From positions 1-64,000 of the forward strand of contig NZ_JACJQO010000010.1 of assembly GCF_014696715.1 (NCBI RefSeq): 64,000 nucleotides of DNA. The letters run 5' to 3'. How positions within the stretch are numbered: position 1 is the stretch's first letter; every line of letters begins with the position of its first letter. Of this stretch, positions 1 through 64,000 are shown piece after piece. Source of the stretch: Pseudanabaena sp. FACHB-2040 (GTDB lineage: Bacteria > Cyanobacteriota > Cyanobacteriia > Phormidesmidales > Phormidesmidaceae). The translations under genes and the position numbers were made by a program. A model generated the notes under the pieces. The model was not told where the DNA came from and ran no database searches. It was given only the letters and a program-made list of their open reading frames with translations.

Positions 1-29
1 AAAAGACCACATCTCATCGAGCTGAATCG

Positions 30-326
30 TCAGCCGTCCCGGTTTTTTTGGGTGACTTCGATGGTTCTCGGCGTTTGGTAGAACTTCTGATTGACATACA
101 TTTGCAACCACCGTTGAGAAACACCCGTCACCCGTGCAATCGCTGCCAGTGCTAGGCGTTCGAGCAACAACTTATCAATCAATTGGCGAGTCGTCTCATC
201 GATCGGTTGCCGGGTTGCCCCCTCAACGAATTGCCGTCCACAATCCTGGCACCGGAATCGGGGTTTGCCGTAATGGGTATGTCCGTATTTGATGATTTGA
301 GGAGATTGGCACTTAGGACAGTTCAT
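30..326 (-). CDS. IS1-family InsA-like protein (N-terminal part of transposase)
   Basis: A 98-residue protein starting MNCPKCQSP. A zinc-ribbon lies near the N-terminus (CPKC at residues 3-6 and CQDC at about 26-29), followed by a helix-turn-helix region ending in VSQRWLQMYVN. This is the DNA-binding half of IS1 transposase. ATG at 326 is preferred to 359 because the zinc-ribbon starts immediately. The frame ends at 30, but a slippery run A_AAA_AAC at 48-42 would let ribosomes move into the -1 frame, giving ...VTQKKPGRLTIQLDEMWSF, the expected start of the InsB catalytic half. Whether the whole transposase is intact cannot be seen. Confidence 0.85.
   Translation of the reverse strand: MNCPKCQSPQIIKYGHTHYGKPRFRCQDCGRQFVEGATRQPIDETTRQLIDKLLLERLALAAIARVTGVSQRWLQMYVNQKFYQTPRTIEVTQKNRDG
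42..48 (-). promoter_or_regulatory. Programmed -1 frameshift heptamer (A_AAA_AAC) between insA and insB frames
   Basis: On the minus strand the zero-frame codons are CAA AAA AAC with a run of seven A. Slipping back one base here connects the InsA frame to the InsB frame. This matches the known IS1 expression strategy. Function is inferred from the motif and from frame continuity. Confidence 0.7.
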
Positions 327-384
327 CAATTTGGCTGCAATGCTTGATGCTCCTAGCATATCAACTCGCCATTACTATTCATTA

Positions 385-513
385 CTACCCAGAATTTCGC
401 CCAACGACGGTTACAGTTGCACCTTCAGTCAAAAGAATTTCTGCAACTGCCTGCCCGATACCGCTGCTGCCCCCAATGATTAATGTTTGTTGCTGCTTAA
501 ATGCTTGGTACAT
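385..513 (-). pseudogene. Short-chain dehydrogenase/reductase (SDR), 5' fragment cut by the IS1 element
   Basis: The frame starts at ATG 513, has the Rossmann nucleotide-binding motif GGSSGIG at residues 14-20, and continues with AVAEILLTEGATVTVVGRN, which is the first beta-alpha-beta unit of an SDR. After 42 residues it meets a stop at 385-387, next to the IS1 element. A normal SDR is about 240-250 residues, so only the first sixth is left here. The rest may lie beyond the element, left of the window. It is divergent from the HxlR regulator gene at 668, a common arrangement for an HxlR-controlled reductase. The fragment is probably non-functional. Confidence 0.8.
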
Positions 514-593
514 AAGTATTTTCTTGCTGAAGTTCTAGAGCAATGCGCTTACAGCAAGCATATTAATCAACTTAATCTGAGCGCGAAAGTATG

Positions 594-610
594 TACCTTT
601 TGGTAAGGTA
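594..610. promoter_or_regulatory. Inverted repeat TACCTT-N5-AAGGTA, probable HxlR operator
   Basis: A perfect 6-bp inverted repeat with a 5-bp spacer lies in the divergent intergenic region between the SDR fragment and the HxlR gene. Regulators of this family bind such symmetric sites in the shared promoter. The role is inferred from position. Confidence 0.5.
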
Positions 611-667
611 GGCACTTTGGGGTAGAGATTAAGGCAGAGTATAGGAAAAAATCTTAGGCTGTGGTGA

Positions 668-997
668 ATGAACGGAAAGCAAGGTAAAAAAACGACTTCA
701 GTTGCCGCAATGGTGGAGTACGTTGTTGGTTGCAAGTGGTCAATTCAAATTCTCACCTTGATTTATCGGGGTATTGATCGCCCTGGAGCAATTACACGCT
801 CCATTGATGGGCTGACAACAAAGGTGCAGAACGACTGTCTAAGCAAACTGGTTCGGTTCGGCATTTTGAAAAAGATTTCCTACCCAGAGATTCCACCCCG
901 AGTTGAATACAAGCTGACCGACTTTGGGCAACGCTTCATTGCAATTTTGGATATGGTTGAAGCGTTGCAGCGTGAAATAGACGAATCGACGATATGA
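668..997 (+). CDS. HxlR-family winged-helix transcriptional regulator
   Basis: A 109-residue protein with the HxlR core: VEYVVGCKWSIQIL (residues about 16-29), the recognition-helix region TTKVQNDCLSKLVRFGIL and the wing motif ISYPEIPPRVEYKLTDFG. HxlR proteins usually sense reactive aldehydes/electrophiles or redox change and control a neighbouring reductase. The divergent neighbour is the SDR destroyed by IS1, so this is now a regulator without its local target. A Cys at about residue 22 (VGCKW) could be redox-sensitive, which is inference. The start at 668 has a weak upstream GGTG; no better start is seen. Confidence 0.85.
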   Translation: MNGKQGKKTTSVAAMVEYVVGCKWSIQILTLIYRGIDRPGAITRSIDGLTTKVQNDCLSKLVRFGILKKISYPEIPPRVEYKLTDFGQRFIAILDMVEALQREIDESTI

Positions 998-1039
998 CAG
1001 GTTGAAGTTGAGGGCTAAGCAACTTCACAAACCCGCAAG

Positions 1040-1942
1040 CTATTTTCGAAGCTTTGACTTGAGCCGCTTACGCGCGCGTCGGCTGAATTGATTGGTCTGT
1101 TGTCCGATCACAACGCTCACTAGCACGATCGCAATGCCAACCAGCTGAATTGGCGTGAACGTTTGGCCTAGGAAAATAAATCCGATGAGCGTTGCGACTA
1201 GAGGACTCATTAACCCCAGATATGAGACCGCCGAAGCTTTGAGCTTATCAATTCCCCGAAACCAAAGCGCATAGGCGAGCCCAGTACCGACTAAGCCCAG
1301 ATAAACAAAGCCTAGCAGGTTGGTTGTTGAGATCTGGGTTATTGGCCCTTCGACGATTAGGGCAATTGGCAGTAGAACGAGTCCGCCCACTGTTAACTGC
1401 CACGCTGTAAACACAAGTAGGGAGACTGGGCGCTTCCACCGTTTTACCAGCACCGTTCCTAGACCCATTGTTACGGCTCCGGCAATCGCGGCAATAATGC
1501 CAATACTATCCAGGCGGGCGGCCGGGCCGAGAACCAGCAGGCCGACGCCGATGAAGCCAACGATCGCTGCCACAATCGACAGCTTAGATGGCTTTTCATT
1601 CAGTAGTGTCCAGGAAAACAATACGACTAATAAGGGCTGGATCGCGCCTGCTGTTGCCGCAACACCACCCGGAAGGCGATAAGCAGCTATGAACAGTAGC
1701 GCTTGAAAGATGCCGATATTGAGGCTGCCCAAGAGCAAAATGCGCCACCACCAAATCCCTTTAGGCAACTGCCTAAACCAGGCGGTGAGCAGAAGACCTA
1801 TGGGTAGCGATCGCAAAGCAGCCACCAGCAGGGGATGGTTGGGCGGTAGGAGTTCAGTCGCCACAAAATAGGTCGTTCCCCAGGTTATCGGGGCCAACGC
1901 GGTCAGCAAAATGTCGGACAAGCGAGCAGGGGCTGTCTTCAT
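1040..1942 (-). CDS. EamA/DMT-family membrane transporter
   Basis: A 300-residue, highly hydrophobic protein with about ten predicted membrane helices in two repeated halves, the EamA (drug/metabolite transporter) layout. Typical pieces are APITWGTTYFVATELLP near the N-terminus, GGVAATAGAIQPLLVVLFSW at the end of the first half, and ASAVSYLGLMSPLVATLIGF in the second half. The C-terminus is strongly basic (RRARKRLKSKLRK). Family members export amino acids or small metabolites; the substrate cannot be predicted. It is divergent from a MarR gene, and repeated ATCTTGATG motifs cover the shared promoter, so MarR control with ligand-induced efflux is the natural inference. Confidence 0.9.
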   Translation of the reverse strand: MKTAPARLSDILLTALAPITWGTTYFVATELLPPNHPLLVAALRSLPIGLLLTAWFRQLPKGIWWWRILLLGSLNIGIFQALLFIAAYRLPGGVAATAGAIQPLLVVLFSWTLLNEKPSKLSIVAAIVGFIGVGLLVLGPAARLDSIGIIAAIAGAVTMGLGTVLVKRWKRPVSLLVFTAWQLTVGGLVLLPIALIVEGPITQISTTNLLGFVYLGLVGTGLAYALWFRGIDKLKASAVSYLGLMSPLVATLIGFIFLGQTFTPIQLVGIAIVLVSVVIGQQTNQFSRRARKRLKSKLRK

Positions 1943-1949
1943 AAAAAAT

Positions 1950-2006
1950 ATCTTGATGACGAGTATCTTGATGTCAAGATTCTAGCACTTGTCTTGATGG
2001 TAAGAT
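1950..2006. promoter_or_regulatory. MarR-type operator array between eamA-like and marR-like genes
   Basis: A perfect palindrome ATCTTGA-TG-TCAAGAT lies at 1965-1980. It is flanked by a direct copy ATCTTGATG at 1950-1958 and a weaker inverted copy TCTTGATGGTAAGA at 1992-2005. All lie in the 99-bp space between the two divergent start codons. Symmetric sites of this size are typical for dimeric MarR proteins. Confidence 0.75.
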
Positions 2007-2041
2007 AGTTTCCTTCAAGACTCTTGGTGAGTAGCCTCTCA

Positions 2042-2536
2042 ATGAATTCCGATCCAGTCGATGCGATTTTGGCTCAATGGCAGAAAGAGCGCCCTGACCT
2101 GGATGTGTCACCTATGGGCATCGTCGGAAGGGTAGGGCGGCTGTCTAAATATTTAGATCGAGCCATTCAAGAGACGTTTTCGGACTTTGGCTTGAATGCT
2201 GGGGAATTTGACGTGTTGGCGACCCTGCGTCGCTCTGGTCAGCCGTACCAGCTTTCACCAACCGAGCTATTCAATACTTTGATGGTTTCATCCGGCACGA
2301 TGACGCATCGGATTGATCGCTTAGAGCAAGCTGACCTGGTGAAGCGCACACCTGATCCAAGCGATCGTCGAGGGACACTAATTGAGTTAACTGACAAGGG
2401 TTTCAACCTTATTGAAAAAGCTGTTGAGGCCCATGTTGCCAATGAGCATCGCCTTCTTGCTGTTTTAGAGGATGCGGAACGTGACGCGCTGACTCAGTTG
2501 CTGCGTAAGCTGCTAACTTCGTTTGAGACGTATTGA
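2042..2536 (+). CDS. MarR-family transcriptional regulator
   Basis: A 164-residue protein with the full MarR winged-helix fold: LNAGEFDVLATLRRSG, the recognition segment LMVSSGTMTHRIDRLEQADLVKR (about residues 84-106) and the wing PDPSDRRGTLIELTDKG, whose DRR motif is the family signature. ATG 2042 is preferred over the upstream TTG at 2024; a GGTGAG stands 10 bases before it. It is divergent from the EamA transporter, with a palindromic operator between them, and is followed after 25 bases by a GNAT acetyltransferase in the same direction, likely one transcript. The ligand is unknown. Confidence 0.93.
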   Translation: MNSDPVDAILAQWQKERPDLDVSPMGIVGRVGRLSKYLDRAIQETFSDFGLNAGEFDVLATLRRSGQPYQLSPTELFNTLMVSSGTMTHRIDRLEQADLVKRTPDPSDRRGTLIELTDKGFNLIEKAVEAHVANEHRLLAVLEDAERDALTQLLRKLLTSFETY

Positions 2537-2561
2537 GGTTAGCGGAAGAGGGTAACAAGAA

Positions 2562-3002
2562 ATGGAAGTTGTCTTAGCTAGTTTTGAACATCTCGCAGAA
2601 TTGTCAGACCTGTTTGATCAGTACCGCGTTTTTTACCAGCAGCCCACAGATCTTGCAGCCGCGACGAAGTTCCTTCAAGACCGCTTTAAAAACGAGGACT
2701 CTACTCTGCTTGCCGCGATTGAAAACGGGTCTTTGGCTGGGTTTACCCAGCTTTACCCCAGTTTCTCTTCGGTTGCGATGAAGCGCATCTGGATTCTCAA
2801 CGATCTGTTTGTGGCACCTCCTTTTAGGAAACAAGGAGTTGCTAAGCTATTGATGCTTGCGGCCGAGAAGTACGCAAGAGAAAGTGAGGCAGCCCGAATC
2901 GTTTTATCTACTCAAATATCTAATGCTACCGCTCAGTCTCTCTACCAATCTTTGGGATACTGCAGAGACGAGGAATTCTATCACTATGCGCTGCATCTGT
3001 AG
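2562..3002 (+). CDS. GNAT-family N-acetyltransferase
   Basis: A 146-residue single-domain GNAT. The acetyl-CoA pyrophosphate-binding motif is RKQGVAKLLM (about residues 88-97) after the strand WILNDLFVAPPF, and the C-terminal motif B region reads NATAQSLYQSLGY. It follows the MarR gene by 25 bases, so it is probably co-transcribed and may inactivate the compound exported by the EamA transporter; that link is inference from context only. The acceptor substrate cannot be predicted. Confidence 0.88.
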   Translation: MEVVLASFEHLAELSDLFDQYRVFYQQPTDLAAATKFLQDRFKNEDSTLLAAIENGSLAGFTQLYPSFSSVAMKRIWILNDLFVAPPFRKQGVAKLLMLAAEKYARESEAARIVLSTQISNATAQSLYQSLGYCRDEEFYHYALHL

Positions 3003-3059
3003 TCGCACAATAAACTCAGAGCTATTTGAACAATTCTTTCAGCCCGTCTGATTGGTAAA

Positions 3060-3100
3060 GAATCTCCCTGACCGCCTTGAGAGGGGGGGCAGGGAGATTC
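3060..3100. terminator. Hairpin terminator between convergent genes
   Basis: Perfect 11-bp stem GAATCTCCCTG (3060-3070) and CAGGGAGATTC (3090-3100) around a G-rich 19-base loop, between the convergent GNAT and TPR-like genes. No strong T tract follows on either side, so it may act as a bidirectional but weak terminator. Confidence 0.6.
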
Positions 3101-3155
3101 TATATGTAGGCCTGCTATTGCTCAAACAGCTTCTCAGACAGGCTTGAGAAACAGA

Positions 3156-4850
3156 TTAGAGCGATTCTGTGACTTCAATCGCCTGCTCTAGCACCGCAGT
3201 GACTTTTTCCCGCTTGGAGTCTCCAAATAACCCTATAGTGAAGTCGGTTAGGTTTGCAAAGATGCTTTGCAGCCTGCCTTGTTCTGCTGAATCTTTTGCA
3301 GTGTAGCCTTGAGCGATCGCAACTAACGCCTGGGCTTTGTAAATCCCGTCGTTAATAGATTGGGCTACCTGTAGCGCCGTTTCGAGCTGTCCTTGTTGGG
3401 CAAATCCACGTGCGATCGCAGGCAGTAGCCAGTCCATTTGCTGAGTCTCGGCAATTTGCAGGGCCTGGTCGGCCTGACCCGCTTTCACATAGGCAAGGGC
3501 GATATCTGGCATAAAGCCTTCTAGCGAGCCGCTTTGAACAATCTGCAGCGCCTGCTCAGGTTGGCCTGCCTCTACATAACCAATAGCGACCTCAGATAAA
3601 ATGCCTTTTACCTGATAAGTCTGAACAAAGTCCCAGGCTTGCTCGGGCTGTTTTTCCATGAGATAGTACCGGGTAATCTCAACTAGCGCTGTGTTGCGGC
3701 GGCTGCCACTTCTCTGCGCCAGTTCTACGGCGGCTTCTGAGTTGCCTGCCTTGGCCTGTGCGAGCGCAATTTGCTGGAAGGCAACCTCCCGCTCCACCCC
3801 AGACTCAATGGTTTCCGCAATTTGCAGCGCCTGCTCAAAGTCGCCCAGCTTGGCATATCCCTCCGCAACTCTGCTCACGGCATTCCCATGGTAAAGGGCT
3901 GGGTCGCTCACAAGGGTCTTGGCCTCGGTCCAGGTTTCAGCCAAAAGGGTTTTAGCCTTAGCTTCCTGGGCTAGCTCACCATATAGAATGGCTGCGTCAA
4001 CCTGATGCTGAATCCGATCAAGCGGAAAAGGTTGGCTTGAGAGCGTTTGGATTTTGGGCACAGCCTGATCGAGCACTGCGAGTGCCTGTGGCTCTGCTCC
4101 AGTGGCGGCAAATTCCCGAGCAATCTGAAGCATCGAAGAAACCTGCAGCGAGGCTGCTTCGCTTGACGGGGCTAGATCAGAGGCGGTGCTGCTCTCTAGC
4201 GCCTGCTCTAGTACCAGCGGCACCAACTCCGTATGGCCCTCTGTCTTGAGCCGATGGGCCATGTAAGTCAACGTTTGACTTCTGTGGTACTGATTGTCTA
4301 TGCTCTGGGCCAGGGTAATTGCCTGGTTTAGCGGCTCAGTGGCACGTTCAGACTGACCCGCTTTGACCCAATAACCCGCTAGCTCTGTCAGGGGCAGGGG
4401 AGTTCCCAATCCACTGCTCAGCTCAATTGCCAGGTCAAGGTGTCCGTCCTCGGCATACTCTCTGGCCCGGTTGGCTAGAGATTCTGTAGGAGACGTGGCG
4501 CTGCTGCTACAGCCGGTTGCTTCTTGGCGTACGGCAGTTTCAATCGCGTCTGCTAACAGCGCCTTTCCTTGATCGTCTTGCCCGACCAGAAGGTAGCTGC
4601 CTGCAATTCTGGCTAAAGCGTTGCCCTGATAACACTGAAAATCCATCGCCTTAGTTGAGCGAAGCGCCTGATCTAGAACTTCGTTTAACCGCTCAGATTT
4701 TCCTAGTTCGGCGTACTCAAAGGCAATATCGGCCAGTAATCCTGCTTTTATATCCTGAGGCTCGATGGCGCTTGCCTCGCCAGCTAAACTCACAACAGCC
4801 ATCAAAGTGAGCGCTGCAATTTTTGAAAGTTGCTTGAAGTGCTGAGCCAT
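3156..4850 (-). CDS. Secreted helical-repeat (TPR-like) protein of unknown function
   Basis: 564 residues. A Sec signal peptide is clear: KQLSKIAALTLMAVVSLAG followed by a probable cleavage site after EASA (about residue 29). The rest is a chain of helical hairpins with a repeating pattern of the type A-x-Y-x-x-A-G-Q-x-x-Q-A-L-Q-I-A-x-x, for example YVEAGQPEQALQIVQ, YVKAGQADQALQIAE and FAQQGQLETALQVAQ, each about 33-40 residues. This is TPR/Sel1-like architecture usually used for protein-protein contacts in the periplasm. Cyanobacteria carry many such proteins without assigned function. It stands alone between convergent GNAT and TetR genes. Confidence 0.75.
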   Translation of the reverse strand: MAQHFKQLSKIAALTLMAVVSLAGEASAIEPQDIKAGLLADIAFEYAELGKSERLNEVLDQALRSTKAMDFQCYQGNALARIAGSYLLVGQDDQGKALLADAIETAVRQEATGCSSSATSPTESLANRAREYAEDGHLDLAIELSSGLGTPLPLTELAGYWVKAGQSERATEPLNQAITLAQSIDNQYHRSQTLTYMAHRLKTEGHTELVPLVLEQALESSTASDLAPSSEAASLQVSSMLQIAREFAATGAEPQALAVLDQAVPKIQTLSSQPFPLDRIQHQVDAAILYGELAQEAKAKTLLAETWTEAKTLVSDPALYHGNAVSRVAEGYAKLGDFEQALQIAETIESGVEREVAFQQIALAQAKAGNSEAAVELAQRSGSRRNTALVEITRYYLMEKQPEQAWDFVQTYQVKGILSEVAIGYVEAGQPEQALQIVQSGSLEGFMPDIALAYVKAGQADQALQIAETQQMDWLLPAIARGFAQQGQLETALQVAQSINDGIYKAQALVAIAQGYTAKDSAEQGRLQSIFANLTDFTIGLFGDSKREKVTAVLEQAIEVTESL

Positions 4851-5049
4851 AGTAAAAACCTTGAAATCGACTTTCAGGTGGAGTAAGTTGCGACTCTACA
4901 GGCGAACTGGCGATGCACTGACGGGTATTAATAGCTTCAGTTTCGCCCAGCTAGTGATCAAAGACAGCAGTATCGGGAAATTTGAGCCTCAACTTTATAT
5001 GAGCCTTAACTTTATAAATGTTTGTCTATTGCTGCGTTGGCTTAAGCCG

Positions 5050-5643
5050 TTAAGTAGCCTGCTGCCGAATATGAGCGATCGCAACTAGCAGCGCATCTAG
5101 CATGACCTTATAGCTGGCATCTGAAGATCGGCTGAGCGTCATTAATTCTGCCTGCTCCCTCATGATGAACCCATAAACTGCAGCGTTGACCAGGCGCATG
5201 ATATCGATGAGGGCATCGTCATTTAATTCATATAGCTGCAGCGACCTTTGCAGAAACTGTAATGACTCCTTAATAATCTCCGCTTCTTCGGGGTCGGCAG
5301 GCCGCATCTGGTAGTGCATCATCACCGCATACTGGGCCGGATGATGCTGGGCAAAATTACGGGTTAGCTGGGCTCCTGCTCGAAGCAAGGCGTCGGGCTC
5401 TGTGATGCCAGCGGTTTGTTGCTTGCAGTCTGATAGGTAACTGCGCCAAATTGCTAGGGCAACGGCTCTGCGCAGCCCGGTATTGCCATCGAGGTGTTTG
5501 TAGATAGCAGGCGGCTTAATGCCCAGGGCTCGGGCAACTCGATTTACGCCTAGAGCAGCTTCTCCCTCCTGGTCGAGACATGCGATCGCAGCGTTTACTA
5601 CATCCTGCTGCGTCAGAGATTTCTCTTTGATTGGACGCCCCAT
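5050..5643 (-). CDS. TetR/AcrR-family transcriptional regulator
   Basis: 197 residues. The N-terminal helix-turn-helix reads LTQQDVVNAAIACLDQEG ... NRVARALGIKPPAIYKHL (residues about 9-52), the standard TetR DNA-binding domain; the C-terminal two thirds is a helical ligand-binding domain. It is divergent from the amidase gene at 5709. A perfect 21-bp palindrome (5651-5671) begins eight bases before its own start codon, so autoregulation and control of the amidase are likely. The ligand is unknown, possibly a substrate or product of the amidase. Confidence 0.9.
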   Translation of the reverse strand: MGRPIKEKSLTQQDVVNAAIACLDQEGEAALGVNRVARALGIKPPAIYKHLDGNTGLRRAVALAIWRSYLSDCKQQTAGITEPDALLRAGAQLTRNFAQHHPAQYAVMMHYQMRPADPEEAEIIKESLQFLQRSLQLYELNDDALIDIMRLVNAAVYGFIMREQAELMTLSRSSDASYKVMLDALLVAIAHIRQQAT

Positions 5644-5650
5644 AGGTAAA

Positions 5651-5671
5651 TTAGTTAACTCAGTTAACTAA
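5651..5671. promoter_or_regulatory. 21-bp perfect palindrome, TetR operator
   Basis: TTAGTTAACT-c-AGTTAACTAA, ten-base arms with a one-base centre, in the 65-bp space between the divergent TetR and amidase starts. Size and symmetry fit a TetR dimer site. Confidence 0.85.
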
Positions 5672-5708
5672 AAGTGAATACAATTAACCTTATCAAAGAC
5701 ATTGGCTG

Positions 5709-7193
5709 ATGCTTATGACTAACCTCGCTTTTGCCTCGGCCCATCAGCTAGCTCAGATGATTTGCGATCGCACCGTTTCTGCGGTCGAAGTTCTAGAGGC
5801 TCTGCTGACCCAGATTGCCAAGCACAACTCAAAGCTGAATGCGATTTGCACCCTGGATGAAGACCGCGCTCGTAGCAGGGCACAAGAGGCTGATGAAGCT
5901 CTGGCTAGAGGAGACGTTTGGGGGCCGTTGCACGGTGTCCCAATCACGATCAAAGATATCTTTGAAACGGCAGGGCTCCGCACCACGTCGGGCTACATCC
6001 CCTTAAAAGACTACATTCCTCAGGCTGATGCGACGGCTGTGGCTCGGCTGCGAGCTGCAGGGGCCATCATCCTTGGAAAAACGAACCTGGCAGAGCTGGC
6101 GGGCGATTTTCAGAGCACCAATTCCCTATTTCCGAGGGTGAACAATCCCTGGAATCTCGGCTATACAGCGGGCGGTAGTTCGGGGGGAAGCGCAGCTGCG
6201 ATCGCAGCCGGACTTTCTCCATTAGACATCGGGAATGATATTGCCGGATCTGTGCGTCAACCTGCTCACTTCTGCGGAATCTATAGCCTCAAGCCAACCG
6301 ATCGGCGCATCTCCACGGCAGGCATGATTCCTGAGGTGCCGGGAATGCCCTACTGTCTGAGGCAAATGATGACCGTGGGATGTTTTGCGCGATCGCTCGA
6401 AGACATTCGCCTCTGCTTTTCGCTGCTTGCAGGGGCAGATCCGCGTCGCCCTGATGTTCCACCCGTGCCGCTTGATTCGCCTTCTGGCAAGACACTGGCG
6501 CATCTTAAATTGGCCTGGGCTGACGAATGGGCCGAGGTTCCAGTGGCTACCGATATTCGATCTGCAATGCAGAGTGTTGCTCAAATGCTGACCCAAGCGG
6601 GGGCTCAAGTTGAACGCTGGCGGCCCCCAGACTTTGATCTGCATCACATTCTCGGTCTGTATGGGAAAGTGGCCGCCTACATCAATATCCACGCCCAGCC
6701 CGTTGACCGTTACAATCTCCAGCGCAGTGCAAAGCAAATCTATCGCACTGCAACTCAAGGCGATAAGGAACTGCGAAAGCTGGGAGACTTCAGCCGCCTG
6801 CTGCCTGAGCTATTAAACCCTAGCTTGAAAGGTTATTTTGAAGCTCTGACTGAGCAAGATCACTTGACAGCCCAGATCGATGCCGCATTGGAACCGTGGG
6901 ATGCCTGGCTCATTCCCGTGGCTGCAACGCCTGCCTTTACCCACCGCCCTGCCTGGACTGCGGTTGAGATTAACAACAAAGAATATCCCCATGCCGTTGC
7001 GAACGGTGCCTACACTATGCCCTTCAACCTGAGCGGTCATCCTGCAGTAGTGATTCCTATTGGGCAGACACAGCAGGGTTTGCCGATTGGGATGCAGATT
7101 GTAGGCAAGCGCTGGCGAGAGATGGAGCTACTTGCGATCGCACAAGAACTCGATCAGCTGGTGGGGGATTTTCAGCTGCCGCCAGGCTATTGA
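5709..7193 (+). CDS. Amidase of the amidase-signature (AS) family
   Basis: 494 residues, full length for AS-family amidases. The catalytic Lys is K82 in GVPITIKD; the glycine/serine-rich signature GGSSGGSAAA starts at residue 155; the Ser-cis-Ser-Lys triad can be assigned as S157, S181 (DIAGSVRQPA) and K82, with spacings identical to those of FAAH. It hydrolyses an amide to acid and amine or ammonia; the substrate is not predictable. It lacks the gatA context (no gatB/gatC nearby), so a catabolic amidase is more likely than the tRNA amidotransferase subunit. ATG 5715 is an alternative start. Controlled by the divergent TetR protein through the palindrome at 5651-5671 (inferred). Confidence 0.9.
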   Translation: MLMTNLAFASAHQLAQMICDRTVSAVEVLEALLTQIAKHNSKLNAICTLDEDRARSRAQEADEALARGDVWGPLHGVPITIKDIFETAGLRTTSGYIPLKDYIPQADATAVARLRAAGAIILGKTNLAELAGDFQSTNSLFPRVNNPWNLGYTAGGSSGGSAAAIAAGLSPLDIGNDIAGSVRQPAHFCGIYSLKPTDRRISTAGMIPEVPGMPYCLRQMMTVGCFARSLEDIRLCFSLLAGADPRRPDVPPVPLDSPSGKTLAHLKLAWADEWAEVPVATDIRSAMQSVAQMLTQAGAQVERWRPPDFDLHHILGLYGKVAAYINIHAQPVDRYNLQRSAKQIYRTATQGDKELRKLGDFSRLLPELLNPSLKGYFEALTEQDHLTAQIDAALEPWDAWLIPVAATPAFTHRPAWTAVEINNKEYPHAVANGAYTMPFNLSGHPAVVIPIGQTQQGLPIGMQIVGKRWREMELLAIAQELDQLVGDFQLPPGY

Positions 7194-7404
7194 ATGTGCG
7201 ATCGCAGGTAGGCTGCAACACCGAGTTCTTTGAAGAGGCAGGAGCCTCACAAAATAGAGCAAGAATCCGCAAGAAAAGGTTTTTAGCTATTTATAGAATT
7301 GGCGAGCTTGGCAGAGCGTCAAAATCTACGCTGGGCTAAAAGCAGCTTATGCCAAGGTGATCGCGCCGCTTAGGTCTGAAATCACTTCACCTGCAACCAT
7401 TGCT

Positions 7405-7782
7405 ATGATTAAGTTCGTTTACTGCATTTGCAAACGGTCTGATTTATCAGACGCAGAGTTTCGCACCTACTGGCGGGAGACGCATGGAGCCCTCATCCGT
7501 AGCCTAGCTCAGACCATTCGGGCCAAAAAGTATATTCAGAGTCACAGACTAGATACGCCCATTAATGCTGAACTGGTTAAATCACGAGGGCTAGAGCCAC
7601 TGCCCTACGATGGGGTGACAGAAATCTGGTGGGACAGCATGGAAGAATTTTTAGCAGGGGTAAACTCTCCCGAAGGCATTGCAGCTGCTCAACAATACGT
7701 TGCTGATGAAGCTAATTTTGCTGACTTCTCAAAGTCGCGTGCCTTCTTGACTGAAGAACACACCATTTTTGATCTGACATAA
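7405..7782 (+). CDS. EthD-domain protein
   Basis: 125 residues starting MIKFVYCICKR. The EthD motif is FRTYWRETHGALIRSLA (about residues 20-36), and the second half continues the dimeric alpha/beta-barrel fold with YDGVTEIWWDSMEEFLAG. EthD proteins are small ferredoxin-like folds found with catabolic gene clusters; several act in polyketide or ether breakdown and many have no known reaction. ATG 7405 is preferred to an upstream GTG at 7357 because the fold starts here. It follows the amidase by 211 bases and precedes a SnoaL-like gene, suggesting a small catabolic group. Confidence 0.82.
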   Translation: MIKFVYCICKRSDLSDAEFRTYWRETHGALIRSLAQTIRAKKYIQSHRLDTPINAELVKSRGLEPLPYDGVTEIWWDSMEEFLAGVNSPEGIAAAQQYVADEANFADFSKSRAFLTEEHTIFDLT

Positions 7783-7852
7783 GCGCTTATGTCTTGAGCG
7801 GGTGATACGACTGGTTTAACAGGTCAAACTATAGAAGGACAATTAGAGAAAA

Positions 7853-8272
7853 ATGAATCTGCGTGAACGGGTGCAAGAAATGCTCGATTTTCAGAAGACA
7901 AACCCAACAGTAGAAGAAAGCTACGAGCACTTTTATGACGAAAATGTAGTCGTACAAGAGAACTCGCAACCGCCTCGAGTAGGGCGTGCTCTTAGTATTG
8001 AGCGCCAGCGACAGATGAATGCAAATGTGCAGGAAATCCATGAATTCAAGATCGGCGCTGTGCTGGTAGATGGCTTTAGTGAAGCCCATCCCCTAGACGG
8101 TCGCTCCGTCATTGAAATGCACATTGAAATTACAACGTTAGATGGCTACCGTATCCGCATTGAGGAGTTGGGGCTACAGACTTGGAAAGAGGGTCGCATT
8201 ATTCATGAACGCTATTTCTATGACCCCGGTAACTTTAGCGGCAAGGCCAAAGAGATCAATGCACTGCACTGA
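7853..8272 (+). CDS. SnoaL/NTF2-like domain protein
   Basis: 139 residues with the cone-shaped NTF2-like fold pattern: an N-terminal helix ERVQEMLDFQ, then VEESYEHFYDENVVVQEN (the typical Y..F.D..V segment), a central strand region and a terminal EGRIIHERYFYDPGNF. Members are small isomerases, cyclases or ligand-binding proteins. It lies 70 bases after the EthD gene with GAAGGAC upstream, and probably belongs to the same unit. No specific substrate can be named. Confidence 0.8.
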   Translation: MNLRERVQEMLDFQKTNPTVEESYEHFYDENVVVQENSQPPRVGRALSIERQRQMNANVQEIHEFKIGAVLVDGFSEAHPLDGRSVIEMHIEITTLDGYRIRIEELGLQTWKEGRIIHERYFYDPGNFSGKAKEINALH

Positions 8273-8307
8273 TCTCTAAGTGAGAGTATTTAAGTGATTG
8301 AGAGTGT

Positions 8308-8754
8308 CTAAGCCTGCTCCCAAATTTGCCGAATCTCACCGGGAAGCCGCGTAGCGATTTCCTGATTTCGTTCTTTAGGTAAGATTTCTTTTGTAGCTGA
8401 GAACACTGCCCCGGCAACTTCTTCAGGAGCCACCCCTTCCGGTAATGCTCCCTCTTGCTTTAGGCGCAGCATAAAAGTTCCTGGCTTAATATGCAGGTCT
8501 TGCGCAGGACTAATCCGGCTGAAGAAAGCAACCATCACGTTGGGATCTTGCCAAAGATCTACGACATCTTGCTCAGATTCAGGCGCTCTTTCTTTGAGGT
8601 CTGCTTCAATTTGGTTGCTTGTTTTGTTCAACATCATGTCCCGCAAAATTCGGAACACGATATTCGTTGCGCGTTCGGCTTCGTTAACCGTTTCTAAACT
8701 ACTCCGCGCTATGACTTTGTCCAGAAATGATTGCTGTTGTGCTTGTCCTACCAT
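8308..8754 (-). CDS. DUF2267-family protein
   Basis: 148 residues from MVGQAQQQ. The family pattern is visible: FLDKVIARSSLETVNEAERATNIVFRILRDML-like first half and, near the end, VFSATKEILPKERNQEIATRLPGEIRQIW, the LP..IR.LW ending characteristic of DUF2267. ATG 8754 is chosen over 8778 because GAGAA stands just before it. Function unknown; family members are often stress-associated. Confidence 0.75.
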   Translation of the reverse strand: MVGQAQQQSFLDKVIARSSLETVNEAERATNIVFRILRDMMLNKTSNQIEADLKERAPESEQDVVDLWQDPNVMVAFFSRISPAQDLHIKPGTFMLRLKQEGALPEGVAPEEVAGAVFSATKEILPKERNQEIATRLPGEIRQIWEQA

Positions 8755-8980
8755 GATTTCTCGCTGCGGTTTTAACAAAAATAATTCAGATTAGTTCAGG
8801 TCGTTGTGAGCTAACCTGTATCGTTCTCATTACATGTTGCGAAGTGTAAAGAGATGCTCCATCATTCCTTTGGCAGAGTTATTTAGAGGATGTTCTGAGC
8901 CAGACAGTAGTCGCTCAGGGATAAATTGAAATTTGCGAGATAATAGCGGTTTAACTCAGCTATTACCCTGCTAAGCGAGA

Positions 8981-9304
8981 ATGAAAAAATCTATTTCTAC
9001 CTTGATCAAAAGGCTCTCGACAGTTCTGATTCCTACTGCTGTAGGGCTAGAAGGTTGGGCGCTCTATACTACGCTGGCGGGTCGTACCTTACCAGGCTTT
9101 TTGATTCCGGTGCTGTGGTTGGGCGGCTTTGCCCTTGTTGCTCATTCGGTTGAAGGGGTAGTTGCAGCGGTATATGCCGCGAAAAAGCAGGAAGACCCTG
9201 TGCGCTGGGGCTTTTATACCTTTTTGGTGGGCACAGTGGGGCTGCTAGAGCTGTTTGAACTAGGGCGGCTTGGGGCAGGGCAAGAGTCGCTTGAAACGCC
9301 CTGA
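8981..9304 (+). CDS. Small membrane protein of unknown function
   Basis: 107 residues with three probable membrane segments (about residues 13-31, 38-66, 75-94). Basic N-terminus MKKSISTLIKR suggests the N-in orientation. I do not recognise a named family with certainty; similar small membrane proteins occur in proteobacteria and cyanobacteria. It stands alone between DUF2267 (minus) and the CHRD gene. Confidence 0.6.
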   Translation: MKKSISTLIKRLSTVLIPTAVGLEGWALYTTLAGRTLPGFLIPVLWLGGFALVAHSVEGVVAAVYAAKKQEDPVRWGFYTFLVGTVGLLELFELGRLGAGQESLETP

Positions 9305-9438
9305 TGGTGGGGAGCGCGTCTCCCTCCGGAAAAAATATGCAGATTTGCCAATCCGATTGCTGCGATCGCACGTATCTACTTTAGGAGACTGGCTCCCTGG
9401 TACGAAATTTTGCAGCAAACGAAGCCTGAGGATTGACG

Positions 9439-10038
9439 ATGATCAAAACAGGATTGGCAGCGGCTTTGGTGGCAGGAGCTACGGCTGTGCTACTGCCCAT
9501 GACAGCGGAGGCTGCTTCTTTTGCCTACACTACGCAACTGCGCGGTAGTAACGAGGTGCCTCCGAACGCGAGTCCGGCGACTGGTATGGCGACTGGCTCT
9601 CTGCTAGGCGACCCCGACAACTGGGAGTTTACCTACAGCCTCGATTTTGCAGACTTGTCGGCTGAACTGATTTTGGCCCACATCCACGTGGCAGCCATGC
9701 CGATGGGGCTGCCTCCCACTCAGCAGACTGGCCCGGTGGTTCACGATTTAGACAGCCCGCCGTTGGGGGCAACCAGCGGCTCTATCGTGGGCAACTGGAC
9801 TTCTGATGAAGTCGTTGCCGCCGGAGTCGATCCCACGGTGGTCTATGAGCGATTCTTGGCGGGGCAGTACTACTTCAACCTGCACTCGAATACGCCAGAG
9901 TTTGCAGCACCGGGCGAAATTCGCGGCCAGATTGAGTTTGACGACGCTGCTGCTGTTCCCGAACCTGCTGCGGTCTTGGGCCTGCTTGCAGTTGGGGCCG
10001 TGGGCTTTGGGGCAACTCGCAAGAAGCAGATTGCCTAA
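9439..10038 (+). CDS. CHRD-domain secreted protein with PEP-CTERM sorting signal
   Basis: 199 residues. Signal peptide at the N-terminus (TGLAAALVAGATAVLLPMTAEAA). The CHRD domain runs from TTQLRGSNEVPPNASPATG through AHIHVAAMPMG to FNLHSNTPEFAAPGEIRGQI, the NVHS/H...PGEIRGQ signature. The C-terminus is a PEP-CTERM tail: VPEPAAVLGLLAVGAVGFGA, a membrane helix and a basic end RKKQIA. It is therefore exported, then processed by an exosortase-type system. ATG 9439 has GAGGATT upstream; a TTG at 9433 is possible. A good rho-independent terminator follows at 10099-10130. Confidence 0.9.
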   Translation: MIKTGLAAALVAGATAVLLPMTAEAASFAYTTQLRGSNEVPPNASPATGMATGSLLGDPDNWEFTYSLDFADLSAELILAHIHVAAMPMGLPPTQQTGPVVHDLDSPPLGATSGSIVGNWTSDEVVAAGVDPTVVYERFLAGQYYFNLHSNTPEFAAPGEIRGQIEFDDAAAVPEPAAVLGLLAVGAVGFGATRKKQIA

Positions 10039-10098
10039 CGCTTTTCAGCGAACCCTTGTCCAAGCGGGTTTGCACCCATTAGATTTAAGCCAGAATGA

Positions 10099-10130
10099 AA
10101 GCCTTGGGAGTCATCCTCCAAGGCTTTTTT
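10099..10130 (+). terminator. Rho-independent terminator of the CHRD gene
   Basis: Stem AAGCCTTGG (10099-10107) / CCAAGGCTT (10118-10126) followed by six T (10125-10130). A canonical terminator 60 bases after the CHRD stop codon. Confidence 0.85.
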
Positions 10131-10160
10131 CCTTTTCAAGGCTGGAAACGGTTGCCCCGA

Positions 10161-10658
10161 CTAGCGCTGCAAATCTTGCTCGGCAGCGTTTAAAAACAGC
10201 AGCACAAGGCCCACGCAGCCGATGAAGCGAAAGGCGGGCTGCTGACCGTTCCAAATCTCTGATTGCCACATGGCAAACCACTCGCCGCCCACCACCATAA
10301 AGCCGACAAACCAAAACAAAAAGGCCAGAGTAAGCCCTGCGATCGCAACTCCCTTAGCCCGATCAAACGCCTGAGCGGGCTCTTTCACTGCCTTTAATAG
10401 CTGAAAAGCTCCCAGCAAACACAGGGTTGCGATCGCACCTTCTGTCCCGACCAAAACCCCGTAAGCTGCCCAGTGGGCTGTAGGAGCCGTAATCGCCCGC
10501 CACAGCAGCCGATTATCGGGAAACGTCGTGTCCATGCTCATGACGTGCTGGATGTAGAGAAAGTTTGATGACGGGTCTTGAAGATTGTTCACGGTAATCA
10601 CTAGCGCCAGCAGGCCAATCGCCGCCACCAGCGCAACTTTAGAAAATCGAACAACCAT
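10161..10658 (-). CDS. DUF2165-family small integral membrane protein
   Basis: 165 residues from MVVRFSKVALV, four membrane segments. Family features: ALVITVNNLQDPSSNFLYIQHVMSMD in the first loop (the NN..D...N..F..HVL.MD signature of DUF2165) and a final segment with FRFIGCVGLVLLFLN. Start ATG 10658 has AGGAG seven bases upstream; the longer frame from 10703 is not needed. Function unknown. Confidence 0.8.
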   Translation of the reverse strand: MVVRFSKVALVAAIGLLALVITVNNLQDPSSNFLYIQHVMSMDTTFPDNRLLWRAITAPTAHWAAYGVLVGTEGAIATLCLLGAFQLLKAVKEPAQAFDRAKGVAIAGLTLAFLFWFVGFMVVGGEWFAMWQSEIWNGQQPAFRFIGCVGLVLLFLNAAEQDLQR

Positions 10659-10715
10659 CACAACTCTCCTGGGTAGGTACACGCGAACCATCTTGGGAGG
10701 CACTATGCTTAAGGC

Positions 10716-12059
10716 ATGGAGCCAGCCCCTTCCCTGACGCCAGCATTGCCGCCTGTCACCTCAGACATTCCAGAGGTGTTGCCTGGCGTGCCGCTCACTC
10801 AAGAACAGTGGGTTGCCCTGCAAGCATTAGAGCAGTTTGTGAATAGCGACGAAAAGCTTTATCTGCTCACCGGCTATGCGGGCACTGGCAAAACCACGCT
10901 CCTCCAGGTGTTGCTCAACCGCCTGCGGCAGCAGCGTGACCGCCGCAAAGTCGTGCTCACTGCCTTTAGCAACAAAGCCACTAAGGTTCTGTATCGAATG
11001 GCCAGCTTTTGGGGGCTGGATATCGACTGCATGACCTGCTGCCAGCTTTTGGCCCTCAAGCCTGTGATCGATGAGCAGACAGGCAAACAGTTTTTTCAGT
11101 CTGACCGCAAGCAGGCCAGCCAGATCGACCGCTTTCGCCTGGTGATTGTGGATGAGTGCTCCATGATCAATCAGGAAATGTGGGAACTGCTGGTCAGTGC
11201 GGTTTCAACGCTGCACGGTCGCACTCAGATCCTGTTTGTGGGCGATGCGGCTCAGCTCCCCCCGGTAGGCGAACCCGAGTCTCCCTGTTTTCGCCAGATC
11301 TACCAGCGCTCAGACCTAACTGAAGTGGTGCGCTACGGCGGCGCGATTGGGGTGCTGGCTGAAGATATCCGGCGCAACCTGGAGCGCGATGGCTTTCCTC
11401 ACTTTGGGACGGATGTGAATTGCGATCGCACCGAAGGCTGCTTTGTCATTCGTCGTCGTCCCCAGTGGGAAGCGCTCATGCTCAAAGCCTTCACCAGCAA
11501 GGCCTACCAGAAAAACTCTGACCAAGTGCGAGCGCTGGCCTACACCAACCGACGGGTCAACCAGCTCAATCAAAAAATTCGCTCTGCCATCTACGGAGCC
11601 ACCATCGAGCGGTTTGTGTCAGGAGAGCGGCTGATTGCCATCAACCCCTGCTTGGAAGACGAAGCCGTTGTGCTGCCCACCTCCGCCGAATGCGAAGTGA
11701 TAGAAGCCGCCGCAGGCTATTCTGGCTCTTGGCCTGTATGGTTTTTGGAGGTCAAAACCGAGGAGCGAGAACAGCGACTGCTGCGAGTGCTCCACGAAAC
11801 TGGGCTACCTGAGTACCGGCTTAAGCTCGATGCCTTTGCCCAGGAAAAGCGCTGGACTGAGTTTTGGGAACTCAAGCAGCTCTTCCATGAAGTGGACTAC
11901 GCCTACAGCCTAACCATTCACAAAAGCCAGGGTTCGACGTTTCAAGATGTGTTTGTCGATGTGCCGTCGATGGCTACTAACCGCAATGTAATTGAACGAA
12001 ATCAGCTCTGCTACGTCGCCTTTACCCGCGCCGCCAAGCGCCTGTTTGTCTATCAGTGA
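10716..12059 (+). CDS. SF1 DNA helicase, RecD/Dda-like
   Basis: 447 residues. Walker A GYAGTGKT at residues 53-60; motif Ia with LTAFSNKAT; Walker B VIVDECSMI; motif III ILFVGDAAQLPPVGE; C-terminal UvrD_C_2 region with YSLTIHKSQGSTFQDVFVD (motif V) and QLCYVAFTRAAKRLFVY (motif VI). This is the compact 5'-3' helicase architecture of T4 Dda and short RecD-like enzymes, without the RecD2 N-terminal domain. Role probably in DNA repair or replication restart. No nuclease partner is adjacent. Confidence 0.9.
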   Translation: MEPAPSLTPALPPVTSDIPEVLPGVPLTQEQWVALQALEQFVNSDEKLYLLTGYAGTGKTTLLQVLLNRLRQQRDRRKVVLTAFSNKATKVLYRMASFWGLDIDCMTCCQLLALKPVIDEQTGKQFFQSDRKQASQIDRFRLVIVDECSMINQEMWELLVSAVSTLHGRTQILFVGDAAQLPPVGEPESPCFRQIYQRSDLTEVVRYGGAIGVLAEDIRRNLERDGFPHFGTDVNCDRTEGCFVIRRRPQWEALMLKAFTSKAYQKNSDQVRALAYTNRRVNQLNQKIRSAIYGATIERFVSGERLIAINPCLEDEAVVLPTSAECEVIEAAAGYSGSWPVWFLEVKTEEREQRLLRVLHETGLPEYRLKLDAFAQEKRWTEFWELKQLFHEVDYAYSLTIHKSQGSTFQDVFVDVPSMATNRNVIERNQLCYVAFTRAAKRLFVYQ

Positions 12060-12144
12060 TGAGCGTTTGAAGGGGAAGCTGGCATATCGCGTAATATGAA
12101 AAGTAATACAAACTGTGGGTAGCTTCCCTGTAGCTTCTGTATTC

Positions 12145-12399
12145 ATGGCAAACGCACCCAACAAACGTCGCGTCTCCGTTACTATTGACGCCGACTTGCT
12201 CGACGCCATTGACCAATTCTCAGACAATCGCTCTGCCGTGATTGAAGCAGCCCTACGGCTATGGCGTGCCCAACAGATTCAGGCCCAACTGCGCCAGTTT
12301 TATCAAGACCGTCCCCAAAGCGATATCCAGGAAGAGGAAACTTGGGCACAAGAGACCCAAGATGCAGCCCTCCAACATTGGGATGATGAAAGCCCCTAG
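12145..12399 (+). CDS. MazE-like ribbon-helix-helix antitoxin
   Basis: 84 residues. The N-terminus RRVSVTIDADLLDAIDQF...NRSAVIEAALRLW is a ribbon-helix-helix DNA-binding fold; the acidic C-terminal tail (QEEETWAQETQDAALQHWDDE) fits a toxin-binding segment. It is 17 bases upstream of a truncated MazF/PemK-like frame. The antitoxin looks intact while its toxin is broken, so it may persist as an orphan regulator. Confidence 0.78.
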   Translation: MANAPNKRRVSVTIDADLLDAIDQFSDNRSAVIEAALRLWRAQQIQAQLRQFYQDRPQSDIQEEETWAQETQDAALQHWDDESP

Positions 12400-12416
12400 G
12401 CAGGTACTGAGCCAGG

Positions 12417-12581
12417 ATGACAACGGTTTCCTTCCCACACCAGGGCACGATCTATCTTTCCGAAGCACTGCGCCAAGGCGGCGATACTAAAAAACGTCCA
12501 GTGCTTGTTGTCTCCATTGATGTTCGCAACCAGTACAGCTCCACCTTATTGGTAGTGCCGTTTTCCTCCGATGTTGACTGA
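12417..12581 (+). pseudogene. Truncated MazF/PemK-like toxin
   Basis: 54 codons: GTIYLSEALRQGGDTKKRPVLVVSIDVR, then LLVVPFSSDVD and a stop. The KKRPVLVVS and VVPFSS segments match the first half of the MazF fold, which normally runs to about 105-120 residues. The remaining half is missing; the terminator of the convergent gene begins 16 bases later, suggesting a deletion. A functional ribonuclease is unlikely. Confidence 0.75.
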
Positions 12582-12597
12582 TGACGCCTCCCTTAAA

Positions 12598-12625
12598 AAG
12601 GCTCATGAGTCACCTCACGAGCCTT
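12598..12625 (-). terminator. Terminator of the 12658-13017 gene
   Basis: Twelve-pair stem with one A-C mismatch, arms at 12598-12609 and 12614-12625 around a 4-base loop. On the minus strand it is followed by a T run (five A at 12595-12599 on the plus strand). Confidence 0.8.
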
Positions 12626-12657
12626 GGGGAAACTATTAGGCTTTGAACCAGCGATTG

Positions 12658-13017
12658 CTAGGCACTGCGGCGACGGCGACGCTTGTATTCTGACTTTTTC
12701 TTGTAGCCAACGGCTTGAGCCGCGTCGCTGTCTGGGCCGAACTGGCCTTTGATGGATTCTTTCATGGCTAAAACAGCATTGTGAAAATCCCACTCGGCCT
12801 GACGAACGGCATCGGCGGCGGCTTTGAGCGTAACGGTTAGCTCGGTTTCTTTCTGCTGCTTAGCCAACATGGTTTCATAAACGTCTTTTAGCGCTTCGGG
12901 TGTGGCTTCGCTGCGAACAGGGATGTATTTGGTGACGGTTCCGAGGCCATTGAGTGCGTTGATATCGGCTTCAATGACTTTGCCAGGTAGGCGACGGGTG
13001 ATGTTGACGATTGCCAT
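12658..13017 (-). CDS. Conserved hypothetical protein with basic C-terminus
   Basis: 119 residues. I do not recognise a named family. Visible features: beta-rich N-terminus (MAIVNITRRLPGKVIEADINAL), a long amphipathic helix (TLKAAADAVRQAEWDFHNAVLAMKESIKGQF), a DSDAAQAVGYKKKSEYK motif and a terminal run of arginines (YKRRRRRSA). The GPDSDAAQAVGxKKKSE-plus-basic-tail pattern recalls short proteins seen in other cyanobacteria and some planctomycetes; that is from memory. AGAGGTG lies about nine bases before ATG. Possible nucleic-acid contact through the tail is speculation. Confidence 0.65.
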   Translation of the reverse strand: MAIVNITRRLPGKVIEADINALNGLGTVTKYIPVRSEATPEALKDVYETMLAKQQKETELTVTLKAAADAVRQAEWDFHNAVLAMKESIKGQFGPDSDAAQAVGYKKKSEYKRRRRRSA

Positions 13018-13336
13018 AAAAAAAGCACCTCTTTTGATGGTGTTTTGGAGTGTTCAATGGTCTGCTGCATCTGCTGAAATTGAGTTTCAGGGGGAAGGCG
13101 GCCCTGTGGGGAAACCCAAAATTGCCCCAAGCTAACTTGAGCATTGGAAATGCAGAAAGATCTTTGGGCTGAGCAAAGGGGGTTGCCAGGATGCAAACTA
13201 GCCGCTCCGGCTTGATTTAAGTTGCCCTGCTGCTAAAGCAATTTAACAGTAGCGGAGAAGATGTTGCGGGGATGCCTTTACCAATCAGCTCAGGCAAATG
13301 CTGAAACGTTGATGCACTAGGGGCTTGAAGCGGGTG

Positions 13337-13475
13337 AATAGGCTCTGTCAATGCGTTGTTTATTGATATGCATCAACGTTTATGCTGTTGTGCATTGAGC
13401 AGATGGCATAAAGAGCTGTGCAAATAAAGTATTGCTCTATGCTGAGAGTCTTGTGTATTGACGACAGAGCCTATT
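13337..13475. mobile_element. MITE-like element with 13-bp terminal inverted repeats
   Basis: Arms AATAGGCTCTGTC (13337-13349) and GACAGAGCCTATT (13463-13475) are perfect complements bounding 139 bp with no coding capacity. An internal inverted repeat TTTATGC / GCATAAA lies at 13379-13385 and 13406-13412. The size, perfect ends and lack of a gene fit a miniature inverted-repeat transposable element, probably moved by an IS whose ends begin GGCTCTGTC. No parent IS is in the window. Confidence 0.55.
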
Positions 13476-13813
13476 GGGGTGTCTACAGAATGAGTAGAGG
13501 TTGCGACATAAGGTATCTGGTTGTCGCAAGGGTGTGATGTGCGATCGCAACATCGTATTGCCGATGTAATAGACCTTATTTAACTGTCCACTCAAGGTTC
13601 TCAGAGCTGATTTCTCAAGAGGAGCTAAAGCTGGTAAAGCACAGGAGCGTAGATTTCTTCAGTAGAGTTGTCGGATGTCTGGAGTGCCATGGGGAATGTC
13701 CAGGTTTTTGTGTAAGCTACGGCTGAAACCCCTGATTCTTCGTTAAATCAGCCCAAGTAACCAGCAGAAAACTTACACTTCCGTGCCATGAGCCATCTTT
13801 CTGTAGTGACTAA

Positions 13814-13858
13814 TTCAAAGAGGTCGCTCTACCCCAGTGATAGAGCAACCTCTTTGAA
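13814..13858 (-). terminator. Hairpin terminator downstream of the acidic lipoprotein gene
   Basis: An 18-bp stem with one mismatch (arms 13814-13831 and 13841-13858, loop of nine). It lies 43 bases beyond the stop of the minus-strand gene at 13901. No strong T run follows. Confidence 0.6.
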
Positions 13859-13900
13859 CTGCATTAATGAAGACCTTTTAAGCTTCTTAACTATGAGCAG

Positions 13901-14083
13901 CTAATCTTCTTCTCCTTCTTCCTCTTCTCCTTCTTCCTCTTCTTCTTCACCAATGCCTTCTTCTTCACCGACGCCTTCCTGTTCGGTGCCTGCTTCACAT
14001 CCAACTGAACCAAAAACAAATGATCCTAAAAGCAGACTGAGCCCAATAGCTTTAATTGTTTTACTCAAGATGCTCGTTGCCAT
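13901..14083 (-). CDS. Small lipoprotein with poly-Glu/Gly tail
   Basis: 60 residues. Hydrophobic signal (AIGLSLLLGSFVFGSVG) ending in a lipobox-like SVGC with Cys at residue 29, then a tail made almost only of Glu and Gly (GVGEEEGIGEEEEEEGEEEE). It is probably lipid-anchored and displays a strongly negative tail; cation binding is a possible consequence but is inference. GAGGAA precedes ATG 14083 at good distance, which supports a real gene. The tail is coded by a TCTTCTTCC-type simple repeat, so its length may vary between strains. Confidence 0.7.
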   Translation of the reverse strand: MATSILSKTIKAIGLSLLLGSFVFGSVGCEAGTEQEGVGEEEGIGEEEEEEGEEEEGEED

Positions 14084-14700
14084 AGTAAATTCCTCAACTT
14101 GATTAAATAGCTACTGGATCGAATGATGAATTGGGCAAATTTCTTCACCCTGTAACATTAGCAGACTTGCGAAGACCCTCTGAAGAAGGAAATGTTACAT
14201 TCGTGCCATCAGTCTAGAAGCCTAACCTTGTCTTTTCCTCTAACTTTTGAGCTATATCTAGCTATGATCTACGGGGTGCTGATTCATTTCATGCTACGTC
14301 GGCTAGCGGAAGATTCTGTTTAGAAGTCGGCTCTTAAGGGTGCTGACAAGGATGTTAATTTTTGCCAAGACGGATAGCCGCTAAGCGTTGCCTAGTGAGC
14401 AGTCAATGGTTGAGGTTCAAAATGGTGTGGAGGCTCTGTAGCAAATTAGACTTGCTTCGCAGGGCTAGATAGGGTAGATTCCTGATTTATAGCTGTGTGC
14501 GTGCAGCTTGTCCACCCAAAAATTTGGTCGAACGCTACTGGAAGGAGATTAGGCCCTCCAACCAGCAGCTGACCCCTTCGACAGGATGTAGCTGTCTCGG
14601 AGGCTAGGGTAATTTTACCCGTGGCCGCCCTGAACTGCGTGTGTCTGGGGCGGCCAAGTTTTTGGGATTTCCTACCCTACCGTTTCGGGAGAATCCCAAA
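14084..14700. other. Non-coding stretch (617 bp) with hairpins near its right end
   Basis: No good reading frame. An inverted repeat TGTAACATT / AATGTTACA spans 14151-14199 (31-base loop), close to the promoter side of the lipoprotein gene. At the right end are GGGTAA-tt-TTACCC (14607-14620) and GGCCGCCC / GGGCGGCC (14623-14655) followed by AAGTTTTTGGG. The latter could end an unseen small RNA or act as a leader of the next frame. Confidence 0.45.
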
Positions 14701-14985
14701 ATGCTCTGTTTACCTTACTTGTTATCGTCTGCCCGCCAAGGCGAGGCGACCAGTCCCCTCATCCTTGCAAAGCCGCCTGCACAGCTAGGGCGAGAGCAAT
14801 TGCGCCATATCATCATCGGCTCACCCGAAGGTGTGCGCGGCGCGATTAATCACCTGCACCTGCTGAACTATGCCGAGCAACTCCAGTGGAGCAAGCTGTT
14901 CACCATTCCAGAGTCGGGGATTGTGATTACGCCAGAGCAGGGAGAGGTGTTTAGCTACCTGCTCCGTTACCGGCAGTTACGCTAG
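14701..14985 (+). CDS. Small cyanobacterial hypothetical protein
   Basis: The conserved part is the C-terminal 65 residues: GREQLRHIIIGSPEGVRGAI, then LHLLNYAEQLQWSKL and ITPEQGEVFSYLLRYRQL. I recall short cyanobacterial proteins with the same QLRHxxIGSPxxVRxxIxxLHxxxYAE pattern and no assigned function. The start is unclear: ATG 14701 is used, but TTG at 14800, immediately at the conserved part, is possible, and the frame is open from 14641. Low codon evidence for residues before the conserved region. Confidence 0.55.
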   Translation: MLCLPYLLSSARQGEATSPLILAKPPAQLGREQLRHIIIGSPEGVRGAINHLHLLNYAEQLQWSKLFTIPESGIVITPEQGEVFSYLLRYRQLR

Positions 14986-15333
14986 CCCCCGTTGTTGTAG
15001 TTGAATCCCTGGTTGTTCTCCCCTTCAGCCAGGGATTTCAGAAGCTATACCAATTCTAAAATTTGGAGCCGTGGGCCAGAAGCTTGACAGATAATACCCC
15101 TAATTAGGGGTGTCAGGCAGCAAATCTAACAGATAACTTCGAGCCAAAGAGGTATTGAACGTCAAATTTGACAGTTGATTCCGATGAGACGGGTATTAAA
15201 TACCAGAAATGGCATCTAATACTTCATATCGGGTTATTAAACTTCGGCTTGGCCAGACAACACTTTATATGCCGGTATTAGACGTCATATTTGCCGCTGA
15301 AATACTAGTTAGATAACTGAGGAAGTTGCCAAA
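14986..15333. other. Non-coding stretch (348 bp) with degenerate repeats
   Basis: Contains a 16-bp perfect palindrome ACCCCTAATTAGGGGT (15096-15111) and two related 24-base blocks beginning GGTATT at 15151-15174 and 15274-15297, with weaker relatives between them (GTATTAAATACC, GTTATTAAACTTC). It is more AT-rich than its surroundings and immediately precedes the KWPDD gene, so it may contain that gene's control region. Confidence 0.45.
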
Positions 15334-15738
15334 ATGACTAAAATCCCAAATGAAATCAACTTAATAATAAGAGCTAGAGCCACAAGTAAATGGCCGGATG
15401 ACTTTGCAATGCAGAAGTATGTGCTGGATAATCAAACCGAAGCCTACCTAAACATTGAAAAATTGGAATCTCAAGTTGGCTCCAATAAGCTTTTTCAAAT
15501 TGTATTTAATAAATCGGTTAAGAAATGGCCAGATGACTTTGAGATGCAACTTTATACCATAAATCAGCAGTTTGAGGCCATCACTCAAGTATCAGAATAT
15601 GAAAACCCTAATGTGCCACCTGACATACTAGAAAAAATAAAGAGTAAAGCTTTTGATAAATGGCCAGATGATTATGCAATGCAGATGCACACTATTGAAA
15701 GCCAAGTCACAGCTTGGGTTGAGCTGAATAATCCGTAA
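15334..15738 (+). CDS. Three-repeat KWPDD protein of unknown function
   Basis: 134 residues built of three copies of about 45 residues, each centred on KWPDD[FY]xMQ: KWPDDFAMQKYVLDNQTEAY, KKWPDDFEMQLYTINQQFEA and KWPDDYAMQMHTIESQVTAW. Each repeat is followed by xxQxxA, with a variable linker of acidic and Asn-rich sequence. No signal peptide or membrane segment. GAGGAAG lies eight bases before ATG, supporting expression. I recall similar KWxxDYxMxxYxxxxQxxAY repeats in Gram-positive bacteria and phage-related proteins, but I know no function. The gene is AT-rich compared with its neighbours and sits among broken toxin-antitoxin genes, which suggests horizontal transfer. Confidence 0.75.
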   Translation: MTKIPNEINLIIRARATSKWPDDFAMQKYVLDNQTEAYLNIEKLESQVGSNKLFQIVFNKSVKKWPDDFEMQLYTINQQFEAITQVSEYENPNVPPDILEKIKSKAFDKWPDDYAMQMHTIESQVTAWVELNNP

Positions 15739-16134
15739 TTAACATCTAGCGCTGTCAACATAACGTTTGGCTACTATCTAGAAATCCATCGGGAAAACTC
15801 TGGCCTCTAGGCGTTAGGCTTCTTCAATTTTTGCTGGAGCTGATCCTATCCGGCGGGGCTGTGGGTGACGGGCATAGGAAAGTAGATCTCGTAGGATGGG
15901 CAGAGCAAAGCGTGCCCGTCGCAGTAGTCCAGTAGGATACGTTAGCGCTAGCGTAACGCATTAAGCTTCGGTTTCAAGATGCGTGACGGCTTTGCTTAAC
16001 ACATCCTACGAGATTATAACTAGAGCATAGGCAGCGCAACTATGAGAACAATAGAATTAATGACAAGAAGATCTCCGAGGGTCTAATCCGTGAGCGTCGG
16101 ACGACATGACTCGGAGAAGTACTTCCAAGCTCAT
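15739..16134. other. Intergenic region (about 395 bp) mostly occupied by a MITE-like repeat
   Basis: Apart from the element at 15886-16014, nothing is seen except the possible leader of the nucleotidyltransferase gene with GAGGG before an alternative GTG start at 16090. Confidence 0.5.
15886..16014. mobile_element. MITE-like repeat, 13-bp perfect terminal inverted repeats
   Basis: ATCTCGTAGGATG (15886-15898) and CATCCTACGAGAT (16002-16014) bound a 129-bp non-coding unit; complementarity continues imperfectly inward (GGCAGAGCAAAGC against GCTTTGCTTAACA). The GTAGGATGGGCAGAGCAAAGC core looks like the widespread cyanobacterial dispersed repeats of the GTAGGxTGGGxxxAGCAAAGC type. A related core occurs in the element at 35407-35541. 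Confidence 0.65.
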
Positions 16135-16467
16135 ATGATTTCTCTACCAATTCTTTGGCCCCAAGATAAAATCTCAGCTTTTTGCGATCGCTGGTCGGTT
16201 GCCGAACTGTCTCTCTTTGGTTCCGTTCTGCGAGACGACTTTCATAATCACAGCGACATTGATCTTCTAATCGCCTTTAGCCCCGATGCTGATTGGAGCC
16301 TCTTCGACCATATCCGCATGCAACAAGAACTAGAAGCAATCTTGCAGCGCAAAGTGGATTTGGTGAGTAAACGGGCAATCGAACGAAGCCAAAATCCCAT
16401 TCGCCGCCACGAAATATTATCCACGGCTCAAGTCATTTACACTAGAGGTGCTTATGCTCCAAAATAG
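16135..16467 (+). CDS. MNT-type minimal nucleotidyltransferase (antitoxin of a HEPN-MNT pair)
   Basis: 110 residues from ATG 16135 (a GTG at 16090 with GAGGG upstream is an alternative). The catalytic motif is LSLFGSVLRDDFHNHSDIDL, with the GSxxR..D....SDxD arrangement of metal-binding Asp residues, then LIAF. MNT proteins AMPylate a HEPN ribonuclease and neutralise it. The next frame overlaps by 14 bases and is only a 28-residue stub of a HEPN protein, so the toxin half is lost. Confidence 0.82.
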   Translation: MISLPILWPQDKISAFCDRWSVAELSLFGSVLRDDFHNHSDIDLLIAFSPDADWSLFDHIRMQQELEAILQRKVDLVSKRAIERSQNPIRRHEILSTAQVIYTRGAYAPK

Positions 16468-16540
16468 ACACCTAGAAGCCCGCTTGGACATTGAACGAGC
16501 TGCCAAAAAAATCATTCAATTTAAGCAACGATTCAATTAG
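16454..16540 (+). pseudogene. HEPN (DUF86-like) toxin, N-terminal stub
   Basis: MLQNRHLEARLDIERAAKKI then IQFKQRFN and a stop (28 codons). The LxDIExAAxKIxxF pattern matches the first helix of DUF86/HEPN ribonucleases, normally about 110-140 residues with an RxxxxH active site that is absent here. It overlaps the MNT gene end, the usual translational coupling of this pair. Confidence 0.65.
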
Positions 16541-16610
16541 GTGGCTTGAGTTCAGTCTTCGCCGACACCATCAAACCTTTTGCGAGTTAAACGCCTACGG
16601 AGGAATTCCC

Positions 16611-16832
16611 ATGCCATACGTGAATATCCAGATCACAAAAGGTGCTACGAGGGAACAAAAGGCTCAACTAGTCCAAGAGGTGACCGCTTCCCTTGTGCGT
16701 ATCTTGGGAAAGAAGCCAGAGCATACGCATATCGTTATTCAAGAAATCGCAGACGAAGATTGGGGTTTTGCAGGTCTACTGACCGACGACTGGAAGAAAC
16801 AACAATCACCTCAATCACAAACTGAAACCTAA
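16611..16832 (+). CDS. 4-oxalocrotonate tautomerase family protein
   Basis: 73 residues starting MPYVNIQITKGATREQKAQL, with the invariant Pro2 (catalytic base after Met removal) and the family pattern G.T.EQK..L...VT..L....G. Good ribosome site GGAGGAA eight bases before ATG. The C-terminal EIADEDWGFAGLLTDDW is typical of the 60-80 residue tautomerases. The substrate is unknown. The longer frame starting at 16491 is a run-in from the decayed HEPN region, not part of this gene. Confidence 0.88.
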   Translation: MPYVNIQITKGATREQKAQLVQEVTASLVRILGKKPEHTHIVIQEIADEDWGFAGLLTDDWKKQQSPQSQTET

Positions 16833-16877
16833 CCAATCCTCAAACTAAAACAGAGCATGAATTAGTTCAGCATTGTG

Positions 16878-16952
16878 TAGATTGGATTAAACAAAGTGTA
16901 AACCCAACATCTTAAGGAGTTGTTGAGTTTCTCAAAACCTTAATCCAATCTA
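16878..16952. repeat. Inverted repeat, 13-bp arms (small MITE or hairpin)
   Basis: TAGATTGGATTAA (16878-16890) and TTAATCCAATCTA (16940-16952) are perfect complements around 49 bases with some further pairing. It lies after the tautomerase gene and could serve as its terminator or be a small transposon remnant. Confidence 0.5.
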
Positions 16953-17028
16953 ACTCTAGTTAGACTACTTTAAGTTAAGAGTGGAGACGCCATTGAAAAT
17001 TCGCTTGTTGGTGCTTTAAGTCGATCTT

Positions 17029-17526
17029 ATGCAGATGCTATCTATTTCAGTGCGTCAAGCGGCTCCAAATGACCTGTTAGCGGTTTCAGATATTTTGGAC
17101 GAAGCTGCTTCATGGCTCAAACAGCAAAACATGACGCTGTGGGAGAAGGAGGAGGTTTCTCCAGAGGCAATTCGCCAAGACGTTGAAGCGGGCTTATTCT
17201 ACATGGCTTTTGTTGAAGACGAGCCCGCTGGAGCTGTTAAGTTTCAGCTTGAAGACTTAATGTTTTGGCCAGATATTCCTCAAGAAGATTCAGCATTCAT
17301 TCATCGGCTGGCAGTGCGACGGTGCTTTGCGGGTAGCAACGTTTCAACAGAACTAATGAAGTGGGCCGTCAAGCAGAGCCAAGATTTAGATAAAAGCTTC
17401 CTACGTCTAGACTGTGCCGCAGATCGTCTACGTTTGCGAAGATTTTATGAAAACTTTGGGTTCCGGCATCATAGCGATCGCCAAGTTGGGCCCTATTTTG
17501 TAGCAAGGTATGAGTACAAGGTTTAA
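17029..17526 (+). CDS. GNAT-family N-acetyltransferase
   Basis: 165 residues. SVRQAAPNDLLAVSDIL begins the fold; the acetyl-CoA site region is HRLAVRRCFAGSNVSTELMKWA (about residues 90-111), where the usual Q/RxxGxG/A loop reads RCFAGSNV and is slightly atypical; the last part LRLRRFYENFGFRHHSD is motif B. No partner gene is adjacent. The substrate cannot be predicted. Confidence 0.85.
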   Translation: MQMLSISVRQAAPNDLLAVSDILDEAASWLKQQNMTLWEKEEVSPEAIRQDVEAGLFYMAFVEDEPAGAVKFQLEDLMFWPDIPQEDSAFIHRLAVRRCFAGSNVSTELMKWAVKQSQDLDKSFLRLDCAADRLRLRRFYENFGFRHHSDRQVGPYFVARYEYKV

Positions 17527-17735
17527 CAGCAATTCCCATGATTCTCATAGCAGGTGCAACTGGAAGGGCCGATAGCAAGCTGGTTGAATCGTCCTTCTGT
17601 CTGAGCTAGCTAACATTGCGTTGATGCGGACAAAATAGCGGTTGTCGGTAGGTGTTCGTGGCAAAAGCTGAACCCAGTAGCACTTGGCAGATCAGTTAAA
17701 CTGTAGGCGTACTTCAGTCCTGTGAGGTCAGTCTG

Positions 17736-18068
17736 ATGAAGCGGTTTATCGTAGCAAGCTTACTGGCAGTAGCATCAATAGTTAGTTTGGCAGGCTTGGG
17801 GCAGGCAGACAGCGAAGCGCCCGTAGCTGATACTTACCCAGTTGTGGCTCAACTGGCACTGCGCGATCGCACCGTCACCATTACCTCTGCCCCGGCTGGC
17901 TACCGCTACACCATTGCCGACGAAGCAGGCGCAGTCTTGAGTGCCAGCCTCACCGAAGAACAGCTTGCCGACCAGTATCCTGAACTTCTGGAAACAGTGC
18001 GGCCCGCTATTGCCGATGACGAAGTTTCAGAACTAATGATGCTGGCTCCTGTATCCGAAGATTGGTAA
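17736..18068 (+). CDS. Small secreted hypothetical protein
   Basis: 110 residues. Signal peptide MKRFIVASLLAVASIVSLAG with a probable cleavage near GQADS (about residue 25). The mature part is mixed alpha/beta with RTVTITSAPAGYRYTIADEAGAVL. No Cys and no membrane segment after the signal, so it is probably periplasmic or extracellular. I recognise no family with a function. GAGG stands nine bases before ATG, and a HIP1-built hairpin follows the stop. Confidence 0.6.
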   Translation: MKRFIVASLLAVASIVSLAGLGQADSEAPVADTYPVVAQLALRDRTVTITSAPAGYRYTIADEAGAVLSASLTEEQLADQYPELLETVRPAIADDEVSELMMLAPVSEDW

Positions 18069-18085
18069 TTGCTCAGCAGGATGGA

Positions 18086-18126
18086 GAGGGTGCGATCGCA
18101 GTTAAGCAAGTTGCGATCGCACCCTC
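18086..18126. terminator. Hairpin formed by two HIP1 sites
   Basis: A perfect 15-bp stem GAGGGTGCGATCGCA (18086-18100) / TGCGATCGCACCCTC (18112-18126) with an 11-base loop, just after the secreted-protein gene. Both arms contain GCGATCGC. It is strong enough to act as a transcription terminator, though no T tract follows. Confidence 0.55.
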
Positions 18127-18464
18127 CCCTCATTTCCCTAAACTTTTTCCCTTAAGCCAAGCTATCGACTCTGAGGCAATGTGGGTAGAGGCCTGCCGCT
18201 AAGGCGAAGGACGAACGTGGCTATACTCTCCGCGTCAGGCAGGGGACACGATTACCCCTGTGGGCCTAGGCTTTGAGTGCTCAATCGAGTGAATTTACAA
18301 GGATGTGCAGGTGTAGGCAGGGTTGCGATCGCTTACCTAGCTTTTGGTAGAAGCGTGGCCGAAGAGTAAGCCCTCTAGTAGGAGTTAGCTTACCTTCTGT
18401 TCCTGAGTCTTCAAAATCTTGAAGATTTACAATTGTAGACAGCAGGCCCGCATATTCCGGACAA
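18127..18464. other. Intergenic region (338 bp) without recognised features
   Basis: One further HIP1 site near 18325. No reading frame or structure that I would defend; the start of the region may hold the promoter of the toxin-antitoxin pair at its right end. Confidence 0.4.
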
Positions 18465-18686
18465 ATGACACCACAAGAATTGCAAAGACAAGCACTGCAG
18501 CTTTCGACTGACGCTCGCTGGCAGTTGGTACAAGCTCTTTTAGAATCCCTGAAGCAGGAAGCCAATCCTAAGCCGAAGCGAGGCAACCTATCCCGGCTAC
18601 GAGGTATTGCCAAAACTTCAGCAGCCACAGGTCAGAGTAATGCCAAGGAGGACTATGTAACCTATTTGACCGAGAAGTATCAGTAA
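18465..18686 (+). CDS. Antitoxin of a PIN-domain toxin-antitoxin pair
   Basis: 73 residues: an N-terminal helical part MTPQELQRQALQLSTDARWQ followed by LVQALLESLKQE, typical of small addiction-module antitoxins, then a flexible basic middle (KPKRGNLSRLRG) and a short C-terminal helix. Its stop codon overlaps the ATG of the PIN gene (TAATG), the classic coupling of such pairs. Confidence 0.8.
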   Translation: MTPQELQRQALQLSTDARWQLVQALLESLKQEANPKPKRGNLSRLRGIAKTSAATGQSNAKEDYVTYLTEKYQ

Positions 18687-19099
18687 TGCGAATTCTTATT
18701 GATACCAACGTAGTTCTTGATTTTCTGCAAGAGCGAGAACCTTTTGTGGAAAATGCAGCAAGACTATTTGAGCGTATTGCTGGAGAAATTGAAGGTTTTA
18801 TCGCAGCATCAACAATCACGAATATCTACTACATCATTCGTCGAGTAGCAGGGGAAATAGCTGCTCAAGATGCAATTACTCAAGTTATGTCAGAGGTAAA
18901 TATTTGTGCAGTTGATTTAGAAATACTAGAACAGGCTCTCGCGTTAAACTTTGAAGATTTTGAAGACGCAGTGCAGTATGCCTGTGCCTTGGCGCATAGC
19001 GTTGACGCTATCGTCACTCGTGATGCTTCTGGATTCGTTAGTACAGAGATGCCCGTAGTGTTGCCCGAAGACCTTGATACTATCAACAGCGGTAGTTGA
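18686..19099 (+). CDS. VapC-like PIN-domain ribonuclease toxin
   Basis: 137 residues. First metal-binding Asp in MRILIDTNVVLDFL (D6); acidic cluster NFEDFEDAVQYACA; final Asp in DAIVTRDASGF. These are the standard PIN active-site positions. The second helix reads AASTITNIYYIIRR, as in the PIN subgroup that lacks the classical Glu there. Full length, overlapping its antitoxin, so the pair looks functional. Confidence 0.88.
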   Translation: MRILIDTNVVLDFLQEREPFVENAARLFERIAGEIEGFIAASTITNIYYIIRRVAGEIAAQDAITQVMSEVNICAVDLEILEQALALNFEDFEDAVQYACALAHSVDAIVTRDASGFVSTEMPVVLPEDLDTINSGS

Positions 19100-19249
19100 A
19101 GAAACTACGGTAACCGATGGCGCAGCATAACGTTTCCCTGAACCAATACCGCAAGATGGTTGGCTGAGTTGCCACAGTTACTGGCGTCTAATGAGCTTAG
19201 AGGGACGCAGGGATCTGCGCCCCTTTCAATCACCTTTTTCCAAACCAAA

Positions 19250-21721
19250 CTACACTCCCACTTCCTCCTCCTCAATGGATAAAGGGGAAGTCAATGCGCC
19301 CTGCTGATACTCCTCAAAGCTAAAGTCATCCACCTGAATGGCGTCATTACGAATCAGGTTCGTTCTGCTGATGAGATCCATCTCCTCGTCAGTAATCAGA
19401 TGAGCCTCGTAGGCCAGATCGACTAAATGCTCAGGCTTACCAGCCGGAATCTGCCCAGCCTGGCTTGCAAATTTGATCTTTCTCAGCACCGCCTGAGTCT
19501 GGTGAGTCAACCCAAACGCCTGCTCCAAACGGCCCAAAGCTTCCTGTTCGCTGGTAGGAATGTAGATGCCTGCGGTTAGGCGATCGCGGGTTTCTCCAGG
19601 CGTTTGCAAAGCCTGAGCGATCTGGCTGCCCAGCCGATCAGAAGGCAGCGTGCCGATGGGGTTCAGCCGCAACCAGGCCAGCAGAGGACCACGCAGCAGA
19701 GCCCCCACAACGGGAATATCCAGATTGCTGAAGATCCCTTCAAAACCCTGCTGCATTTGAGCAAAGGCATATTCCAGGCTCCACTGCACCAAAGGCAGAT
19801 CAGCGGCTTGGCTACATTCGGCCTCATATCGTCGCAGGGTTGCTGTCGCCAGATACTGCCAGGTCAAAATATCGGCAAAGCGACCCGTCAGCTTTTCCTT
19901 GCGCTTGAGGCTGCCGCCGTAGGTTAGCAGGGCAACATCGCTCAGCAGCGCAAAGGTCGTAGAAGCCCAGGCCAGCTTGCGGTAGTAGACAGCCGTTGGC
20001 CCCGGCACTGGCGATCGCACCAAACTGCCTCGGGTCAAGCTCAGCACCACACTGCGACAGCTATTGCTGACAATCGACCCCAAATGACCCCAAAACAGCC
20101 GATCAAACGCCACCAAATCAGCAGACTGGAGCGCCTGAATTTCTCCATATATGTAAGGGTGACAGCGAATCACGCCCTGACCAAAAATCATCAGGGTGCG
20201 GGTGAGAATGTTGGCTCCTTCAACGGTGATGGAGATCGGGATAGCGGTATAGATATTGGCCAGCAAGTTGCGAGGCCCCCGACAAATGCCAGAACCGCCA
20301 AGAATGTCCATGCCATCGTTGATGATTTGGCGAGCTAATTCGGTGGTGCTGTATTTTGCGATCGCACTCACCACCGCAGGTCGTTCACCCCGATCCACCG
20401 CGCCACAGGTATAGAGCCGAGCCGCATCAATAACGTAAGTCAGCGCGCCAATCCGGGCCAGCGGTTCCTCAATGCCTTCAAAGCGGCCAATGGAGAGGCC
20501 AAACTGCTGCCGCACCACACTATGGGCACTGGCAACCCGCGAAACCATTTTAGCCACGCCCGTACAGGTGGCAGGGAAGCTAATGCCCCGCCCCGCCGCC
20601 AGCGTTTGCATCAGCATCTTCCAACCCTGCCCCGCCTGCTCAACCCCGCCAATAATGTGGTCAATTGGCAGAATCACGTCATGCCCCTCAGTCGGAGAGT
20701 TGAAGAAAGGCACCCCCATTGGGTCATGGCGGCGATCTAGCTGCACTCCCGGCGTATCGGTAGGCACCAGGGCGCAGGTAATGCCCAAGTCGTGGCCTTT
20801 ACCCAGCAAATTTTCGGGGTCGTATAGGCGAAAGGCTAGACCGAGCAGAGTTGCGATCGCGCCCAGCGTGATGTAGCGCTTCTTCCAGTTCAGCCGCAGA
20901 TACAGCTCTCCATCCTTACCTCGAAACACTTCTCCGTGCGAGGTTAGACTAGCCGCATCAGAGCCAGCCGTCGGCTCCGTCAGCGCAAAGCAGGGAATTT
21001 CTTCGCCAATTGCCAAACGCGGTAGATAGCGAGCCTTTTGCTCCGGCGTGCCGTAGCGCAGCAGCAGCTTGGCCGGGCCAAGGGAGTTGGTCACTCCCAC
21101 GGTCGCCACATGGGTAAACGAGCGCGACGCCAGCTTTACCATCACCGCACTATAGGCCAGGTTAGAAAAGCCCAAGCCCCCAAACTCCGGCGGAATCATC
21201 ATGCCAAAAAACTTTTCCCGCTTGAGGTATTTCCACACCTCTGGCGGCAAATCCTTGCGCTGGTAAATCTCCCAGTCCGTCGCCATTTGGCAGACCGCTT
21301 CCACCGGCCCATCCAGAAACGCCTGCACCTCCGGCGACAGCTCCGGGTAAGGCTCGTTGATCAGCCGCTGCATGTTGGGCTTGCCGGTGAAGAACTCGCC
21401 CTCGACCCAGACATTTCCCGCTTCAATTGCCGCCCGCTCTGTCTCCGAAATCTTCGGCAGCTGCTTCGCTGCCAGTAGCGCAATCCAGCCCGTGACTAGC
21501 TGCCGCCGCAAGACTGGAATATTGAATATTAGCGCCACCACTGCAAAGGCAATCCACAGAGGAACCGGAGCGTAGAAGAGAACCAGGGCCGCCGCAGCGT
21601 AGAGAGTCCAAAGCCAAAGCGGTGGGCCGATGTAAGCAAGGGCAATGAGGGAGATGATGAGGGTGGGGAGGGTGAGGGAGATAGGGAGGGTGAGGGAGAT
21701 GGGGAGGGTGGGGTGAAGCAT
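19250..21721 (-). CDS. fadE: FadE-type acyl-CoA dehydrogenase
   Basis: 823 residues, close to the 814 of E. coli FadE. Several segments are nearly identical to what I recall of FadE: EEIPCFALTEPTAGSDAA (FAD/substrate loop), the WKKRYITLGAIATLLGLAF segment, GHDLGITCALVPTDTPGV, FGLSIGRFEGIEEPLARI and SITVEGANILTRTLMIFGQG. It catalyses the first, FAD-dependent step of beta-oxidation. Two or three membrane helices (about residues 20-75) fit the FadE N-terminus. The first 20 residues (repeated LTLPIS) are coded by a polypurine repeat, so the start region has been remodelled; no other in-frame ATG exists nearby. It lies in the same direction as the thiolase, FadN-like and acyl-CoA synthetase genes, separated only by a four-helix-bundle gene on the other strand. 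Confidence 0.95.
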   Translation of the reverse strand: MLHPTLPISLTLPISLTLPTLIISLIALAYIGPPLWLWTLYAAAALVLFYAPVPLWIAFAVVALIFNIPVLRRQLVTGWIALLAAKQLPKISETERAAIEAGNVWVEGEFFTGKPNMQRLINEPYPELSPEVQAFLDGPVEAVCQMATDWEIYQRKDLPPEVWKYLKREKFFGMMIPPEFGGLGFSNLAYSAVMVKLASRSFTHVATVGVTNSLGPAKLLLRYGTPEQKARYLPRLAIGEEIPCFALTEPTAGSDAASLTSHGEVFRGKDGELYLRLNWKKRYITLGAIATLLGLAFRLYDPENLLGKGHDLGITCALVPTDTPGVQLDRRHDPMGVPFFNSPTEGHDVILPIDHIIGGVEQAGQGWKMLMQTLAAGRGISFPATCTGVAKMVSRVASAHSVVRQQFGLSIGRFEGIEEPLARIGALTYVIDAARLYTCGAVDRGERPAVVSAIAKYSTTELARQIINDGMDILGGSGICRGPRNLLANIYTAIPISITVEGANILTRTLMIFGQGVIRCHPYIYGEIQALQSADLVAFDRLFWGHLGSIVSNSCRSVVLSLTRGSLVRSPVPGPTAVYYRKLAWASTTFALLSDVALLTYGGSLKRKEKLTGRFADILTWQYLATATLRRYEAECSQAADLPLVQWSLEYAFAQMQQGFEGIFSNLDIPVVGALLRGPLLAWLRLNPIGTLPSDRLGSQIAQALQTPGETRDRLTAGIYIPTSEQEALGRLEQAFGLTHQTQAVLRKIKFASQAGQIPAGKPEHLVDLAYEAHLITDEEMDLISRTNLIRNDAIQVDDFSFEEYQQGALTSPLSIEEEEVGV

Positions 21722-21845
21722 GGCTGGATTCCTTGGTTTGAGTGTTGGGATGGGAAGAATTGGTTGGGAGAAGAGGAAGTTTAAGGAGGTTAGGAAGATG
21801 GGGAAGTTAGGGGAGATGGGGGAGGTGGGGCAGCGGAGGTTGATT
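21640..21845. repeat. Polypurine low-complexity repeat covering two gene starts
   Basis: Imperfect copies of GGGAGGGTGAGGGAGAT and GGGGAGATGGGGGAGGTG. It encodes the first residues of FadE on the minus strand and the upstream/first codons of the four-helix-bundle gene on the plus strand. Similar tracts occur at 23461-23570, 26076-26160, 27540-27640, 38977-39075 and 41541-41637. Confidence 0.7.
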
Positions 21846-22208
21846 AAGAGTCATGAGGATTTGGTGATTTACCAGATGGCTTTTGAGGCAGCGATGCAGG
21901 TTTTTCAACTGACAAAATCTTTTCCTGTTGAAGAGCGATATTCTCTGACGGATCAGATGCGGCGGTCTTCTCGATCGGTCTGTGCAAACATGGCCGAGGC
22001 TTGGAGAAAGCGAAGATACCAAGCAGCTTTTATTGCCAAGCTCAATGACTGTGAAGCTGAGTCGGCTGAAACGCAGGTATGGCTAAAGTTCGCAGTTAAG
22101 TGCCGATACTTAGAACCAGAACAAGCGAAAGCTTTATACAGCACCTACAACCAAATCCTCAGCGGCCTAGTTCAGCTAATCAAAAACCCCAAAACCTGGC
22201 TCCTCTAA
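21798..22208 (+). CDS. Four-helix bundle protein (23S rRNA intervening-sequence family)
   Basis: 136 residues from ATG 21798 (AGGAGG eight bases upstream, within the polypurine repeat). The family signature is IKSHEDLVIYQMAFEAAMQV, then FPVEERYSLTDQMRRSSRSV and the ending RYLEPEQAKALYSTYNQILSGL. These short helical proteins of unknown role are found inside 23S rRNA inserts in some bacteria and as free-standing genes in many cyanobacteria. The longer frame starting at 21720 is coded by the repeat and is not needed. It interrupts the beta-oxidation group on the opposite strand. Confidence 0.85.
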   Translation: MGKLGEMGEVGQRRLIKSHEDLVIYQMAFEAAMQVFQLTKSFPVEERYSLTDQMRRSSRSVCANMAEAWRKRRYQAAFIAKLNDCEAESAETQVWLKFAVKCRYLEPEQAKALYSTYNQILSGLVQLIKNPKTWLL

Positions 22209-22262
22209 CTACCCCACCTCCCCTACCCCCCTCATCTCCCTCATCTCCCTATCTCCACATCC

Positions 22263-23447
22263 TCAGAGCATGAGATTCTCAAATACCCCCGCTGCGCCCA
22301 TACCGCCGCCGACGCACATGGAGACTAGGCCATAGCGAATACCACGACGCTGCATTTCATGGAGCAGAGTCGCAGTGAGCTTGGCACCACTACAGCCGAG
22401 AGGGTGGCCCAGTGCGATCGCACCGCCATTGACGTTAACGATGTCCTCATTGAGGCCCAGCTCACGGATGACGGCGATGGATTGGGCGGCAAAGGCTTCG
22501 TTTAGCTCGATCAGGCCGATGTCTTCTAAGGTCAGCCCAACTTGCTTGAGCACTTTAGGAATGGCGGCGACGGGGCCAATGCCCATGATTTCGGGGGGCA
22601 CTCCGGCGACGGTAAAGCCTAGGAGTTTGCCGAGCGGTTGCACGCCCAACTCATTGACTAGAGCTTCGCTCATGAGAACGGTTGCAGCAGCGCCATCAGA
22701 CATTTGGGAGGAATTGCCAGCGCTGACGGTGCCGTTGGCGCGGAAAACAGGTTTGAGTTGGGCCAGCGCTTCCGAGCTGGTGTCGGCGCGGGGGCCTTCG
22801 TCGGCGTCGAACTGGGTTTCTTGAGTGACAGCATGACCATCAAGGTACTGGGTTTCGTGTACCGTAATGGGGATGATTTCGTCTTTGAACTTGCCGGTGT
22901 TGAGGGCGGCTAGGGCACGCTGATGCGATCGCAATGCAAACGCATCCTGCTCCTCGCGAGAAACCTGAAACCGATCTGCCACATTTTCAGCAGTGATGCC
23001 CATCGTGACGTAGGCCGCAGGCATATCAGCCAGCAATTCCGGGTTAGGCAAAAACTGGTGCCCACCCATCGGAATCAGACTCATCGACTCTGCGCCCCCA
23101 GCCACTATCGCCTCGGCCTGCCCTGTGAGAATGGCTTGGTTTGCGATCGCAATGCTCTGCAACCCCGAAGCACACAGCCGGTTCACGGTAGCCCCCGCCA
23201 CCGTATCGGGCAGCCCCGCCCGCAGCGCCACTACCCGGCCCAGGTTGTAGCCCTGCTGCGCCTCGGGCATAGCGCAGCCCATAATCACATCATCAATCTG
23301 GTTTGAGACCAGCCCCGGCACTTTTTCCAAAGCTCCCTGCACCACCGTCGCACCCAGGTCATCTGAGCGCATGTGGCGCAGCGTACCGCGCGGGGCTTTG
23401 CCGATAGCGGTTCTGACGGAGCTGACTATATAGGCGTTGGTTGTCAT
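22263..23447 (-). CDS. fadA: Acetyl-CoA acyltransferase (3-ketoacyl-CoA thiolase)
   Basis: 394 residues, normal thiolase length. Catalytic residues: C92 in [10 protein letters not shown]348 in [15 protein letters not shown]378 in [16 protein letters not shown] near residue 317 is also conserved. It performs the thiolytic last step of beta-oxidation. In context (FadN-like, FadE, acyl-CoA synthetase) a degradative role is much more likely than the biosynthetic acetoacetyl-CoA role. The 183-bp spacer to the upstream FadN-like gene is filled with polypurine/TTTAGGG repeats. Confidence 0.93.
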
Positions 23448-23460
23448 GGGTTTGCTCCTG

Positions 23461-23610
23461 TAGGGGAGGGGGTGAGGGGTATAGGGTGAAGGGTTTAAGG
23501 TTTAGGGTTTAGGGTTTAGGGGGTGAAGGGGAGAGGAGAGAGGGAAGGTGAGAGAGATGGGGAAGCGGACAAAGCTGTTGCCTTAACCTTGCACCTTAGA
23601 CCCTAAACCC
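23461..23610. repeat. TTTAGGG heptamer run and its inverted copy
   Basis: TTTAGGG occurs at 23501, 23508 and 23515 within GGTTTAGGGTTTAGGG-type sequence, and the complement CCCTAAACCC occurs at 23601-23610, so the spacer can fold into a large hairpin. Polypurine tract between them. It lies between thiolase and FadN-like genes. Confidence 0.7.
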
Positions 23611-23630
23611 TAGACCCCTTTTTCCCTGCC

Positions 23631-25994
23631 TTAATTCCTCAACGGCTTCTTCGTCTTCAGCATGTGCAAGATCCGCTCTTTCGTTTTGGGTTCGTCGATT
23701 AGCGGTAGGAAGTTGTCTTTCTCTAGGCGCAGCAGGTAGTCGTCGTCTACGGAGGCGGGTACAGTGAGGTCGCCGCCAGTGAGGACGTAGGCTAGGCGGT
23801 TGGCAAGGGAGCGGTCGTAGTCGCTGGCGTAGCCGCCTTGCTGCAGGATGTAGGCCATGTGCTCTAGGCTGGCTCGGGCGGGTTGGCCGAGGACGGGGAT
23901 GGGGTCGCGGGAGGGCGGGGTGTAGCCGAGGTGATCGAGGCAGAGGACTTCCTGCTTGGCGGCGTAGAGGCGGCGATCGCTGTTGATCACGACTTTGGCA
24001 GTGGGCAGCAAAAAGCCGAGTTCTTTGGCTTCGTAGGCGCTGTTGGCAACTTTGGCCATGCCCACGGTTTGGAAGACCTGCTGCACCCAGGGCAGGATGT
24101 CGCTGGGGCTATCGGTCATGGCTCGGTTGGCGGCCCAGCGGGCCAGCCGCATCAGGCCGCCTCCGGCGGGGATGAGGCCGACGCCGAGTTCTACTAGGCC
24201 GATGTAGGTTTCAGCGTCGGCGACGACTTGGGGGCAGGCCATTGCTAGCTCACAGCCGCCGCCTAGCACCCGCCCTTGAATGGCGGCCACAACGGGTTTG
24301 TGGAAATAGTAGATGCGCTGCACCAGGGCTTGGAATTTGGTTAGGAGGTTTGCGATCGCACCATGATTGCGACTAAACGGATTCAGGTTTTCCCACTGGG
24401 CGATCTTGCCGACCTCGGCCAGGTTGATGCCGACACAGAAGTTCTGCCCCTCGTTGCCGATGACCATGCCCCGGTAGTCGTGGGTTTCTAGCCAGTCCAG
24501 TGCCTCGATCAGCCCGTCAATCACCTTGACGCTGAGGGTATTGGCTTTAGAGCGAAACTCGTACAGCATCACCCCATCTCCTAGGTCTAGCAGGGCGGCT
24601 TCGCTGTTGTGCCAAAGGGTGCGCTTTGCATCGGCTTTTATGTCTGCCAAATGCAGTTCGTCAGCGGGACGATCCAGCGCCACGTATTGTTGGCCTGGGA
24701 TATAAACGGTGCCATCTTCCCGGTAAAAGCGGGTTGCGCCACTTTGCCGCATCTGCTCTAGCCAAGGAGGTAGTGCTAAACCTGCCGCCTGCAGGTCTTT
24801 CACCACAGTTTCGAATCCTAAGGCATCCCAAATCTCAAAGGGCCCCATCTCCCAGCCAAAGCCCCAGCGCATCGCCCGGTCGACATCGGCAGGGCTGTCG
24901 GCAATTTCGGGAATGCGGTTGGCGCTATAGGCCAGCGTGGACAGCGTGGACTGGCGGAAGAAGTCGCCGCCTCGGCCTTTTTGGCGGTACAGCGCCCGCA
25001 GCCGATCGGGCAGGCTAGACATCTTCTGAATACCGTCCAGATTGCCCAAGTGCATGGGCTGAGCCGCTTCGTAGGCAAAGGTCTTGGGATTCAGCGACAA
25101 GATTTCTCCCTTCACCTTCTTGTAAAAGCCCTGGCCCGATTTGGCTCCCAGCGTGCCCGTCTCCACCAGCTTGCGGAACAGATCGGGTACCTGGAACTGG
25201 TGCCGCTGCTCATCGTGGGGAATGGCCGGATAGAGGTTTTCGGCTACATACAGCAGCGTATCTAGCCCCACCAGATCGGCAGTGCGAAATGTAGCTGACT
25301 TGGGCCGACCGATCAGAGTCCCCGTTAAGGTGTCGATTTCTTCAATGGTGTAGCCCTGATTTGTAAACGCTTTCACGCCCAGCATGGAGACAAAGACGCC
25401 AATGCGGTTGGCGATAAAGTTCGGCGTATCTTTGGCTAGCACCACACCTTTGCCCAGGTACATGCGGCCAAACCACGCCATTCGCTCCAGCACCTGCGGA
25501 TCGGTATCAGCGGTGGGAATCAGCTCCAGCAGCTTCAGATAGCGGGGCGGATTGAAGAAGTGAGTCCCCAAAAAGCGCTGCCGAAAAGACTTCGAACGCC
25601 CCTGAGCAATGCCCTGTAAAGACAGGCCGCTGGTGTTGGTAGAAATGACGGTATGCTTGCCGACCACCTTCTCAACCCGCTCCATCAGCTGCTGCTTGAC
25701 GGTTAGGTTCTCAACCACTGCCTCAATCACCCAGTCCACCTCAGCGAGCCGATCAAAGTGCTCATCGTAGTTGCCAAGAATCACTCGCTGAGCCGCCTTT
25801 TGGGTGTAGAAAATTGGCGGCGACAGCTTTTGGGCCTTCTTAAACGCGCCTTCCACTAAGTCATTTTTGTTGCCCTTTTGAGCAGGCAATTCCAGCAAAT
25901 GAACCGTCAGACCCGCATTGGCCAAGTGGGCTGCAATCTGAGCCCCCATTACCCCTGCTCCTAAGACAGCCGCCGTCCGAAATGGCTTGAACAT
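23631..25994 (-). CDS. fadN: 3-hydroxyacyl-CoA dehydrogenase/enoyl-CoA hydratase fusion (FadN type)
   Basis: 787 residues from ATG 25994 (GAGGGAA seven bases upstream). The N-terminal half is the NAD-binding dehydrogenase: AAVLGAGVMGAQIAAHLANAG at the start, STNTSGLSL and GTHFFNPPRYLKLLELI (catalytic His region), then KDTPNFIANRIG. The C-terminal part, from about residue 480, is an enoyl-CoA hydratase/crotonase: NEGQNFCVGINL (oxyanion hole), IQGRVLGGGCELAMAC and VELGVGLIPAGGGLMRL. Dehydrogenase-first order matches B. subtilis FadN rather than E. coli FadB. It catalyses the two middle steps of beta-oxidation. The synthetase gene lies 34 bases upstream on the same strand, probably in one operon. 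Confidence 0.94.
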   Translation of the reverse strand: MFKPFRTAAVLGAGVMGAQIAAHLANAGLTVHLLELPAQKGNKNDLVEGAFKKAQKLSPPIFYTQKAAQRVILGNYDEHFDRLAEVDWVIEAVVENLTVKQQLMERVEKVVGKHTVISTNTSGLSLQGIAQGRSKSFRQRFLGTHFFNPPRYLKLLELIPTADTDPQVLERMAWFGRMYLGKGVVLAKDTPNFIANRIGVFVSMLGVKAFTNQGYTIEEIDTLTGTLIGRPKSATFRTADLVGLDTLLYVAENLYPAIPHDEQRHQFQVPDLFRKLVETGTLGAKSGQGFYKKVKGEILSLNPKTFAYEAAQPMHLGNLDGIQKMSSLPDRLRALYRQKGRGGDFFRQSTLSTLAYSANRIPEIADSPADVDRAMRWGFGWEMGPFEIWDALGFETVVKDLQAAGLALPPWLEQMRQSGATRFYREDGTVYIPGQQYVALDRPADELHLADIKADAKRTLWHNSEAALLDLGDGVMLYEFRSKANTLSVKVIDGLIEALDWLETHDYRGMVIGNEGQNFCVGINLAEVGKIAQWENLNPFSRNHGAIANLLTKFQALVQRIYYFHKPVVAAIQGRVLGGGCELAMACPQVVADAETYIGLVELGVGLIPAGGGLMRLARWAANRAMTDSPSDILPWVQQVFQTVGMAKVANSAYEAKELGFLLPTAKVVINSDRRLYAAKQEVLCLDHLGYTPPSRDPIPVLGQPARASLEHMAYILQQGGYASDYDRSLANRLAYVLTGGDLTVPASVDDDYLLRLEKDNFLPLIDEPKTKERILHMLKTKKPLRN

Positions 25995-26028
25995 GGTCGT
26001 TTCCCTCAAAAATGCAGTGCTTACTGGA

Positions 26029-28128
26029 CTAATGGCGCATCAAAGACTTCGCATACACTGGACAAGCTTCTCCCCCTTCCCCGTCTCCCCAAACTCCTCT
26101 ACCTTCTCTCTCCGCGTCCCCGCGTTCTCCCCTCCCCACGTCTTCCCCGCCCCCATACAGCCCCTCAATTTCCCCGGCAAACCGCTCCAGCACTGCTGTT
26201 CGGTTCACCCGCCCATCTGCCAACAGCAGACCGTTTTCCTGAGTCAACTCAGCATCGACTAGGACAAACTTGCGAACGGTAGACCAGTAAGGCAGGTGGC
26301 AATTGGCTGTATCAATCAAAGGCTGGTAGAGGGCCACAATGCGCGGCTGCTGGAGCCATCCAGGGCAACCTGCATCAATGCCCCAGGTTTCGGCCCCAAC
26401 TCGCAGGGCTTCTAGGTTAGGAAAAATCAGCAGGCCGCAGAACTTTCGGTTAAGGCCGACCGTAATGGCGTGGGCTACTAAGGGAGATCTCATCAGCCCC
26501 TGCTCCAATGGCAGAGCCGACACATATTTGCCCGTAGAGAGCTTAAACAGCGGTTTCTTGACCCCGGTAATAGTGAGAAATCGGTCAGCCGAGAGCGTGC
26601 CCAAGTCCCCCGTATGGAGCCAGCCCGCTTCGTCAATCGCCTGTCGAGTCGCCTCCGGATCTTGGTAGTAGCCCTGCATTACAAAGGGCGCGCGGATGAG
26701 GATCTCGTGATCGGGTGCGATCGCAACCTCCACCCCCGGAATTGGCATTCCGACCGTACCTGCCCGGTTGTCTGTGCCCCGGTTGTAGCAGACCACGCCG
26801 CTGCTCTCTGTCAGGCCGTAGCCTTGGAGAACGGGCACCCCCGCCGCTGAGAAAAACCGCACCAGTTCCTCCGACAGCGCCGCCCCGCCGCTAATGCAGG
26901 CCCGCAGCCGTCCGCCAAACACATCTCGCCACTGGCCAAACACCAGCCGATCTGCCAACTGTAGCTGCAGCGCATACAGACGGTGCGGCGTTCGGTTTAG
27001 GTTAAATCGCTGAGCCAGCTTAATGGCCCACAGCAGCACCGCCCGATCAAACCGACTCAAATGCTGCGCCCGATCCAAAATCCGCTCATGCACTTTCTCC
27101 AGCAGACGCGGCACCGTAATTAAAAATGTCGGCTTCACCCGCCTCAGATGTTTGATTAGGTGATTGGCATCCGAGAAGTAAATGCTGTGCCCAAAGGCCA
27201 AGTGCCCGTAGAGAAACACCCTGGCAAAAATATGGGTCAGCGGCAAAAACAGCAGCGCTACTTCCTCTGGCCCAGTCGGCAGGTCAGGATAGCTAGAAAA
27301 CGCCGCCAGCACATTCGCCGTGATGTTCTCATGGCTCAGCATCACGCCCCTAGGCTGTTTAGTCTCACTCGGGATATAGAGAATCGTCGCTAAGTCGTGG
27401 GGTGCGATCGCATCTCGCAACCCACGCACCCCCGCCTCCGACCACCGCTCCCACCCCCACGCGCTGACCTCAGCCAAAGTCGCTAGCTGAACACACTGAG
27501 GACAAGGCGACGGACAGGGCGATCCCGACGGTTGCTGGCAGAGGAGGCGGGGGATTTGGAGGCAGGATTCGGGGTGAGGGGAAGAGGACGCAGGGATATG
27601 GAGACGCGGAGGCGCATCCCCATATTCCCGAGTCTCTTCTATCTCCACCAACACCACACTCCCTAACTCCGGCGTCTCCCACAAATAGGGCATGAGCTGA
27701 TTGAGCAGGTCTTGATTGGAAATGACTAGGGCCTTAGCGGCGGTTTGCTGCAGAATGAATAGGATGTTTTCGATGGTTTGGGTGAGGTCGATGGGGACAT
27801 CGACAAGTCCGGCTAACAGGCAGCCCATGTCTGCGATCGCAAATCCTGTGTCGCTGTGCATAACTAGCGCGACCCGGTCTCCTCGAACCAGCCCCAAGGT
27901 TTCTAGGCCCAGGGCAAATTCTTCGGCGGCCCGACGAAATTCGGGGATTGGGAGGGATTGCCATCGGCCCCGACGCCACTGATTGAGGGTTTGCTGGGGA
28001 GCCGCGGGGTCTTCCTGCAGGGAAGGCTGGCCCTCGCAAGCCTGATCCAACAAAGCGGGTAGAGTGCGTCCTAAAATTGGACTTTCGGCTTCTAAGGCAG
28101 CACAGTGACTGACTGATATTGCATTCAT
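26029..28128 (-). CDS. AMP-forming long-chain acyl-CoA synthetase-like protein
   Basis: 699 residues of the ANL (AMP-binding) superfamily. Clear motifs: LSHENITANVLAAF, LPLTHIFARVFLYGHL, the AMP-binding core GYGLTESSGVV, the GWLHTGDLG motif and the LSTGKYVSALPLEQ hinge region. It should activate fatty acids to acyl-CoA for the adjacent beta-oxidation enzymes. Two oddities: the phosphate-binding loop reads YIPSETKQPRG (residues 251-261) instead of the usual TSGTTGxPKG, and the conserved DRKK hinge reads GVKK. Residues about 165-215 and 660-696 are low-complexity segments coded by polypurine repeats, probable later insertions. Acyl-ACP synthetase (Aas) activity, known in cyanobacteria, is an alternative. 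Confidence 0.85.
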   Translation of the reverse strand: MNAISVSHCAALEAESPILGRTLPALLDQACEGQPSLQEDPAAPQQTLNQWRRGRWQSLPIPEFRRAAEEFALGLETLGLVRGDRVALVMHSDTGFAIADMGCLLAGLVDVPIDLTQTIENILFILQQTAAKALVISNQDLLNQLMPYLWETPELGSVVLVEIEETREYGDAPPRLHIPASSSPHPESCLQIPRLLCQQPSGSPCPSPCPQCVQLATLAEVSAWGWERWSEAGVRGLRDAIAPHDLATILYIPSETKQPRGVMLSHENITANVLAAFSSYPDLPTGPEEVALLFLPLTHIFARVFLYGHLAFGHSIYFSDANHLIKHLRRVKPTFLITVPRLLEKVHERILDRAQHLSRFDRAVLLWAIKLAQRFNLNRTPHRLYALQLQLADRLVFGQWRDVFGGRLRACISGGAALSEELVRFFSAAGVPVLQGYGLTESSGVVCYNRGTDNRAGTVGMPIPGVEVAIAPDHEILIRAPFVMQGYYQDPEATRQAIDEAGWLHTGDLGTLSADRFLTITGVKKPLFKLSTGKYVSALPLEQGLMRSPLVAHAITVGLNRKFCGLLIFPNLEALRVGAETWGIDAGCPGWLQQPRIVALYQPLIDTANCHLPYWSTVRKFVLVDAELTQENGLLLADGRVNRTAVLERFAGEIEGLYGGGEDVGRGERGDAEREGRGVWGDGEGGEACPVYAKSLMRH

Positions 28129-28813
28129 GGTTGAGAAGTGCCTGTACGCTTCGATTAAGGCGGGGGCAATTCAGGGAACCTCAAAACAGTCCACAACGAA
28201 ATTTTTAGGCAGCGCTTAGCGCCACCAAAAGCACAGTGGAGAAGAGCGGATTGTAATAGGAAATCCGTTTTGGACTGATGAGGTAAATCAGCTAAATAGA
28301 TATCTGGGGGGTGAGTATCTATTTCAAAACACAGCAGCTACAGCAGAAGTATTGCCTGCTGAAACTGATAATTTCATAAATTTGCTGCCTCTAAAATCCC
28401 TGGAATAGCAGTACGCAGAGGTTCTGAAAGAGCTTTCTAGGAGCTATAAAAAGTAAGGAAACAACGACAATTTGATGATGAGTTATTGCCTTGTACTATT
28501 GATCATAGCGGTTTGATTTCTAGTCACCCATAATTGATAACTATCTCAAACAACTTTTGTAACAGGCTGCAATGGGGCATTTCGAAAATCACTACAAAGC
28601 TAGATGTCAGGTCAAAAAAGCTGAGTTTATAGCAGGGGATCGCCGAAAAGTAAAGAGAATGCAATACGGTGCAGGTTATTCTCAGCTTTTGACCGGGTTG
28701 TACAAAGGCAATTTCAGTTTGCCTAAGTTGCCTTAAACTCTCTTCTTTTTATTAGCTTTTGATTTATTGGATTTTGAACACAGGCTTGCTGATATCAAAC
28801 AGCAAGCCTCTAT
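28129..28813. other. Long intergenic region (685 bp) upstream of the acyl-CoA synthetase
   Basis: No reading frame; more AT-rich than its neighbours. The right side (28782-28809) holds a terminator hairpin of the lipase-like gene. The left side must contain the promoter of the minus-strand fad genes, but I cannot point to a specific regulator site. Confidence 0.5.
28782..28809 (-). terminator. Terminator hairpin after the lipase-like gene
   Basis: Perfect 10-bp stem AGGCTTGCTG (28782-28791) / CAGCAAGCCT (28800-28809) with an 8-base loop, starting five bases beyond the stop of the minus-strand gene at 28814. Confidence 0.7.
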
Positions 28814-29683
28814 CTACTGGTGATAACTCAACTCGCAGAGCAAGCCCTTGTTCTCTACATGCCGGTTGATCCAGTTCACGACATCTAGAGACACTTGCCG
28901 AGCACAAATATCGTTGTGCAAGTCATGTAGGCCGCCCGAATATTCCCGGTACTCTTTATCGATAAGAGAGAGCTGCCCAAATAGCAGCCGGCTGCCGTCT
29001 GGTGGTACCACCGAGTCCTCACTACCTTGGAGAAGCAGCAGCGGAACCTGCAGAGTGAGCAGCTCCGTTCGCAGCCGTCTGGCAGTATTCAGAAACTCTG
29101 TTGCCAGGCGAGCTGTACCCTGTCGGTGCCGTAGCGGATCGCTCGCATACGCAGCCACCCAGTCTGGGCAGCGAGAACCGGCCTCTTCTGGAAGCCCTGT
29201 ATCTAAAGAGAACCGAGGCCAGACCCGCGAAAAGGCTCTGCCAATGCCCATCTTGATAGGAGAAACCCCAACCGGGCCAATAGCAGGTGCGATCGCAACC
29301 ACACCCGGCAACGCATCAGAGCACCGCAGAGCATAGTCCAAAACAACCGTAGCCCCCAAGCTATGCCCCAATAGAAAACAGAGCGCCCCCGGATTTTGCG
29401 CCGCCATGAGCTGCCAAAACTTGCCCACATCCCAACACAGCTCCGCCCACCGGTTAATGTGGCCCCGCTGACCCGGAGACTGCCCATGCCCCCGCAAATC
29501 CACGCTATAAACCCCATAACCAGAAGCCACTAAGCCCTCAACCAAGGAGCCAAACAGCCCACTGTGGCTCCCCAACCCCGGCACAATACCCACCACCGCT
29601 TTTACCTCTGCAGCAGGGTGCCAGCACTGGTAATAAAGCTCCAGCTTCCCATCACCCGTAAATCGCCCTTCTCGATGCCTCAT
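28814..29683 (-). CDS. Alpha/beta hydrolase, monoacylglycerol lipase-like
   Basis: 289 residues from ATG 29683 (a longer frame opens at 29713). Motifs: VGIVPGLGSHSGLFGSL (oxyanion region), SVDLRGHGQSPGQRGHINRW, the nucleophile elbow FLLGHSLGATVVL, and near the end LQGSEDSVVPPDGS (Asp) and YSGGLHDLHND (His). This is the bacterial monoglyceride lipase/lysophospholipase pattern. It would release fatty acids from glycerolipids. It follows the DUF1400 hydrolase by 50 bases in the same direction, probably one operon, and lies just upstream of the beta-oxidation genes, a suggestive functional context. Confidence 0.88.
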   Translation of the reverse strand: MRHREGRFTGDGKLELYYQCWHPAAEVKAVVGIVPGLGSHSGLFGSLVEGLVASGYGVYSVDLRGHGQSPGQRGHINRWAELCWDVGKFWQLMAAQNPGALCFLLGHSLGATVVLDYALRCSDALPGVVAIAPAIGPVGVSPIKMGIGRAFSRVWPRFSLDTGLPEEAGSRCPDWVAAYASDPLRHRQGTARLATEFLNTARRLRTELLTLQVPLLLLQGSEDSVVPPDGSRLLFGQLSLIDKEYREYSGGLHDLHNDICARQVSLDVVNWINRHVENKGLLCELSYHQ

Positions 29684-29733
29684 ACCCTCAAACTCCAAAC
29701 TCCAAACAACCAACCCCCACCCTTATCCCCCCT

Positions 29734-31386
29734 TCACGTCCCATCTCCCCGTGTCTCTCCCATCTCCTGCCACGACCCCGAACTCACCAGCCACAGATCA
29801 AAAGGAGGCTGACTGAGATAGGCCGCATAGTCAGCAGTAAGCTGAGGCAAGCAATCGATGCCTTGAGCCAGGTACTGGTTAAAAAAGGCGAGGCTGAGAG
29901 CATTGATGTACTGGTCAAAGGGGAGTTCACAGCAGGTGCCTACGTTTTGGGGCAATATTTTGACCCGCAGGTTTAAAGACTCGGTCAGACGCTGCAGGTT
30001 TCTGATGTGAGTTTTGCCCTGTATCACGCCCAGGTAGCAGTGAGGGTTTTTTAGGCCCTGAAAGAGACGGATTTGCTCGCAGACCAAGGGCGCAGCGATA
30101 TCCCGACTGCTCGCCAGCAGCAGGGCCGGTACCTGAATTTGCCCCATACCCTGTGCGCCAAAAACCCCACTGCCCACTGCATCGAGAGAGACAATGGCCT
30201 GAATGCGCGCATCCTGCAGGGGATAAGCACCGCGCGGCAGCCCCAGCGCCTGACACTGCAGCAGCAGCGACAGATTCAGTTCATTCCAGGGGAGACGGCA
30301 GGCGGCCTCCAGCGTTTCGAAATGAATGGCGGCTCCAGCTAAGGCAAACGCGGTGTAAGCGCCAAAAGAGTAGCCCATCACGCCAACGGCCCGAAGGTTG
30401 AGCAGGCCGCCAAATTGAGTGTCGTTGCACTGCTCTAGCCCGTCTAAAAGACGGCTAATCTCTAGCGGTCGATCGATAAACTCTTGAGCCTTAAAAAGGT
30501 CTTGGGATTTGCCTTCTAGCAGGTTTCGCACCTGCTGCATATCGCTGCCAGCGTGCCAGGGCGCGGCGACAAAATAACCGTGAGAGGCCAAGTGTCGGGC
30601 ATAGCCCTCTAGATCTTCTGGGCTAGAGGCTAACCCGTGAGATTGAATGACTACGGGCACGCTCTGGGTAGGCCAGGGCTGCGGCTGATAGCAACGAACC
30701 CGGATTGGCCGGGAGGATAGCTCCCTGCCAGCAGAGCTTTCTTCACTCTCCAGCACCAGCGTGTGCTGCACAACTTCGAATGCTCCTGGCTTTCGCAGGT
30801 CGGGGGCCTGGGAAAAGTCTGGGGATAAGCCCATCGTCAATTCGGCTGCGGCCAAATTTTGGAGGGTGGCAAGAATGGTTTCGGTTTCTTTGAGCAACCG
30901 TTCTACATCCCCAGCAGTGAGGAGTAGCTGGTCTAGATTGAACTGTAGGGTATGGGGAAAATGGCGCATGAAGCTCAGTAAGGACAGACCCTCTGGGTCT
31001 TCTGCCATCTGGATGAGCAGATTTTTCAGGAGGTGTCTTTGAGCTGCCTGATCTGCTGGTGCGGGTAAGTAGAAAAAGCGCTCAAACCACGACAGTACGG
31101 TGTCGCCTATGGAGGTGCCCAAAAAATAGCCAAGCTGGATCGGATCGAGCGTGAGCTGCGATCGCAAAATCTGTCGGCACCGGGCTTGATGAATCTGATG
31201 CGCCTTGCCGAGATAGACCCTACAGGTTCTATCGGCTAGGTGAGGCAAGGTCTGTGCGGCTATAAATCCTTGACTGCGGCGCAGGAGCTTTACCAGCAGC
31301 GCCTTAACCTGCTTGATGACAGTCTGCCTGGATTGAGCCTTGGGAGAATTGAATGGAGGATTGGCTGGAGAGTCGGCGTGAACCAT
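29734..31386 (-). CDS. DUF1400-containing alpha/beta hydrolase (PAF-acetylhydrolase-like)
   Basis: 550 residues. The N-terminal about 170 residues match the DUF1400 type found in cyanobacterial hydrolases: LTLDPIQLGYFLGTSIGDTV and MAEDPEGLSLLSFMRHFP. The hydrolase domain follows: VVIQSHGLASSPEDLEGYARHL, the nucleophile elbow GVMGYSFGAYTAFAL, LLASSRDIAAP and GKTHIRNL near the C-terminus (candidate acid and His). The first about 40 residues are basic and lack a clear signal peptide. Function unproven; an esterase or lipase role is inferred. It is adjacent to a second hydrolase gene. Confidence 0.85.
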   Translation of the reverse strand: MVHADSPANPPFNSPKAQSRQTVIKQVKALLVKLLRRSQGFIAAQTLPHLADRTCRVYLGKAHQIHQARCRQILRSQLTLDPIQLGYFLGTSIGDTVLSWFERFFYLPAPADQAAQRHLLKNLLIQMAEDPEGLSLLSFMRHFPHTLQFNLDQLLLTAGDVERLLKETETILATLQNLAAAELTMGLSPDFSQAPDLRKPGAFEVVQHTLVLESEESSAGRELSSRPIRVRCYQPQPWPTQSVPVVIQSHGLASSPEDLEGYARHLASHGYFVAAPWHAGSDMQQVRNLLEGKSQDLFKAQEFIDRPLEISRLLDGLEQCNDTQFGGLLNLRAVGVMGYSFGAYTAFALAGAAIHFETLEAACRLPWNELNLSLLLQCQALGLPRGAYPLQDARIQAIVSLDAVGSGVFGAQGMGQIQVPALLLASSRDIAAPLVCEQIRLFQGLKNPHCYLGVIQGKTHIRNLQRLTESLNLRVKILPQNVGTCCELPFDQYINALSLAFFNQYLAQGIDCLPQLTADYAAYLSQPPFDLWLVSSGSWQEMGETRGDGT

Positions 31387-31560
31387 GACACCTCTCGGAG
31401 AACGGGCAACTTCACGTTGTCCGCTCCTCTCCTACTTCAATCATGACTTAGGGAATTAGGCGCTGCTGATTTTGCAACTTTCAGCAATGTTCAGCCTGGA
31501 TGTTCACCCCTAAGCTCCGCTTTACAATAGGAAATATCGCAACTCGCCCCGCCCTAACCC

Positions 31561-31977
31561 ATGTATCACGTTATCTACGATGGCCAATGCAATCTCTGTG
31601 TCAACCTGGTGCGGCTGCTGGAGAGCTTGGACCAGGGACAGCAGTTTCGCTATATTCCCATGCAGGATGAGGTGACCCTAGGGCAGTACGGTATTACCAG
31701 CGAAGACTGCGAAATGGGCATGATTTTGCTGGATGCGGAGAACCCGACTCGGCGCTGGCAGGGCAGTGCTGCGGCAGAAGAGATTGGGCAGCTGATGCCT
31801 TTAGGCTCAATTTTTGTCAATGCGTATCGGGCACTGCCTGGGCTCAAACCTACAGGCGATCAGGTCTACGAATACGTGCGCGACAACCGCTATACGCTAT
31901 TTGGCAAACGCGATCGCATCTACTTCCCCAAATATCCCCTTTGCACCACCGACGCTTGCCAAAAGAACTTCACCTAG
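31561..31977 (+). CDS. DCC-family thiol-disulfide oxidoreductase-like protein (DUF393)
   Basis: 138 residues. The family motif YDGQCNLCVNLVRLLE places a CxxC at residues 10-13; LLDAENPTRRWQGSAAAEEI and YPLCTTDACQKNF close the protein with two more Cys. Members are thioredoxin-fold proteins; physiological partners are unknown. Divergent from the DUF1400 hydrolase gene. The SGNH hydrolase gene follows after 43 bases and may be co-transcribed. Confidence 0.85.
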   Translation: MYHVIYDGQCNLCVNLVRLLESLDQGQQFRYIPMQDEVTLGQYGITSEDCEMGMILLDAENPTRRWQGSAAAEEIGQLMPLGSIFVNAYRALPGLKPTGDQVYEYVRDNRYTLFGKRDRIYFPKYPLCTTDACQKNFT

Positions 31978-32020
31978 TCAGCCATTCTGACTCTGCTCAC
32001 GATTTCTAGAGGAACCCCAT

Positions 32021-32620
32021 TTGGACATTCGCATTTGCTTTATCGGCGATTCTTTTGTCAATGGCACAGGCGATTCGGAATACCTGGGCTGGGTGGGCCG
32101 GGTCTGTCAAAAGGCGGCCAAGGCAGGGCACGAGCTGACTAGCTATAACCTGGGGGTGCGACGCGAGACGAGCCTACAAATCGAGCAGCGCTGGCAGGCA
32201 GAGGCCAGCTGTCGGCTCCCAGAAACCTGCCAGGGACGGCTGGTATTTGCCTTTGGTGTAAACGATGCCGCCGAGGAAAACGGCAAATCGCGGGTTAACC
32301 CTGATGACTCTGTGGCCTGCGCCCGTAGGCTTTTGCTTGCCGCCAAAGCAGCCTATCCGGTTCTCATGGTTGGCCCGCCGCCCGTAGGGAACAAAGCCCA
32401 TAATGCTCGAATTGAGACGCTTTCTCAGCTCTTTGCAGAAGTCTGCCGAGAGATTGACGTGCCCTACTTAGAGATCTACTCAAAGCTAGTGCAGTCGCCT
32501 GTGTGGCACCTGGAAGTGAACCGAGGCGACGGATCCCATCCAGCGACGCCAGGCTACCAAATGCTGGCTGACCTGATCTCGCAATGGTCTGCCTGGAAAG
32601 CCTGGTTCCCCAAACCATAA
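32021..32620 (+). CDS. SGNH/GDSL hydrolase
   Basis: 199 residues. Block I FIGDSFVNGTG with nucleophile S11; block III FAFGVNDAA with N81; block V NRGDGSHPATPGY giving D170 and H173, so the catalytic triad and oxyanion Asn are all present. Intracellular (no signal peptide). The start is TTG at 32021 with AGAGGA upstream; no ATG is available at this position. An esterase or lipase of unknown substrate. Confidence 0.88.
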   Translation: MDIRICFIGDSFVNGTGDSEYLGWVGRVCQKAAKAGHELTSYNLGVRRETSLQIEQRWQAEASCRLPETCQGRLVFAFGVNDAAEENGKSRVNPDDSVACARRLLLAAKAAYPVLMVGPPPVGNKAHNARIETLSQLFAEVCREIDVPYLEIYSKLVQSPVWHLEVNRGDGSHPATPGYQMLADLISQWSAWKAWFPKP

Positions 32621-32633
32621 GCAGATAAGGTCT

Positions 32634-32829
32634 AGATCCCCGGCTTTTGGTGCGTAGCCGTAGTCTTCAGCCTCCCCACAGAAAAAGCCGGGGATCTGGG
32701 GTGCAGGAGGATGTCAGCGGCTAAATCCCGGCTTTTGGTGCGTAGTCGTAGACTTGAACTTTTTCAGAGCCCCGGCTTTTGGTGCGTAGCTATAATTTTC
32801 AGCTTCCCCCCAGAAAAAGCCGGGGATCT
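32634..32829. repeat. CCCGGCTTTTGGTGCGTAG repeat cluster with inverted ends
   Basis: Three direct copies of CCCGGCTTTTGGTGCGTAG at 32639-32657, 32727-32745 and 32771-32789. The first is the left arm of a 15-bp perfect hairpin (AGATCCCCGGCTTTT at 32634-32648 with AAAAGCCGGGGATCT at 32683-32697). A final inverted arm AAAAAGCCGGGGATCT ends at 32829. Non-coding; it sits between the SGNH hydrolase and nanE genes. Confidence 0.75.
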
Positions 32830-32891
32830 ATCTAGGGTGCGCTTTGCCGATAGGATCTGAGTGCGTAGGAAGTGAAGAGGCTGATTTAAGT

Positions 32892-33557
32892 ATGGATGCG
32901 CTCAAAGGGGGACTGATTGTATCGTGTCAGGCACCCGTCAACTCACCGCTGCACAATCCCATGATCATTGCCGCGATCGCAGAGGCAGCAGTCAACCAGG
33001 GAGCCGTAGGTGTTCGTATTGACACCCCGGCCCACCTCGAAGCGGTGCGGTTACAGGTGAATGCGCCCATTATCGGCCTGTGGAAGCGGGTCATCCCCAA
33101 CTACGAGGTCTACATTACTCCTCAATTTCACCACGCCCAAGCCGTAGCCGCTGCTGGAGCCGACATTATTGCAGTCGATGCCACAGAGCGACCTAGGCCC
33201 GGCGAAGAGACTCTATCAGGGCTGATTAAGCGCATCCACGAGGAACTGGGCAAGCCCGTGATGGCCGATGTGGACACGCTGGAAAATGCGATCGCAGCTG
33301 CCCAAGCCGGAGCCGATTACGTGGGTACCACCCTCTTTGGCTACACTCCTGCAACCCGCGGCCATACCCCGCCCGGCTTTGACCTGCTGGCTCAGATGGT
33401 GGAGAAGCTGGATCTGCCGGTGATCTGCGAAGGCGGCATCGCTTCTCCCACAGAGGCTCGTCAGGCGTTGAGCCTAGGAGCCTTTGCCGTGGTCGTGGGC
33501 ACTGCCATTACTGGAGTTGACCTGCTGGTGCAGCGTTATGTGCGGGAGCTGGGATAG
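32892..33557 (+). CDS. nanE: N-acylglucosamine-6-phosphate 2-epimerase (NanE)
   Basis: 221 residues, TIM barrel. Signature segments GGLIVSCQAPVNSPLHNP, GAVGVRIDTPAHLEAV, PIIGLWKRVIPNYEVYITP, GADIIAVDATERPRPGE and VMADVDTLENAIAAAQAGAD, then YVGTTLFGYTPATRG, match NanE closely. It interconverts N-acylmannosamine-6-phosphate and N-acylglucosamine-6-phosphate. No nanA, nanK or other sialic acid gene is adjacent, so it may serve amino-sugar turnover or another pathway. ATG 32892 is preferred to a TTG at 32844 in the repeat area. A hairpin follows at 33558-33586. Confidence 0.9.
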   Translation: MDALKGGLIVSCQAPVNSPLHNPMIIAAIAEAAVNQGAVGVRIDTPAHLEAVRLQVNAPIIGLWKRVIPNYEVYITPQFHHAQAVAAAGADIIAVDATERPRPGEETLSGLIKRIHEELGKPVMADVDTLENAIAAAQAGADYVGTTLFGYTPATRGHTPPGFDLLAQMVEKLDLPVICEGGIASPTEARQALSLGAFAVVVGTAITGVDLLVQRYVRELG

Positions 33558-33586
33558 AAGACGCGGGTAGGGATGAGACGCGTCTT
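33558..33586 (+). terminator. Hairpin after nanE
   Basis: Stem AAGACGCG (33558-33565) / CGCGTCTT (33579-33586), loop of 13, directly after the nanE stop. The following sequence is a C-rich low-complexity tract, not a T run. Confidence 0.5.
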
Positions 33587-33711
33587 CCCCTCTCCCCCGC
33601 GTCTCAATTCAGCCAATAGACAGAGCAGATGCCAACACGGCCTTTCTAGACTGAACAGAGACCAGACGCATTGAGCGGCAACGGGTCACGGTTCAAACAG
33701 ATTGGGCACTT

Positions 33712-35049
33712 ATGGCGTTTGACTACGATTTACTGGTAATTGGGGCTGGTTCGGCAGGGCTGTCGGCGGCAAAAACGGCGGCTCGGTTGGGGGCCAGGGT
33801 TGCGATCGCAGATCCCGGTCCCTTGGGCGGCACTTGCGTCAACCGGGGCTGTATTCCCAAAAAGTTTCTGGTGTATGCTGCCGACTTTGTGAGACAGCAG
33901 CAGCAGGCCAAGCACTACGGCTGGAAAAATCTGGCGGGCGAGTTTGACTGGCCCACTTTGAGAACCGCTATTCACGGAGAACTAGAACAGCTACAGCAGT
34001 CTCACGCAAAGGGACTGGAGAAAGCCGGAGTTACTGTTTTGCCCCATCATGCGCGGTTTGTAGACGAGCATTGCCTGTCTGTTGGAGATCAAACAGTAAC
34101 CGCAGATAAGGTCATTGTGGCAGTAGGGGCCAAGCCTGTTTTGCCCGATCTGCCGGGAATTGAAAATGGCCTAACTTCAAGGGATATCTTTCAGCTACCG
34201 GAACTGCCTCAGCACCTTATGGTGATTGGGGGCGGCTACATTGGTGTCGAGTTCGGCTGCCTGTTTAACCTGCTAGGCTGTCAGGTGAGTCTGGCCGACA
34301 AGCATCCTCTGGTGCTAGAAGGATTTGATGATACCTTGCGGCAGCGGGTCCATCAAAGCTTAATCGACCAGGGCCTGAACTTGCTGCCCGAAACAGCTCT
34401 CAGCGCCATTGAGCCGCAGGGGCAGGAGAAGAAGGTGCGCCTATCTGGAGCTTCTTCGGAGGCGATTACGGCTGATGCGGTTTTGCTGGCGCTGGGCCGC
34501 AAGCCGGATCTGAGCCAGCTAGATTTGGACAAGGCGGGTGTAGAGGTGGAAAAGGGTGCGATCGCAGTTGATGCCCACAGCCGTACTTCTCAGCCCTCAA
34601 TTTTTGCGGTGGGCGACTGCACCAACCGCAAGCCCCTGACCCCAGTTGCCAAAGCTGAGGGCGTTGCCGCTGCCAAAACCCTATTTGGCCCAGAGCCTAC
34701 CGAGGTGTCTTATCGCTGGGTGCCTTCGGCTGTCTTTTGTTTTCCAGAAATCGCCAGCGTTGGCTGGAGCGAGGCCGAAGCGCAAGAGCATGAGACTATC
34801 GAAGTTCACTGTGAAACGTTTGTGCCGCTGAACTACAAGCTGACCAGCCAAAAGCCAGAAGCGCTGATCAAAGTGGTGATAGCCAAAGCGTCCCAGGAAA
34901 TTTTGGGCCTGCACATGGTGAATGATGCCTCAGCCGAAATCATCCAGGGCCTAATTCCGGCTTTGCGACGGGGATTGACCCTGTCGGAGTTGACCGAGAC
35001 GATTGCCATCCATCCCACCTCGGCGGAGGAGATCTTTGCCCTTAGCTAG
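33712..35049 (+). CDS. gor: Glutathione reductase
   Basis: 445 residues. FAD-binding VIGAGSAGLSAAKTAA; redox-active disulfide GGTCVNRGCIPKK (C42, C47) in the glutathione-reductase form; NADPH domain MVIGGGYIGVEFGCLF; FAD motif SIFAVGDCTNR; C-terminal HPTSAEE with the catalytic His-Glu pair, as in glutathione reductases. It keeps glutathione reduced in an oxygenic phototroph. No regulatory partner adjacent; convergent with moaD. Confidence 0.93.
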   Translation: MAFDYDLLVIGAGSAGLSAAKTAARLGARVAIADPGPLGGTCVNRGCIPKKFLVYAADFVRQQQQAKHYGWKNLAGEFDWPTLRTAIHGELEQLQQSHAKGLEKAGVTVLPHHARFVDEHCLSVGDQTVTADKVIVAVGAKPVLPDLPGIENGLTSRDIFQLPELPQHLMVIGGGYIGVEFGCLFNLLGCQVSLADKHPLVLEGFDDTLRQRVHQSLIDQGLNLLPETALSAIEPQGQEKKVRLSGASSEAITADAVLLALGRKPDLSQLDLDKAGVEVEKGAIAVDAHSRTSQPSIFAVGDCTNRKPLTPVAKAEGVAAAKTLFGPEPTEVSYRWVPSAVFCFPEIASVGWSEAEAQEHETIEVHCETFVPLNYKLTSQKPEALIKVVIAKASQEILGLHMVNDASAEIIQGLIPALRRGLTLSELTETIAIHPTSAEEIFALS

Positions 35050-35078
35050 ATCTGATGGGCTGCAGGCAGTCTGAACGC

Positions 35079-35336
35079 TTAACCGCCGCTGACCGGCGGG
35101 ATGAGCACCACTTCGTCTCCATCTTGTAGCGGGGTGTCGGGCTCGACAAACTGCAGGTTGATGCCGAAGCGGGTTAGCGCTCGCCACTGCTCTAGCTCGG
35201 GGTGGTCGGTGAGGATGCGATCGCACACCGCCACCACCGTTGTCCCGGCAGGAAAGGCCAGCTCAATCTCCGACTGGCCATAAGCTTCCTGATAAGCAGC
35301 AAATAGTTTGACAATGACGGTTACGGCATCTGACAT
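35079..35336 (-). CDS. moaD: Molybdopterin synthase small subunit MoaD
   Basis: 85 residues with the ubiquitin-like fold: VIVKLFAAYQEAYGQSEIEL at the start, GDEVVLIPPVSGG at the end. The terminal Gly-Gly is the thiocarboxylation site and PPVSGG is the usual MoaD ending. ThiS is less likely because of length and the VIPPVSGG terminus. No other molybdopterin gene is adjacent. Confidence 0.9.
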   Translation of the reverse strand: MSDAVTVIVKLFAAYQEAYGQSEIELAFPAGTTVVAVCDRILTDHPELEQWRALTRFGINLQFVEPDTPLQDGDEVVLIPPVSGG

Positions 35337-35406
35337 GGTTGAGGCTGGAGGACTTACCGCTTCTCAGCCTATCTTGATTGCGTTAGGTTCGGCACCGAAG
35401 AATTGT

Positions 35407-35541
35407 GTAGTAGCGTGTCTAGCTTATAAAAATTGGGTCTTGTAGGTTGGGTCAAGCAAAGCGAAAACTCAACAGCTTTAGGCGGTTGCTGGGCCTCACA
35501 AGCTCGACACTAACCTACAAAAAAGCTAGACACGCTACTAC
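35407..35541. mobile_element. MITE-like element, nested inverted repeats
   Basis: Perfect 19-bp outer arms GTAGTAGCGTGTCTAGCTT (35407-35425) and its complement (35523-35541); inside them a second inverted repeat TTGTAGGTT (35440-35448) / AACCTACAA (35512-35520). The core GTAGGTTGGGTCAAGCAAAGC is of the common cyanobacterial dispersed-repeat type. No coding capacity, 135 bp. It lies between moaD and the NDH-2 gene. Confidence 0.75.
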
Positions 35542-35559
35542 CAGCTCTAAACAAGATCG

Positions 35560-36867
35560 CTACAGCACAGAGGAAATCGAGGCCGCAGGCGTCTGAGTCT
35601 TCTCAACATCGCGTCCGGTAATCAGCCGTGATCCCTGATTGCGGGTGAAGTAGTTCCAGCCCCATTGGGTCATGACCACCAGCTTGTTGTCAAACTCAAT
35701 CAGGTAATAGATATGGACAAAGACCCAAAGCAGCCAGGCGGGAAAGCCTGACATCTTGATTTTGCCTAGATTGACCACAGCAGAGTTGCGGCCAATAATA
35801 GCCAGACTGCCGCCATCTTTATACTGAAAGGACTGAGTTGGCTTGTCGGCCAGCCGCTGCTTGATCAGCTTGGCCACGTACTTACCTTCCTGCATGGCGA
35901 CTGGGGCTACTCCGGGCAGGGGCTTGTCGCCCTGGTGAGCAAAGTTTGCCAAATCACCCACCACAAAAATATTGGGATGGTCGGGCAGACTCAGGTCAGA
36001 CTCTACCAATACTCGCCCGACCCGATCGAGCGGGGCTCCAGCCTTTTCTGCCAAGACAGAGCCCATCTTAGAGGCCCGTACCCCAGCAGCCCAGAGAATC
36101 GTGCCAGCCTCGATGGTTTCGACCGAGTCGCCCCGGCGCATGGTCACCTCGCTGCCCTCAATTTTGGTGACTAGGGTTTGGGTTTGCACAATTACCCCGG
36201 CTTTCTTGAGGGAAGCTTCTGCCGCTGCTGAGAGCTCTGGCGGAAAAGGCGGCAGCACCCGGTCCATGCCTTCTAGCAGCAAAATTCGGGTTTCCCCAGT
36301 ATCGATATTGCGGAATTCTTCTTTCAACGTTAGGTAGGCCAGGTCCGCGATTGATCCGGCTAGCTCTACGCCGGTAGGGCCGCCGCCGACAACCACAAAG
36401 GTCAGCAGGGCAGCCCGTTTGGCTGGATCGGTTTCCTTTTCAGCCGCTTCAAAGGCCAAAAAGATGCGGCGGCGCACCTCTAGAGCATCTTCTACCGTTT
36501 TAATTCCCGGAGCCTGCTGAGCCCAAGCTTCGTTGCCAAAATAGTGGTGGCTAACGCCAGTAGCGACAATCAGGCTGTCGTAGGGCACCGTTGAGCCATC
36601 CTTCAGCCGCACCTGATTAGCTTCGGGTTCAATGTCGATGACATCGCCCAGCAGCACCGAGGTATTTTTTTGACGGCTCAAAATGGCCCGCAGGGGCGAA
36701 GCAATGTCCCCTGGTGACAGGCCTCCCGTCGCAACCTGGTAGAGCAGGGGCTGGAATAGGTGGAAGTTGCGCCGATCAATTAAGGTGACTTTGACAGGCG
36801 CATGCCTCAGCTGCTGCGCCGCATAAAGACCGCCAAACCCGCCACCGACAATCACAACTTGGTGCAT
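35560..36867 (-). CDS. Type II NAD(P)H dehydrogenase (NDH-2)
   Basis: 435 residues. N-terminal FAD-binding VIVGGGFGGLYAAQQL; second dinucleotide fold VVVGGGPTGVELAG; NIFVVGDLANF (FAD contact) and a C-terminal membrane-associated segment FPAWLLWVFVHIYYLIEFDN typical of NDH-2. It transfers electrons from NAD(P)H to quinone without proton pumping. The residues around the first helix are complete, so it should be active. Cyanobacterial paralogues (NdbA/B/C) exist; I cannot say which one this is. Confidence 0.93.
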   Translation of the reverse strand: MHQVVIVGGGFGGLYAAQQLRHAPVKVTLIDRRNFHLFQPLLYQVATGGLSPGDIASPLRAILSRQKNTSVLLGDVIDIEPEANQVRLKDGSTVPYDSLIVATGVSHHYFGNEAWAQQAPGIKTVEDALEVRRRIFLAFEAAEKETDPAKRAALLTFVVVGGGPTGVELAGSIADLAYLTLKEEFRNIDTGETRILLLEGMDRVLPPFPPELSAAAEASLKKAGVIVQTQTLVTKIEGSEVTMRRGDSVETIEAGTILWAAGVRASKMGSVLAEKAGAPLDRVGRVLVESDLSLPDHPNIFVVGDLANFAHQGDKPLPGVAPVAMQEGKYVAKLIKQRLADKPTQSFQYKDGGSLAIIGRNSAVVNLGKIKMSGFPAWLLWVFVHIYYLIEFDNKLVVMTQWGWNYFTRNQGSRLITGRDVEKTQTPAASISSVL

Positions 36868-37161
36868 AACCCCTTCTCAAGTGAATTTCTGTAACTAACC
36901 TTAATCAAATCCCTGACTTACATCCATATCTTGCGGCACAAAATAGCAGGCAAAACCTCTATTCTGGTAGACCAAAGGCCTCGCAAGGAGTGGTTTAATC
37001 GCCCTTATACGGTTACTGTCTTCTGTTAACGTCTTCCCCAGGGGTTTTGGGGTTCCGGGCTCTGTTAAAGTGATTAAGCAATTCTGCTGATCGATCTTAA
37101 AGATTTGGTTTAGACTGCCTGGATCGATCGCTACGTGAGGAAACACAGGTAGGCACAAGCC

Positions 37162-38976
37162 ATGGCACTGATTGTCCAGAAATATGGTGGCACGTCTGTC
37201 GGTACGGTAGAGCGGATTCAGGCCGTTGCCCAGCGGGTAAAAACCACAGTCGAAGCAGGTAACTCGGTGGTGGTGGTCGTTTCAGCGATGGGAAAAACGA
37301 CCGATGGCCTAGTGAAGCTGGCCAATGAGCTAACCGATCGCCCTAGCCGCCGCGAGATGGACATGCTGCTGTCTACCGGAGAGCAGATCTCGATTGCCCT
37401 GCTTAGCATGGCGCTGCATCAACTGGGGCAAGACGCCATTTCTCTAACCGGAGCGCAGGTCGGCATTGTCACCGAGGCTGAACATACCCGTGCTCGAATT
37501 TTAGAAATTGCCCCCGACCGGGTGAAGCGCCACCTAGAGGAGGGCAAAGTCGTGGTCGTGGCCGGATTTCAGGGGATCAGCCAGACCTCAGATTTAGAGA
37601 TTACAACCCTTGGTCGGGGCGGCTCGGACACCTCGGCAGTGGCTCTGGCGGCAGCGCTTCAGGCCGACTGCTGCGAGATCTACACCGATGTTCCCGGCAT
37701 TCTTACGACCGATCCTCGGCTGGTGCCCGAGGCCCAGCTGATGGCAGAGATTACCTGCGATGAAATGCTGGAGCTGGCTAGCCTGGGAGCTAAGGTGCTG
37801 CACCCGCGCGCGGTCGAAATTGCCCGGAACTACGGCGTACTGCTGGTAGTGCGATCTAGCTGGACAGACGAGCCGGGCACTCGCGTAGTGGCCCCCAATC
37901 CCCAGCCTCGCCCTCTAACTGGATTGGAGATTGCCCAACCGGTCGATGCGGTTGAGTTTGATACTGATCAGGCCAAAGTGGCGCTGCTGCGAATCCCCGA
38001 TCGGCCGGGCATTGCGGGGCGGCTGTTTGGCGAGATTGCAGATCAATCGCTCAATGTCGATTTGATTATTCAATCAATTCATGAAGGCAACACCAACGAC
38101 ATTGCTTTTACGGTGGTGCAGAAAAACTTGACCAAGGCTGAAGCGGTGGCGGCTGCGATCGCACCTGCCCTACGCGACAACCCCCTCGACACCAGCCAGG
38201 CCGAAGTCATGATAGACAACCGCATGGCTAAAGTCAGCATTGCCGGGGCTGGCATGATCGGTCGGCCGGGGGTCGCTGCTCGCATGTTTTCCACCCTGGC
38301 CGCCGCCGGGATCAATATCCAGATGATCTCGACCTCAGAAGTTAAAGTGAGCTGCACTGTGGATGTAGCCGATTGCGATCGCGCCATTGCAGTGCTCTGC
38401 GAAGCCTTTGAAGTCAGTAGCTCGCCTGTCATTTCAGCCGCCAAGGCTGCCGCTGCCGAAGACGCAGTCCCAGTCGTTAGAGGAGCCGCTCTCGATCTCA
38501 AGCAGGCCCGACTGGCAATTCGCCACGTGCCCGACCGTCCGGGAATGGCGGCCCACGTTTTTCAGCTATTGGCCGACCGGGGCATCAGCGTAGACATGAT
38601 TATTCAATCCCAGCGCTGCCGCCTGGTCGATGGCCTCGCTACCCGCGATATCGCCTTCACCGTAGCCCAGGCCGATGCCGTACTGGCCAAGGAAACACTA
38701 GATGCCGTTGCGCCTCAGCTAGGCTGTGGGGAAATTGTGGTGGATGATGCGATCGCAAAAGTCAGTGTCGTCGGCATCGGCATGATCCAAGCCCCTGGTG
38801 TGGCTGCCCGCATGTTCAAAGCCCTGGCTGCCCAAGGCATTAACCTCCAGATGATTGCCACCTCTGAGATCAAGATCAGCTGCGTTGTTGGCGAAGCCGA
38901 TGGCGTGCGAGCTTTGCAGGCGGTTCACGCGGCCTTTGACTTGGCTGGCTCGCAGAAAATTGTGGTGCCCGCTTAA
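37162..38976 (+). CDS. lysC: Aspartate kinase with four ACT domains
   Basis: 604 residues. Kinase domain: [15 protein letters not shown] (substrate/ATP site with K7), [15 protein letters not shown] and the LHPRAVEIA segment. After about residue 260 there are two ACT pairs in tandem; each repeat carries [21 protein letters not shown] and [15 protein letters not shown]-type sequence. The doubled ACT arrangement is the usual cyanobacterial form and gives feedback control by lysine and threonine. First step of the aspartate-family amino acid pathway. Confidence 0.95.
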
Positions 38977-39085
38977 AGGAAAGACGCCAGGACGCGGAGA
39001 TGGGAATGCAGGGAGGATGGGGAGAAGATCGTACACCCATCCACCCATCCACTCGTCTACCCATCCATCCACCTTGCGCCTCCTA
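38977..39085. repeat. Low-complexity spacer with CACCCATC-type short tandem repeat
   Basis: A polypurine tract (GACGCGGAGATGGGAATG) followed by CACCCATCCACCCATCCA and CTACCCATCCATCCACC between lysC and the DUF456 gene. Typical of the short tandem repeats dispersed in cyanobacterial genomes. The promoter and AAGGA site of the next gene follow it. Confidence 0.6.
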
Positions 39086-39119
39086 GAATAGGAACGTAGC
39101 CAAAGCCAAGGACAGAAAA

Positions 39120-39671
39120 ATGACCACAACCATAGACTACACAGTGCTCTACTGGGTTGTCGTTGCTGTGATGGGGTTGGGCGTAATTGGCGAGCTAGTT
39201 CCGGGTCTGCCTGGGTCTGGCCTAATTTTGGCGGCTATTTTGGCATGGGCCGTCTTGACTCAATTTACTGGTGTGGGCTGGCCGGTGCTGGTGGTCGTGG
39301 CTATTTTGATTTTGAGTATCGCTGTAGATTTTTTGGCGACTTACTGGGGGGCAAAGCAGTTTGGTGCTAGCAAGTGGGGCCAGTTAGGGGCAATCTTGGG
39401 GTTGGTGGCCGGAATTTTTGGGCTGTTGCCAGCGGTGGCTGTAGGGGGGCCCATTGTGGGCGCGCTGGTTGGTCCCTTCATTGGTGCTTTTATCGGTGAG
39501 TACTTGACTCGTAGCCCGGTTGAAGGTCAGTCCCGCGTCAAGATTGCCCTCAAAGCTAGCCTAGGAACAGTCGTAGGATCGCTCGTAGGTAGCCTAATTG
39601 AAGTGCTGTTAGCGATTCTGGCCGTAGCTATTTTTGTCTTTAGCACCTGGCCGCTGGTGCAAGGTCTTTAG
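39120..39671 (+). CDS. DUF456-family membrane protein
   Basis: 183 residues, five or six membrane segments. The family start VVAVMGLGVIGELVPGLPGSGLIL, the centre IAVDFLATYWGAKQFGASKWG and a Gly-rich GALVGPFIGAFIGEYL are DUF456 hallmarks. AAGGA stands seven bases before ATG. Function unknown; glycine-zipper-like segments suggest oligomer packing. Confidence 0.88.
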   Translation: MTTTIDYTVLYWVVVAVMGLGVIGELVPGLPGSGLILAAILAWAVLTQFTGVGWPVLVVVAILILSIAVDFLATYWGAKQFGASKWGQLGAILGLVAGIFGLLPAVAVGGPIVGALVGPFIGAFIGEYLTRSPVEGQSRVKIALKASLGTVVGSLVGSLIEVLLAILAVAIFVFSTWPLVQGL

Positions 39672-39785
39672 CGGTTCATAATCAATTCCTTACCTAGATT
39701 TGGTAGGGGCGCAGGGGTAAGTCCCGGCCCAGCATCCCGTGGTTTCTACAGAGAACTGCATACCTGACAGGCGCAGTCAACAAAA

Positions 39786-39809
39786 AAGACGCTGCTGGAG
39801 CAACGTCTT
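39786..39809 (-). terminator. Rho-independent terminator of the 39838-40356 gene
   Basis: Stem AAGACG (39786-39791) / CGTCTT (39804-39809) with extended inner pairing; on the minus strand it is followed by a T run (six A at 39782-39787). Confidence 0.8.
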
Positions 39810-39837
39810 AATCATCATCTCAGCGAGAGTCTTGAAG

Positions 39838-40356
39838 TTATCGACGACCCATCCAGCGGGCTGCGATCGCACCTAATGCCGCACCTACCAGCGGGTTACT
39901 CAAAAACTTGAGCACAGCAGGCTGATCAGCTAGCACATCTTGAAAGATGTCAGGATGGTTGTGGTAAGTGAAAGCCGCTAGCTTCGACACGTCGTCGGCG
40001 TTCATCTTATTGTGATGATGGCTAGAAAGGCTCAGCTGAGACTGTAGATCGCGCTCGCTCAGTCCCCGCTTACCAAGCTGCTTGAGGAACTCTTTGGCTA
40101 CATCATCGCGCTCATTGGGCTTGATCTGGGAGATAGCCTGCCGCAGATCTGGCTCCATCTGGTTAGACGGAATCTGGTTGGGATGAAAGGCGCGGCCAAA
40201 TGCCTGCTTGCGCTCATCGCGAGAGGACCGCTTGGCAAAATCATCGAAATTGGCATATTCCTTAGACGGATCGGTGGCACCTTGGTCGATCGACTCGACG
40301 TTGCCGCCAGCCAGGTCTCGCATAATTTGCCGTTTATATTCGTCGCTACTCGGCAT
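39838..40356 (-). CDS. Cyanobacterial hypothetical protein
   Basis: 172 residues. Hydrophilic and helical; a short glycine/alanine-rich hydrophobic end LVGAALGAIAARWMGRR could insert in or touch a membrane. NERDDVAKEFLKQLGKRGLS and HHHNKMNADDVSKLAAFTYH are the most distinctive parts. AGGAG seven bases before ATG. I recognise no functional family. First of three similarly oriented minus-strand genes (with 40410-40832 and 40932-41450) that look stress-related. Confidence 0.6.
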   Translation of the reverse strand: MPSSDEYKRQIMRDLAGGNVESIDQGATDPSKEYANFDDFAKRSSRDERKQAFGRAFHPNQIPSNQMEPDLRQAISQIKPNERDDVAKEFLKQLGKRGLSERDLQSQLSLSSHHHNKMNADDVSKLAAFTYHNHPDIFQDVLADQPAVLKFLSNPLVGAALGAIAARWMGRR

Positions 40357-40409
40357 GAGAAAACTCCTAAACTATCTGCTTTTGCAAAAACCAGCGGGTG
40401 AATATCGAG

Positions 40410-40832
40410 TTACTGATACTCAACCTGTTGGGTGGATTTGTCGTAATTAGCGGTAAGAATCAGCTGTTTGTCTGGGGCATAGACCAGTACAGACACGTCT
40501 CGGTTGGGGAAGTTGTGGTGGAAACCCTGCACCAAAGAGCGGGCCAAAGGACGAACCTCAGTAGGGCGCACTTTTGGAGAAATCACTACGCCTAACTTAT
40601 CGTTGTCCCGCACATAGGCGTCTTGGATCAGGCCATTAGCGGTTTGCACCACCCAATTTCCAAAGTTCTGTCCGGCTGCGGTGTCGCCCCGCTCTAGCTG
40701 ACTGTAAGCACTGCTAGGTGACAGCACTGACTGGTCAGCTTTAGGAGCCGCACTACAGGCTGAGGTTGTTACCAGCGTCAGAACCAGAAAGAGGGCCACT
40801 AAGGCCGACCGTAGGTATCGAGTTATCTTCAC
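40410..40832 (-). CDS. Small lipoprotein, cyanobacterial
   Basis: 140 residues. Signal with lipobox TTSAC: LVALFLVLTLVTTSACS, Cys at residue 26. The mature part has ENGLIQ-like AQTANGLIQDAYVRDNDKLG and VLVYAPDKQLILTANYD, suggesting a compact domain resembling small sporulation/stress lipoproteins (YhcN-like), but I am not sure. The start is GTG at 40832 with GGAGG upstream. Probably attached to the periplasmic side of a membrane. Confidence 0.7.
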   Translation of the reverse strand: MKITRYLRSALVALFLVLTLVTTSACSAAPKADQSVLSPSSAYSQLERGDTAAGQNFGNWVVQTANGLIQDAYVRDNDKLGVVISPKVRPTEVRPLARSLVQGFHHNFPNRDVSVLVYAPDKQLILTANYDKSTQQVEYQ

Positions 40833-40931
40833 GTAAACCTCCCAAAATTTTCAAATAGGTACAAATAGGTGTAAAACCAGTCTGTTAAATTGCCCCTCTA
40901 AATCGCCCTCTACGGAAGCTTTGCAAAGGCC

Positions 40932-41450
40932 TTACGGCAGCAGCCCGTACCGCTTCAGGGCTGCAGAGGCCTGCTTCATCTCCTCAGAACTGCCCTGCAA
41001 GACTATGAGATAGGCACCCTCCATTAGAGGCTGTCTCAACTGCTGAGCAGCTGCTTCCGGTAGTCCCATTTGCTGCAAGACTTCAACAGCATTTAGAACA
41101 GCCTGACTTTGAACAGCCTGGATTAGGGTCTCAGCCTCTGGCCCTATGATTAAGGCAAGGCCAAGCTCAGGCAAAGTGACTCGATTCAAGCCGGTTAGAG
41201 CTGACATAGCTCCCTCTAGGGGATGACCTCCACTGGTCAAGGTGCCGTAGTTGCGGCTATCGCCATTAGCAAGTGGGCTTGACTGCCCTTGCGGATCGCT
41301 TTCTTTAACCAGGATGGAAATTTGATGTAGGGGAAAACCAGTCTGCCTTAGCTCGTCTAGAGCTGTTTCCAGACTGACCTGATTCTCGAAGACGCCAAAT
41401 GCTTTCTGCTCTGAGACAACATCTGTCGCCTGTCGGTAGTCTGTGACCAT
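40932..41450 (-). CDS. General-stress-protein-17M-like domain protein
   Basis: 172 residues from ATG 41450 (GGGG about seven bases upstream). The start KAFGVFENQVSLETALDELR then TGFPLHQISILVK has the pattern of the YflT/GSP17M domain: F....A..AL..L...G....ISV. The middle GAMSALTGLNRVTLPELGLALIIGP resembles the hydrophobic follow-up segment of these proteins. Function unknown; family members are often stress-induced. Confidence 0.65.
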   Translation of the reverse strand: MVTDYRQATDVVSEQKAFGVFENQVSLETALDELRQTGFPLHQISILVKESDPQGQSSPLANGDSRNYGTLTSGGHPLEGAMSALTGLNRVTLPELGLALIIGPEAETLIQAVQSQAVLNAVEVLQQMGLPEAAAQQLRQPLMEGAYLIVLQGSSEEMKQASAALKRYGLLP

Positions 41451-41751
41451 GTGTTTCCCCTCTTGCTCCCGGCACAACAGCTCAAGGCAGCAGTGCTGGT
41501 TGATCGAATCACCTTATTGTTTTACCGAACTAGGTCCGGCTCCCTCCTCGCTCTGGGGGGGTAGGAGGTGTGGGTAGGAGGGTAGAAATTGGGGATCACG
41601 GAAGCTCGGGAAGGGGGAGACGCGGGGACGCGGGAGATTGAGCAGATAGGGATCTAGGGGAGTTGGGAAGGTCTAGTGAAGTTCCGTTCATTTCCTAAGT
41701 CCACCAGACCTGTCTAGGGCAGTTATGAGACTTACCTCTACCTTCTGCCCT
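41451..41751. other. Intergenic region (301 bp) with polypurine tract
   Basis: Contains a G-rich low-complexity tract about 41541-41637 including GGGGGAGACGCGGGGACGCG, similar to other spacers here. No gene. Confidence 0.5.
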
Positions 41752-43182
41752 TCACGATGCCAGCGATCGCAACAACGAAAAAATCTTCCGCAACAAACCC
41801 CGAAGCTTTGTGTTCTTGGCGTATTTTTGCTTAGTGAGCTGCAGGGCGGCCTTGCTGTTGATCTCAGCCAAGGTGGGGTAGATGTGGATCATGCTTTTTA
41901 GGGCATCGACCTTGAGCTTTTGAGTCATGGCTAGCACGACTTCGTGAATGATTTCTCCGGCAGTAGGGCCGACAATGTGAGCGCCTAAAATCTCTCCGTT
42001 GCTGCGGGTGATGATCTTAGCAAAGCCATAGCCAGCGGCTTCGGCTAAGGCTCGATCGACCTCGGCAAATTCTTGCTTGAGTACCTGAACATCGCTGTAC
42101 TGCTGGCGAGCCTCAGCCTCGCTTAGGCCGACGCGAGCCAGTTCTGGATCGGTAAACGTGGCCCAGGGAATGACCCGGTAGTTCATCTTTTTGAAGGGAA
42201 ACACCAGGGCATTTTGCAGGGCGACAGCGGCTTCTGATCCGGCAACGTGGGTAAACTGGTAGCCGCCGATCACGTCGCCAGCGGCGTAGATGCGGGGGTT
42301 GGTGGTCTGAAGCTTGGCGTTGACGCAAATGCCTTTTTTGCCGACCTCAACTCCAGCTGCCTGCAGGTTGAGCGCTTCGACGTTGGGCACCTGTCCGGCA
42401 GAGAGCAAGATTTCATCGACCACGAGTTCCTGATCACCTGCCCAGAGGTGCTTTTTGCCGTCGATCACAGCTACCTTCTCGGCTCGGTGGCCGGTGAGTA
42501 TGCGAACGCCATCAGCTTCCATCTGGCGTTGAACAACTTGGGCGGCTTCTGGGTCTTCTTTGGACAAAATGATGTCGCTGCTGCAGATCAGAGTGACCTC
42601 GGTGCCCAATCGGGCAAAGGACTGGCCCAGTTCAACCCCAATAGGACCGGCCCCAATCACAGCCAGGGAGGCGGGCTGTGTCTGCAGCTGAAATATGTTG
42701 AGATTGGTTAGATAACCAGCTTCCTGCAGACCGGGAATGGGCAGGGTGGCAGGCCGCGAACCAGTGGCGATCAGAAAGGCGCGGGCTTTGAGGGTGCGAC
42801 CATTGACGGCAAAGGTGCGACCATCGACAAATTGACCCTCACCAAAGATGACCTCAACCCCGAGGGACTCAAACCGCTCCACGGAGTCGTGTTCTTGGAT
42901 GGTGTCGATTACTCGATGGACGTGACCCAAGGCTTCGCGCAGGTTGATTTGGGGTGGATCTGTGTGAACGCCGAAACGGTAGCCCTGCCGCACAGTGTGG
43001 GCCACCCGCGCCGCGTGGATAAGGGATTTGCTGGGCACGCAGCCGTAGTGCAGGCAGTCGCCACCGAGCTTGCCTTCCCGCTCGATCAGGGCGACTTTGG
43101 CCTTGAGCTGGGCTCCGGCACTGGCGGCCACCAGACCCGCCGAACCTCCGCCAATGACAATTAAGTCGTAGTCAACGGCCAC
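41752..43182 (-). CDS. Mercuric-reductase-like pyridine nucleotide-disulfide oxidoreductase
   Basis: 476 residues. FAD fold VIGGGSAGLVAASAGAQL; redox disulfide GGDCLHYGCVPSK (C43, C48); second fold LAVIGAGPIGVELGQSF; RIYAAGDVIGGYQF; dimer-interface motif MIHIYPTLAEI. The absence of an N-terminal heavy-metal domain and of the C-terminal CC pair argues against a true MerA; the LHYGC.PSK pattern and length match the slr1849-like cyanobacterial group. Substrate unknown. The usual HPHPTLxE ending reads HIYPTLAE, so the catalytic-base position needs care. Convergent with nothing; upstream of comB after 84 bases in the same direction. Confidence 0.85.
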   Translation of the reverse strand: MAVDYDLIVIGGGSAGLVAASAGAQLKAKVALIEREGKLGGDCLHYGCVPSKSLIHAARVAHTVRQGYRFGVHTDPPQINLREALGHVHRVIDTIQEHDSVERFESLGVEVIFGEGQFVDGRTFAVNGRTLKARAFLIATGSRPATLPIPGLQEAGYLTNLNIFQLQTQPASLAVIGAGPIGVELGQSFARLGTEVTLICSSDIILSKEDPEAAQVVQRQMEADGVRILTGHRAEKVAVIDGKKHLWAGDQELVVDEILLSAGQVPNVEALNLQAAGVEVGKKGICVNAKLQTTNPRIYAAGDVIGGYQFTHVAGSEAAVALQNALVFPFKKMNYRVIPWATFTDPELARVGLSEAEARQQYSDVQVLKQEFAEVDRALAEAAGYGFAKIITRSNGEILGAHIVGPTAGEIIHEVVLAMTQKLKVDALKSMIHIYPTLAEINSKAALQLTKQKYAKNTKLRGLLRKIFSLLRSLAS

Positions 43183-43266
43183 GCGCTTATCCCCAATTCG
43201 TCCCTTCCATCATGGCGTGAGTTGGGGAAAACAGGCTGAAGGGCCATTGAGAAAACGCTTAGGGGG

Positions 43267-44001
43267 CTACGCTAGCCGCAGTACGCCCTGCTCCTGCTGA
43301 ATTGGCACAATGTCGAGGGTGTCGAGCTGGGAGCAGTACTTCAGGTCTTCGAAGTTGTCGAGCCGCAGCAGGCGTTGGCCGTGGCTGGCGTAGTGCAGCA
43401 GATCCAGCAGCTGGTCCTGCCACTGCAGGTAAAGGCTGACAGATGCGATCGCAGCATCGTTACCCGCCAGGTCCTTAAAGGTTTGTCCGGTAGCGACAAT
43501 CACCCCATGAATGATGGCTCCCGCACAGACGGTATCTTCGAGGGAATAGCTGCCTTCCCAACCAGAGCCCACAATCCAAACTGTCTCCGGCTGCTGCTTG
43601 AGCAGAAAATCCACTACGGCTTGGCGAGTGGTTAGGGCTCCTGTAATCACGGTGGGCACATCCCGTATGCGCTCTAGGCAGCGAGTGCCGTTGGTCGTGC
43701 TCATAAAGAGCCGTCGGCCTTGAGAGCGTTCAGCCGTGTGGTCTAGCGGAGAGTTGCCCAGGTCGCAGCCCTCGACTTTGCCGCCACCCCGTTCACCTGC
43801 CCGCAGGCGCTTTTCGGCTGGCCAGTGTTCGCTCACCCGGATCAGCTCATCGACGTTGCTAAAGACCTGAATCGCTTCGGCCCCAGCATAGAGGGCGGCC
43901 GCAATAGTAGATGTTGCCCTCAAAACATCAATTGCGATCGCGCAATCCGGCGATCCTTCACTGGGCACTTCTTCGGGCGTGTGAAAAACAGATAGCTTCA
44001 C
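43267..44001 (-). CDS. comB: 2-phosphosulfolactate phosphatase (ComB)
   Basis: 244 residues. [21 protein letters not shown] is the family hallmark near the N-terminus; [20 protein letters not shown] and [12 protein letters not shown] are the other conserved blocks. It makes sulfolactate from phosphosulfolactate; ComB homologues are common in cyanobacteria although a coenzyme M pathway is absent, so its physiological role there is uncertain. Confidence 0.92.
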
Positions 44002-44088
44002 GGGCAGGAGTACATTACTAGAACAACATCTGGACTAACTGGCCAACATCCCATTCTAAATTAGGAGGCTTCTCTAATTTTTGATCGT

Positions 44089-44595
44089 TTAAAGGACTTT
44101 TAATCGGTTGTGTAAAGACGGCATTAGGTACGCGCCCAAACCCAGACCTGCAACCAGTCCAAACAACATCATGAGCGAGTGGTGCATACCCCAACCAGAG
44201 AAGCCTTGCAGCGCCAGTTCCAAAGGGTAAAATAGGCACAACACAAAAGTCGCTACAAAGCCTTTCAGACCGTACTGCTCTAGCCAGTAAGCGCTTTTGC
44301 CCTGGTCTTTGTGGTAAAGCCAACGCATTATCACCAGGCCCAACACCGTACCATAGCAGCGCATACACACCGCCATCTGATAGGGCTCAGCCAAAGCCAG
44401 CCCTAACTCCGGCTGAGGGCACACCCGTTGCCCCATCGCGTAGATAATATCTGCAATGAGAGGCAGCCCCAGCAGCCCCGATGCTGCCAGAAAGGGAGCC
44501 GCTAGTGGGCCACTGACTAGCCCTAGCAAGACCACATCAGCTAGCAGGCTTTGCCAGGAAGAGGGGCGTCGAGAAGATGAAACAGTACCCTGCAT
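44089..44595 (-). CDS. DUF2085-family membrane protein
   Basis: 168 residues from ATG 44595 (a TTG at 44607 would add four). Three or four membrane segments; the family motif AVCMRCYGTVLG (CxRCxG) is intact, with GQRVCPQPE before it. DUF2085 proteins are small membrane proteins of unknown role with conserved Cys. It precedes comB on the same strand (87 bases). Confidence 0.82.
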   Translation of the reverse strand: MQGTVSSSRRPSSWQSLLADVVLLGLVSGPLAAPFLAASGLLGLPLIADIIYAMGQRVCPQPELGLALAEPYQMAVCMRCYGTVLGLVIMRWLYHKDQGKSAYWLEQYGLKGFVATFVLCLFYPLELALQGFSGWGMHHSLMMLFGLVAGLGLGAYLMPSLHNRLKVL

Positions 44596-44728
44596 GAAAA
44601 AGTGCAACGAAAGGGCTTACTGGATTGTAAATGATTGTAGGGGTCTACTCGCTGTCACCCCCCTACTCCTGTTTCCGATCGATTAGAAGATTTCGCTGCA
44701 GAGCATTGACTCCCTCACTTTAGGAGCC

Positions 44729-45010
44729 TCACTTTAAGGGATGGTGATCCGCCAAGAGCCGCTCAACCTTGGCCTCGTCAATGCGTGCAGTCAGATGTTT
44801 CTCTTCATGCAGATCGCGGGTGGTCTTAGCCAAGCTTAGGGTAGAGCCAACCGCAAACACAGTGCCAATGCCCATGTAGCCTTTGATCCAGCTATCGACC
44901 GGCAGGTTAATAATGCCAACCGTCAGGCCCGCAATCGACAGGACAAACGTAGCCCAAGACTGAAAAATCCAGGCATTACTGTGGCTCCGGCCAGGGTTTA
45001 AATTAGCCAT
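44729..45010 (-). CDS. YiaA/YiaB two-helix domain membrane protein
   Basis: 93 residues from ATG 45010. Two membrane helices WATFVLSIAGLTVGIINLP and KGYMGIGTVFAVGSTLSLAK joined by PVDSWI, the YiaAB pattern, then an amphipathic tail DLHEEKHLTARIDEAKVERLL. Function unknown. Confidence 0.82.
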   Translation of the reverse strand: MANLNPGRSHSNAWIFQSWATFVLSIAGLTVGIINLPVDSWIKGYMGIGTVFAVGSTLSLAKTTRDLHEEKHLTARIDEAKVERLLADHHPLK

Positions 45011-45193
45011 CGTCAGGGTTCTCATCTAAAGAGCTAGCCTGACTATAGGTTGCCAAAGCAAGGTTGCAGCCTCAGCCCTAGACACTTTGGCAGGATGTCC
45101 CTATCACTGGTATCTGACTCGCTGGTCCGCTGGGTTTCATGTCGTAGCTGCCAGTCTGACTAGTAGACAGTTGGCTCACTGTCTACCAGCAGC

Positions 45194-46333
45194 TTATTCT
45201 GCAGCCCCTCTAGACTTTAAAATTTGTTCCCGGTCGATGCAGGACTCGCTGTCGTAGTTAACCTTGACAGTGATCTCATAGGCAACCGGAGCCGCGCTCT
45301 CGGGAAAATCTGAGGCTGCGATCGCACTTGCTGCCTGCTCATTCAAAAAACGATAGCCAGTACTTTTGAGTAGGGCTGGATCATCTCCTAGCGTGCCATC
45401 GGGCTGCACCAAAACTCCAATTAGGCCGTCGACAGGTTCCGGTGACAGGCAAACTCGGCCCTCATATGTGATCTCCACCTCACTTGATCCAGTCATATCT
45501 AGATCGGGAACCGCCGATTGGGTTTGAGCACTAGCGATCCATGCCTGCCGAGCCGCAGCCGCTTCTTCAGAGGTTGTACCAGTTGCGTTGTAGGCCAGTG
45601 CCTGCAGCTGATCTGACAGATCCCTGCGATCAGGCGTACCCTGCCCACTACCCTCGGGGCCAGCAGCAATTAAGGGCTCTGTCGGGCTGTTAGCACTGCC
45701 GTTTGACTCAGGTGGGGGCAGCAGCGCCTCAGCACCCGGTTCAGTGGGAGTATTGCGGCCCGGGCTCTGGGCTGTCGGGGTCGAATCTGTAGGCGTGGAG
45801 GGAGCCGTATCAGGAGTTGCCCCGCTAGGCTTAGGCTGGGCAACTCCTGGCGCTGGGGTAGGTCTGCTGGGGGAGGGCTGCCGAACCACAGGTGGCAAAG
45901 AAGTAATGGACGGACGGCTCGGTGGTATGTAGGGGCTCATACCAATGGCAAAGGGATTAGGCGGCAGGGCTGAAAAAGAATTGTCTCCCGTTGGCGGGGG
46001 CGATATCGGTGAGATCGGCGTGGTAGATCTCGGTACCGGCAACAGCTCAAAGGAGTCTGGACTGCCCGAACCGGGAAACAGCGAGTAAGCAGAACTGGAG
46101 AAATCAGGCAGTCGATTCTGCTCGTCTGGGGTTAGCTCAATCAGGGGAACGTTTCTCTGCTCACTAAGTTCCTCTGTGCCGCCCAAAGCAGCCATACCCA
46201 AGGAAGAAAAGCGAGGAGCTGCTCCAAACAGCACGCCATGAACCCCTACAGAGAGCACAGCTGCCAGAGCGGCAGGCTGGCGTAGAACTGCTAGCCCAGA
46301 CTTGAACCGTGATGGTGAAATTTTGAACCCCAT
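45194..46333 (-). CDS. TonB-like protein with proline-rich spacer
   Basis: 379 residues from ATG 46333. One membrane helix near the N-terminus (LAAVLSVGVHGVLFGAAP), a long Pro/Ser/Thr-rich periplasm-spanning region with many PTP and PSP steps, and a C-terminal domain (ITYEGRVCLSPEPVDGLIGVLVQPDGT ... EQAASAIAASDFP) with the VxxDGxxxxxxxxxSTGxxxLDxAAxxA pattern of TonB-type C-termini. Cys pair in the last domain. It could bridge membranes and energise outer-membrane transport, though no exbB/exbD or receptor is adjacent. The degree of similarity to true TonB is moderate. Confidence 0.65.
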   Translation of the reverse strand: MGFKISPSRFKSGLAVLRQPAALAAVLSVGVHGVLFGAAPRFSSLGMAALGGTEELSEQRNVPLIELTPDEQNRLPDFSSSAYSLFPGSGSPDSFELLPVPRSTTPISPISPPPTGDNSFSALPPNPFAIGMSPYIPPSRPSITSLPPVVRQPSPSRPTPAPGVAQPKPSGATPDTAPSTPTDSTPTAQSPGRNTPTEPGAEALLPPPESNGSANSPTEPLIAAGPEGSGQGTPDRRDLSDQLQALAYNATGTTSEEAAAARQAWIASAQTQSAVPDLDMTGSSEVEITYEGRVCLSPEPVDGLIGVLVQPDGTLGDDPALLKSTGYRFLNEQAASAIAASDFPESAAPVAYEITVKVNYDSESCIDREQILKSRGAAE

Positions 46334-46410
46334 TTGCCTCGACAAGTGTCTGAATTTCTTTGCTGTTGCCTTGAACTGTAGACCGGCAGCTGGTCAAAAC
46401 GTTCCTGCCT

Positions 46411-47178
46411 CTAGGCTAGCCGATTCGATGTGGACTGAACGACTAGAAGGGAAAAATAGGGCAGCTTCAGATCGGCGTAATGGCTGAGATCTCGATAGCA
46501 CTCTTGGTAGGGCTGGCTGATATGGGTAATCACATAGCTTTGCTGCAGCAGATTCCGCTGGCGCAAAATTTCCCACACCTCTCGGTAGACCGAGCTAACC
46601 TTCATCAGCACCACAACCTCGGCCCACCCCAGTACTGCCTCTAGTTCTTGGGGAGAATACAGCGCCGGTAGAATCGCGAGCTTTTCGCCCTGAACCGTCA
46701 GCGGATGGTTCATCACCGCCGCCGCTGCCAGGGGGGAACAGACTCCTGGAATCGCTTGAATTGAGATCTGAGGATGGTGCTGCCGTAGGGTCTGGGCCAG
46801 ATAGGCAAAGGTGCTATAGAAGCTGATGTCGCCCTCTGAGGCAAAGACCACATCGTGCCCCTGAGCGAGATAGGGCCAAACTTTTGCTGCTGCTGCTTCC
46901 CAGGCTGCCAACAGCTGCTCTGGTTCTCTAGCAAAAGAGAATTCCAGAGGCAGCCGTAGCTGTTCTGCCTGCAGCCAGGGGGCAATGATTTGCTCGGCCA
47001 TCCCCGACTGGCCTTTGCGCCCAGCCGGAAAAGCCACCACCGGAGCTGCCTGCAAAATCCGCAGCGCCTTAACAGTCAGCAGTTCAGGATCGCCTGGCCC
47101 CACGCCAATGCCGATTAGCCGCCCGCTGCCGCTAGCAGGCGAAACTTCTGACAGAGGGAGCAACTGGGATGACGGCAC
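46411..47178 (-). CDS. cobI: Precorrin-2 C20-methyltransferase
   Basis: 255 residues. GRLIGIGVGPGDPELLTVKA is the SAM-dependent tetrapyrrole methyltransferase N-terminal motif, FASEGDISFYSTFAYLAQTL the second conserved block, IPGVCSPLAAAA the third, and YVITHISQPYQECYRDL the CobI-specific end. It methylates precorrin-2 at C20 in cobalamin synthesis. The start is GTG at 47178; no clear Shine-Dalgarno is seen. No other cobalamin gene is adjacent. Confidence 0.93.
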   Translation of the reverse strand: MPSSQLLPLSEVSPASGSGRLIGIGVGPGDPELLTVKALRILQAAPVVAFPAGRKGQSGMAEQIIAPWLQAEQLRLPLEFSFAREPEQLLAAWEAAAAKVWPYLAQGHDVVFASEGDISFYSTFAYLAQTLRQHHPQISIQAIPGVCSPLAAAAVMNHPLTVQGEKLAILPALYSPQELEAVLGWAEVVVLMKVSSVYREVWEILRQRNLLQQSYVITHISQPYQECYRDLSHYADLKLPYFSLLVVQSTSNRLA

Positions 47179-47328
47179 TATAAAAATCCTTTGACAAAGT
47201 TAAGTCGGTAGCCGCAGATGAACTGCTGCAAGGTATGTTAAGCGAAGCTGTAACGCACCGCCCCGTAGGGCTTTGATTATAGAGAGCACAAACTCCTACT
47301 TCAGAAGGTTGAGAACCAAGACAGTGCC

Positions 47329-48684
47329 TCAAATATCTTCCAGGTTCACATCTGAGGAATCTAGCATCTGTGAGTAAACGCGGAAAGCTTCCCAGTCAAC
47401 CTGCTCTGGAAAACGGTTGTCAGGGCGCGGGCTGTTTTTAACTTTGATCAGGTTGTACTCAACGTTATCTGCGTAAATAGCGAATGTGACCCGGAAAATC
47501 TCTAGAAAGTTGATCACCCAACCACACTGATCTCTAGGGAACTGTTCATAGTACGCTAGCAAATCCGCAATTCGGGCCTCTAGATACAGCAGCGAACCCC
47601 GAGAAATTAGAATTAGCTTGAGCAGAATAATTGCCAGAGTCAACGAGTTGCCTTGGGACAACATCATTACAAACAAAGCCGAGGGCTGGTTGCGATCCTC
47701 AGTCATAAAGTAGTCAATGACTCGGTTGCAGCTTCTAAGCACCAGAGAGGAGTCAACCCGCTCAAAGTTATGCTCAGAGTACAGGAGGATCAACCGGCTC
47801 TGGAGCTGCTTTTTTAGATCGTGGGTAATGGGGTAGTTTTTGACCGTGAAGAAAAGATACTCTGGCAGATTTCTCTTAAAGTTTTCGTAGTTGAGGTCTT
47901 GAGTTTGGTCGAGAAAAATCCGGGCCAGATTTTTGTAGCTGTACTTCCCCCGTTTGGCTACGATGGCCTTGATCAGCCTCAGAGCTCCGTCACCCAAGGC
48001 AGTTGGATTGCGGGTTAAAGCCTGCTTTGATGGAGATGATTGGGAGTGGGCCGTATACATGGCCAGCTCAAATTTAAACTTGTCCTTCAGCCGCTTCGAC
48101 AAAATTCGAGCTGCTTCTCGCTGTTCTATCGGATTCTCGACATTAATATATTGAGAAACGAGCAGATAAGAGCTATATTGATTGACCCATTCTCCTGGCC
48201 GATTTATGGTTTTCTCTTCGAAAAACCGGGCTGTAAAAAGAGACAGCTCTCTAAAGTCAGAGCTCTCAGCAAAGTTATTTACCCACTGGCGCAGTCGTTT
48301 TAGAGTGGGCGATAGGGTTCGCCGCTTCAAGGTCGGGTCTTGGAAAATGTTAATCAGAGACTGGATGGCCTCAAACTGTCGTGCCATTTCCCAGTTGTTG
48401 ACCAAGATGTAGCAGGAGCGCTTGAGCGTGTTTTTGAACTCTTGCTGGTTATTGGAAAACAGGATGGCATAGAGGGCTGGAACAACCTCAGAGTCAGTTG
48501 AGTCAGAATGACTGATAAAAAGCTGGGTAAAAGCTTCTAAGACGTCCTCCGGAGACCAGCGGTTAACGATGCTTAGAAGAAAGCTAAAGATTATCTGCTG
48601 GGCTTGAGCAACGCTTAGATCCGATTTGGGTTCAGAGCTATCAAAGCTGGAAGGGCTGTTGCTGGACACGGTTTGCTTGATCAT
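47329..48684 (-). CDS. Cyanobacterial conserved hypothetical protein (helical)
   Basis: 451 residues from ATG 48684 (a TTG opens the frame at 48711). Mostly helical and hydrophilic with repeated hydrophobic heptads, e.g. QQIIFSFLLSIVNRWSPEDV, NWEMARQFEAIQSLINIFQD and LTLAIILLKLILISRGSLLYL (the last could be a membrane or packing helix). I know no function. Large homologous proteins of unknown role exist in cyanobacteria. A HEAT-like scaffold is possible, without support. Confidence 0.65.
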   Translation of the reverse strand: MIKQTVSSNSPSSFDSSEPKSDLSVAQAQQIIFSFLLSIVNRWSPEDVLEAFTQLFISHSDSTDSEVVPALYAILFSNNQQEFKNTLKRSCYILVNNWEMARQFEAIQSLINIFQDPTLKRRTLSPTLKRLRQWVNNFAESSDFRELSLFTARFFEEKTINRPGEWVNQYSSYLLVSQYINVENPIEQREAARILSKRLKDKFKFELAMYTAHSQSSPSKQALTRNPTALGDGALRLIKAIVAKRGKYSYKNLARIFLDQTQDLNYENFKRNLPEYLFFTVKNYPITHDLKKQLQSRLILLYSEHNFERVDSSLVLRSCNRVIDYFMTEDRNQPSALFVMMLSQGNSLTLAIILLKLILISRGSLLYLEARIADLLAYYEQFPRDQCGWVINFLEIFRVTFAIYADNVEYNLIKVKNSPRPDNRFPEQVDWEAFRVYSQMLDSSDVNLEDI

Positions 48685-49260
48685 GCCAGTGAAATTTTCA
48701 GGAATTCTCAAAGGTTAGTCGAAAACAGCCAACCTGCATCGCAGGCTCTGCAGAGGTGACTACGGGACGAAAGAGACGACATGGGTATAGATTTATACCT
48801 CTATTATCGGTCAAACTTCAAGCACCTGGCTTACTTTTCTGGCGCGAAGCCCGAGCAGGCAGCCAAAAGTGACCCCAACTTTCCAGCGGGGCTTCGTCTT
48901 TAGACCTTTAAGGGAATGGCTTTAATCTTGGCTTGGGTCAGCAAGGGAGCTGAGCGGTGGTCGAAGATCAGTTCTTTGGGGCGACGGCAACAACGAAGCG
49001 CCGGCTGATGGCTCCTTAAGGACAGACATCTCGCTGATGAAAAAAAGGGTGGCGGAAAAACCTGCCCGTGATCCATGTCTGCTTTTCTCCTATGGTGAGA
49101 CCCTACAACTGTCTGCTAACAGCGCCTGCTTCAGGCAATGCTGTCAGGCTTAACCCTACAGAGTATGGAATCCGTTCCAAGTTCCCCAATTCCGCAATTA
49201 ACCTGTCAAATCGAAAATTTGACTGTTAAGGAATATTGTTGCAGTGATAGGTTGTGGCGA
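48685..49260. other. Intergenic region (576 bp) with one long-loop hairpin
   Basis: No gene recognised. Arms CGAAGCCC (48845-48852) and GGGCTTCG (48889-48896) can pair around a 36-base loop and are followed by TCTTTAG; this could be an independent small RNA end or nothing. The right end is next to trnL. Confidence 0.4.
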
Positions 49261-49619
49261 TGGGGGCGGAGGGGCTCGAACCCTCACGACCGTTTCAGGT
49301 CAACGGATTTTCATTCTCCCGCAGCTTTCGCTGCTGCCAAGCTAAACCGGCTTTAAGCCGAGCGGCTTTGAGAATTGGACCCTCCCTTTACCCTCGACTT
49401 GACGTTAGGGTAGCTCCCGTCGGGCCTCTGCACCTTCCGTCTACTCCAAAGGAGAAGAACGGCTTGGCTCAGGATTGCCGTGTCTGAGCAGCTAGCTGAC
49501 TAAGCAGGTAGTCTGACCAAAGTTAGGTTTCCCTGAGTTTGAGAGCTTCCACTTGGCACATTTCTCTGCCAAGGCTCAGTTTTCTAAGTCCGTAGCGTCT
49601 ACCATTCCGCCACGCCCCC
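49261..49619 (-). tRNA. trnL(UAA): tRNA-Leu(UAA) split by a group I intron
   Basis: 5' exon 49619-49586 (34 nt, GGGGGCGTGGCGGAATGGTA then GACGCTACGGACTT), intron 49585-49312 (274 nt), 3' exon 49311-49261 (51 nt). Joined exons give an 85-nt tRNA: acceptor stem GGGGGCG/CGCCCCC, anticodon stem-loop ACGGA-CTTAAAA-TCCGT with anticodon UAA, a long variable arm, T-loop GGTTCGAGCC and discriminator A73. The intron sits directly after U34, the conserved position of the cyanobacterial and plastid trnL group I intron. The CCA end is not encoded. Confidence 0.95.
49312..49585 (-). other. Group I intron in trnL(UAA)
   Basis: 274 nt. It begins AGAAAACTGAGCCTTGGCAG and ends with G immediately before the 3' exon (terminal GAATG). 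No reading frame for a homing endonuclease. Boundaries deduced from exon pairing; secondary structure P1-P9 not fully traced. Confidence 0.9.
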
Positions 49620-49898
49620 AATTTGTTCTATCCCTTGGGGTAAAGAAACCCCAAAGCACAGAGTACTATTCCACCACCAACTGGGCATCTGTGCAACTAT
49701 TTTGTAGCGCATTGTTATAGACCCTGTGGTTTGAGGATGCCGGATTCGAACATGATGGGTTGAGGACAGGTGCTCAAAAAGTGAGCGGGTCTGCCGCGAC
49801 AGGTCTAAATTGTCGATTAGTGGCTCTAAAATGGTGTCGGGGCCGATTAGCCTGGATAGGTTGAAGGCTTTGTAGCAGTGCTATAGATTTTTATCAAT

Positions 49899-50132
49899 AT
49901 GCCTTTCTCCAATGATGTGATTCTCGCCGGGGCTCTCTACGTGGGGCTGGCAGGGGCCTACCTCGTAGTAATTCCCCTATTTTTGCTGTTTTACCTGAAG
50001 AACCGCTGGTATACGTCTGGTTCTGTAGAGCGTACGATTTTGTATGCGCTGGTCTTTGCTTTTTTCCCCGGGATGCTGGTGTTTAGCCCGTTCCTCAATT
50101 TTCGGCCCCAACCACGTGATATCAAGGGATAG
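49899..50132 (+). CDS. ndhL: NAD(P)H-quinone oxidoreductase subunit L
   Basis: 77 residues, two membrane helices: [24 protein letters not shown] and [21 protein letters not shown], ending NFRPQPR. The YLKNRWY...S..ER and FFPG...SPF.NFRP patterns are those of NdhL, a small subunit of photosynthetic NDH-1 at the thylakoid membrane. Order with DUF3007 and trpA is the conserved cyanobacterial one. Confidence 0.93.
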
Positions 50133-50186
50133 CTGCGCTTGGGCGGTAAAGATACATAGGGTGAATGGGGTATATGACGGAGCAGC

Positions 50187-50501
50187 ATGCGTCGAGTTGA
50201 TGTCATTGGCGTAGGATTTGGGGTGTTTCTGGCAGGTGGACTGGTCTACCTGGCTCTCAATTTCCTCGGCTTAGATGCCCTTTCTGCCGGTATTTGGAGT
50301 CAGGTAGTGCTGGTCGGGGGGCTGGTGGGCTGGCTAGCGACCTACCTAGCTCGGGCCTTGACTCAAAATATGACCTACAACCAGCAACTGCGGGATTATG
50401 AGGATGCTGTTTTGCAGAAACGGCTAGAGGAGATGACGCCAGAGGAACTAGCAGCCCTGCAGGCCGAAGTAGATTCAGAAAATTCTGGTGGGCTGAAATA
50501 G
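50187..50501 (+). CDS. DUF3007-family membrane protein
   Basis: 104 residues. Two membrane helices VIGVGFGVFLAGGLVYLALN and WSQVVLVGGLVGWLATYLAR, then YNQQLRDYEDAVLQKRLEEM and an acidic end TPEELAALQAEVD. Matches DUF3007, usually between ndhL and trpA in cyanobacteria and conserved in plastid-containing lineages. Exact role unproven; NDH-1 assembly has been considered because of the neighbour. Confidence 0.9.
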   Translation: MRRVDVIGVGFGVFLAGGLVYLALNFLGLDALSAGIWSQVVLVGGLVGWLATYLARALTQNMTYNQQLRDYEDAVLQKRLEEMTPEELAALQAEVDSENSGGLK

Positions 50502-50573
50502 CTTTACCGTAGACTTGGAACGGGTCTTGGTCTAGAGTGCTCTATTGGAGCTCTGTTTACCTGTTTAGGCCGC

Positions 50574-51371
50574 ATGACCACTGTTTCTGAATGCTTCAAG
50601 CGACTGCGCGATCGCAACGAGTGTGCGCTAATTCCCTTTATTACCGCTGGCGATCCTGATCTTGAGGTTACAGCTGCAGCCCTGCAGGTGCTGGATCGCA
50701 ATGGAGCAGACCTGATCGAGTTGGGCATTCCCTACTCTGATCCGCTGGCGGATGGTCCGGTAATTCAGGCAGCCGCTACCCGGGCTTTGCAAAAGGGAGT
50801 GAAGCTAGACGATGTGCTGGCGGTGGTCAAAGCAGTTACCCCCAAGCTGCAGGCACCTATTATTCTCTTCACCTACTACAACCCGATCCTCAACCGGGGC
50901 ATTAAAACGTTTCTGGCAGATATTGCAGCGGCAGGGGCAAAAGGGCTGGTAGTACCTGACCTGCCGCTAGAAGAGGTTAATACCCTCTCAGGCGAGGCTC
51001 AGGCAGCAGGGATTGATCTAGTCTTGCTGGTGGCTCCAACTTCTCCAGAGGAGCGAATTCGTGCGATCGCAGCCCAGGCTCAAGGCTTCATTTATCTAGT
51101 CAGCGTTACGGGAGTCACTGGCGTGCGCACAAACCTACAAACTCGGGTCCATGACTTAATCGACGGGCTCAAGCAGATTACCGATAAGCCTATTGGGGTC
51201 GGGTTTGGAGTGTCAGGCGCAGATCAAGCCTGCCAGCTAAAAGATTGGGGAGCCGATGCTGTCATTGTCGGCAGTGCATTTGTAAAGCGGTTAGGCGAGC
51301 GGCCTGCCGCTGAAGGTCTTCAAGACATTGGCCAATTTTGCCACGAGCTGAAAACGGCTTTAGCTCGTTAG
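50574..51371 (+). CDS. trpA: Tryptophan synthase alpha chain
   Basis: 265 residues, TIM barrel. [17 protein letters not shown] contains catalytic E49 and D60, numbered as in E. coli; [11 protein letters not shown], the loop [11 protein letters not shown] and [12 protein letters not shown] (phosphate-binding) are all present. It cleaves indole-glycerol phosphate to indole, which passes to TrpB. Located after ndhL and DUF3007; no other trp gene is nearby, as usual in cyanobacteria. Confidence 0.96.
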
Positions 51372-51461
51372 CAACAGCTTACGTAAAGGTTGAATCGATC
51401 TAAAGCACAGAGCAAATCAGTAAAAACTCGGAACTATTTTAGGGCCTGCGCGTCTCTTGAC

Positions 51462-51537
51462 TGGCAATCTCGCGGGAATGTTCCGACATTTCTGCTGAAT
51501 GACAATCTCGTAGGATTGTTCTAACATTTCCGCTATG
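51462..51537. repeat. Two tandem 38-bp diverged copies
   Basis: Copy 1 at 51462-51499 and copy 2 at 51500-51537, both with CAATCTCG...ACATTTC.GCT; 28 of 38 positions agree by eye. Upstream of the lectin-like gene; may be regulatory or a remnant. Confidence 0.6.
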
Positions 51538-51669
51538 TAGCAGTTGAAGATACAAATGCTACATGAGAAGGTAGTACGGCTCAGTAGATCTGTTTTTCTC
51601 TAACACGTTTATTCGCTTTATCTGCAATAGATCTACCTGTCTCTAAACCCCCTTAGATACGGAAAACCT

Positions 51670-53160
51670 ATGTCAACACTGACCCTTGAAGCCCTGTTAG
51701 GCCCTAACTCTACCCGAAATGGTACAGCTGAGGCAGTTAATGGTGTTCTACAGCTGACCCCAGATGCCCCCCTGCAGGCTGGCAGCGCGTTCTACAACAT
51801 ACCTGTCAGCGTTACCCAGTCGTTTCAAAGCGCCTTTCGGTTTCAAATTGATGGCACTTCAGCCACAACAGGAGCTGATGGCCTCACATTTTTGCTGCAG
51901 AGTAGCCCCTTAGGCCCCAGTGCGCTGGGAGATGATGGGGGTAACCTAGGCTACTTAGCTGACTCCGTTCCGCTGATTACCCCGGCTGTCGTGGTAGAGT
52001 TCGATACCTTTTTTAACCCTGAGAATAACGACAACCCGAACCTGCTGACCACTTCAGCAAATCTTTCTGAATACAATGCGGTTGAACTCATTAGCTATAG
52101 TGCTGGCGGCGCAGGGCAAATTCTTGAGCAGATAAAACCTGACGTAGTCTTCAATACTGGCGACGTTTATACAGCTTGGATTGACTACACCGCCTCTGAG
52201 ACTGGGCCAGGCGTGCTGCAGATTTCTACTGCTTTGGGCGCTTCAAAACCTGCTCAGCCCCTAGTTTCTCAAGAAATAGACCTGTCATCTGTTTTAGGGT
52301 CTCAAGCTTTTCTAGGGTTCACTGCTGGTTCAGGTAACGCCTTTAACAGTCACGATATCTTAAGCTGGGGCTTTGCCCGACAGGGAGCAGTAGGCACAGG
52401 CTATCTTAACTTCAGGCAGTTCACTGAGGCGGCAGCGCTTGAGCTTGGAGTCGATATTCCCTATCAGGATTTGGAGGTGAACGGGCTCTTCACCAGCCTG
52501 TTCTACGATGAAACCTATTACCTCTGCCGAAACCCGGATATTGCAGTAGCCGTCGCCAATGGTTTTTTCACCTCAGGCTATGAACACTTTCTTACTTTCG
52601 GGTTGCTTGAGGGGCGTAGTCCCAGTATCTTGTTCCGCGAAACCTACTACTTGAACCAGAATCCGGATGTTGCCCAAGCCAAAGTTGATGGTGTTGTCGT
52701 TAGCGGCTTCCAGCACTACATTCAGTTTGGTCAGGTAGAGGGCCGCGATCCCAGTGCTCTATTTAATGAGCGGGCTTACCTAGCGGCTAATGGCGATGTT
52801 CAAGCTGCTGTGGGTGAAGGGCTGTTCACAAGCGGCTTCGATCATTACATTGAATTTGGTGCATCGGAAGGCAGAGGGCCTAGCCTGATCTTGTTTAACG
52901 AGAACTACTACCTCACTCAGTACAGTGACGTGGCCAGTGCTCTGGCGAGTGATGTTATCACCAGTGGCTTTCAGCACTATATTCTGTTTGGACAAGGCGA
53001 GCAGCGTAATCCTAGCGGCATTTTTGATGAGGCCGCCTACTTGGCAGCTAATTCAGATGTGGCGGGGGCTGTGAGTGCAGGCGCATTTTCTAGCGGCTTC
53101 CAGCATTACATCTTGAGCGGTCGCTGCGAAGGTCGAGCTGCGATACCGGTTGCTGCGTAA
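51670..53160 (+). CDS. L-type lectin-like protein with five C-terminal repeats
   Basis: 496 residues. Residues about 1-240 form an L-type (legume-like) lectin domain: FRFQIDGTSATTGADGLTFLLQ, VVVEFDTFFNPENNDN (metal-binding D and N residues) and FTAGSGNAFNSHDILSWGF. From about 275 there are five repeats of 40-44 residues of the type LFxExxYLxxNxDVxxAVxxGxFxSGFxHYIxFGxxEGRxPS. The same repeats end many cyanobacterial extracellular proteins. No signal peptide, so secretion by a type I system or cell lysis is possible. Repeats may bind calcium or polysaccharide; that is inference. Confidence 0.8.
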   Translation: MSTLTLEALLGPNSTRNGTAEAVNGVLQLTPDAPLQAGSAFYNIPVSVTQSFQSAFRFQIDGTSATTGADGLTFLLQSSPLGPSALGDDGGNLGYLADSVPLITPAVVVEFDTFFNPENNDNPNLLTTSANLSEYNAVELISYSAGGAGQILEQIKPDVVFNTGDVYTAWIDYTASETGPGVLQISTALGASKPAQPLVSQEIDLSSVLGSQAFLGFTAGSGNAFNSHDILSWGFARQGAVGTGYLNFRQFTEAAALELGVDIPYQDLEVNGLFTSLFYDETYYLCRNPDIAVAVANGFFTSGYEHFLTFGLLEGRSPSILFRETYYLNQNPDVAQAKVDGVVVSGFQHYIQFGQVEGRDPSALFNERAYLAANGDVQAAVGEGLFTSGFDHYIEFGASEGRGPSLILFNENYYLTQYSDVASALASDVITSGFQHYILFGQGEQRNPSGIFDEAAYLAANSDVAGAVSAGAFSSGFQHYILSGRCEGRAAIPVAA

Positions 53161-53170
53161 ACTCTAGATA

Positions 53171-53284
53171 GCAGATTGCCATCGGGGCTCTACATCAGCG
53201 ATCTGCCCGGCAAATTCACATTAAAGTTCTACATCAGCGATCTGCACAGCAGATTGTCATCAGGGCTCTACATCAACACTCAGG
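53171..53284. repeat. Three tandem copies of a 39-bp repeat
   Basis: Units begin at 53171, 53210 and 53249 (exact 39-base period) with GCAGATTGxCATCxGGGCTC and CTACATCAGCGATCTGC. Just downstream of the lectin-like gene. Too few and too variable for a CRISPR array. Confidence 0.75.
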
Positions 53285-53370
53285 CTTAGCGTTATCAGGA
53301 GCTGGGTCCGCTGCAATTAAAGGGATCTCTACTACAACAAACCTGGTTTTAGAATTGTGCAGGCAGGTGT

Positions 53371-53655
53371 TTAGGTCTGCGGCTGCTTGCACCAGTCGGG
53401 GCAGCTGGTCGCTTCCTGCCAGCCATAGGGATGAATGGCACAGACTAGGGAGGTACGACAGTTTTTGGCGGTGCCGTAGCTCAAGCCGTGATAGTTGAGG
53501 CAGCCTTCACAGGCTCTAGGGCGAGACGGCTGAGTGTCGGCAAAGCCAACTTGCGATCGCAAAATCTGCTGCTTGCTCCTCAAACGGTGCCATTGCTGGT
53601 AAGCCTGTCGGCGACACAAGTCATTGGCACGCTGAAACACATCAGTGCCAGTCAT
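53371..53655 (-). CDS. Small cysteine-rich cyanobacterial protein
   Basis: 94 residues. Pattern CEGCLNYHGLSYG ... LVCAIHPYGWQEATSCPDW: CxxC followed by NYHG.xYG, then CAxxPYGW and CPDW. Four of its Cys could bind a metal or form a disulfide pair. I recall this C.GC.NYHG..YG...CA..P.GW...CPDW arrangement as a common cyanobacterial small protein without function. Confidence 0.75.
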   Translation of the reverse strand: MTGTDVFQRANDLCRRQAYQQWHRLRSKQQILRSQVGFADTQPSRPRACEGCLNYHGLSYGTAKNCRTSLVCAIHPYGWQEATSCPDWCKQPQT

Positions 53656-53752
53656 GGCAGTTGCTTCCTAGGAGACTATCTCTAGGCTACCGAAGGAAAG
53701 CTCTACCCTGAAAAATTCTTAAAAAGACATAAAGATGTAGCGAAATCCTCAA

Positions 53753-55639
53753 CTACCCCTGGGGCATGCGATCGCCGGGCACAGACTCGGGCTCAGCAGG
53801 CGATATGTCCTCTATAGGAGCTATATCGCTGCTGTCTTCAGAGCTATTGGGGCTAGCTGGGGACACATTTCTAGGGTCATACCGGGCTGGGCGACTGGGG
53901 GAGGTGGTGAAGCCCTCCTGAGGTGCCGACCCATCGGCTCCAGGAACTGTTGGCGCAGGTGCGGCAGCTCCTACGGGCGTTGTCGGCTGGTTGAGTTCCT
54001 TATCTACCCGGTCAGCAATGCGACGGATGAGCTCCCCGGCTCGACCGTCGTTGTCTGGCCGCTCAATCAGGGTTGCTAATACGTATCGTTTGCCGTTGGC
54101 TGTGTCTATCAGGGCAACATCAGCTAAAACAGTGGCAATATCTCCTGTTTTGTTGACTACAATCGCCCCACCATCGCTAATGCCTGAGGGAATTAGGGAG
54201 CGGTTTTGGGTGCGCTGCATGATGCTGAGCATGCGATCGCGCGATCGCATGCTCAGCATATCGCCTCTATCGACTAGGGCCATCAGCAGCGCCAAATCGC
54301 GAGGGCTGGTCGTGTTGGTACCCTGCAGATCGGGTAGCGCATTGCGAATTACGGTCGAGGCTAGGCCCCAGGTTTGAAACTGCTGGTTGAGGGCTTCTGC
54401 GCCGCCCAGCAGGGCAATCATCATATTTGTTGCCGTGTTGTCACTGGTGACAATCATCCAAGTCGCAATATCTAGCGCGGTGTATTGAGTGCCGACCTGC
54501 TGGGTTTGCAGCTCCCCCGACCCCCCCACAATGTATTGGCTCTCCAGAGTCAGCGCCTGATCTAGCGTGACGGTGCCAGCATCAACGGCCTGTAGAAATG
54601 CCACCAGAATCGGCACTTTAATGGTGCTAGCAGCAGCAACCGCCTTAGATCCTGACACGTCTGCATAGCGACCAGAGTCAAGGTCTAGCAGAAAAGATCC
54701 TTGGGTCAGGCCAGGCGTGAGCGTGGTCAGCTGCTCTAGCTCAGTTTTTAAGCGGGTGATTTCGTCAGTCAACCGAATATTTTGCACTGAGGCCGTGGCG
54801 GGCCGACCGCGCAGACCTAATCCTGCGCTGCCAGCAACGGTTTCCTGGGCAGACGGGGCCTGATTAGAGGCACTGAGCTGAGTGGGGCTGAGGGTAGACA
54901 ACAGAGTGCCTGCGATCGCAGCCACCCCAATCCCCAAGATCAGTAGCCGAATGGCGTACAGCATGGGTAGAGGAGGCTTGCGCGGCTTGCGCCGGGGGCG
55001 GTTGGGGTGGCGCTCGCTCTCTCTAAAATCAGCCGTTGGCAGGCGGCTGACCCGGCGGCTGCGCAGGGGGGTGACTTTGCTAGAGGGGCTGGGGTGAGTT
55101 CTGGGGGTTGGCGCTGCTAAGGGAGTACGCTCAGGGGGCAACGGCGGCCTGGCTGGAGTTGGAGTAAGGGGCGGTTGGGCTGGCCCAGCCGCCGGTCGCT
55201 GTACCGGAATTGGCTGAAAGCGAGGATTGGCAGCGGCGGCTGCCGCGGCTACGGCATGGGGCGGCGGCGAAGGCAACTGCAGCGGCTTGCGGGTAGGCGG
55301 GGTAGGCGGCATAGGCATTCCTTCTGGGCGGGGGACACTGGCCCTATTTGGGGTGCCGCTGTTCTGGGTGCTATTTGGCGGGGTCAGAGGTGAAGAAATC
55401 TGCTGCTGTTCCCGCCATTGGTTGCGGCGGCGGGCATTCCAGTCGGTAGTGGGGGGCTGGCTAGGGGAGCCAGGATTGGGAGCGCTGCCTCTGCTTACGG
55501 TAGTTGGAGGCGGCTGCGGCAGGCGGAGATCGGGAGCCGTACGGTCAACCGGAGTTTCCGGGCTAGGGCCATCGGTTGGGGGGGTGTGCCGCCGAAAAGG
55601 CGGGCGAAAGATGTTTTTGGGATCGCCGTACTGTGACAT
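53753..55639 (-). CDS. Membrane-anchored class A beta-lactamase-like serine hydrolase
   Basis: 628 residues. A long Pro/Ser/Thr-rich cytoplasmic segment (1-220), one membrane helix (about 227-250), then a periplasmic serine hydrolase domain. Catalytic motifs: SxxK as S338-T-I-K341, SDN at 399-401 (VTSDNTATNM), KTG at 497-499 (VVNKTGDI). It resembles class A beta-lactamases/penicillin-interacting enzymes rather than DD-peptidases. The C-terminus is another Pro/Ser-rich tail. A 38-bp perfect palindrome lies inside the domain coding region (54222-54259). Similar cyanobacterial proteins are mostly uncharacterised. Confidence 0.85.
   Translation of the reverse strand: MSQYGDPKNIFRPPFRRHTPPTDGPSPETPVDRTAPDLRLPQPPPTTVSRGSAPNPGSPSQPPTTDWNARRRNQWREQQQISSPLTPPNSTQNSGTPNRASVPRPEGMPMPPTPPTRKPLQLPSPPPHAVAAAAAAANPRFQPIPVQRPAAGPAQPPLTPTPARPPLPPERTPLAAPTPRTHPSPSSKVTPLRSRRVSRLPTADFRESERHPNRPRRKPRKPPLPMLYAIRLLILGIGVAAIAGTLLSTLSPTQLSASNQAPSAQETVAGSAGLGLRGRPATASVQNIRLTDEITRLKTELEQLTTLTPGLTQGSFLLDLDSGRYADVSGSKAVAAASTIKVPILVAFLQAVDAGTVTLDQALTLESQYIVGGSGELQTQQVGTQYTALDIATWMIVTSDNTATNMMIALLGGAEALNQQFQTWGLASTVIRNALPDLQGTNTTSPRDLALLMALVDRGDMLSMRSRDRMLSIMQRTQNRSLIPSGISDGGAIVVNKTGDIATVLADVALIDTANGKRYVLATLIERPDNDGRAGELIRRIADRVDKELNQPTTPVGAAAPAPTVPGADGSAPQEGFTTSPSRPARYDPRNVSPASPNSSEDSSDIAPIEDISPAEPESVPGDRMPQG
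54222..54259. repeat. Perfect 38-bp palindrome inside a coding region
   Basis: ATGCTGAGCATGCGATCGC and its exact complement meet at 54240/54241. It contains two HIP1 octamers touching each other. It encodes LSMRSRDRMLSIM of the beta-lactamase-like protein. Confidence 0.95.
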
Positions 55640-55705
55640 ATTGCTGTAGATCTCGCCGGAACAAACCGCAAGCAGAAAAGACCAGGTCGATTGTAGCGGT
55701 AAATC

Positions 55706-56482
55706 CTATTGCTGCCGCTGATTTGACGCCAAAGCCCAGTCTACCTGGCTTAAGATGCCCCTTAGCATAGCCAATTCCTGTTGGGTTGGCGCGGCCCGAT
55801 GCAATAAACGCCTAAATTTTTCCATCCTACTAGTAGCAGTATGGGGGAAAAGGTAGCCTACCTGCAGCAGTAGTCCTTCTAGCTGTTGGTAGAAGCCCTC
55901 AATTTGGTCCAGGGAAGCTGCCTCTTCAAGTGGAGCAGAAACAAGGGCTGGACTCGCTGGGGCAACTTCTACCTCGCCTAAGGCAGCCCGTCGCAGGAGA
56001 TAGCAGCACACAGCCACCGCTTGCGCCAGATTTAAGGCGGGGTATGTGTCGCTAGAAGGAATGCGGAGAAAACGCTGAGCGTGGTTCAGCTCGGCATTGC
56101 TCAAGCCCCGGTCTTCTGGGCCAAAAATCAGCGCTGCCTGAAAGTCAGCGGGTGGATCGTTTGGCAGGAGCCAGGGGAGAACTGCCTCGGGTAGCTCTAG
56201 GGTCTCTCCGCCAGCGCGAGGACGGGCGGTCGTTGCGATCGCACGTTGGCATCCCACGAGTGCCTGTGGCAGTGTCTCCACCACAGAGGCTGTTTCTAGC
56301 ACGTCTGCCCCATGCACCGCCATTTGCCGCGCCAGTTCAGAGAGCGGATCACAGCTAGGTTTGACCAGCACCAGCTGCTGCAGCCCCATATTTTTCATAA
56401 TTCGGGCTACCGACCCAATATTGAGTGGCCCTGCCGGTTCTACTAGCACGATCCGCACCTGAGCCAACACTGATTCGGCCAT
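55706..56482 (-). CDS. trmJ: tRNA (cytidine/uridine-2'-O-) methyltransferase TrmJ-like
   Basis: 258 residues from ATG 56482 (56488 also possible). SPOUT-fold motifs: VRIVLVEPAGPLNIGSVARI (motif 1), ALIFGPEDRGLSNAEL (motif 2), IPSSDTYPALNLAQAVAVCC (motif 3), and the C-terminal FYQQLEGLLLQVGYLFPHT and RLLHRAAPTQQELAMLRGIL match E. coli TrmJ. It 2'-O-methylates nucleotide 32 of the anticodon loop. The longer frame starting at 56566 is not needed. Confidence 0.9.
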   Translation of the reverse strand: MAESVLAQVRIVLVEPAGPLNIGSVARIMKNMGLQQLVLVKPSCDPLSELARQMAVHGADVLETASVVETLPQALVGCQRAIATTARPRAGGETLELPEAVLPWLLPNDPPADFQAALIFGPEDRGLSNAELNHAQRFLRIPSSDTYPALNLAQAVAVCCYLLRRAALGEVEVAPASPALVSAPLEEAASLDQIEGFYQQLEGLLLQVGYLFPHTATSRMEKFRRLLHRAAPTQQELAMLRGILSQVDWALASNQRQQ

Positions 56483-56646
56483 ACTCATCAATTCAATAGA
56501 ATCTACTGGAGGTACATCAATAAGCTCTAAGAGTGTAGCGGACAACCGTAGAGCAAAAACGGGCAATGGCGACTACAAATTGCTTCCAAGCTTCATGACC
56601 AGACAGACTCAATGCTTCGTTTTGGAAGACGGATAAGGCTGACGAG

Positions 56647-57378
56647 CTAGCTGCTGGAATCACTAACTCCCAGCAGCTCATCTTCGAATTTATAGCCAAC
56701 TCCGGTCACGGTTTTAATGAAAACTGGCTGGGGAGTGTCAGGTTCTACCTTTTTGCGGAGACGGGCGATGTGAGTATCGACGACACGTTCGTCGCCATAA
56801 AAGTCGTCGCCCCAAAGTTTTTCGATTAGCTGGTCGCGGCTCCAGACTCGGCCTGGATAGCTCATAAAGGTAGCTAGCAGATCAAACTCCAGAGGGGTTA
56901 GATCGAGCAGTTCTGCAGCAGCTTCTTTAAGCTGGCGATAAGCGGTGCGCTGCTCTAGATCTAGATTGAAGTGTGTGGTGCGATAGTTTTGGCTGGCTTG
57001 CCCGCCCTGACGCAGGCTGCGCCGCAGCAGGGCTCGTACTCGGGCAATCAGTTCTCTTGGGCTAAAGGGTTTCACCATGTAGTCATCGGCTCCGGTAGAC
57101 AGGCCGATGATGCGGTCTATTTCCTCTCCTTTTGCCGTCAGCATTAAAATGTAGGGATCTTTGGCTCCTGGGCGCTGACGAATGCGGGCACAGACCTCTA
57201 GCCCATCTAGCTTAGGGATCATCAGATCTAGAATGACGAGATCGGGCTGGAGGGACTGCTGAAAGCGCAAAGCGGTTTCGCCGTCTCGGCAGGTTTCGCA
57301 GGTAAAACTTTCCTTTTCTAGGTAAAGCTTGATGAGTTGAGCAATCTCAGCTTCATCTTCCACAATTAAGATCACCAT
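56647..57378 (-). CDS. OmpR-family two-component response regulator
   Basis: 243 residues from ATG 57378. Receiver domain: acidic pocket VEDEAEI, phospho-acceptor D51 (LVILDLMIPK), T81 (MLTAKGEE) and K103 (MVKPFSP). Winged-helix effector domain: LDLTPLEFDLLATFMSYPGR, WGDDFYGDERVVDTHIARLRKKVE and VTGVGYKF. No histidine kinase is adjacent. Divergent from the 648-residue unknown gene. I cannot tie it to a known cyanobacterial regulator name. Confidence 0.92.
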   Translation of the reverse strand: MVILIVEDEAEIAQLIKLYLEKESFTCETCRDGETALRFQQSLQPDLVILDLMIPKLDGLEVCARIRQRPGAKDPYILMLTAKGEEIDRIIGLSTGADDYMVKPFSPRELIARVRALLRRSLRQGGQASQNYRTTHFNLDLEQRTAYRQLKEAAAELLDLTPLEFDLLATFMSYPGRVWSRDQLIEKLWGDDFYGDERVVDTHIARLRKKVEPDTPQPVFIKTVTGVGYKFEDELLGVSDSSS

Positions 57379-57541
57379 TGCCTTTCTTGGCCCTCTAGCA
57401 ATACACCTCAGAAACACCGCCGACCAGGGAACCGAGCTGTGCAATTTTCCGACCTTGAACTAGCATACTCAGTTGTAAGGGTCTGGCAGGGTGTTATTTC
57501 CAGGCTAACCGTCTATCCTTGGCTCATCCACAGCAATCACT

Positions 57542-59488
57542 ATGACATCTGTGTCTCCTCGACCTGCCCTTGAACGTCTCACCGAGACTTTCAGGCATTA
57601 TTTGCAAGAGGCTAATCTATTTTCCCGGCTGCCCGTGTTGGACTGCCAGGATCAGCAGGGTCGAGTGCTGTTGTTGGTCAAGCACCCAGCACCTCCAGTC
57701 GAAGATCCGGCGGGTTTGCTGCGGGAGCTGAAGGCGGTTTTTTATGAAGTCATGCCTGAGGTGGGGCTGCCGAAAGAGTGGGTAGCTCTGCAGGAAATGC
57801 CGGTACGGCTGGGGCTGCAGATAGAAGCCGAAGACATACCCTATGCGACCCATACGTTTACCTGGCGGATAGAAGATGCCCTGGGCCTGATTTTTGAGCT
57901 GCCTGATCTGGAGGAACCGATAACGGCAGTAGAAATGAGTGAGCAGCTGCCCCAGCCGGTTCCAGATGATCCAGAGGCTGCTGAGATTGCTCGTGAGGAA
58001 GAACGACCAGAGGCGACCGAGCCCTCTGCCGCCGATAGGGCAGATGATAAAGCAACGGTAGAAGAGCATTCTCTGGGGGCTCTCGTAACTTTAAATGATG
58101 CTGCGCTGGCCCTACCTGAAACGGCAGTCGATCCGCCTGCCGTTTCGCCGCTGCAGCGCTGGGGCCAGTGGGGAGTGGGGCAGATCCAGCAGCTAGCATC
58201 TTACTGGAGCTATGGGCTGGCCGGGCTGATTTTGCTGAGCAGCGGCCTGTTCGCCTACACGGTTACTCGGCCCTGTGTGGTGGATGGTTGCGATCGCATC
58301 GACAAAGCTGCCGCTTTCCACATAGCTGCACAAACTCGCATTGGCAATCCCCCTGCCACTGAAGATCTGCAGGTGGCCCGCTCTGAACTGCAGGCTGCGG
58401 TTGATTTAGTAGCGCCTATCCCTCACTGGTCTCGCTACTACGGCGAGTCTCGCAGCGATCTGAGTCTCTACCGGGCCGATCTGGCCAGCCTTGACCACCT
58501 GAGCGAAGCCCAAAAAAAAGCCTACACAGCCGCTCAAAAGAGTCAGGACCCGCCCCACCCTGTAGAGCACTGGGTAGACATTCAGCACCTTTGGCGACAG
58601 GCTATCGCGGCCCTTGAGGCCATTGCCGCCACTAGCCCTCTGCATGACTTTGCTCAAACCAAACTGGGCGAATACGAAGCCAACCTGACGGTTATTGCCC
58701 AGCGCATCACGGCTGAGGAAGCAGCCGAGGCTAATCTCAACAGTGCCCTACAGTCAGGGCGGCTGGCTCAGCAGCAGATGGATGCAGCGACTTCTTTGTC
58801 GGGCTGGCGGCGGGCTGACCAGGAGTGGCAGCGAGCTATCCAGGGTTTGACCCTTATTCCTCAGGGCACCGAAGCTTACCCAGCCGCCCAGGCGCGGCTG
58901 CAGGAGTACCGTACTCAGCGAGCTCAAGTGCAGGCCCGTCTCAACCAGGAAGGCAACGCTAATGATATTTATCAGCAGGCTCAGGCCGCAGCCAACCAGG
59001 CAAAAGCTTACGAGGCCCAAAACCAGTGGACACGGGCGGTAAATCAGTGGAAGATTGCCTTAGCCACCATCCAGCAAGTCTCATCAGATTCTGCCCTAGT
59101 CCAGCAAGCGAAGGTGCTGGTACCGACCTATCAGGCAGCTTTAGCCAGGAGCCAAGCTCAGCTGCGAACGGCGGTGGCCCTGCAAAACCTAGAGGCAAGG
59201 CTGGGCAATGTCTGCCGTTCTTCTACGACATCCTGCCGTATCAGTGCCACCCCTGACCAGATTAAAGTTACCTTAGCTGGCCAGTATGCCGTAGCGTTAG
59301 AGCGGGCGATCACGCCACCTGCTAACGCGGCTCCCGTCAACACCACTCTGAGCCGAGATGCCCAAGCGATGGTGGAGCAGATTGTGCTTTTGGGCAACCA
59401 GGTGCAGCGGCAGATTGAAATCTATGATGCCCAGGGACGGTTTGTTGCGCGTTATCGACCTGACCTGGGTGGATTCGTCAAGAATTAG
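57542..59488 (+). CDS. Large single-span membrane protein of unknown function
   Basis: 648 residues. An N-terminal alpha/beta domain of about 120 residues (LPVLDCQDQQGRVLLLVKHP), an acidic Pro-rich linker (ITAVEMSEQLPQPVPDDPEA), one membrane helix at about 223-241 (YGLAGLILLSSGLFAYTVT), then a long helical region with several W-rich motifs (e.g. WRRADQEWQRAIQGLTLIP, YEAQNQWTRAVNQWKIAL) and a C-terminal YDAQGRFVARYRPDLGG. The helical part resembles repeats of two helices with W at fixed spacing. No family with a function is recognised. Confidence 0.65.
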   Translation: MTSVSPRPALERLTETFRHYLQEANLFSRLPVLDCQDQQGRVLLLVKHPAPPVEDPAGLLRELKAVFYEVMPEVGLPKEWVALQEMPVRLGLQIEAEDIPYATHTFTWRIEDALGLIFELPDLEEPITAVEMSEQLPQPVPDDPEAAEIAREEERPEATEPSAADRADDKATVEEHSLGALVTLNDAALALPETAVDPPAVSPLQRWGQWGVGQIQQLASYWSYGLAGLILLSSGLFAYTVTRPCVVDGCDRIDKAAAFHIAAQTRIGNPPATEDLQVARSELQAAVDLVAPIPHWSRYYGESRSDLSLYRADLASLDHLSEAQKKAYTAAQKSQDPPHPVEHWVDIQHLWRQAIAALEAIAATSPLHDFAQTKLGEYEANLTVIAQRITAEEAAEANLNSALQSGRLAQQQMDAATSLSGWRRADQEWQRAIQGLTLIPQGTEAYPAAQARLQEYRTQRAQVQARLNQEGNANDIYQQAQAAANQAKAYEAQNQWTRAVNQWKIALATIQQVSSDSALVQQAKVLVPTYQAALARSQAQLRTAVALQNLEARLGNVCRSSTTSCRISATPDQIKVTLAGQYAVALERAITPPANAAPVNTTLSRDAQAMVEQIVLLGNQVQRQIEIYDAQGRFVARYRPDLGGFVKN

Positions 59489-59498
59489 GCTGCGGAGG

Positions 59499-60386
59499 TT
59501 AGGGCGTCAGCGCCAGCGAGACCTGATTTTTGCCGTTTCCCTTGGCCTGGTAGAGCGCCCCGTCGGCTTGAACATAAGACGGCTCTAGATCTGCATCGGC
59601 ACGAAACTCGGAAATGCCAATACTCACCGTAACCTGGAAATCGGCAGGTAGCTCTGGCAGTTGCAAAGTCGCGATCACCTGACGGATTTCATCAGCAATC
59701 AGCTTGGCTCCAGCTCCGGAACAGCCCGCCAGCAAAACAGCAAATTCATCGCCGCCTAAGCGGGCTACTGTATCGAGGGAGCGAGTGCGATCGCACAGCG
59801 CTGCCGCCACCTTCTGAAGCAGCATATCTCCAACATGATGCCCATAGGTGTCATTCACCTGCTTGAATCCGTCTAGGTCAAGCAGCATCAGGGCATGATT
59901 TAGCGGCTGCGAGCCATAATAAACCTTCACCCGCTCGTAGGCCGACTCTAGCCCCCGCCGGTTAGCCACCCCAGTTAAGGGGTCGCGCTCTAGCAATTCC
60001 CGGGTTATCTCCAAATCTTTGTGAGTCGCTAAGAGCTGAGGAATCGTACTGCGCAGCTGCCAGACGGTATAGCTACTAATAGACAGCGTCACCCACTTCC
60101 AGCTACCCTCAATCCAATAGTTAGCGTGCCAAATATTCCAAGCAGACAGCACGTGACCAACGCCACAGCTCAAGATAAAGGCAGCAAACAACAGCAGCAG
60201 CGGGCGGGCCGCCGTAGCTGCATGTTCCCGGTAAATGTAAAGCAACACCGGGATAGAAAAATAGGCTACGGCAATTCCACCGTCTGCCAAGGCATGTAGA
60301 GAGGTCAGCCAAGGATTCCATAGGAAGCAGGAACCGTGGGGCATGGTAGAAACCAGCATAGGCAGTACTGACATCCTACCTAACAT
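59499..60386 (-). CDS. Diguanylate cyclase with ethylene-receptor-like membrane domain
   Basis: 295 residues. Membrane part (about 17-120): GSCFLWNPWLTSLHALADGG, AYFSIPVLLYIY, FAAFILSCGVGH and the third helix LSISSYTVWQLRSTIPQLL. This matches the ethylene-binding domain of ETR1/SynEtr1, with D35, I71, C74 and H78 at the positions of ETR1 D25, I62, C65 and H69. The GGDEF domain follows: DPLTGVANRRGLE, LLDLDGFKQVNDTYGHHVGD and RLGGDEFAVLL (GGDEF at 211-215, intact). It should make cyclic di-GMP. The combination of this sensor with a GGDEF output is unusual to me. Starts at ATG 60386 with GAGAAG upstream. Confidence 0.85.
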   Translation of the reverse strand: MLGRMSVLPMLVSTMPHGSCFLWNPWLTSLHALADGGIAVAYFSIPVLLYIYREHAATAARPLLLLFAAFILSCGVGHVLSAWNIWHANYWIEGSWKWVTLSISSYTVWQLRSTIPQLLATHKDLEITRELLERDPLTGVANRRGLESAYERVKVYYGSQPLNHALMLLDLDGFKQVNDTYGHHVGDMLLQKVAAALCDRTRSLDTVARLGGDEFAVLLAGCSGAGAKLIADEIRQVIATLQLPELPADFQVTVSIGISEFRADADLEPSYVQADGALYQAKGNGKNQVSLALTP

Positions 60387-60759
60387 AATGGCTTCTCAAG
60401 CCTACCGCGGCCGTGGCTGCGGTAGATAAAAAAAGGCTAGGAGCGACGATGAACTTAACTGAGATTCTAGAATTGCCGCTGCCAGTTACCCCTAGGTGAG
60501 AACGAACTGCAGATCCGCTCATTATTTCGATTTAGCTGCTCCCCAGCTACCCTTCAGATTGCTCTAAATCCTTAAGTACCCTTTTTAAGCAAAACAAACG
60601 TCACCTCAGCTTAAATTCTTTGCTAGCTGTAATTTACGCAGCTGACAGCAGGCATCCCTCCAGACCTTCTTTCCTGCAGACTTCGGCCGTAAGTGTGGCT
60701 TGATAGACCCTGGCCCGATAGACTCTGTGTAGTGATGCGATCTTACCCAGCCTTACGCC
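60387..60759. other. Intergenic region (373 bp) upstream of gcvT
   Basis: It contains a short hairpin CTACCGC / GCGGTAG (60402-60408 / 60419-60425). I looked for a glycine riboswitch and saw no tandem aptamer. The promoter of gcvT must lie here. Confidence 0.45.
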
Positions 60760-61860
60760 ATGTCCCTCAGCCAAACGCCCCTACACTCGGCCCACCAGCA
60801 GCTCAAGGCCCGCATGATGCCCTTCGCCGGGTGGGATATGCCCGTTCAGTACCTTGGCATTAAGCAGGAGCACCAGGCAGTGCGGCAGCAGGTAGGGATG
60901 TTCGACATCTCCCACATGGGCAAATTCATGCTGCAAGGCCCCGATGTGCTGGAGCAGATGCAGCGGCTAGTCCCCTCTGATCTGAGCCCGCTTATCCCCG
61001 GCAAAGCTCAATACACCGTCCTACTAAACCCCCAGGGCGGCATCGTAGATGACCTGATTCTGTACCTACTGCCAGAGTCTGCTAATGGCGATCAGCGCCT
61101 GTTCACTATCATCAATGCAGCCACCACTGATAAAGACAAATCCTGGCTACAGAGTCATTTGACCGAGACAGTTACCCTACAAGATCTCTCGCGTGAACAG
61201 GCCCTCGTTGCGGTTCAGGGGCCAGAAGCTGCGACTCAGCTTCAGCCCTTTGTCAAAGAAGACCTCTCGAAAGTTGGCCGCTATGAACACCTTGAGGGTA
61301 CTTTGCTGGGTCAGCCTGCCTTTTTAGCCCGCACTGGCTACACCGGGGAAGATGGCTTTGAGATCATGCTGCCTATTGCTGCGGCTCAAGCGCTCTGGAC
61401 AGCCCTGCTAGAAATAGGGGTGACGCCCTGTGGGCTAGGAGCCAGAGATACCCTTCGGCTAGAAGCCGCCATGCCGCTCTACGGTCAAGACATCAGCGAC
61501 GGCACTACGCCGCTAGAAGCCGGGTTGGGCTGGCTGGTTCATCTAGATCGCAAGGGTGACTTTATCGGTCGAACCGTTTTAGAACAGCAGAAGGCTCACG
61601 GCGTTTCCCGGCGGCTGGTGGGGCTGCAGATGTCAGGGCGCAATATTGCCCGTCACGACTATCCAGTGCTGCAAGATGGCAACTTGGTAGGCCAAATTAC
61701 TAGCGGCACCCTGGGGCCTACCCTGGGCTACCCCGTGGCTCTCGCCTACATCTCAGCAGCCCTAGCCAAGGTAGGCCAGGCACTAGAGGTTGAGATTCGC
61801 GGCAAGGCGTACCCGGCTACGGTGGTTAAGCGGCCCTTTTACCGCAGTTCTCGCCCCTAA
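60760..61860 (+). CDS. gcvT: Aminomethyltransferase, glycine cleavage T protein
   Basis: 366 residues. RMMPFAGWDMPVQYLGIKQEH, GMFDISHMGKFMLQGPD, RTGYTGEDGFEIMLP and the C-terminal YISAALAKVGQALEVEIRG are GcvT hallmarks. It transfers the methylene group from the lipoyl arm of GcvH to tetrahydrofolate. First of the gcvT-gcvH-gcvP cluster. Confidence 0.96.
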   Translation: MSLSQTPLHSAHQQLKARMMPFAGWDMPVQYLGIKQEHQAVRQQVGMFDISHMGKFMLQGPDVLEQMQRLVPSDLSPLIPGKAQYTVLLNPQGGIVDDLILYLLPESANGDQRLFTIINAATTDKDKSWLQSHLTETVTLQDLSREQALVAVQGPEAATQLQPFVKEDLSKVGRYEHLEGTLLGQPAFLARTGYTGEDGFEIMLPIAAAQALWTALLEIGVTPCGLGARDTLRLEAAMPLYGQDISDGTTPLEAGLGWLVHLDRKGDFIGRTVLEQQKAHGVSRRLVGLQMSGRNIARHDYPVLQDGNLVGQITSGTLGPTLGYPVALAYISAALAKVGQALEVEIRGKAYPATVVKRPFYRSSRP

Positions 61861-61943
61861 TTGTCTTTCCTGGTGCCCATTCCCGCTGCCCGTTCCTTGA
61901 CCTATGATGTGTACGGCTTTTACAAGCAGAGTGAGGCAACCCT

Positions 61944-62336
61944 ATGGCGTTTGAGTATCCAGAGAATTTGAGGTATCTCGATTCTCATGAATATGCCCGA
62001 CTAGAAGAAGACAACATCGTGGCCGTCGGCATTTCTGCCTTTGCCGTCGATCAGCTGGGCGATATTGTGTTTCTGGAGCTGCCGGAGGTCGGCGATAACG
62101 TAGAAAGGGGTGAAAAGTTTGGCACCGTTGAGTCGGTCAAGGCGGTCGAAGATCTTAAGGCCCCGGTCAGTGGCGAAGTCATTGAGCGCAACAGTGAACT
62201 GCTAGATGTGCCCGAACAACTGGGCAATGATCCCTATGGCGATGGCTGGCTAATCAAGGTGCGCGCCGATTCTTTAGAAGATCTAGACGATACCCTCACG
62301 GCCGAGGAATATAAGGACCAAGTGGAAGGGGAGTAA
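61944..62336 (+). CDS. gcvH: Glycine cleavage H protein
   Basis: 130 residues, full length. The lipoyl-lysine is K66 in [22 protein letters not shown] seven bases before ATG. It carries the aminomethyl group between GcvP, GcvT and the L protein. 83 bases after gcvT. Confidence 0.97.
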
Positions 62337-62476
62337 GCCTGCTATTGCCTCCCGGTTTGCTTCACAATAGGTAATACTTAGACGCTTGGGTAGTGGGTGC
62401 AATGCCCCCTTTAGGGCCAGTCTCTGACTAACGCACCTCTCTCCTAAGTATTTCTTATTGTGGGAGCATACCGGCC

Positions 62477-64000
62477 TTGCTGTACGAACAAAGTATCCCT
62501 GGTACCAAATTAGAGCAGGCTGCCCCAGACGCCTCGCCTGCTAATGGGTCTGTAGCCGCTGTTGACCGCTCTAGCCCTACCTTCAGCGAGTTCGTACAGC
62601 GCCACATCGGTCCCGACTCGGCCGAACAGCAGGCCATGCTGCAGGCTCTAGGTTACGACTCTTTAGCTAGCCTGATCAGCGCTGCCGTGCCCGCCAATAT
62701 CCGCCTAGAGGGTCCCCTCAAGCTGACAGCCGGAACCACCGAAGCCGCCGCACTGAAGCAGCTAAAGCAGATAGCCGAGCAAAATCAGGTTTGGCGCTCC
62801 TATCTGGGTCTGGGCTACGCCAACACCCTGACCCCACCAGTGATTCAGCGCAACATCCTAGAGAATCCTGGCTGGTACACCCAATACACGCCCTACCAGC
62901 CCGAAATCTCCCAGGGTCGCCTGGAAGCCCTGCTCAACTTCCAAACCCTGATCACCGACCTGACCGGGTTAGAAATTGCCAACGCCTCGCTCCTCGACGA
63001 AGGCACTGCCGCTGCCGAAGCCATGGCCTTGAGCTTTCATGCCCGTAGCCAAAAGGCGGCCAAGACGTTCTGGATCTCCCAGGCGTGCCATCCCCAAACC
63101 ATAGATGTGGTGAAGACCCGCGCTATTCCCTTAGGCATTGACGTTATGGTGGGTGACCACCGCAGCTTCACCTTCGATAGTCCGGTTTTTGGCGTGCTGC
63201 TGCAGTATCCGGCCACCGATGGCGCGATCTACGACTACACCAATTTCATTCAGCAGGCGCACGCGGCGGGCGCTCTGGCCACCGTTGCTGCCGACCTCCT
63301 CAGCCTCACCCTGCTGAAGTCTCCCGGTGAACTAGGGGCCGATATCGCAGTAGGTAACACCCAGCGCTTTGGCGTGCCCCTAGGCTACGGTGGCCCCCAC
63401 GCCGCCTATTTTGCAACCAAAAACACCTATGCCCGCAAGCTGCCTGGTCGGCTGGTTGGGGTGTCTAAAGATACCTACGGTAAGCCGGCCCTGCGTTTAG
63501 CCCTGCAAACCCGTGAGCAGCACATTCGCCGGGATGCTGCTACTAGCAATATCTGCACTGCCCAGGTGCTGCTGGCCGTCATTGCCAGTATGTACGCGGT
63601 CTATCACGGACCTGAGGGGCTTAAGCAGATTGCCACACGCATTCATGGCCTAACCGTTGCTTTGGCCGAGGCTCTTAAGCAGGCGGGCTTTACCCTAGGC
63701 AGTGAACCCTGCTTTGACACACTGCGGGTCGGCACCCGGAAGCAGACCCAGGACATTTTGAGTCGGGCTGCTGCCCAGCGCATTAACCTACGGGTGATCG
63801 ATCCCCAGACCCTGGGAGTCGCCCTAGATGAAACCACAACCCCCGATGATGTTAGGGACCTGATTGAGGTGTTTACAGGCCAACGGGCTACTCAGGATCT
63901 GTCTTTGCGACCATCTGGCCCCTCGTGGGGGGACGCAACGATAAATCCTACAGACACACACGCCTCTACAGGTTCATCTCTGCCGGTGCGTTTGCTGCGG
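62477..64000 (+). CDS. gcvP: Glycine dehydrogenase (decarboxylating), P protein, 5' part
   Basis: The frame is open from about 62450 to the window end (508 codons from TTG 62477). Diagnostic: [40 protein letters not shown], the [20 protein letters not shown] segment and [20 protein letters not shown]. The PLP-lysine lies in the C-terminal half outside the window. No in-frame ATG occurs between the upstream stop and the conserved region; TTG 62477 with GGGAG nine bases upstream is the best start. 140 bases after gcvH. Confidence 0.93.

Follow-up and report, generated by a model that had tools for sequence, protein, structure and literature searches.

A beta-oxidation operon with a degenerate ligase-like protein in a minority of cyanobacteria

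Here, we describe a group of four genes on a stretch of 64,000 nucleotides, in the following called the window, which covers positions 1-64000 of contig C10 in the host genome G000 (6,283,586 bp in 44 contigs). The genes code for a ligase-like protein, FadN, a thiolase and FadE and form contiguous intact open frames on the minus strand within 9 kb (Table 1). This agrees with the original prediction, whose coordinates, frames and families are retained, with a reservation on the ligase discussed below; the thiolase residues it had named are confirmed by alignment. The intergenic gaps are 19 bp between the ligase-like gene and FadN, 183 bp between FadN and FadA, and 541 bp between FadA and FadE. 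Two alpha/beta-hydrolase genes, ABH1 and ABH2, are located upstream.

Table 1. Genes of the four-gene locus and the two upstream hydrolase genes, in window coordinates.
Feature	Coordinates	Strand	Evidence or position
FadE, long (E. coli-type) acyl-CoA dehydrogenase	19250..21721	-	NF007000, ACDH_C; hydrophobic N-terminal segments
FadA, 3-ketoacyl-CoA thiolase	22263..23447	-	TIGR01930; C92/H348/C378
FadN, 3-hydroxyacyl-CoA dehydrogenase / enoyl-CoA hydratase	23631..26009	-	domain and NCBIfam matches
Ligase-like (ANL-fold) protein, degenerate ATP motifs	26029..28128	-	PF00501, motif alignment, fold model
ABH1, alpha/beta-hydrolase (Hydrolase_4, S33), GHSLG	28814..29713	-	upstream of the ligase-like gene
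ABH2, alpha/beta-hydrolase (DUF1400 / PAF-acetylhydrolase-like), GYSFG	29734..31386	-	upstream of ABH1

Between FadE and the thiolase, an open reading frame for a four-helix bundle (23S_rRNA_IVP/TIGR02436; 21720-22208) is found on the plus strand, and its ATG overlaps that of FadE as drawn. Short tandem repeats occur around the FadE start (21646-21710 and 21785-21821) and in the gap between FadA and FadN (23477-23521); those around the FadE start are read through by FadE and the four-helix frame as drawn. A scan for promoters and terminators at the locus scored below the shuffled mean. Elsewhere, the window holds a Group I intron (RF00028, 67 bits; 49356-49595, minus strand), possibly marking an intron-split tRNA gene, with no tRNA reported by ARAGORN in the window, and a gene for a legume-lectin domain protein (PF00139, 103 bits; 51670-53160, plus strand), here in a cyanobacterium.

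According to domain models and alignments, all four activities of the beta-oxidation cycle are represented, with catalytic-type residues. FadN shows the domain order of a FadN-type fusion, 3HCDH_N and 3HCDH followed by the enoyl-CoA hydratase; its best model, NF052272, is matched with 659 bits, below the model's cut-off of 999. Its start codon is TTG, with an ATG five codons on. The catalytic-type residues S127, H150, E162, N201, E587 and E607 are conserved in the alignment, four sites in 33/33 cyanobacterial copies and two in 32/33 with one gap. The thiolase reaches 463 bits with TIGR01930 (cut-off 241), keeps its C/H/C residues in 31/31, 30/31 and 30/31 cyanobacterial copies (the rest being gaps), and is the only match to itself in the host genome at E <= 1e-30; locus L195 was left out of the FadN and FadA residue counts. 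FadE is assigned to the long form by NF007000 (1031 bits, cut-off 600) and PF09317 (ACDH_C, 323 bits), and scores 864 bits with the E. coli-specific model NF038187, below its cut-off of 1300. Residue E501 is conserved in all 30 aligned cyanobacterial copies, window included and L198 left out. The start of FadE is uncertain, since residues 4-26 as drawn lie in the tandem repeats at 21646-21710; its first hydrophobic segment falls in these repeats. All FadE copies examined have an N-terminal hydropathy segment, apart from the interrupted one of L198, and the model of the window FadE has helices within residues 11-85. Its closest solved relatives, by sequence and by fold, are ACAD9 and VLCAD.

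In the passages cited here, cyanobacteria are said to lack beta-oxidation (PMC7379126, PMC6123915) or to have an incomplete one (PMC11546870), with a contrary statement on recycling through beta-oxidation in S. elongatus (PMC3750487). Among titles and abstract starts, with few subscription journals covered, we found no paper on this operon, on cyanobacterial beta-oxidation operons or on the absence of the electron-transferring flavoprotein (ETF) in cyanobacteria. A sample of 386 genomes, spread evenly over the phylum, was surveyed with thresholds of E <= 1e-30 for FadN and E <= 1e-60 for long FadE. FadN is matched in 18 of them; the match spans most of the protein in six genomes of the window's class (its own genome included; G185 in two pieces) as well as in two more distant genomes, G047 and G053. 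Long FadE is found in the same six class members and in three distant genomes. Both occur together in 6 of the 386 genomes, all of the window's class and including its own, and in 6/6 the ligase and thiolase genes adjoin them, always as this operon. The gene set is thus rare among cyanobacteria, which supports the original prediction on this point. Presence is patchy even within the family, which the host genome shares with Adonisia turfae, since 23 of 59 nearer relatives (own genome included) have a FadN match. Among the 80 named-genome loci ranked best by similarity, ten are cyanobacterial, from Leptolyngbyaceae, Oculatella, Fischerella thermalis PCC 7521, two Xenococcaceae MAGs, Xenococcus PCC 7305, Aphanocapsa, Prochloraceae, Adonisia turfae and Pseudanabaenaceae. 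Thus a minority of cyanobacteria, culture-collection strains included, carry beta-oxidation genes, against the published generalisation.

For comparison, we assembled 33 further non-redundant cyanobacterial loci, where duplicates were judged by identical FadN ends and L192, a duplicate of L105, was left out of all counts. In all 33, the detected genes lie on one strand in the order ligase-FadN-FadA-FadE, as far as each contig reaches. The ligase-like gene is present in 32, and the contig of the remaining one, L195, ends just upstream of FadN. The FadE of L198 has one in-frame TAG, and the FadN of L195 is in pieces.

One might suspect a contaminating contig or a recent import from a heterotroph, given that FadN has no match at threshold in 36 of the 59 relatives. 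This is extremely improbable. The contig belongs to a genome that is 99.95% complete with 0.75% contamination, the nearest relatives of its genes are other cyanobacteria (FadN about 60-80% identical), and isolates such as Fischerella thermalis PCC 7521 have the same operon. The operon genes have a G+C content of 0.57-0.59, compared to 0.56-0.61 in five other window genes. On these grounds we reject contamination, and the resemblance in G+C disfavours a very recent entry of the operon. Third-position G+C is likewise within or nearly within the range of the five other genes, except for FadN (0.71 vs 0.61-0.66).

The initial reading of the locus had taken the mix of an E. coli-type FadE with a B. 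subtilis-type FadN gene order as a sign of assembly from another phylum. The relation to another phylum is supported by the trees; the making of the mix in this strain is ruled out, as four other loci already have it. Of the 70 non-cyanobacterial loci among the best 80, only L107 and L108 (both Rhodothermales), L109 (Balneolia) and L110 (an unclassified bin, bin.449) carry a long FadE within the flank that was fetched, at 53-61% identity; the remaining ones show a partial FadE match at 22-31%, none, or a contig end. In a FadN tree of 100 rows (L194, L195 and L202 left out, L123 dropped by the tree tool), the 31 cyanobacterial rows form one clade (SH-aLRT 100), which joins L107, L108 and L110 (89, branch not starred) and then L109; the resulting 35 rows are held together at 100. 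A ligase tree of 52 rows, built without L186 and L202, which carry an insertion in the P-loop, likewise unites 31 cyanobacterial rows (100) and groups them with L107, L108 and L110 at 100. Since Rhodothermota share the gene order with a long FadE and the cyanobacterial copies form one clade beside them, the FadN/FadE mix predates the cyanobacterial operon. The presence of this mix in two Rhodothermales, one Balneolia genome and an unclassified bin makes it most likely that cyanobacteria received the operon as a block. The simplest reading of these trees would be one entry from a Rhodothermota/Balneolota-like donor, where the suggested direction of transfer rests on the unstarred branch and a similarity-ranked sample. 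Apparently, the operon came from another phylum a long time ago and has since been altered.

In a LysC tree, the 18 members of family f1 that were tested group together (97/98), while a single clade of the 12 f1 members with the operon is rejected by the tree of concatenated FadN, FadA and FadE (AU p 3.65e-57); the FadE of G211 was left out of this tree and of the identity table, and G425 gave no LysC match. This conflict rules out simple vertical inheritance within cyanobacteria. On such phylogenetic evidence, the operon has moved or was differentially lost inside cyanobacteria, and ancient duplication with loss may be an alternative to movement.

The original prediction called the gene set complete. 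This holds for the four cycle activities and becomes doubtful at two steps: at activation, because the ligase-like protein has lost its adenylation motifs in 33/33 cyanobacterial copies, and at the electron acceptor, because no ETF-alpha was found in the host genome. The ligase-like protein matches PF00501 with 195 bits and stays below the cut-off of all NCBIfam models among the matches listed (25 of 79). Names and roles of the motifs (A5, A7, A8, A10 and P-loop) follow the usage for the ANL family. Counts refer to 33 cyanobacterial copies (32 loci and the window), to 15 of 24 non-cyanobacterial operon ligases, and to six second AMP-ligases of operon-bearing genomes, taken to be Aas. The P-loop TSGTTGxPKG, by which an ATP-dependent (FadD-like) acyl-CoA synthetase is recognised, is missing from the window protein. 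Exact TSGTTG occurs in 0/33 cyanobacterial copies, compared to 15/15 non-cyanobacterial operon ligases and 4/6 of Aas type, with the P-loop Lys kept in 22/33. The A8 Arg is found in 0/33 (15/15 and 6/6 in the two reference groups) and the A10 Lys in 3/33 (15/15 and 5/6); the window protein has Arg at the A10 position, with which the phmmer alignment to CAR agrees. In the nine remaining, more distant non-cyanobacterial ligases, a wider search pattern finds the P-loop in 8/9 (the ninth frame is cut by a contig end), the A8 Arg in 9/9 and an A10-like Lys in 7/9. Retained in 32-33 of the 33 cyanobacterial copies are A5 Tyr/Gly/Thr, A7 Thr-Gly-Asp and A8 Lys/Gly/Tyr, while the A5 Glu is present in 27/33 and replaced by Gln in six. 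The aligned "A8 Asp" site (Gly in 32/33) says little, because Aas-type ligases have Gly as well. In L186 and L202, an insertion of 34 columns is located within the P-loop, a further sign that ATP binding is not kept there.

A decaying pseudogene is not favoured. The cyanobacterial ligase-like frames are open over 606-1021 aa, and dN/dS amounts to 0.075-0.243 in 7 of 8 pairs where it is computable, some with saturated dS; these values are mostly higher than those of FadN in the same pairs (0.042-0.097). By these measures, the ligase-like protein looks constrained. Its AlphaFold model shows the whole ANL fold with a mean pLDDT of 84, and Foldseek matches it to CAR, 4CL and luciferase. The model is nearer to luciferase 4g37 (second conformation, rmsd 5.1) than to 4g36 (adenylate-forming, 11.4), and nearer to 4CL 5bsr (AMP and CoA, 5.7) than to 5bsm (ATP, 10.8). 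This preference is weak, as 4CL 5bst, in its adenylate-bound form, comes close too (5.5), and a canonical-ligase control model is lacking. The motif pattern is as expected if adenylation were lost and AMP/CoA-side chemistry kept. Judged from the A10 Lys in 3/33 and the P-loop Lys in 22/33, weak adenylation could persist. If confirmed, a conserved ligase-like protein without ATP motifs would constitute a new functional variant.

ETF is the usual electron carrier in mitochondria and many bacteria; for E. coli FadE this role is not established. The search covered its alpha subunit, ETF-alpha (PF00766, E <= 1e-5). ETF-alpha has no match in any of 28 Cyanobacteriia, 17 with the operon and 11 others, nor in ten named cyanobacterial carriers; as Adonisia is in both lists, this makes 26 distinct operon-bearing cyanobacteria. 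It is present in 18/18 non-cyanobacterial carriers searched, in 10 of 14 control genomes and in G001 and G053, basal relatives in the same phylum; G047, also of this phylum and 74% complete, gave no match. Given 0/26 cyanobacterial against 18/18 non-cyanobacterial carriers, the cyanobacterial FadE probably works without ETF. Further fadE copies in the host genome, whose search the original prediction had proposed, were not found in the long form. Two further ACAD-domain proteins, one DszC/SfnB-like and one FadE16-like, are present there, both below the cut-offs of those models. The gene of the DszC/SfnB-like oxidoreductase (L241, 934-2166, minus strand) adjoins a gene resembling, by eye, an ABC-transporter ATPase. 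Because ETF-less cyanobacteria carry other ACAD-domain proteins, the absence of ETF does not by itself define the acceptor of FadE.

Both steps bear on the view that this is an ordinary beta-oxidation, in which the ligase-like protein, despite its divergent P-loop, would still be an ATP-dependent acyl-CoA synthetase and FadE would be served by a carrier that went unrecognised. Its modelled ANL fold, whole and related to CAR, 4CL and luciferase (pLDDT 84), and its gene in 32/33 loci, the 33rd being contig-limited, are what one would expect of such an enzyme. P-loop, A8 Arg and A10 Lys (30/33) are gone, however, and all three are kept in 15/15 non-cyanobacterial operon ligases; ETF-alpha is without match in 28 Cyanobacteriia, yet is matched in the basal G001 and G053. 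We therefore regard an ordinary pathway as unlikely.

Apart from the core operon, ABH1 is near it in 19 of the 33 other cyanobacterial loci (three times behind FadE) and ABH2 in nine, on contigs that are often short. A single frame joins ABH1 to the ligase-like gene in L102 and L190, and ABH2 to ABH1 in L105, L187, L188, L189, L191 and L194; Pfam finds both domains in 4/4 fusions scanned (L102, L190, L105 and L191). The GxSxG serine is kept in 20/20 ABH1 and 10/10 ABH2 copies, window included. In the fetched flanks of L107-L110, no ABH1 is near the operon. Fusion and adjacency suggest a link of the hydrolases to the pathway, such that lipid hydrolysis may feed it. Against this link stand the presence of ABH1 in only 19/33 loci and its distance of 685 bp from the ligase-like gene in the window, where 20 bp separate ABH1 from ABH2.

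Isocitrate lyase was found in one of the 17 operon-bearing genomes (G334) and not in the other 16, and has no match in the host genome, so that growth on fatty acids alone via a glyoxylate shunt is unlikely in these 16. A role in energy supply or in the recycling of acetyl-CoA is more plausible. The same result, the patchy distribution and the linked hydrolases would also suit a partial or biosynthetic use, in which acyl chains are not burnt but are shortened or remodelled by the module to make a special lipid or a secondary metabolite. All four cycle activities are apparently kept with catalytic-type residues, though, and phototrophs, as we reason, can draw on acetyl-CoA for energy or resynthesis without a glyoxylate shunt. 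Such a use thus seems improbable to us.

On balance, we lean towards an ETF-free, ATP-sparing beta-oxidation for lipid salvage, encoded by a block related to that of Rhodothermota/Balneolota and altered in cyanobacteria. The module would salvage the cell's own or scavenged acyl lipids, from which ABH1 and ABH2 may release acyl chains. These would reach CoA with the help of the ligase-like protein, which would no longer perform the ATP-dependent adenylation. FadE, anchored by its N-terminal hydrophobic helices, would make enoyl-CoA and pass electrons directly to the membrane quinone pool, a route proposed because no ETF-alpha is found, or partly to O2. FadN would hydrate and oxidise, and FadA cleave; acetyl-CoA would enter the TCA cycle or fatty-acid synthesis rather than a glyoxylate shunt. 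Enzymatic activities, direct electron route, hydrolase role and the function of the ligase-like protein are what we infer from sequence and models. A bolder version, possible if rather doubtful, holds that the ligase has turned into an ATP-free acyl-transfer protein handing the acyl group to CoA, and that FadE reduces plastoquinone directly. Its acyl source would be the adjacent or fused serine hydrolase, or acyl-ACP, supplied by the cell's acyl-ACP synthetase, via bound acyl-AMP. If true, lipid turnover would supply the membrane of photosynthetic electron transport with no need of ETF, or of ATP at the CoA step.

Among the closest known systems are the operons of L107-L110, the nearest in the trees. 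They share FadN-FadA-long FadE in the same order (4/4) and the ligase in three, the contig of L109 ending just upstream of FadN. In contrast to the window, their ligase motifs are canonical, ETF-alpha is present in 4/4, and the fetched flanks have no ABH1 or ABH2 match. The B. subtilis-type fadN-fadA-fadE operon agrees with the window in the FadN family and in the order FadN-thiolase-acyl-CoA dehydrogenase (most Bacillota loci), whereas its acyl-CoA dehydrogenase aligns with the window FadE over local stretches only, at 22-31%, and the four Bacillota carriers searched (L119, L121, L122 and L132) all have ETF-alpha, unlike the cyanobacteria. For the ligase-like protein, the nearest parallel is PtmA2, described in the cited part of a review as a non-adenylating acyl-CoA ligase that has lost adenylation and kept the thioester half (PMC6594144). 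Both have the ANL fold, and by its motifs the window protein has apparently undergone the same change; PtmA2, in contrast, serves platensimycin/platencin biosynthesis and works with PtmA1 (PMC6594144). The window FadE shares 45.9% identity with that of E. coli K-12 (814 aa), and both are long with a hydrophobic N-terminal part. According to the passages cited, E. coli FadE has no identified ETF partner and direct quinone reduction is possible (PMC11495604); E. coli has ETF homologues, but an ETF that it requires on fatty acids is not known (PMC9329746). Unlike the window, E. coli combines these homologues with a FadBA complex (PMC9329746), whereas here fadE shares an operon with the FadN and thiolase genes and occurs in genomes without detected ETF-alpha. 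The latter genomes thus offer evidence from nature for a route without ETF, and a clean test system for the open question, raised in the cited parts of both papers (PMC11495604, PMC9329746), of the electron acceptor of E. coli-type FadE.
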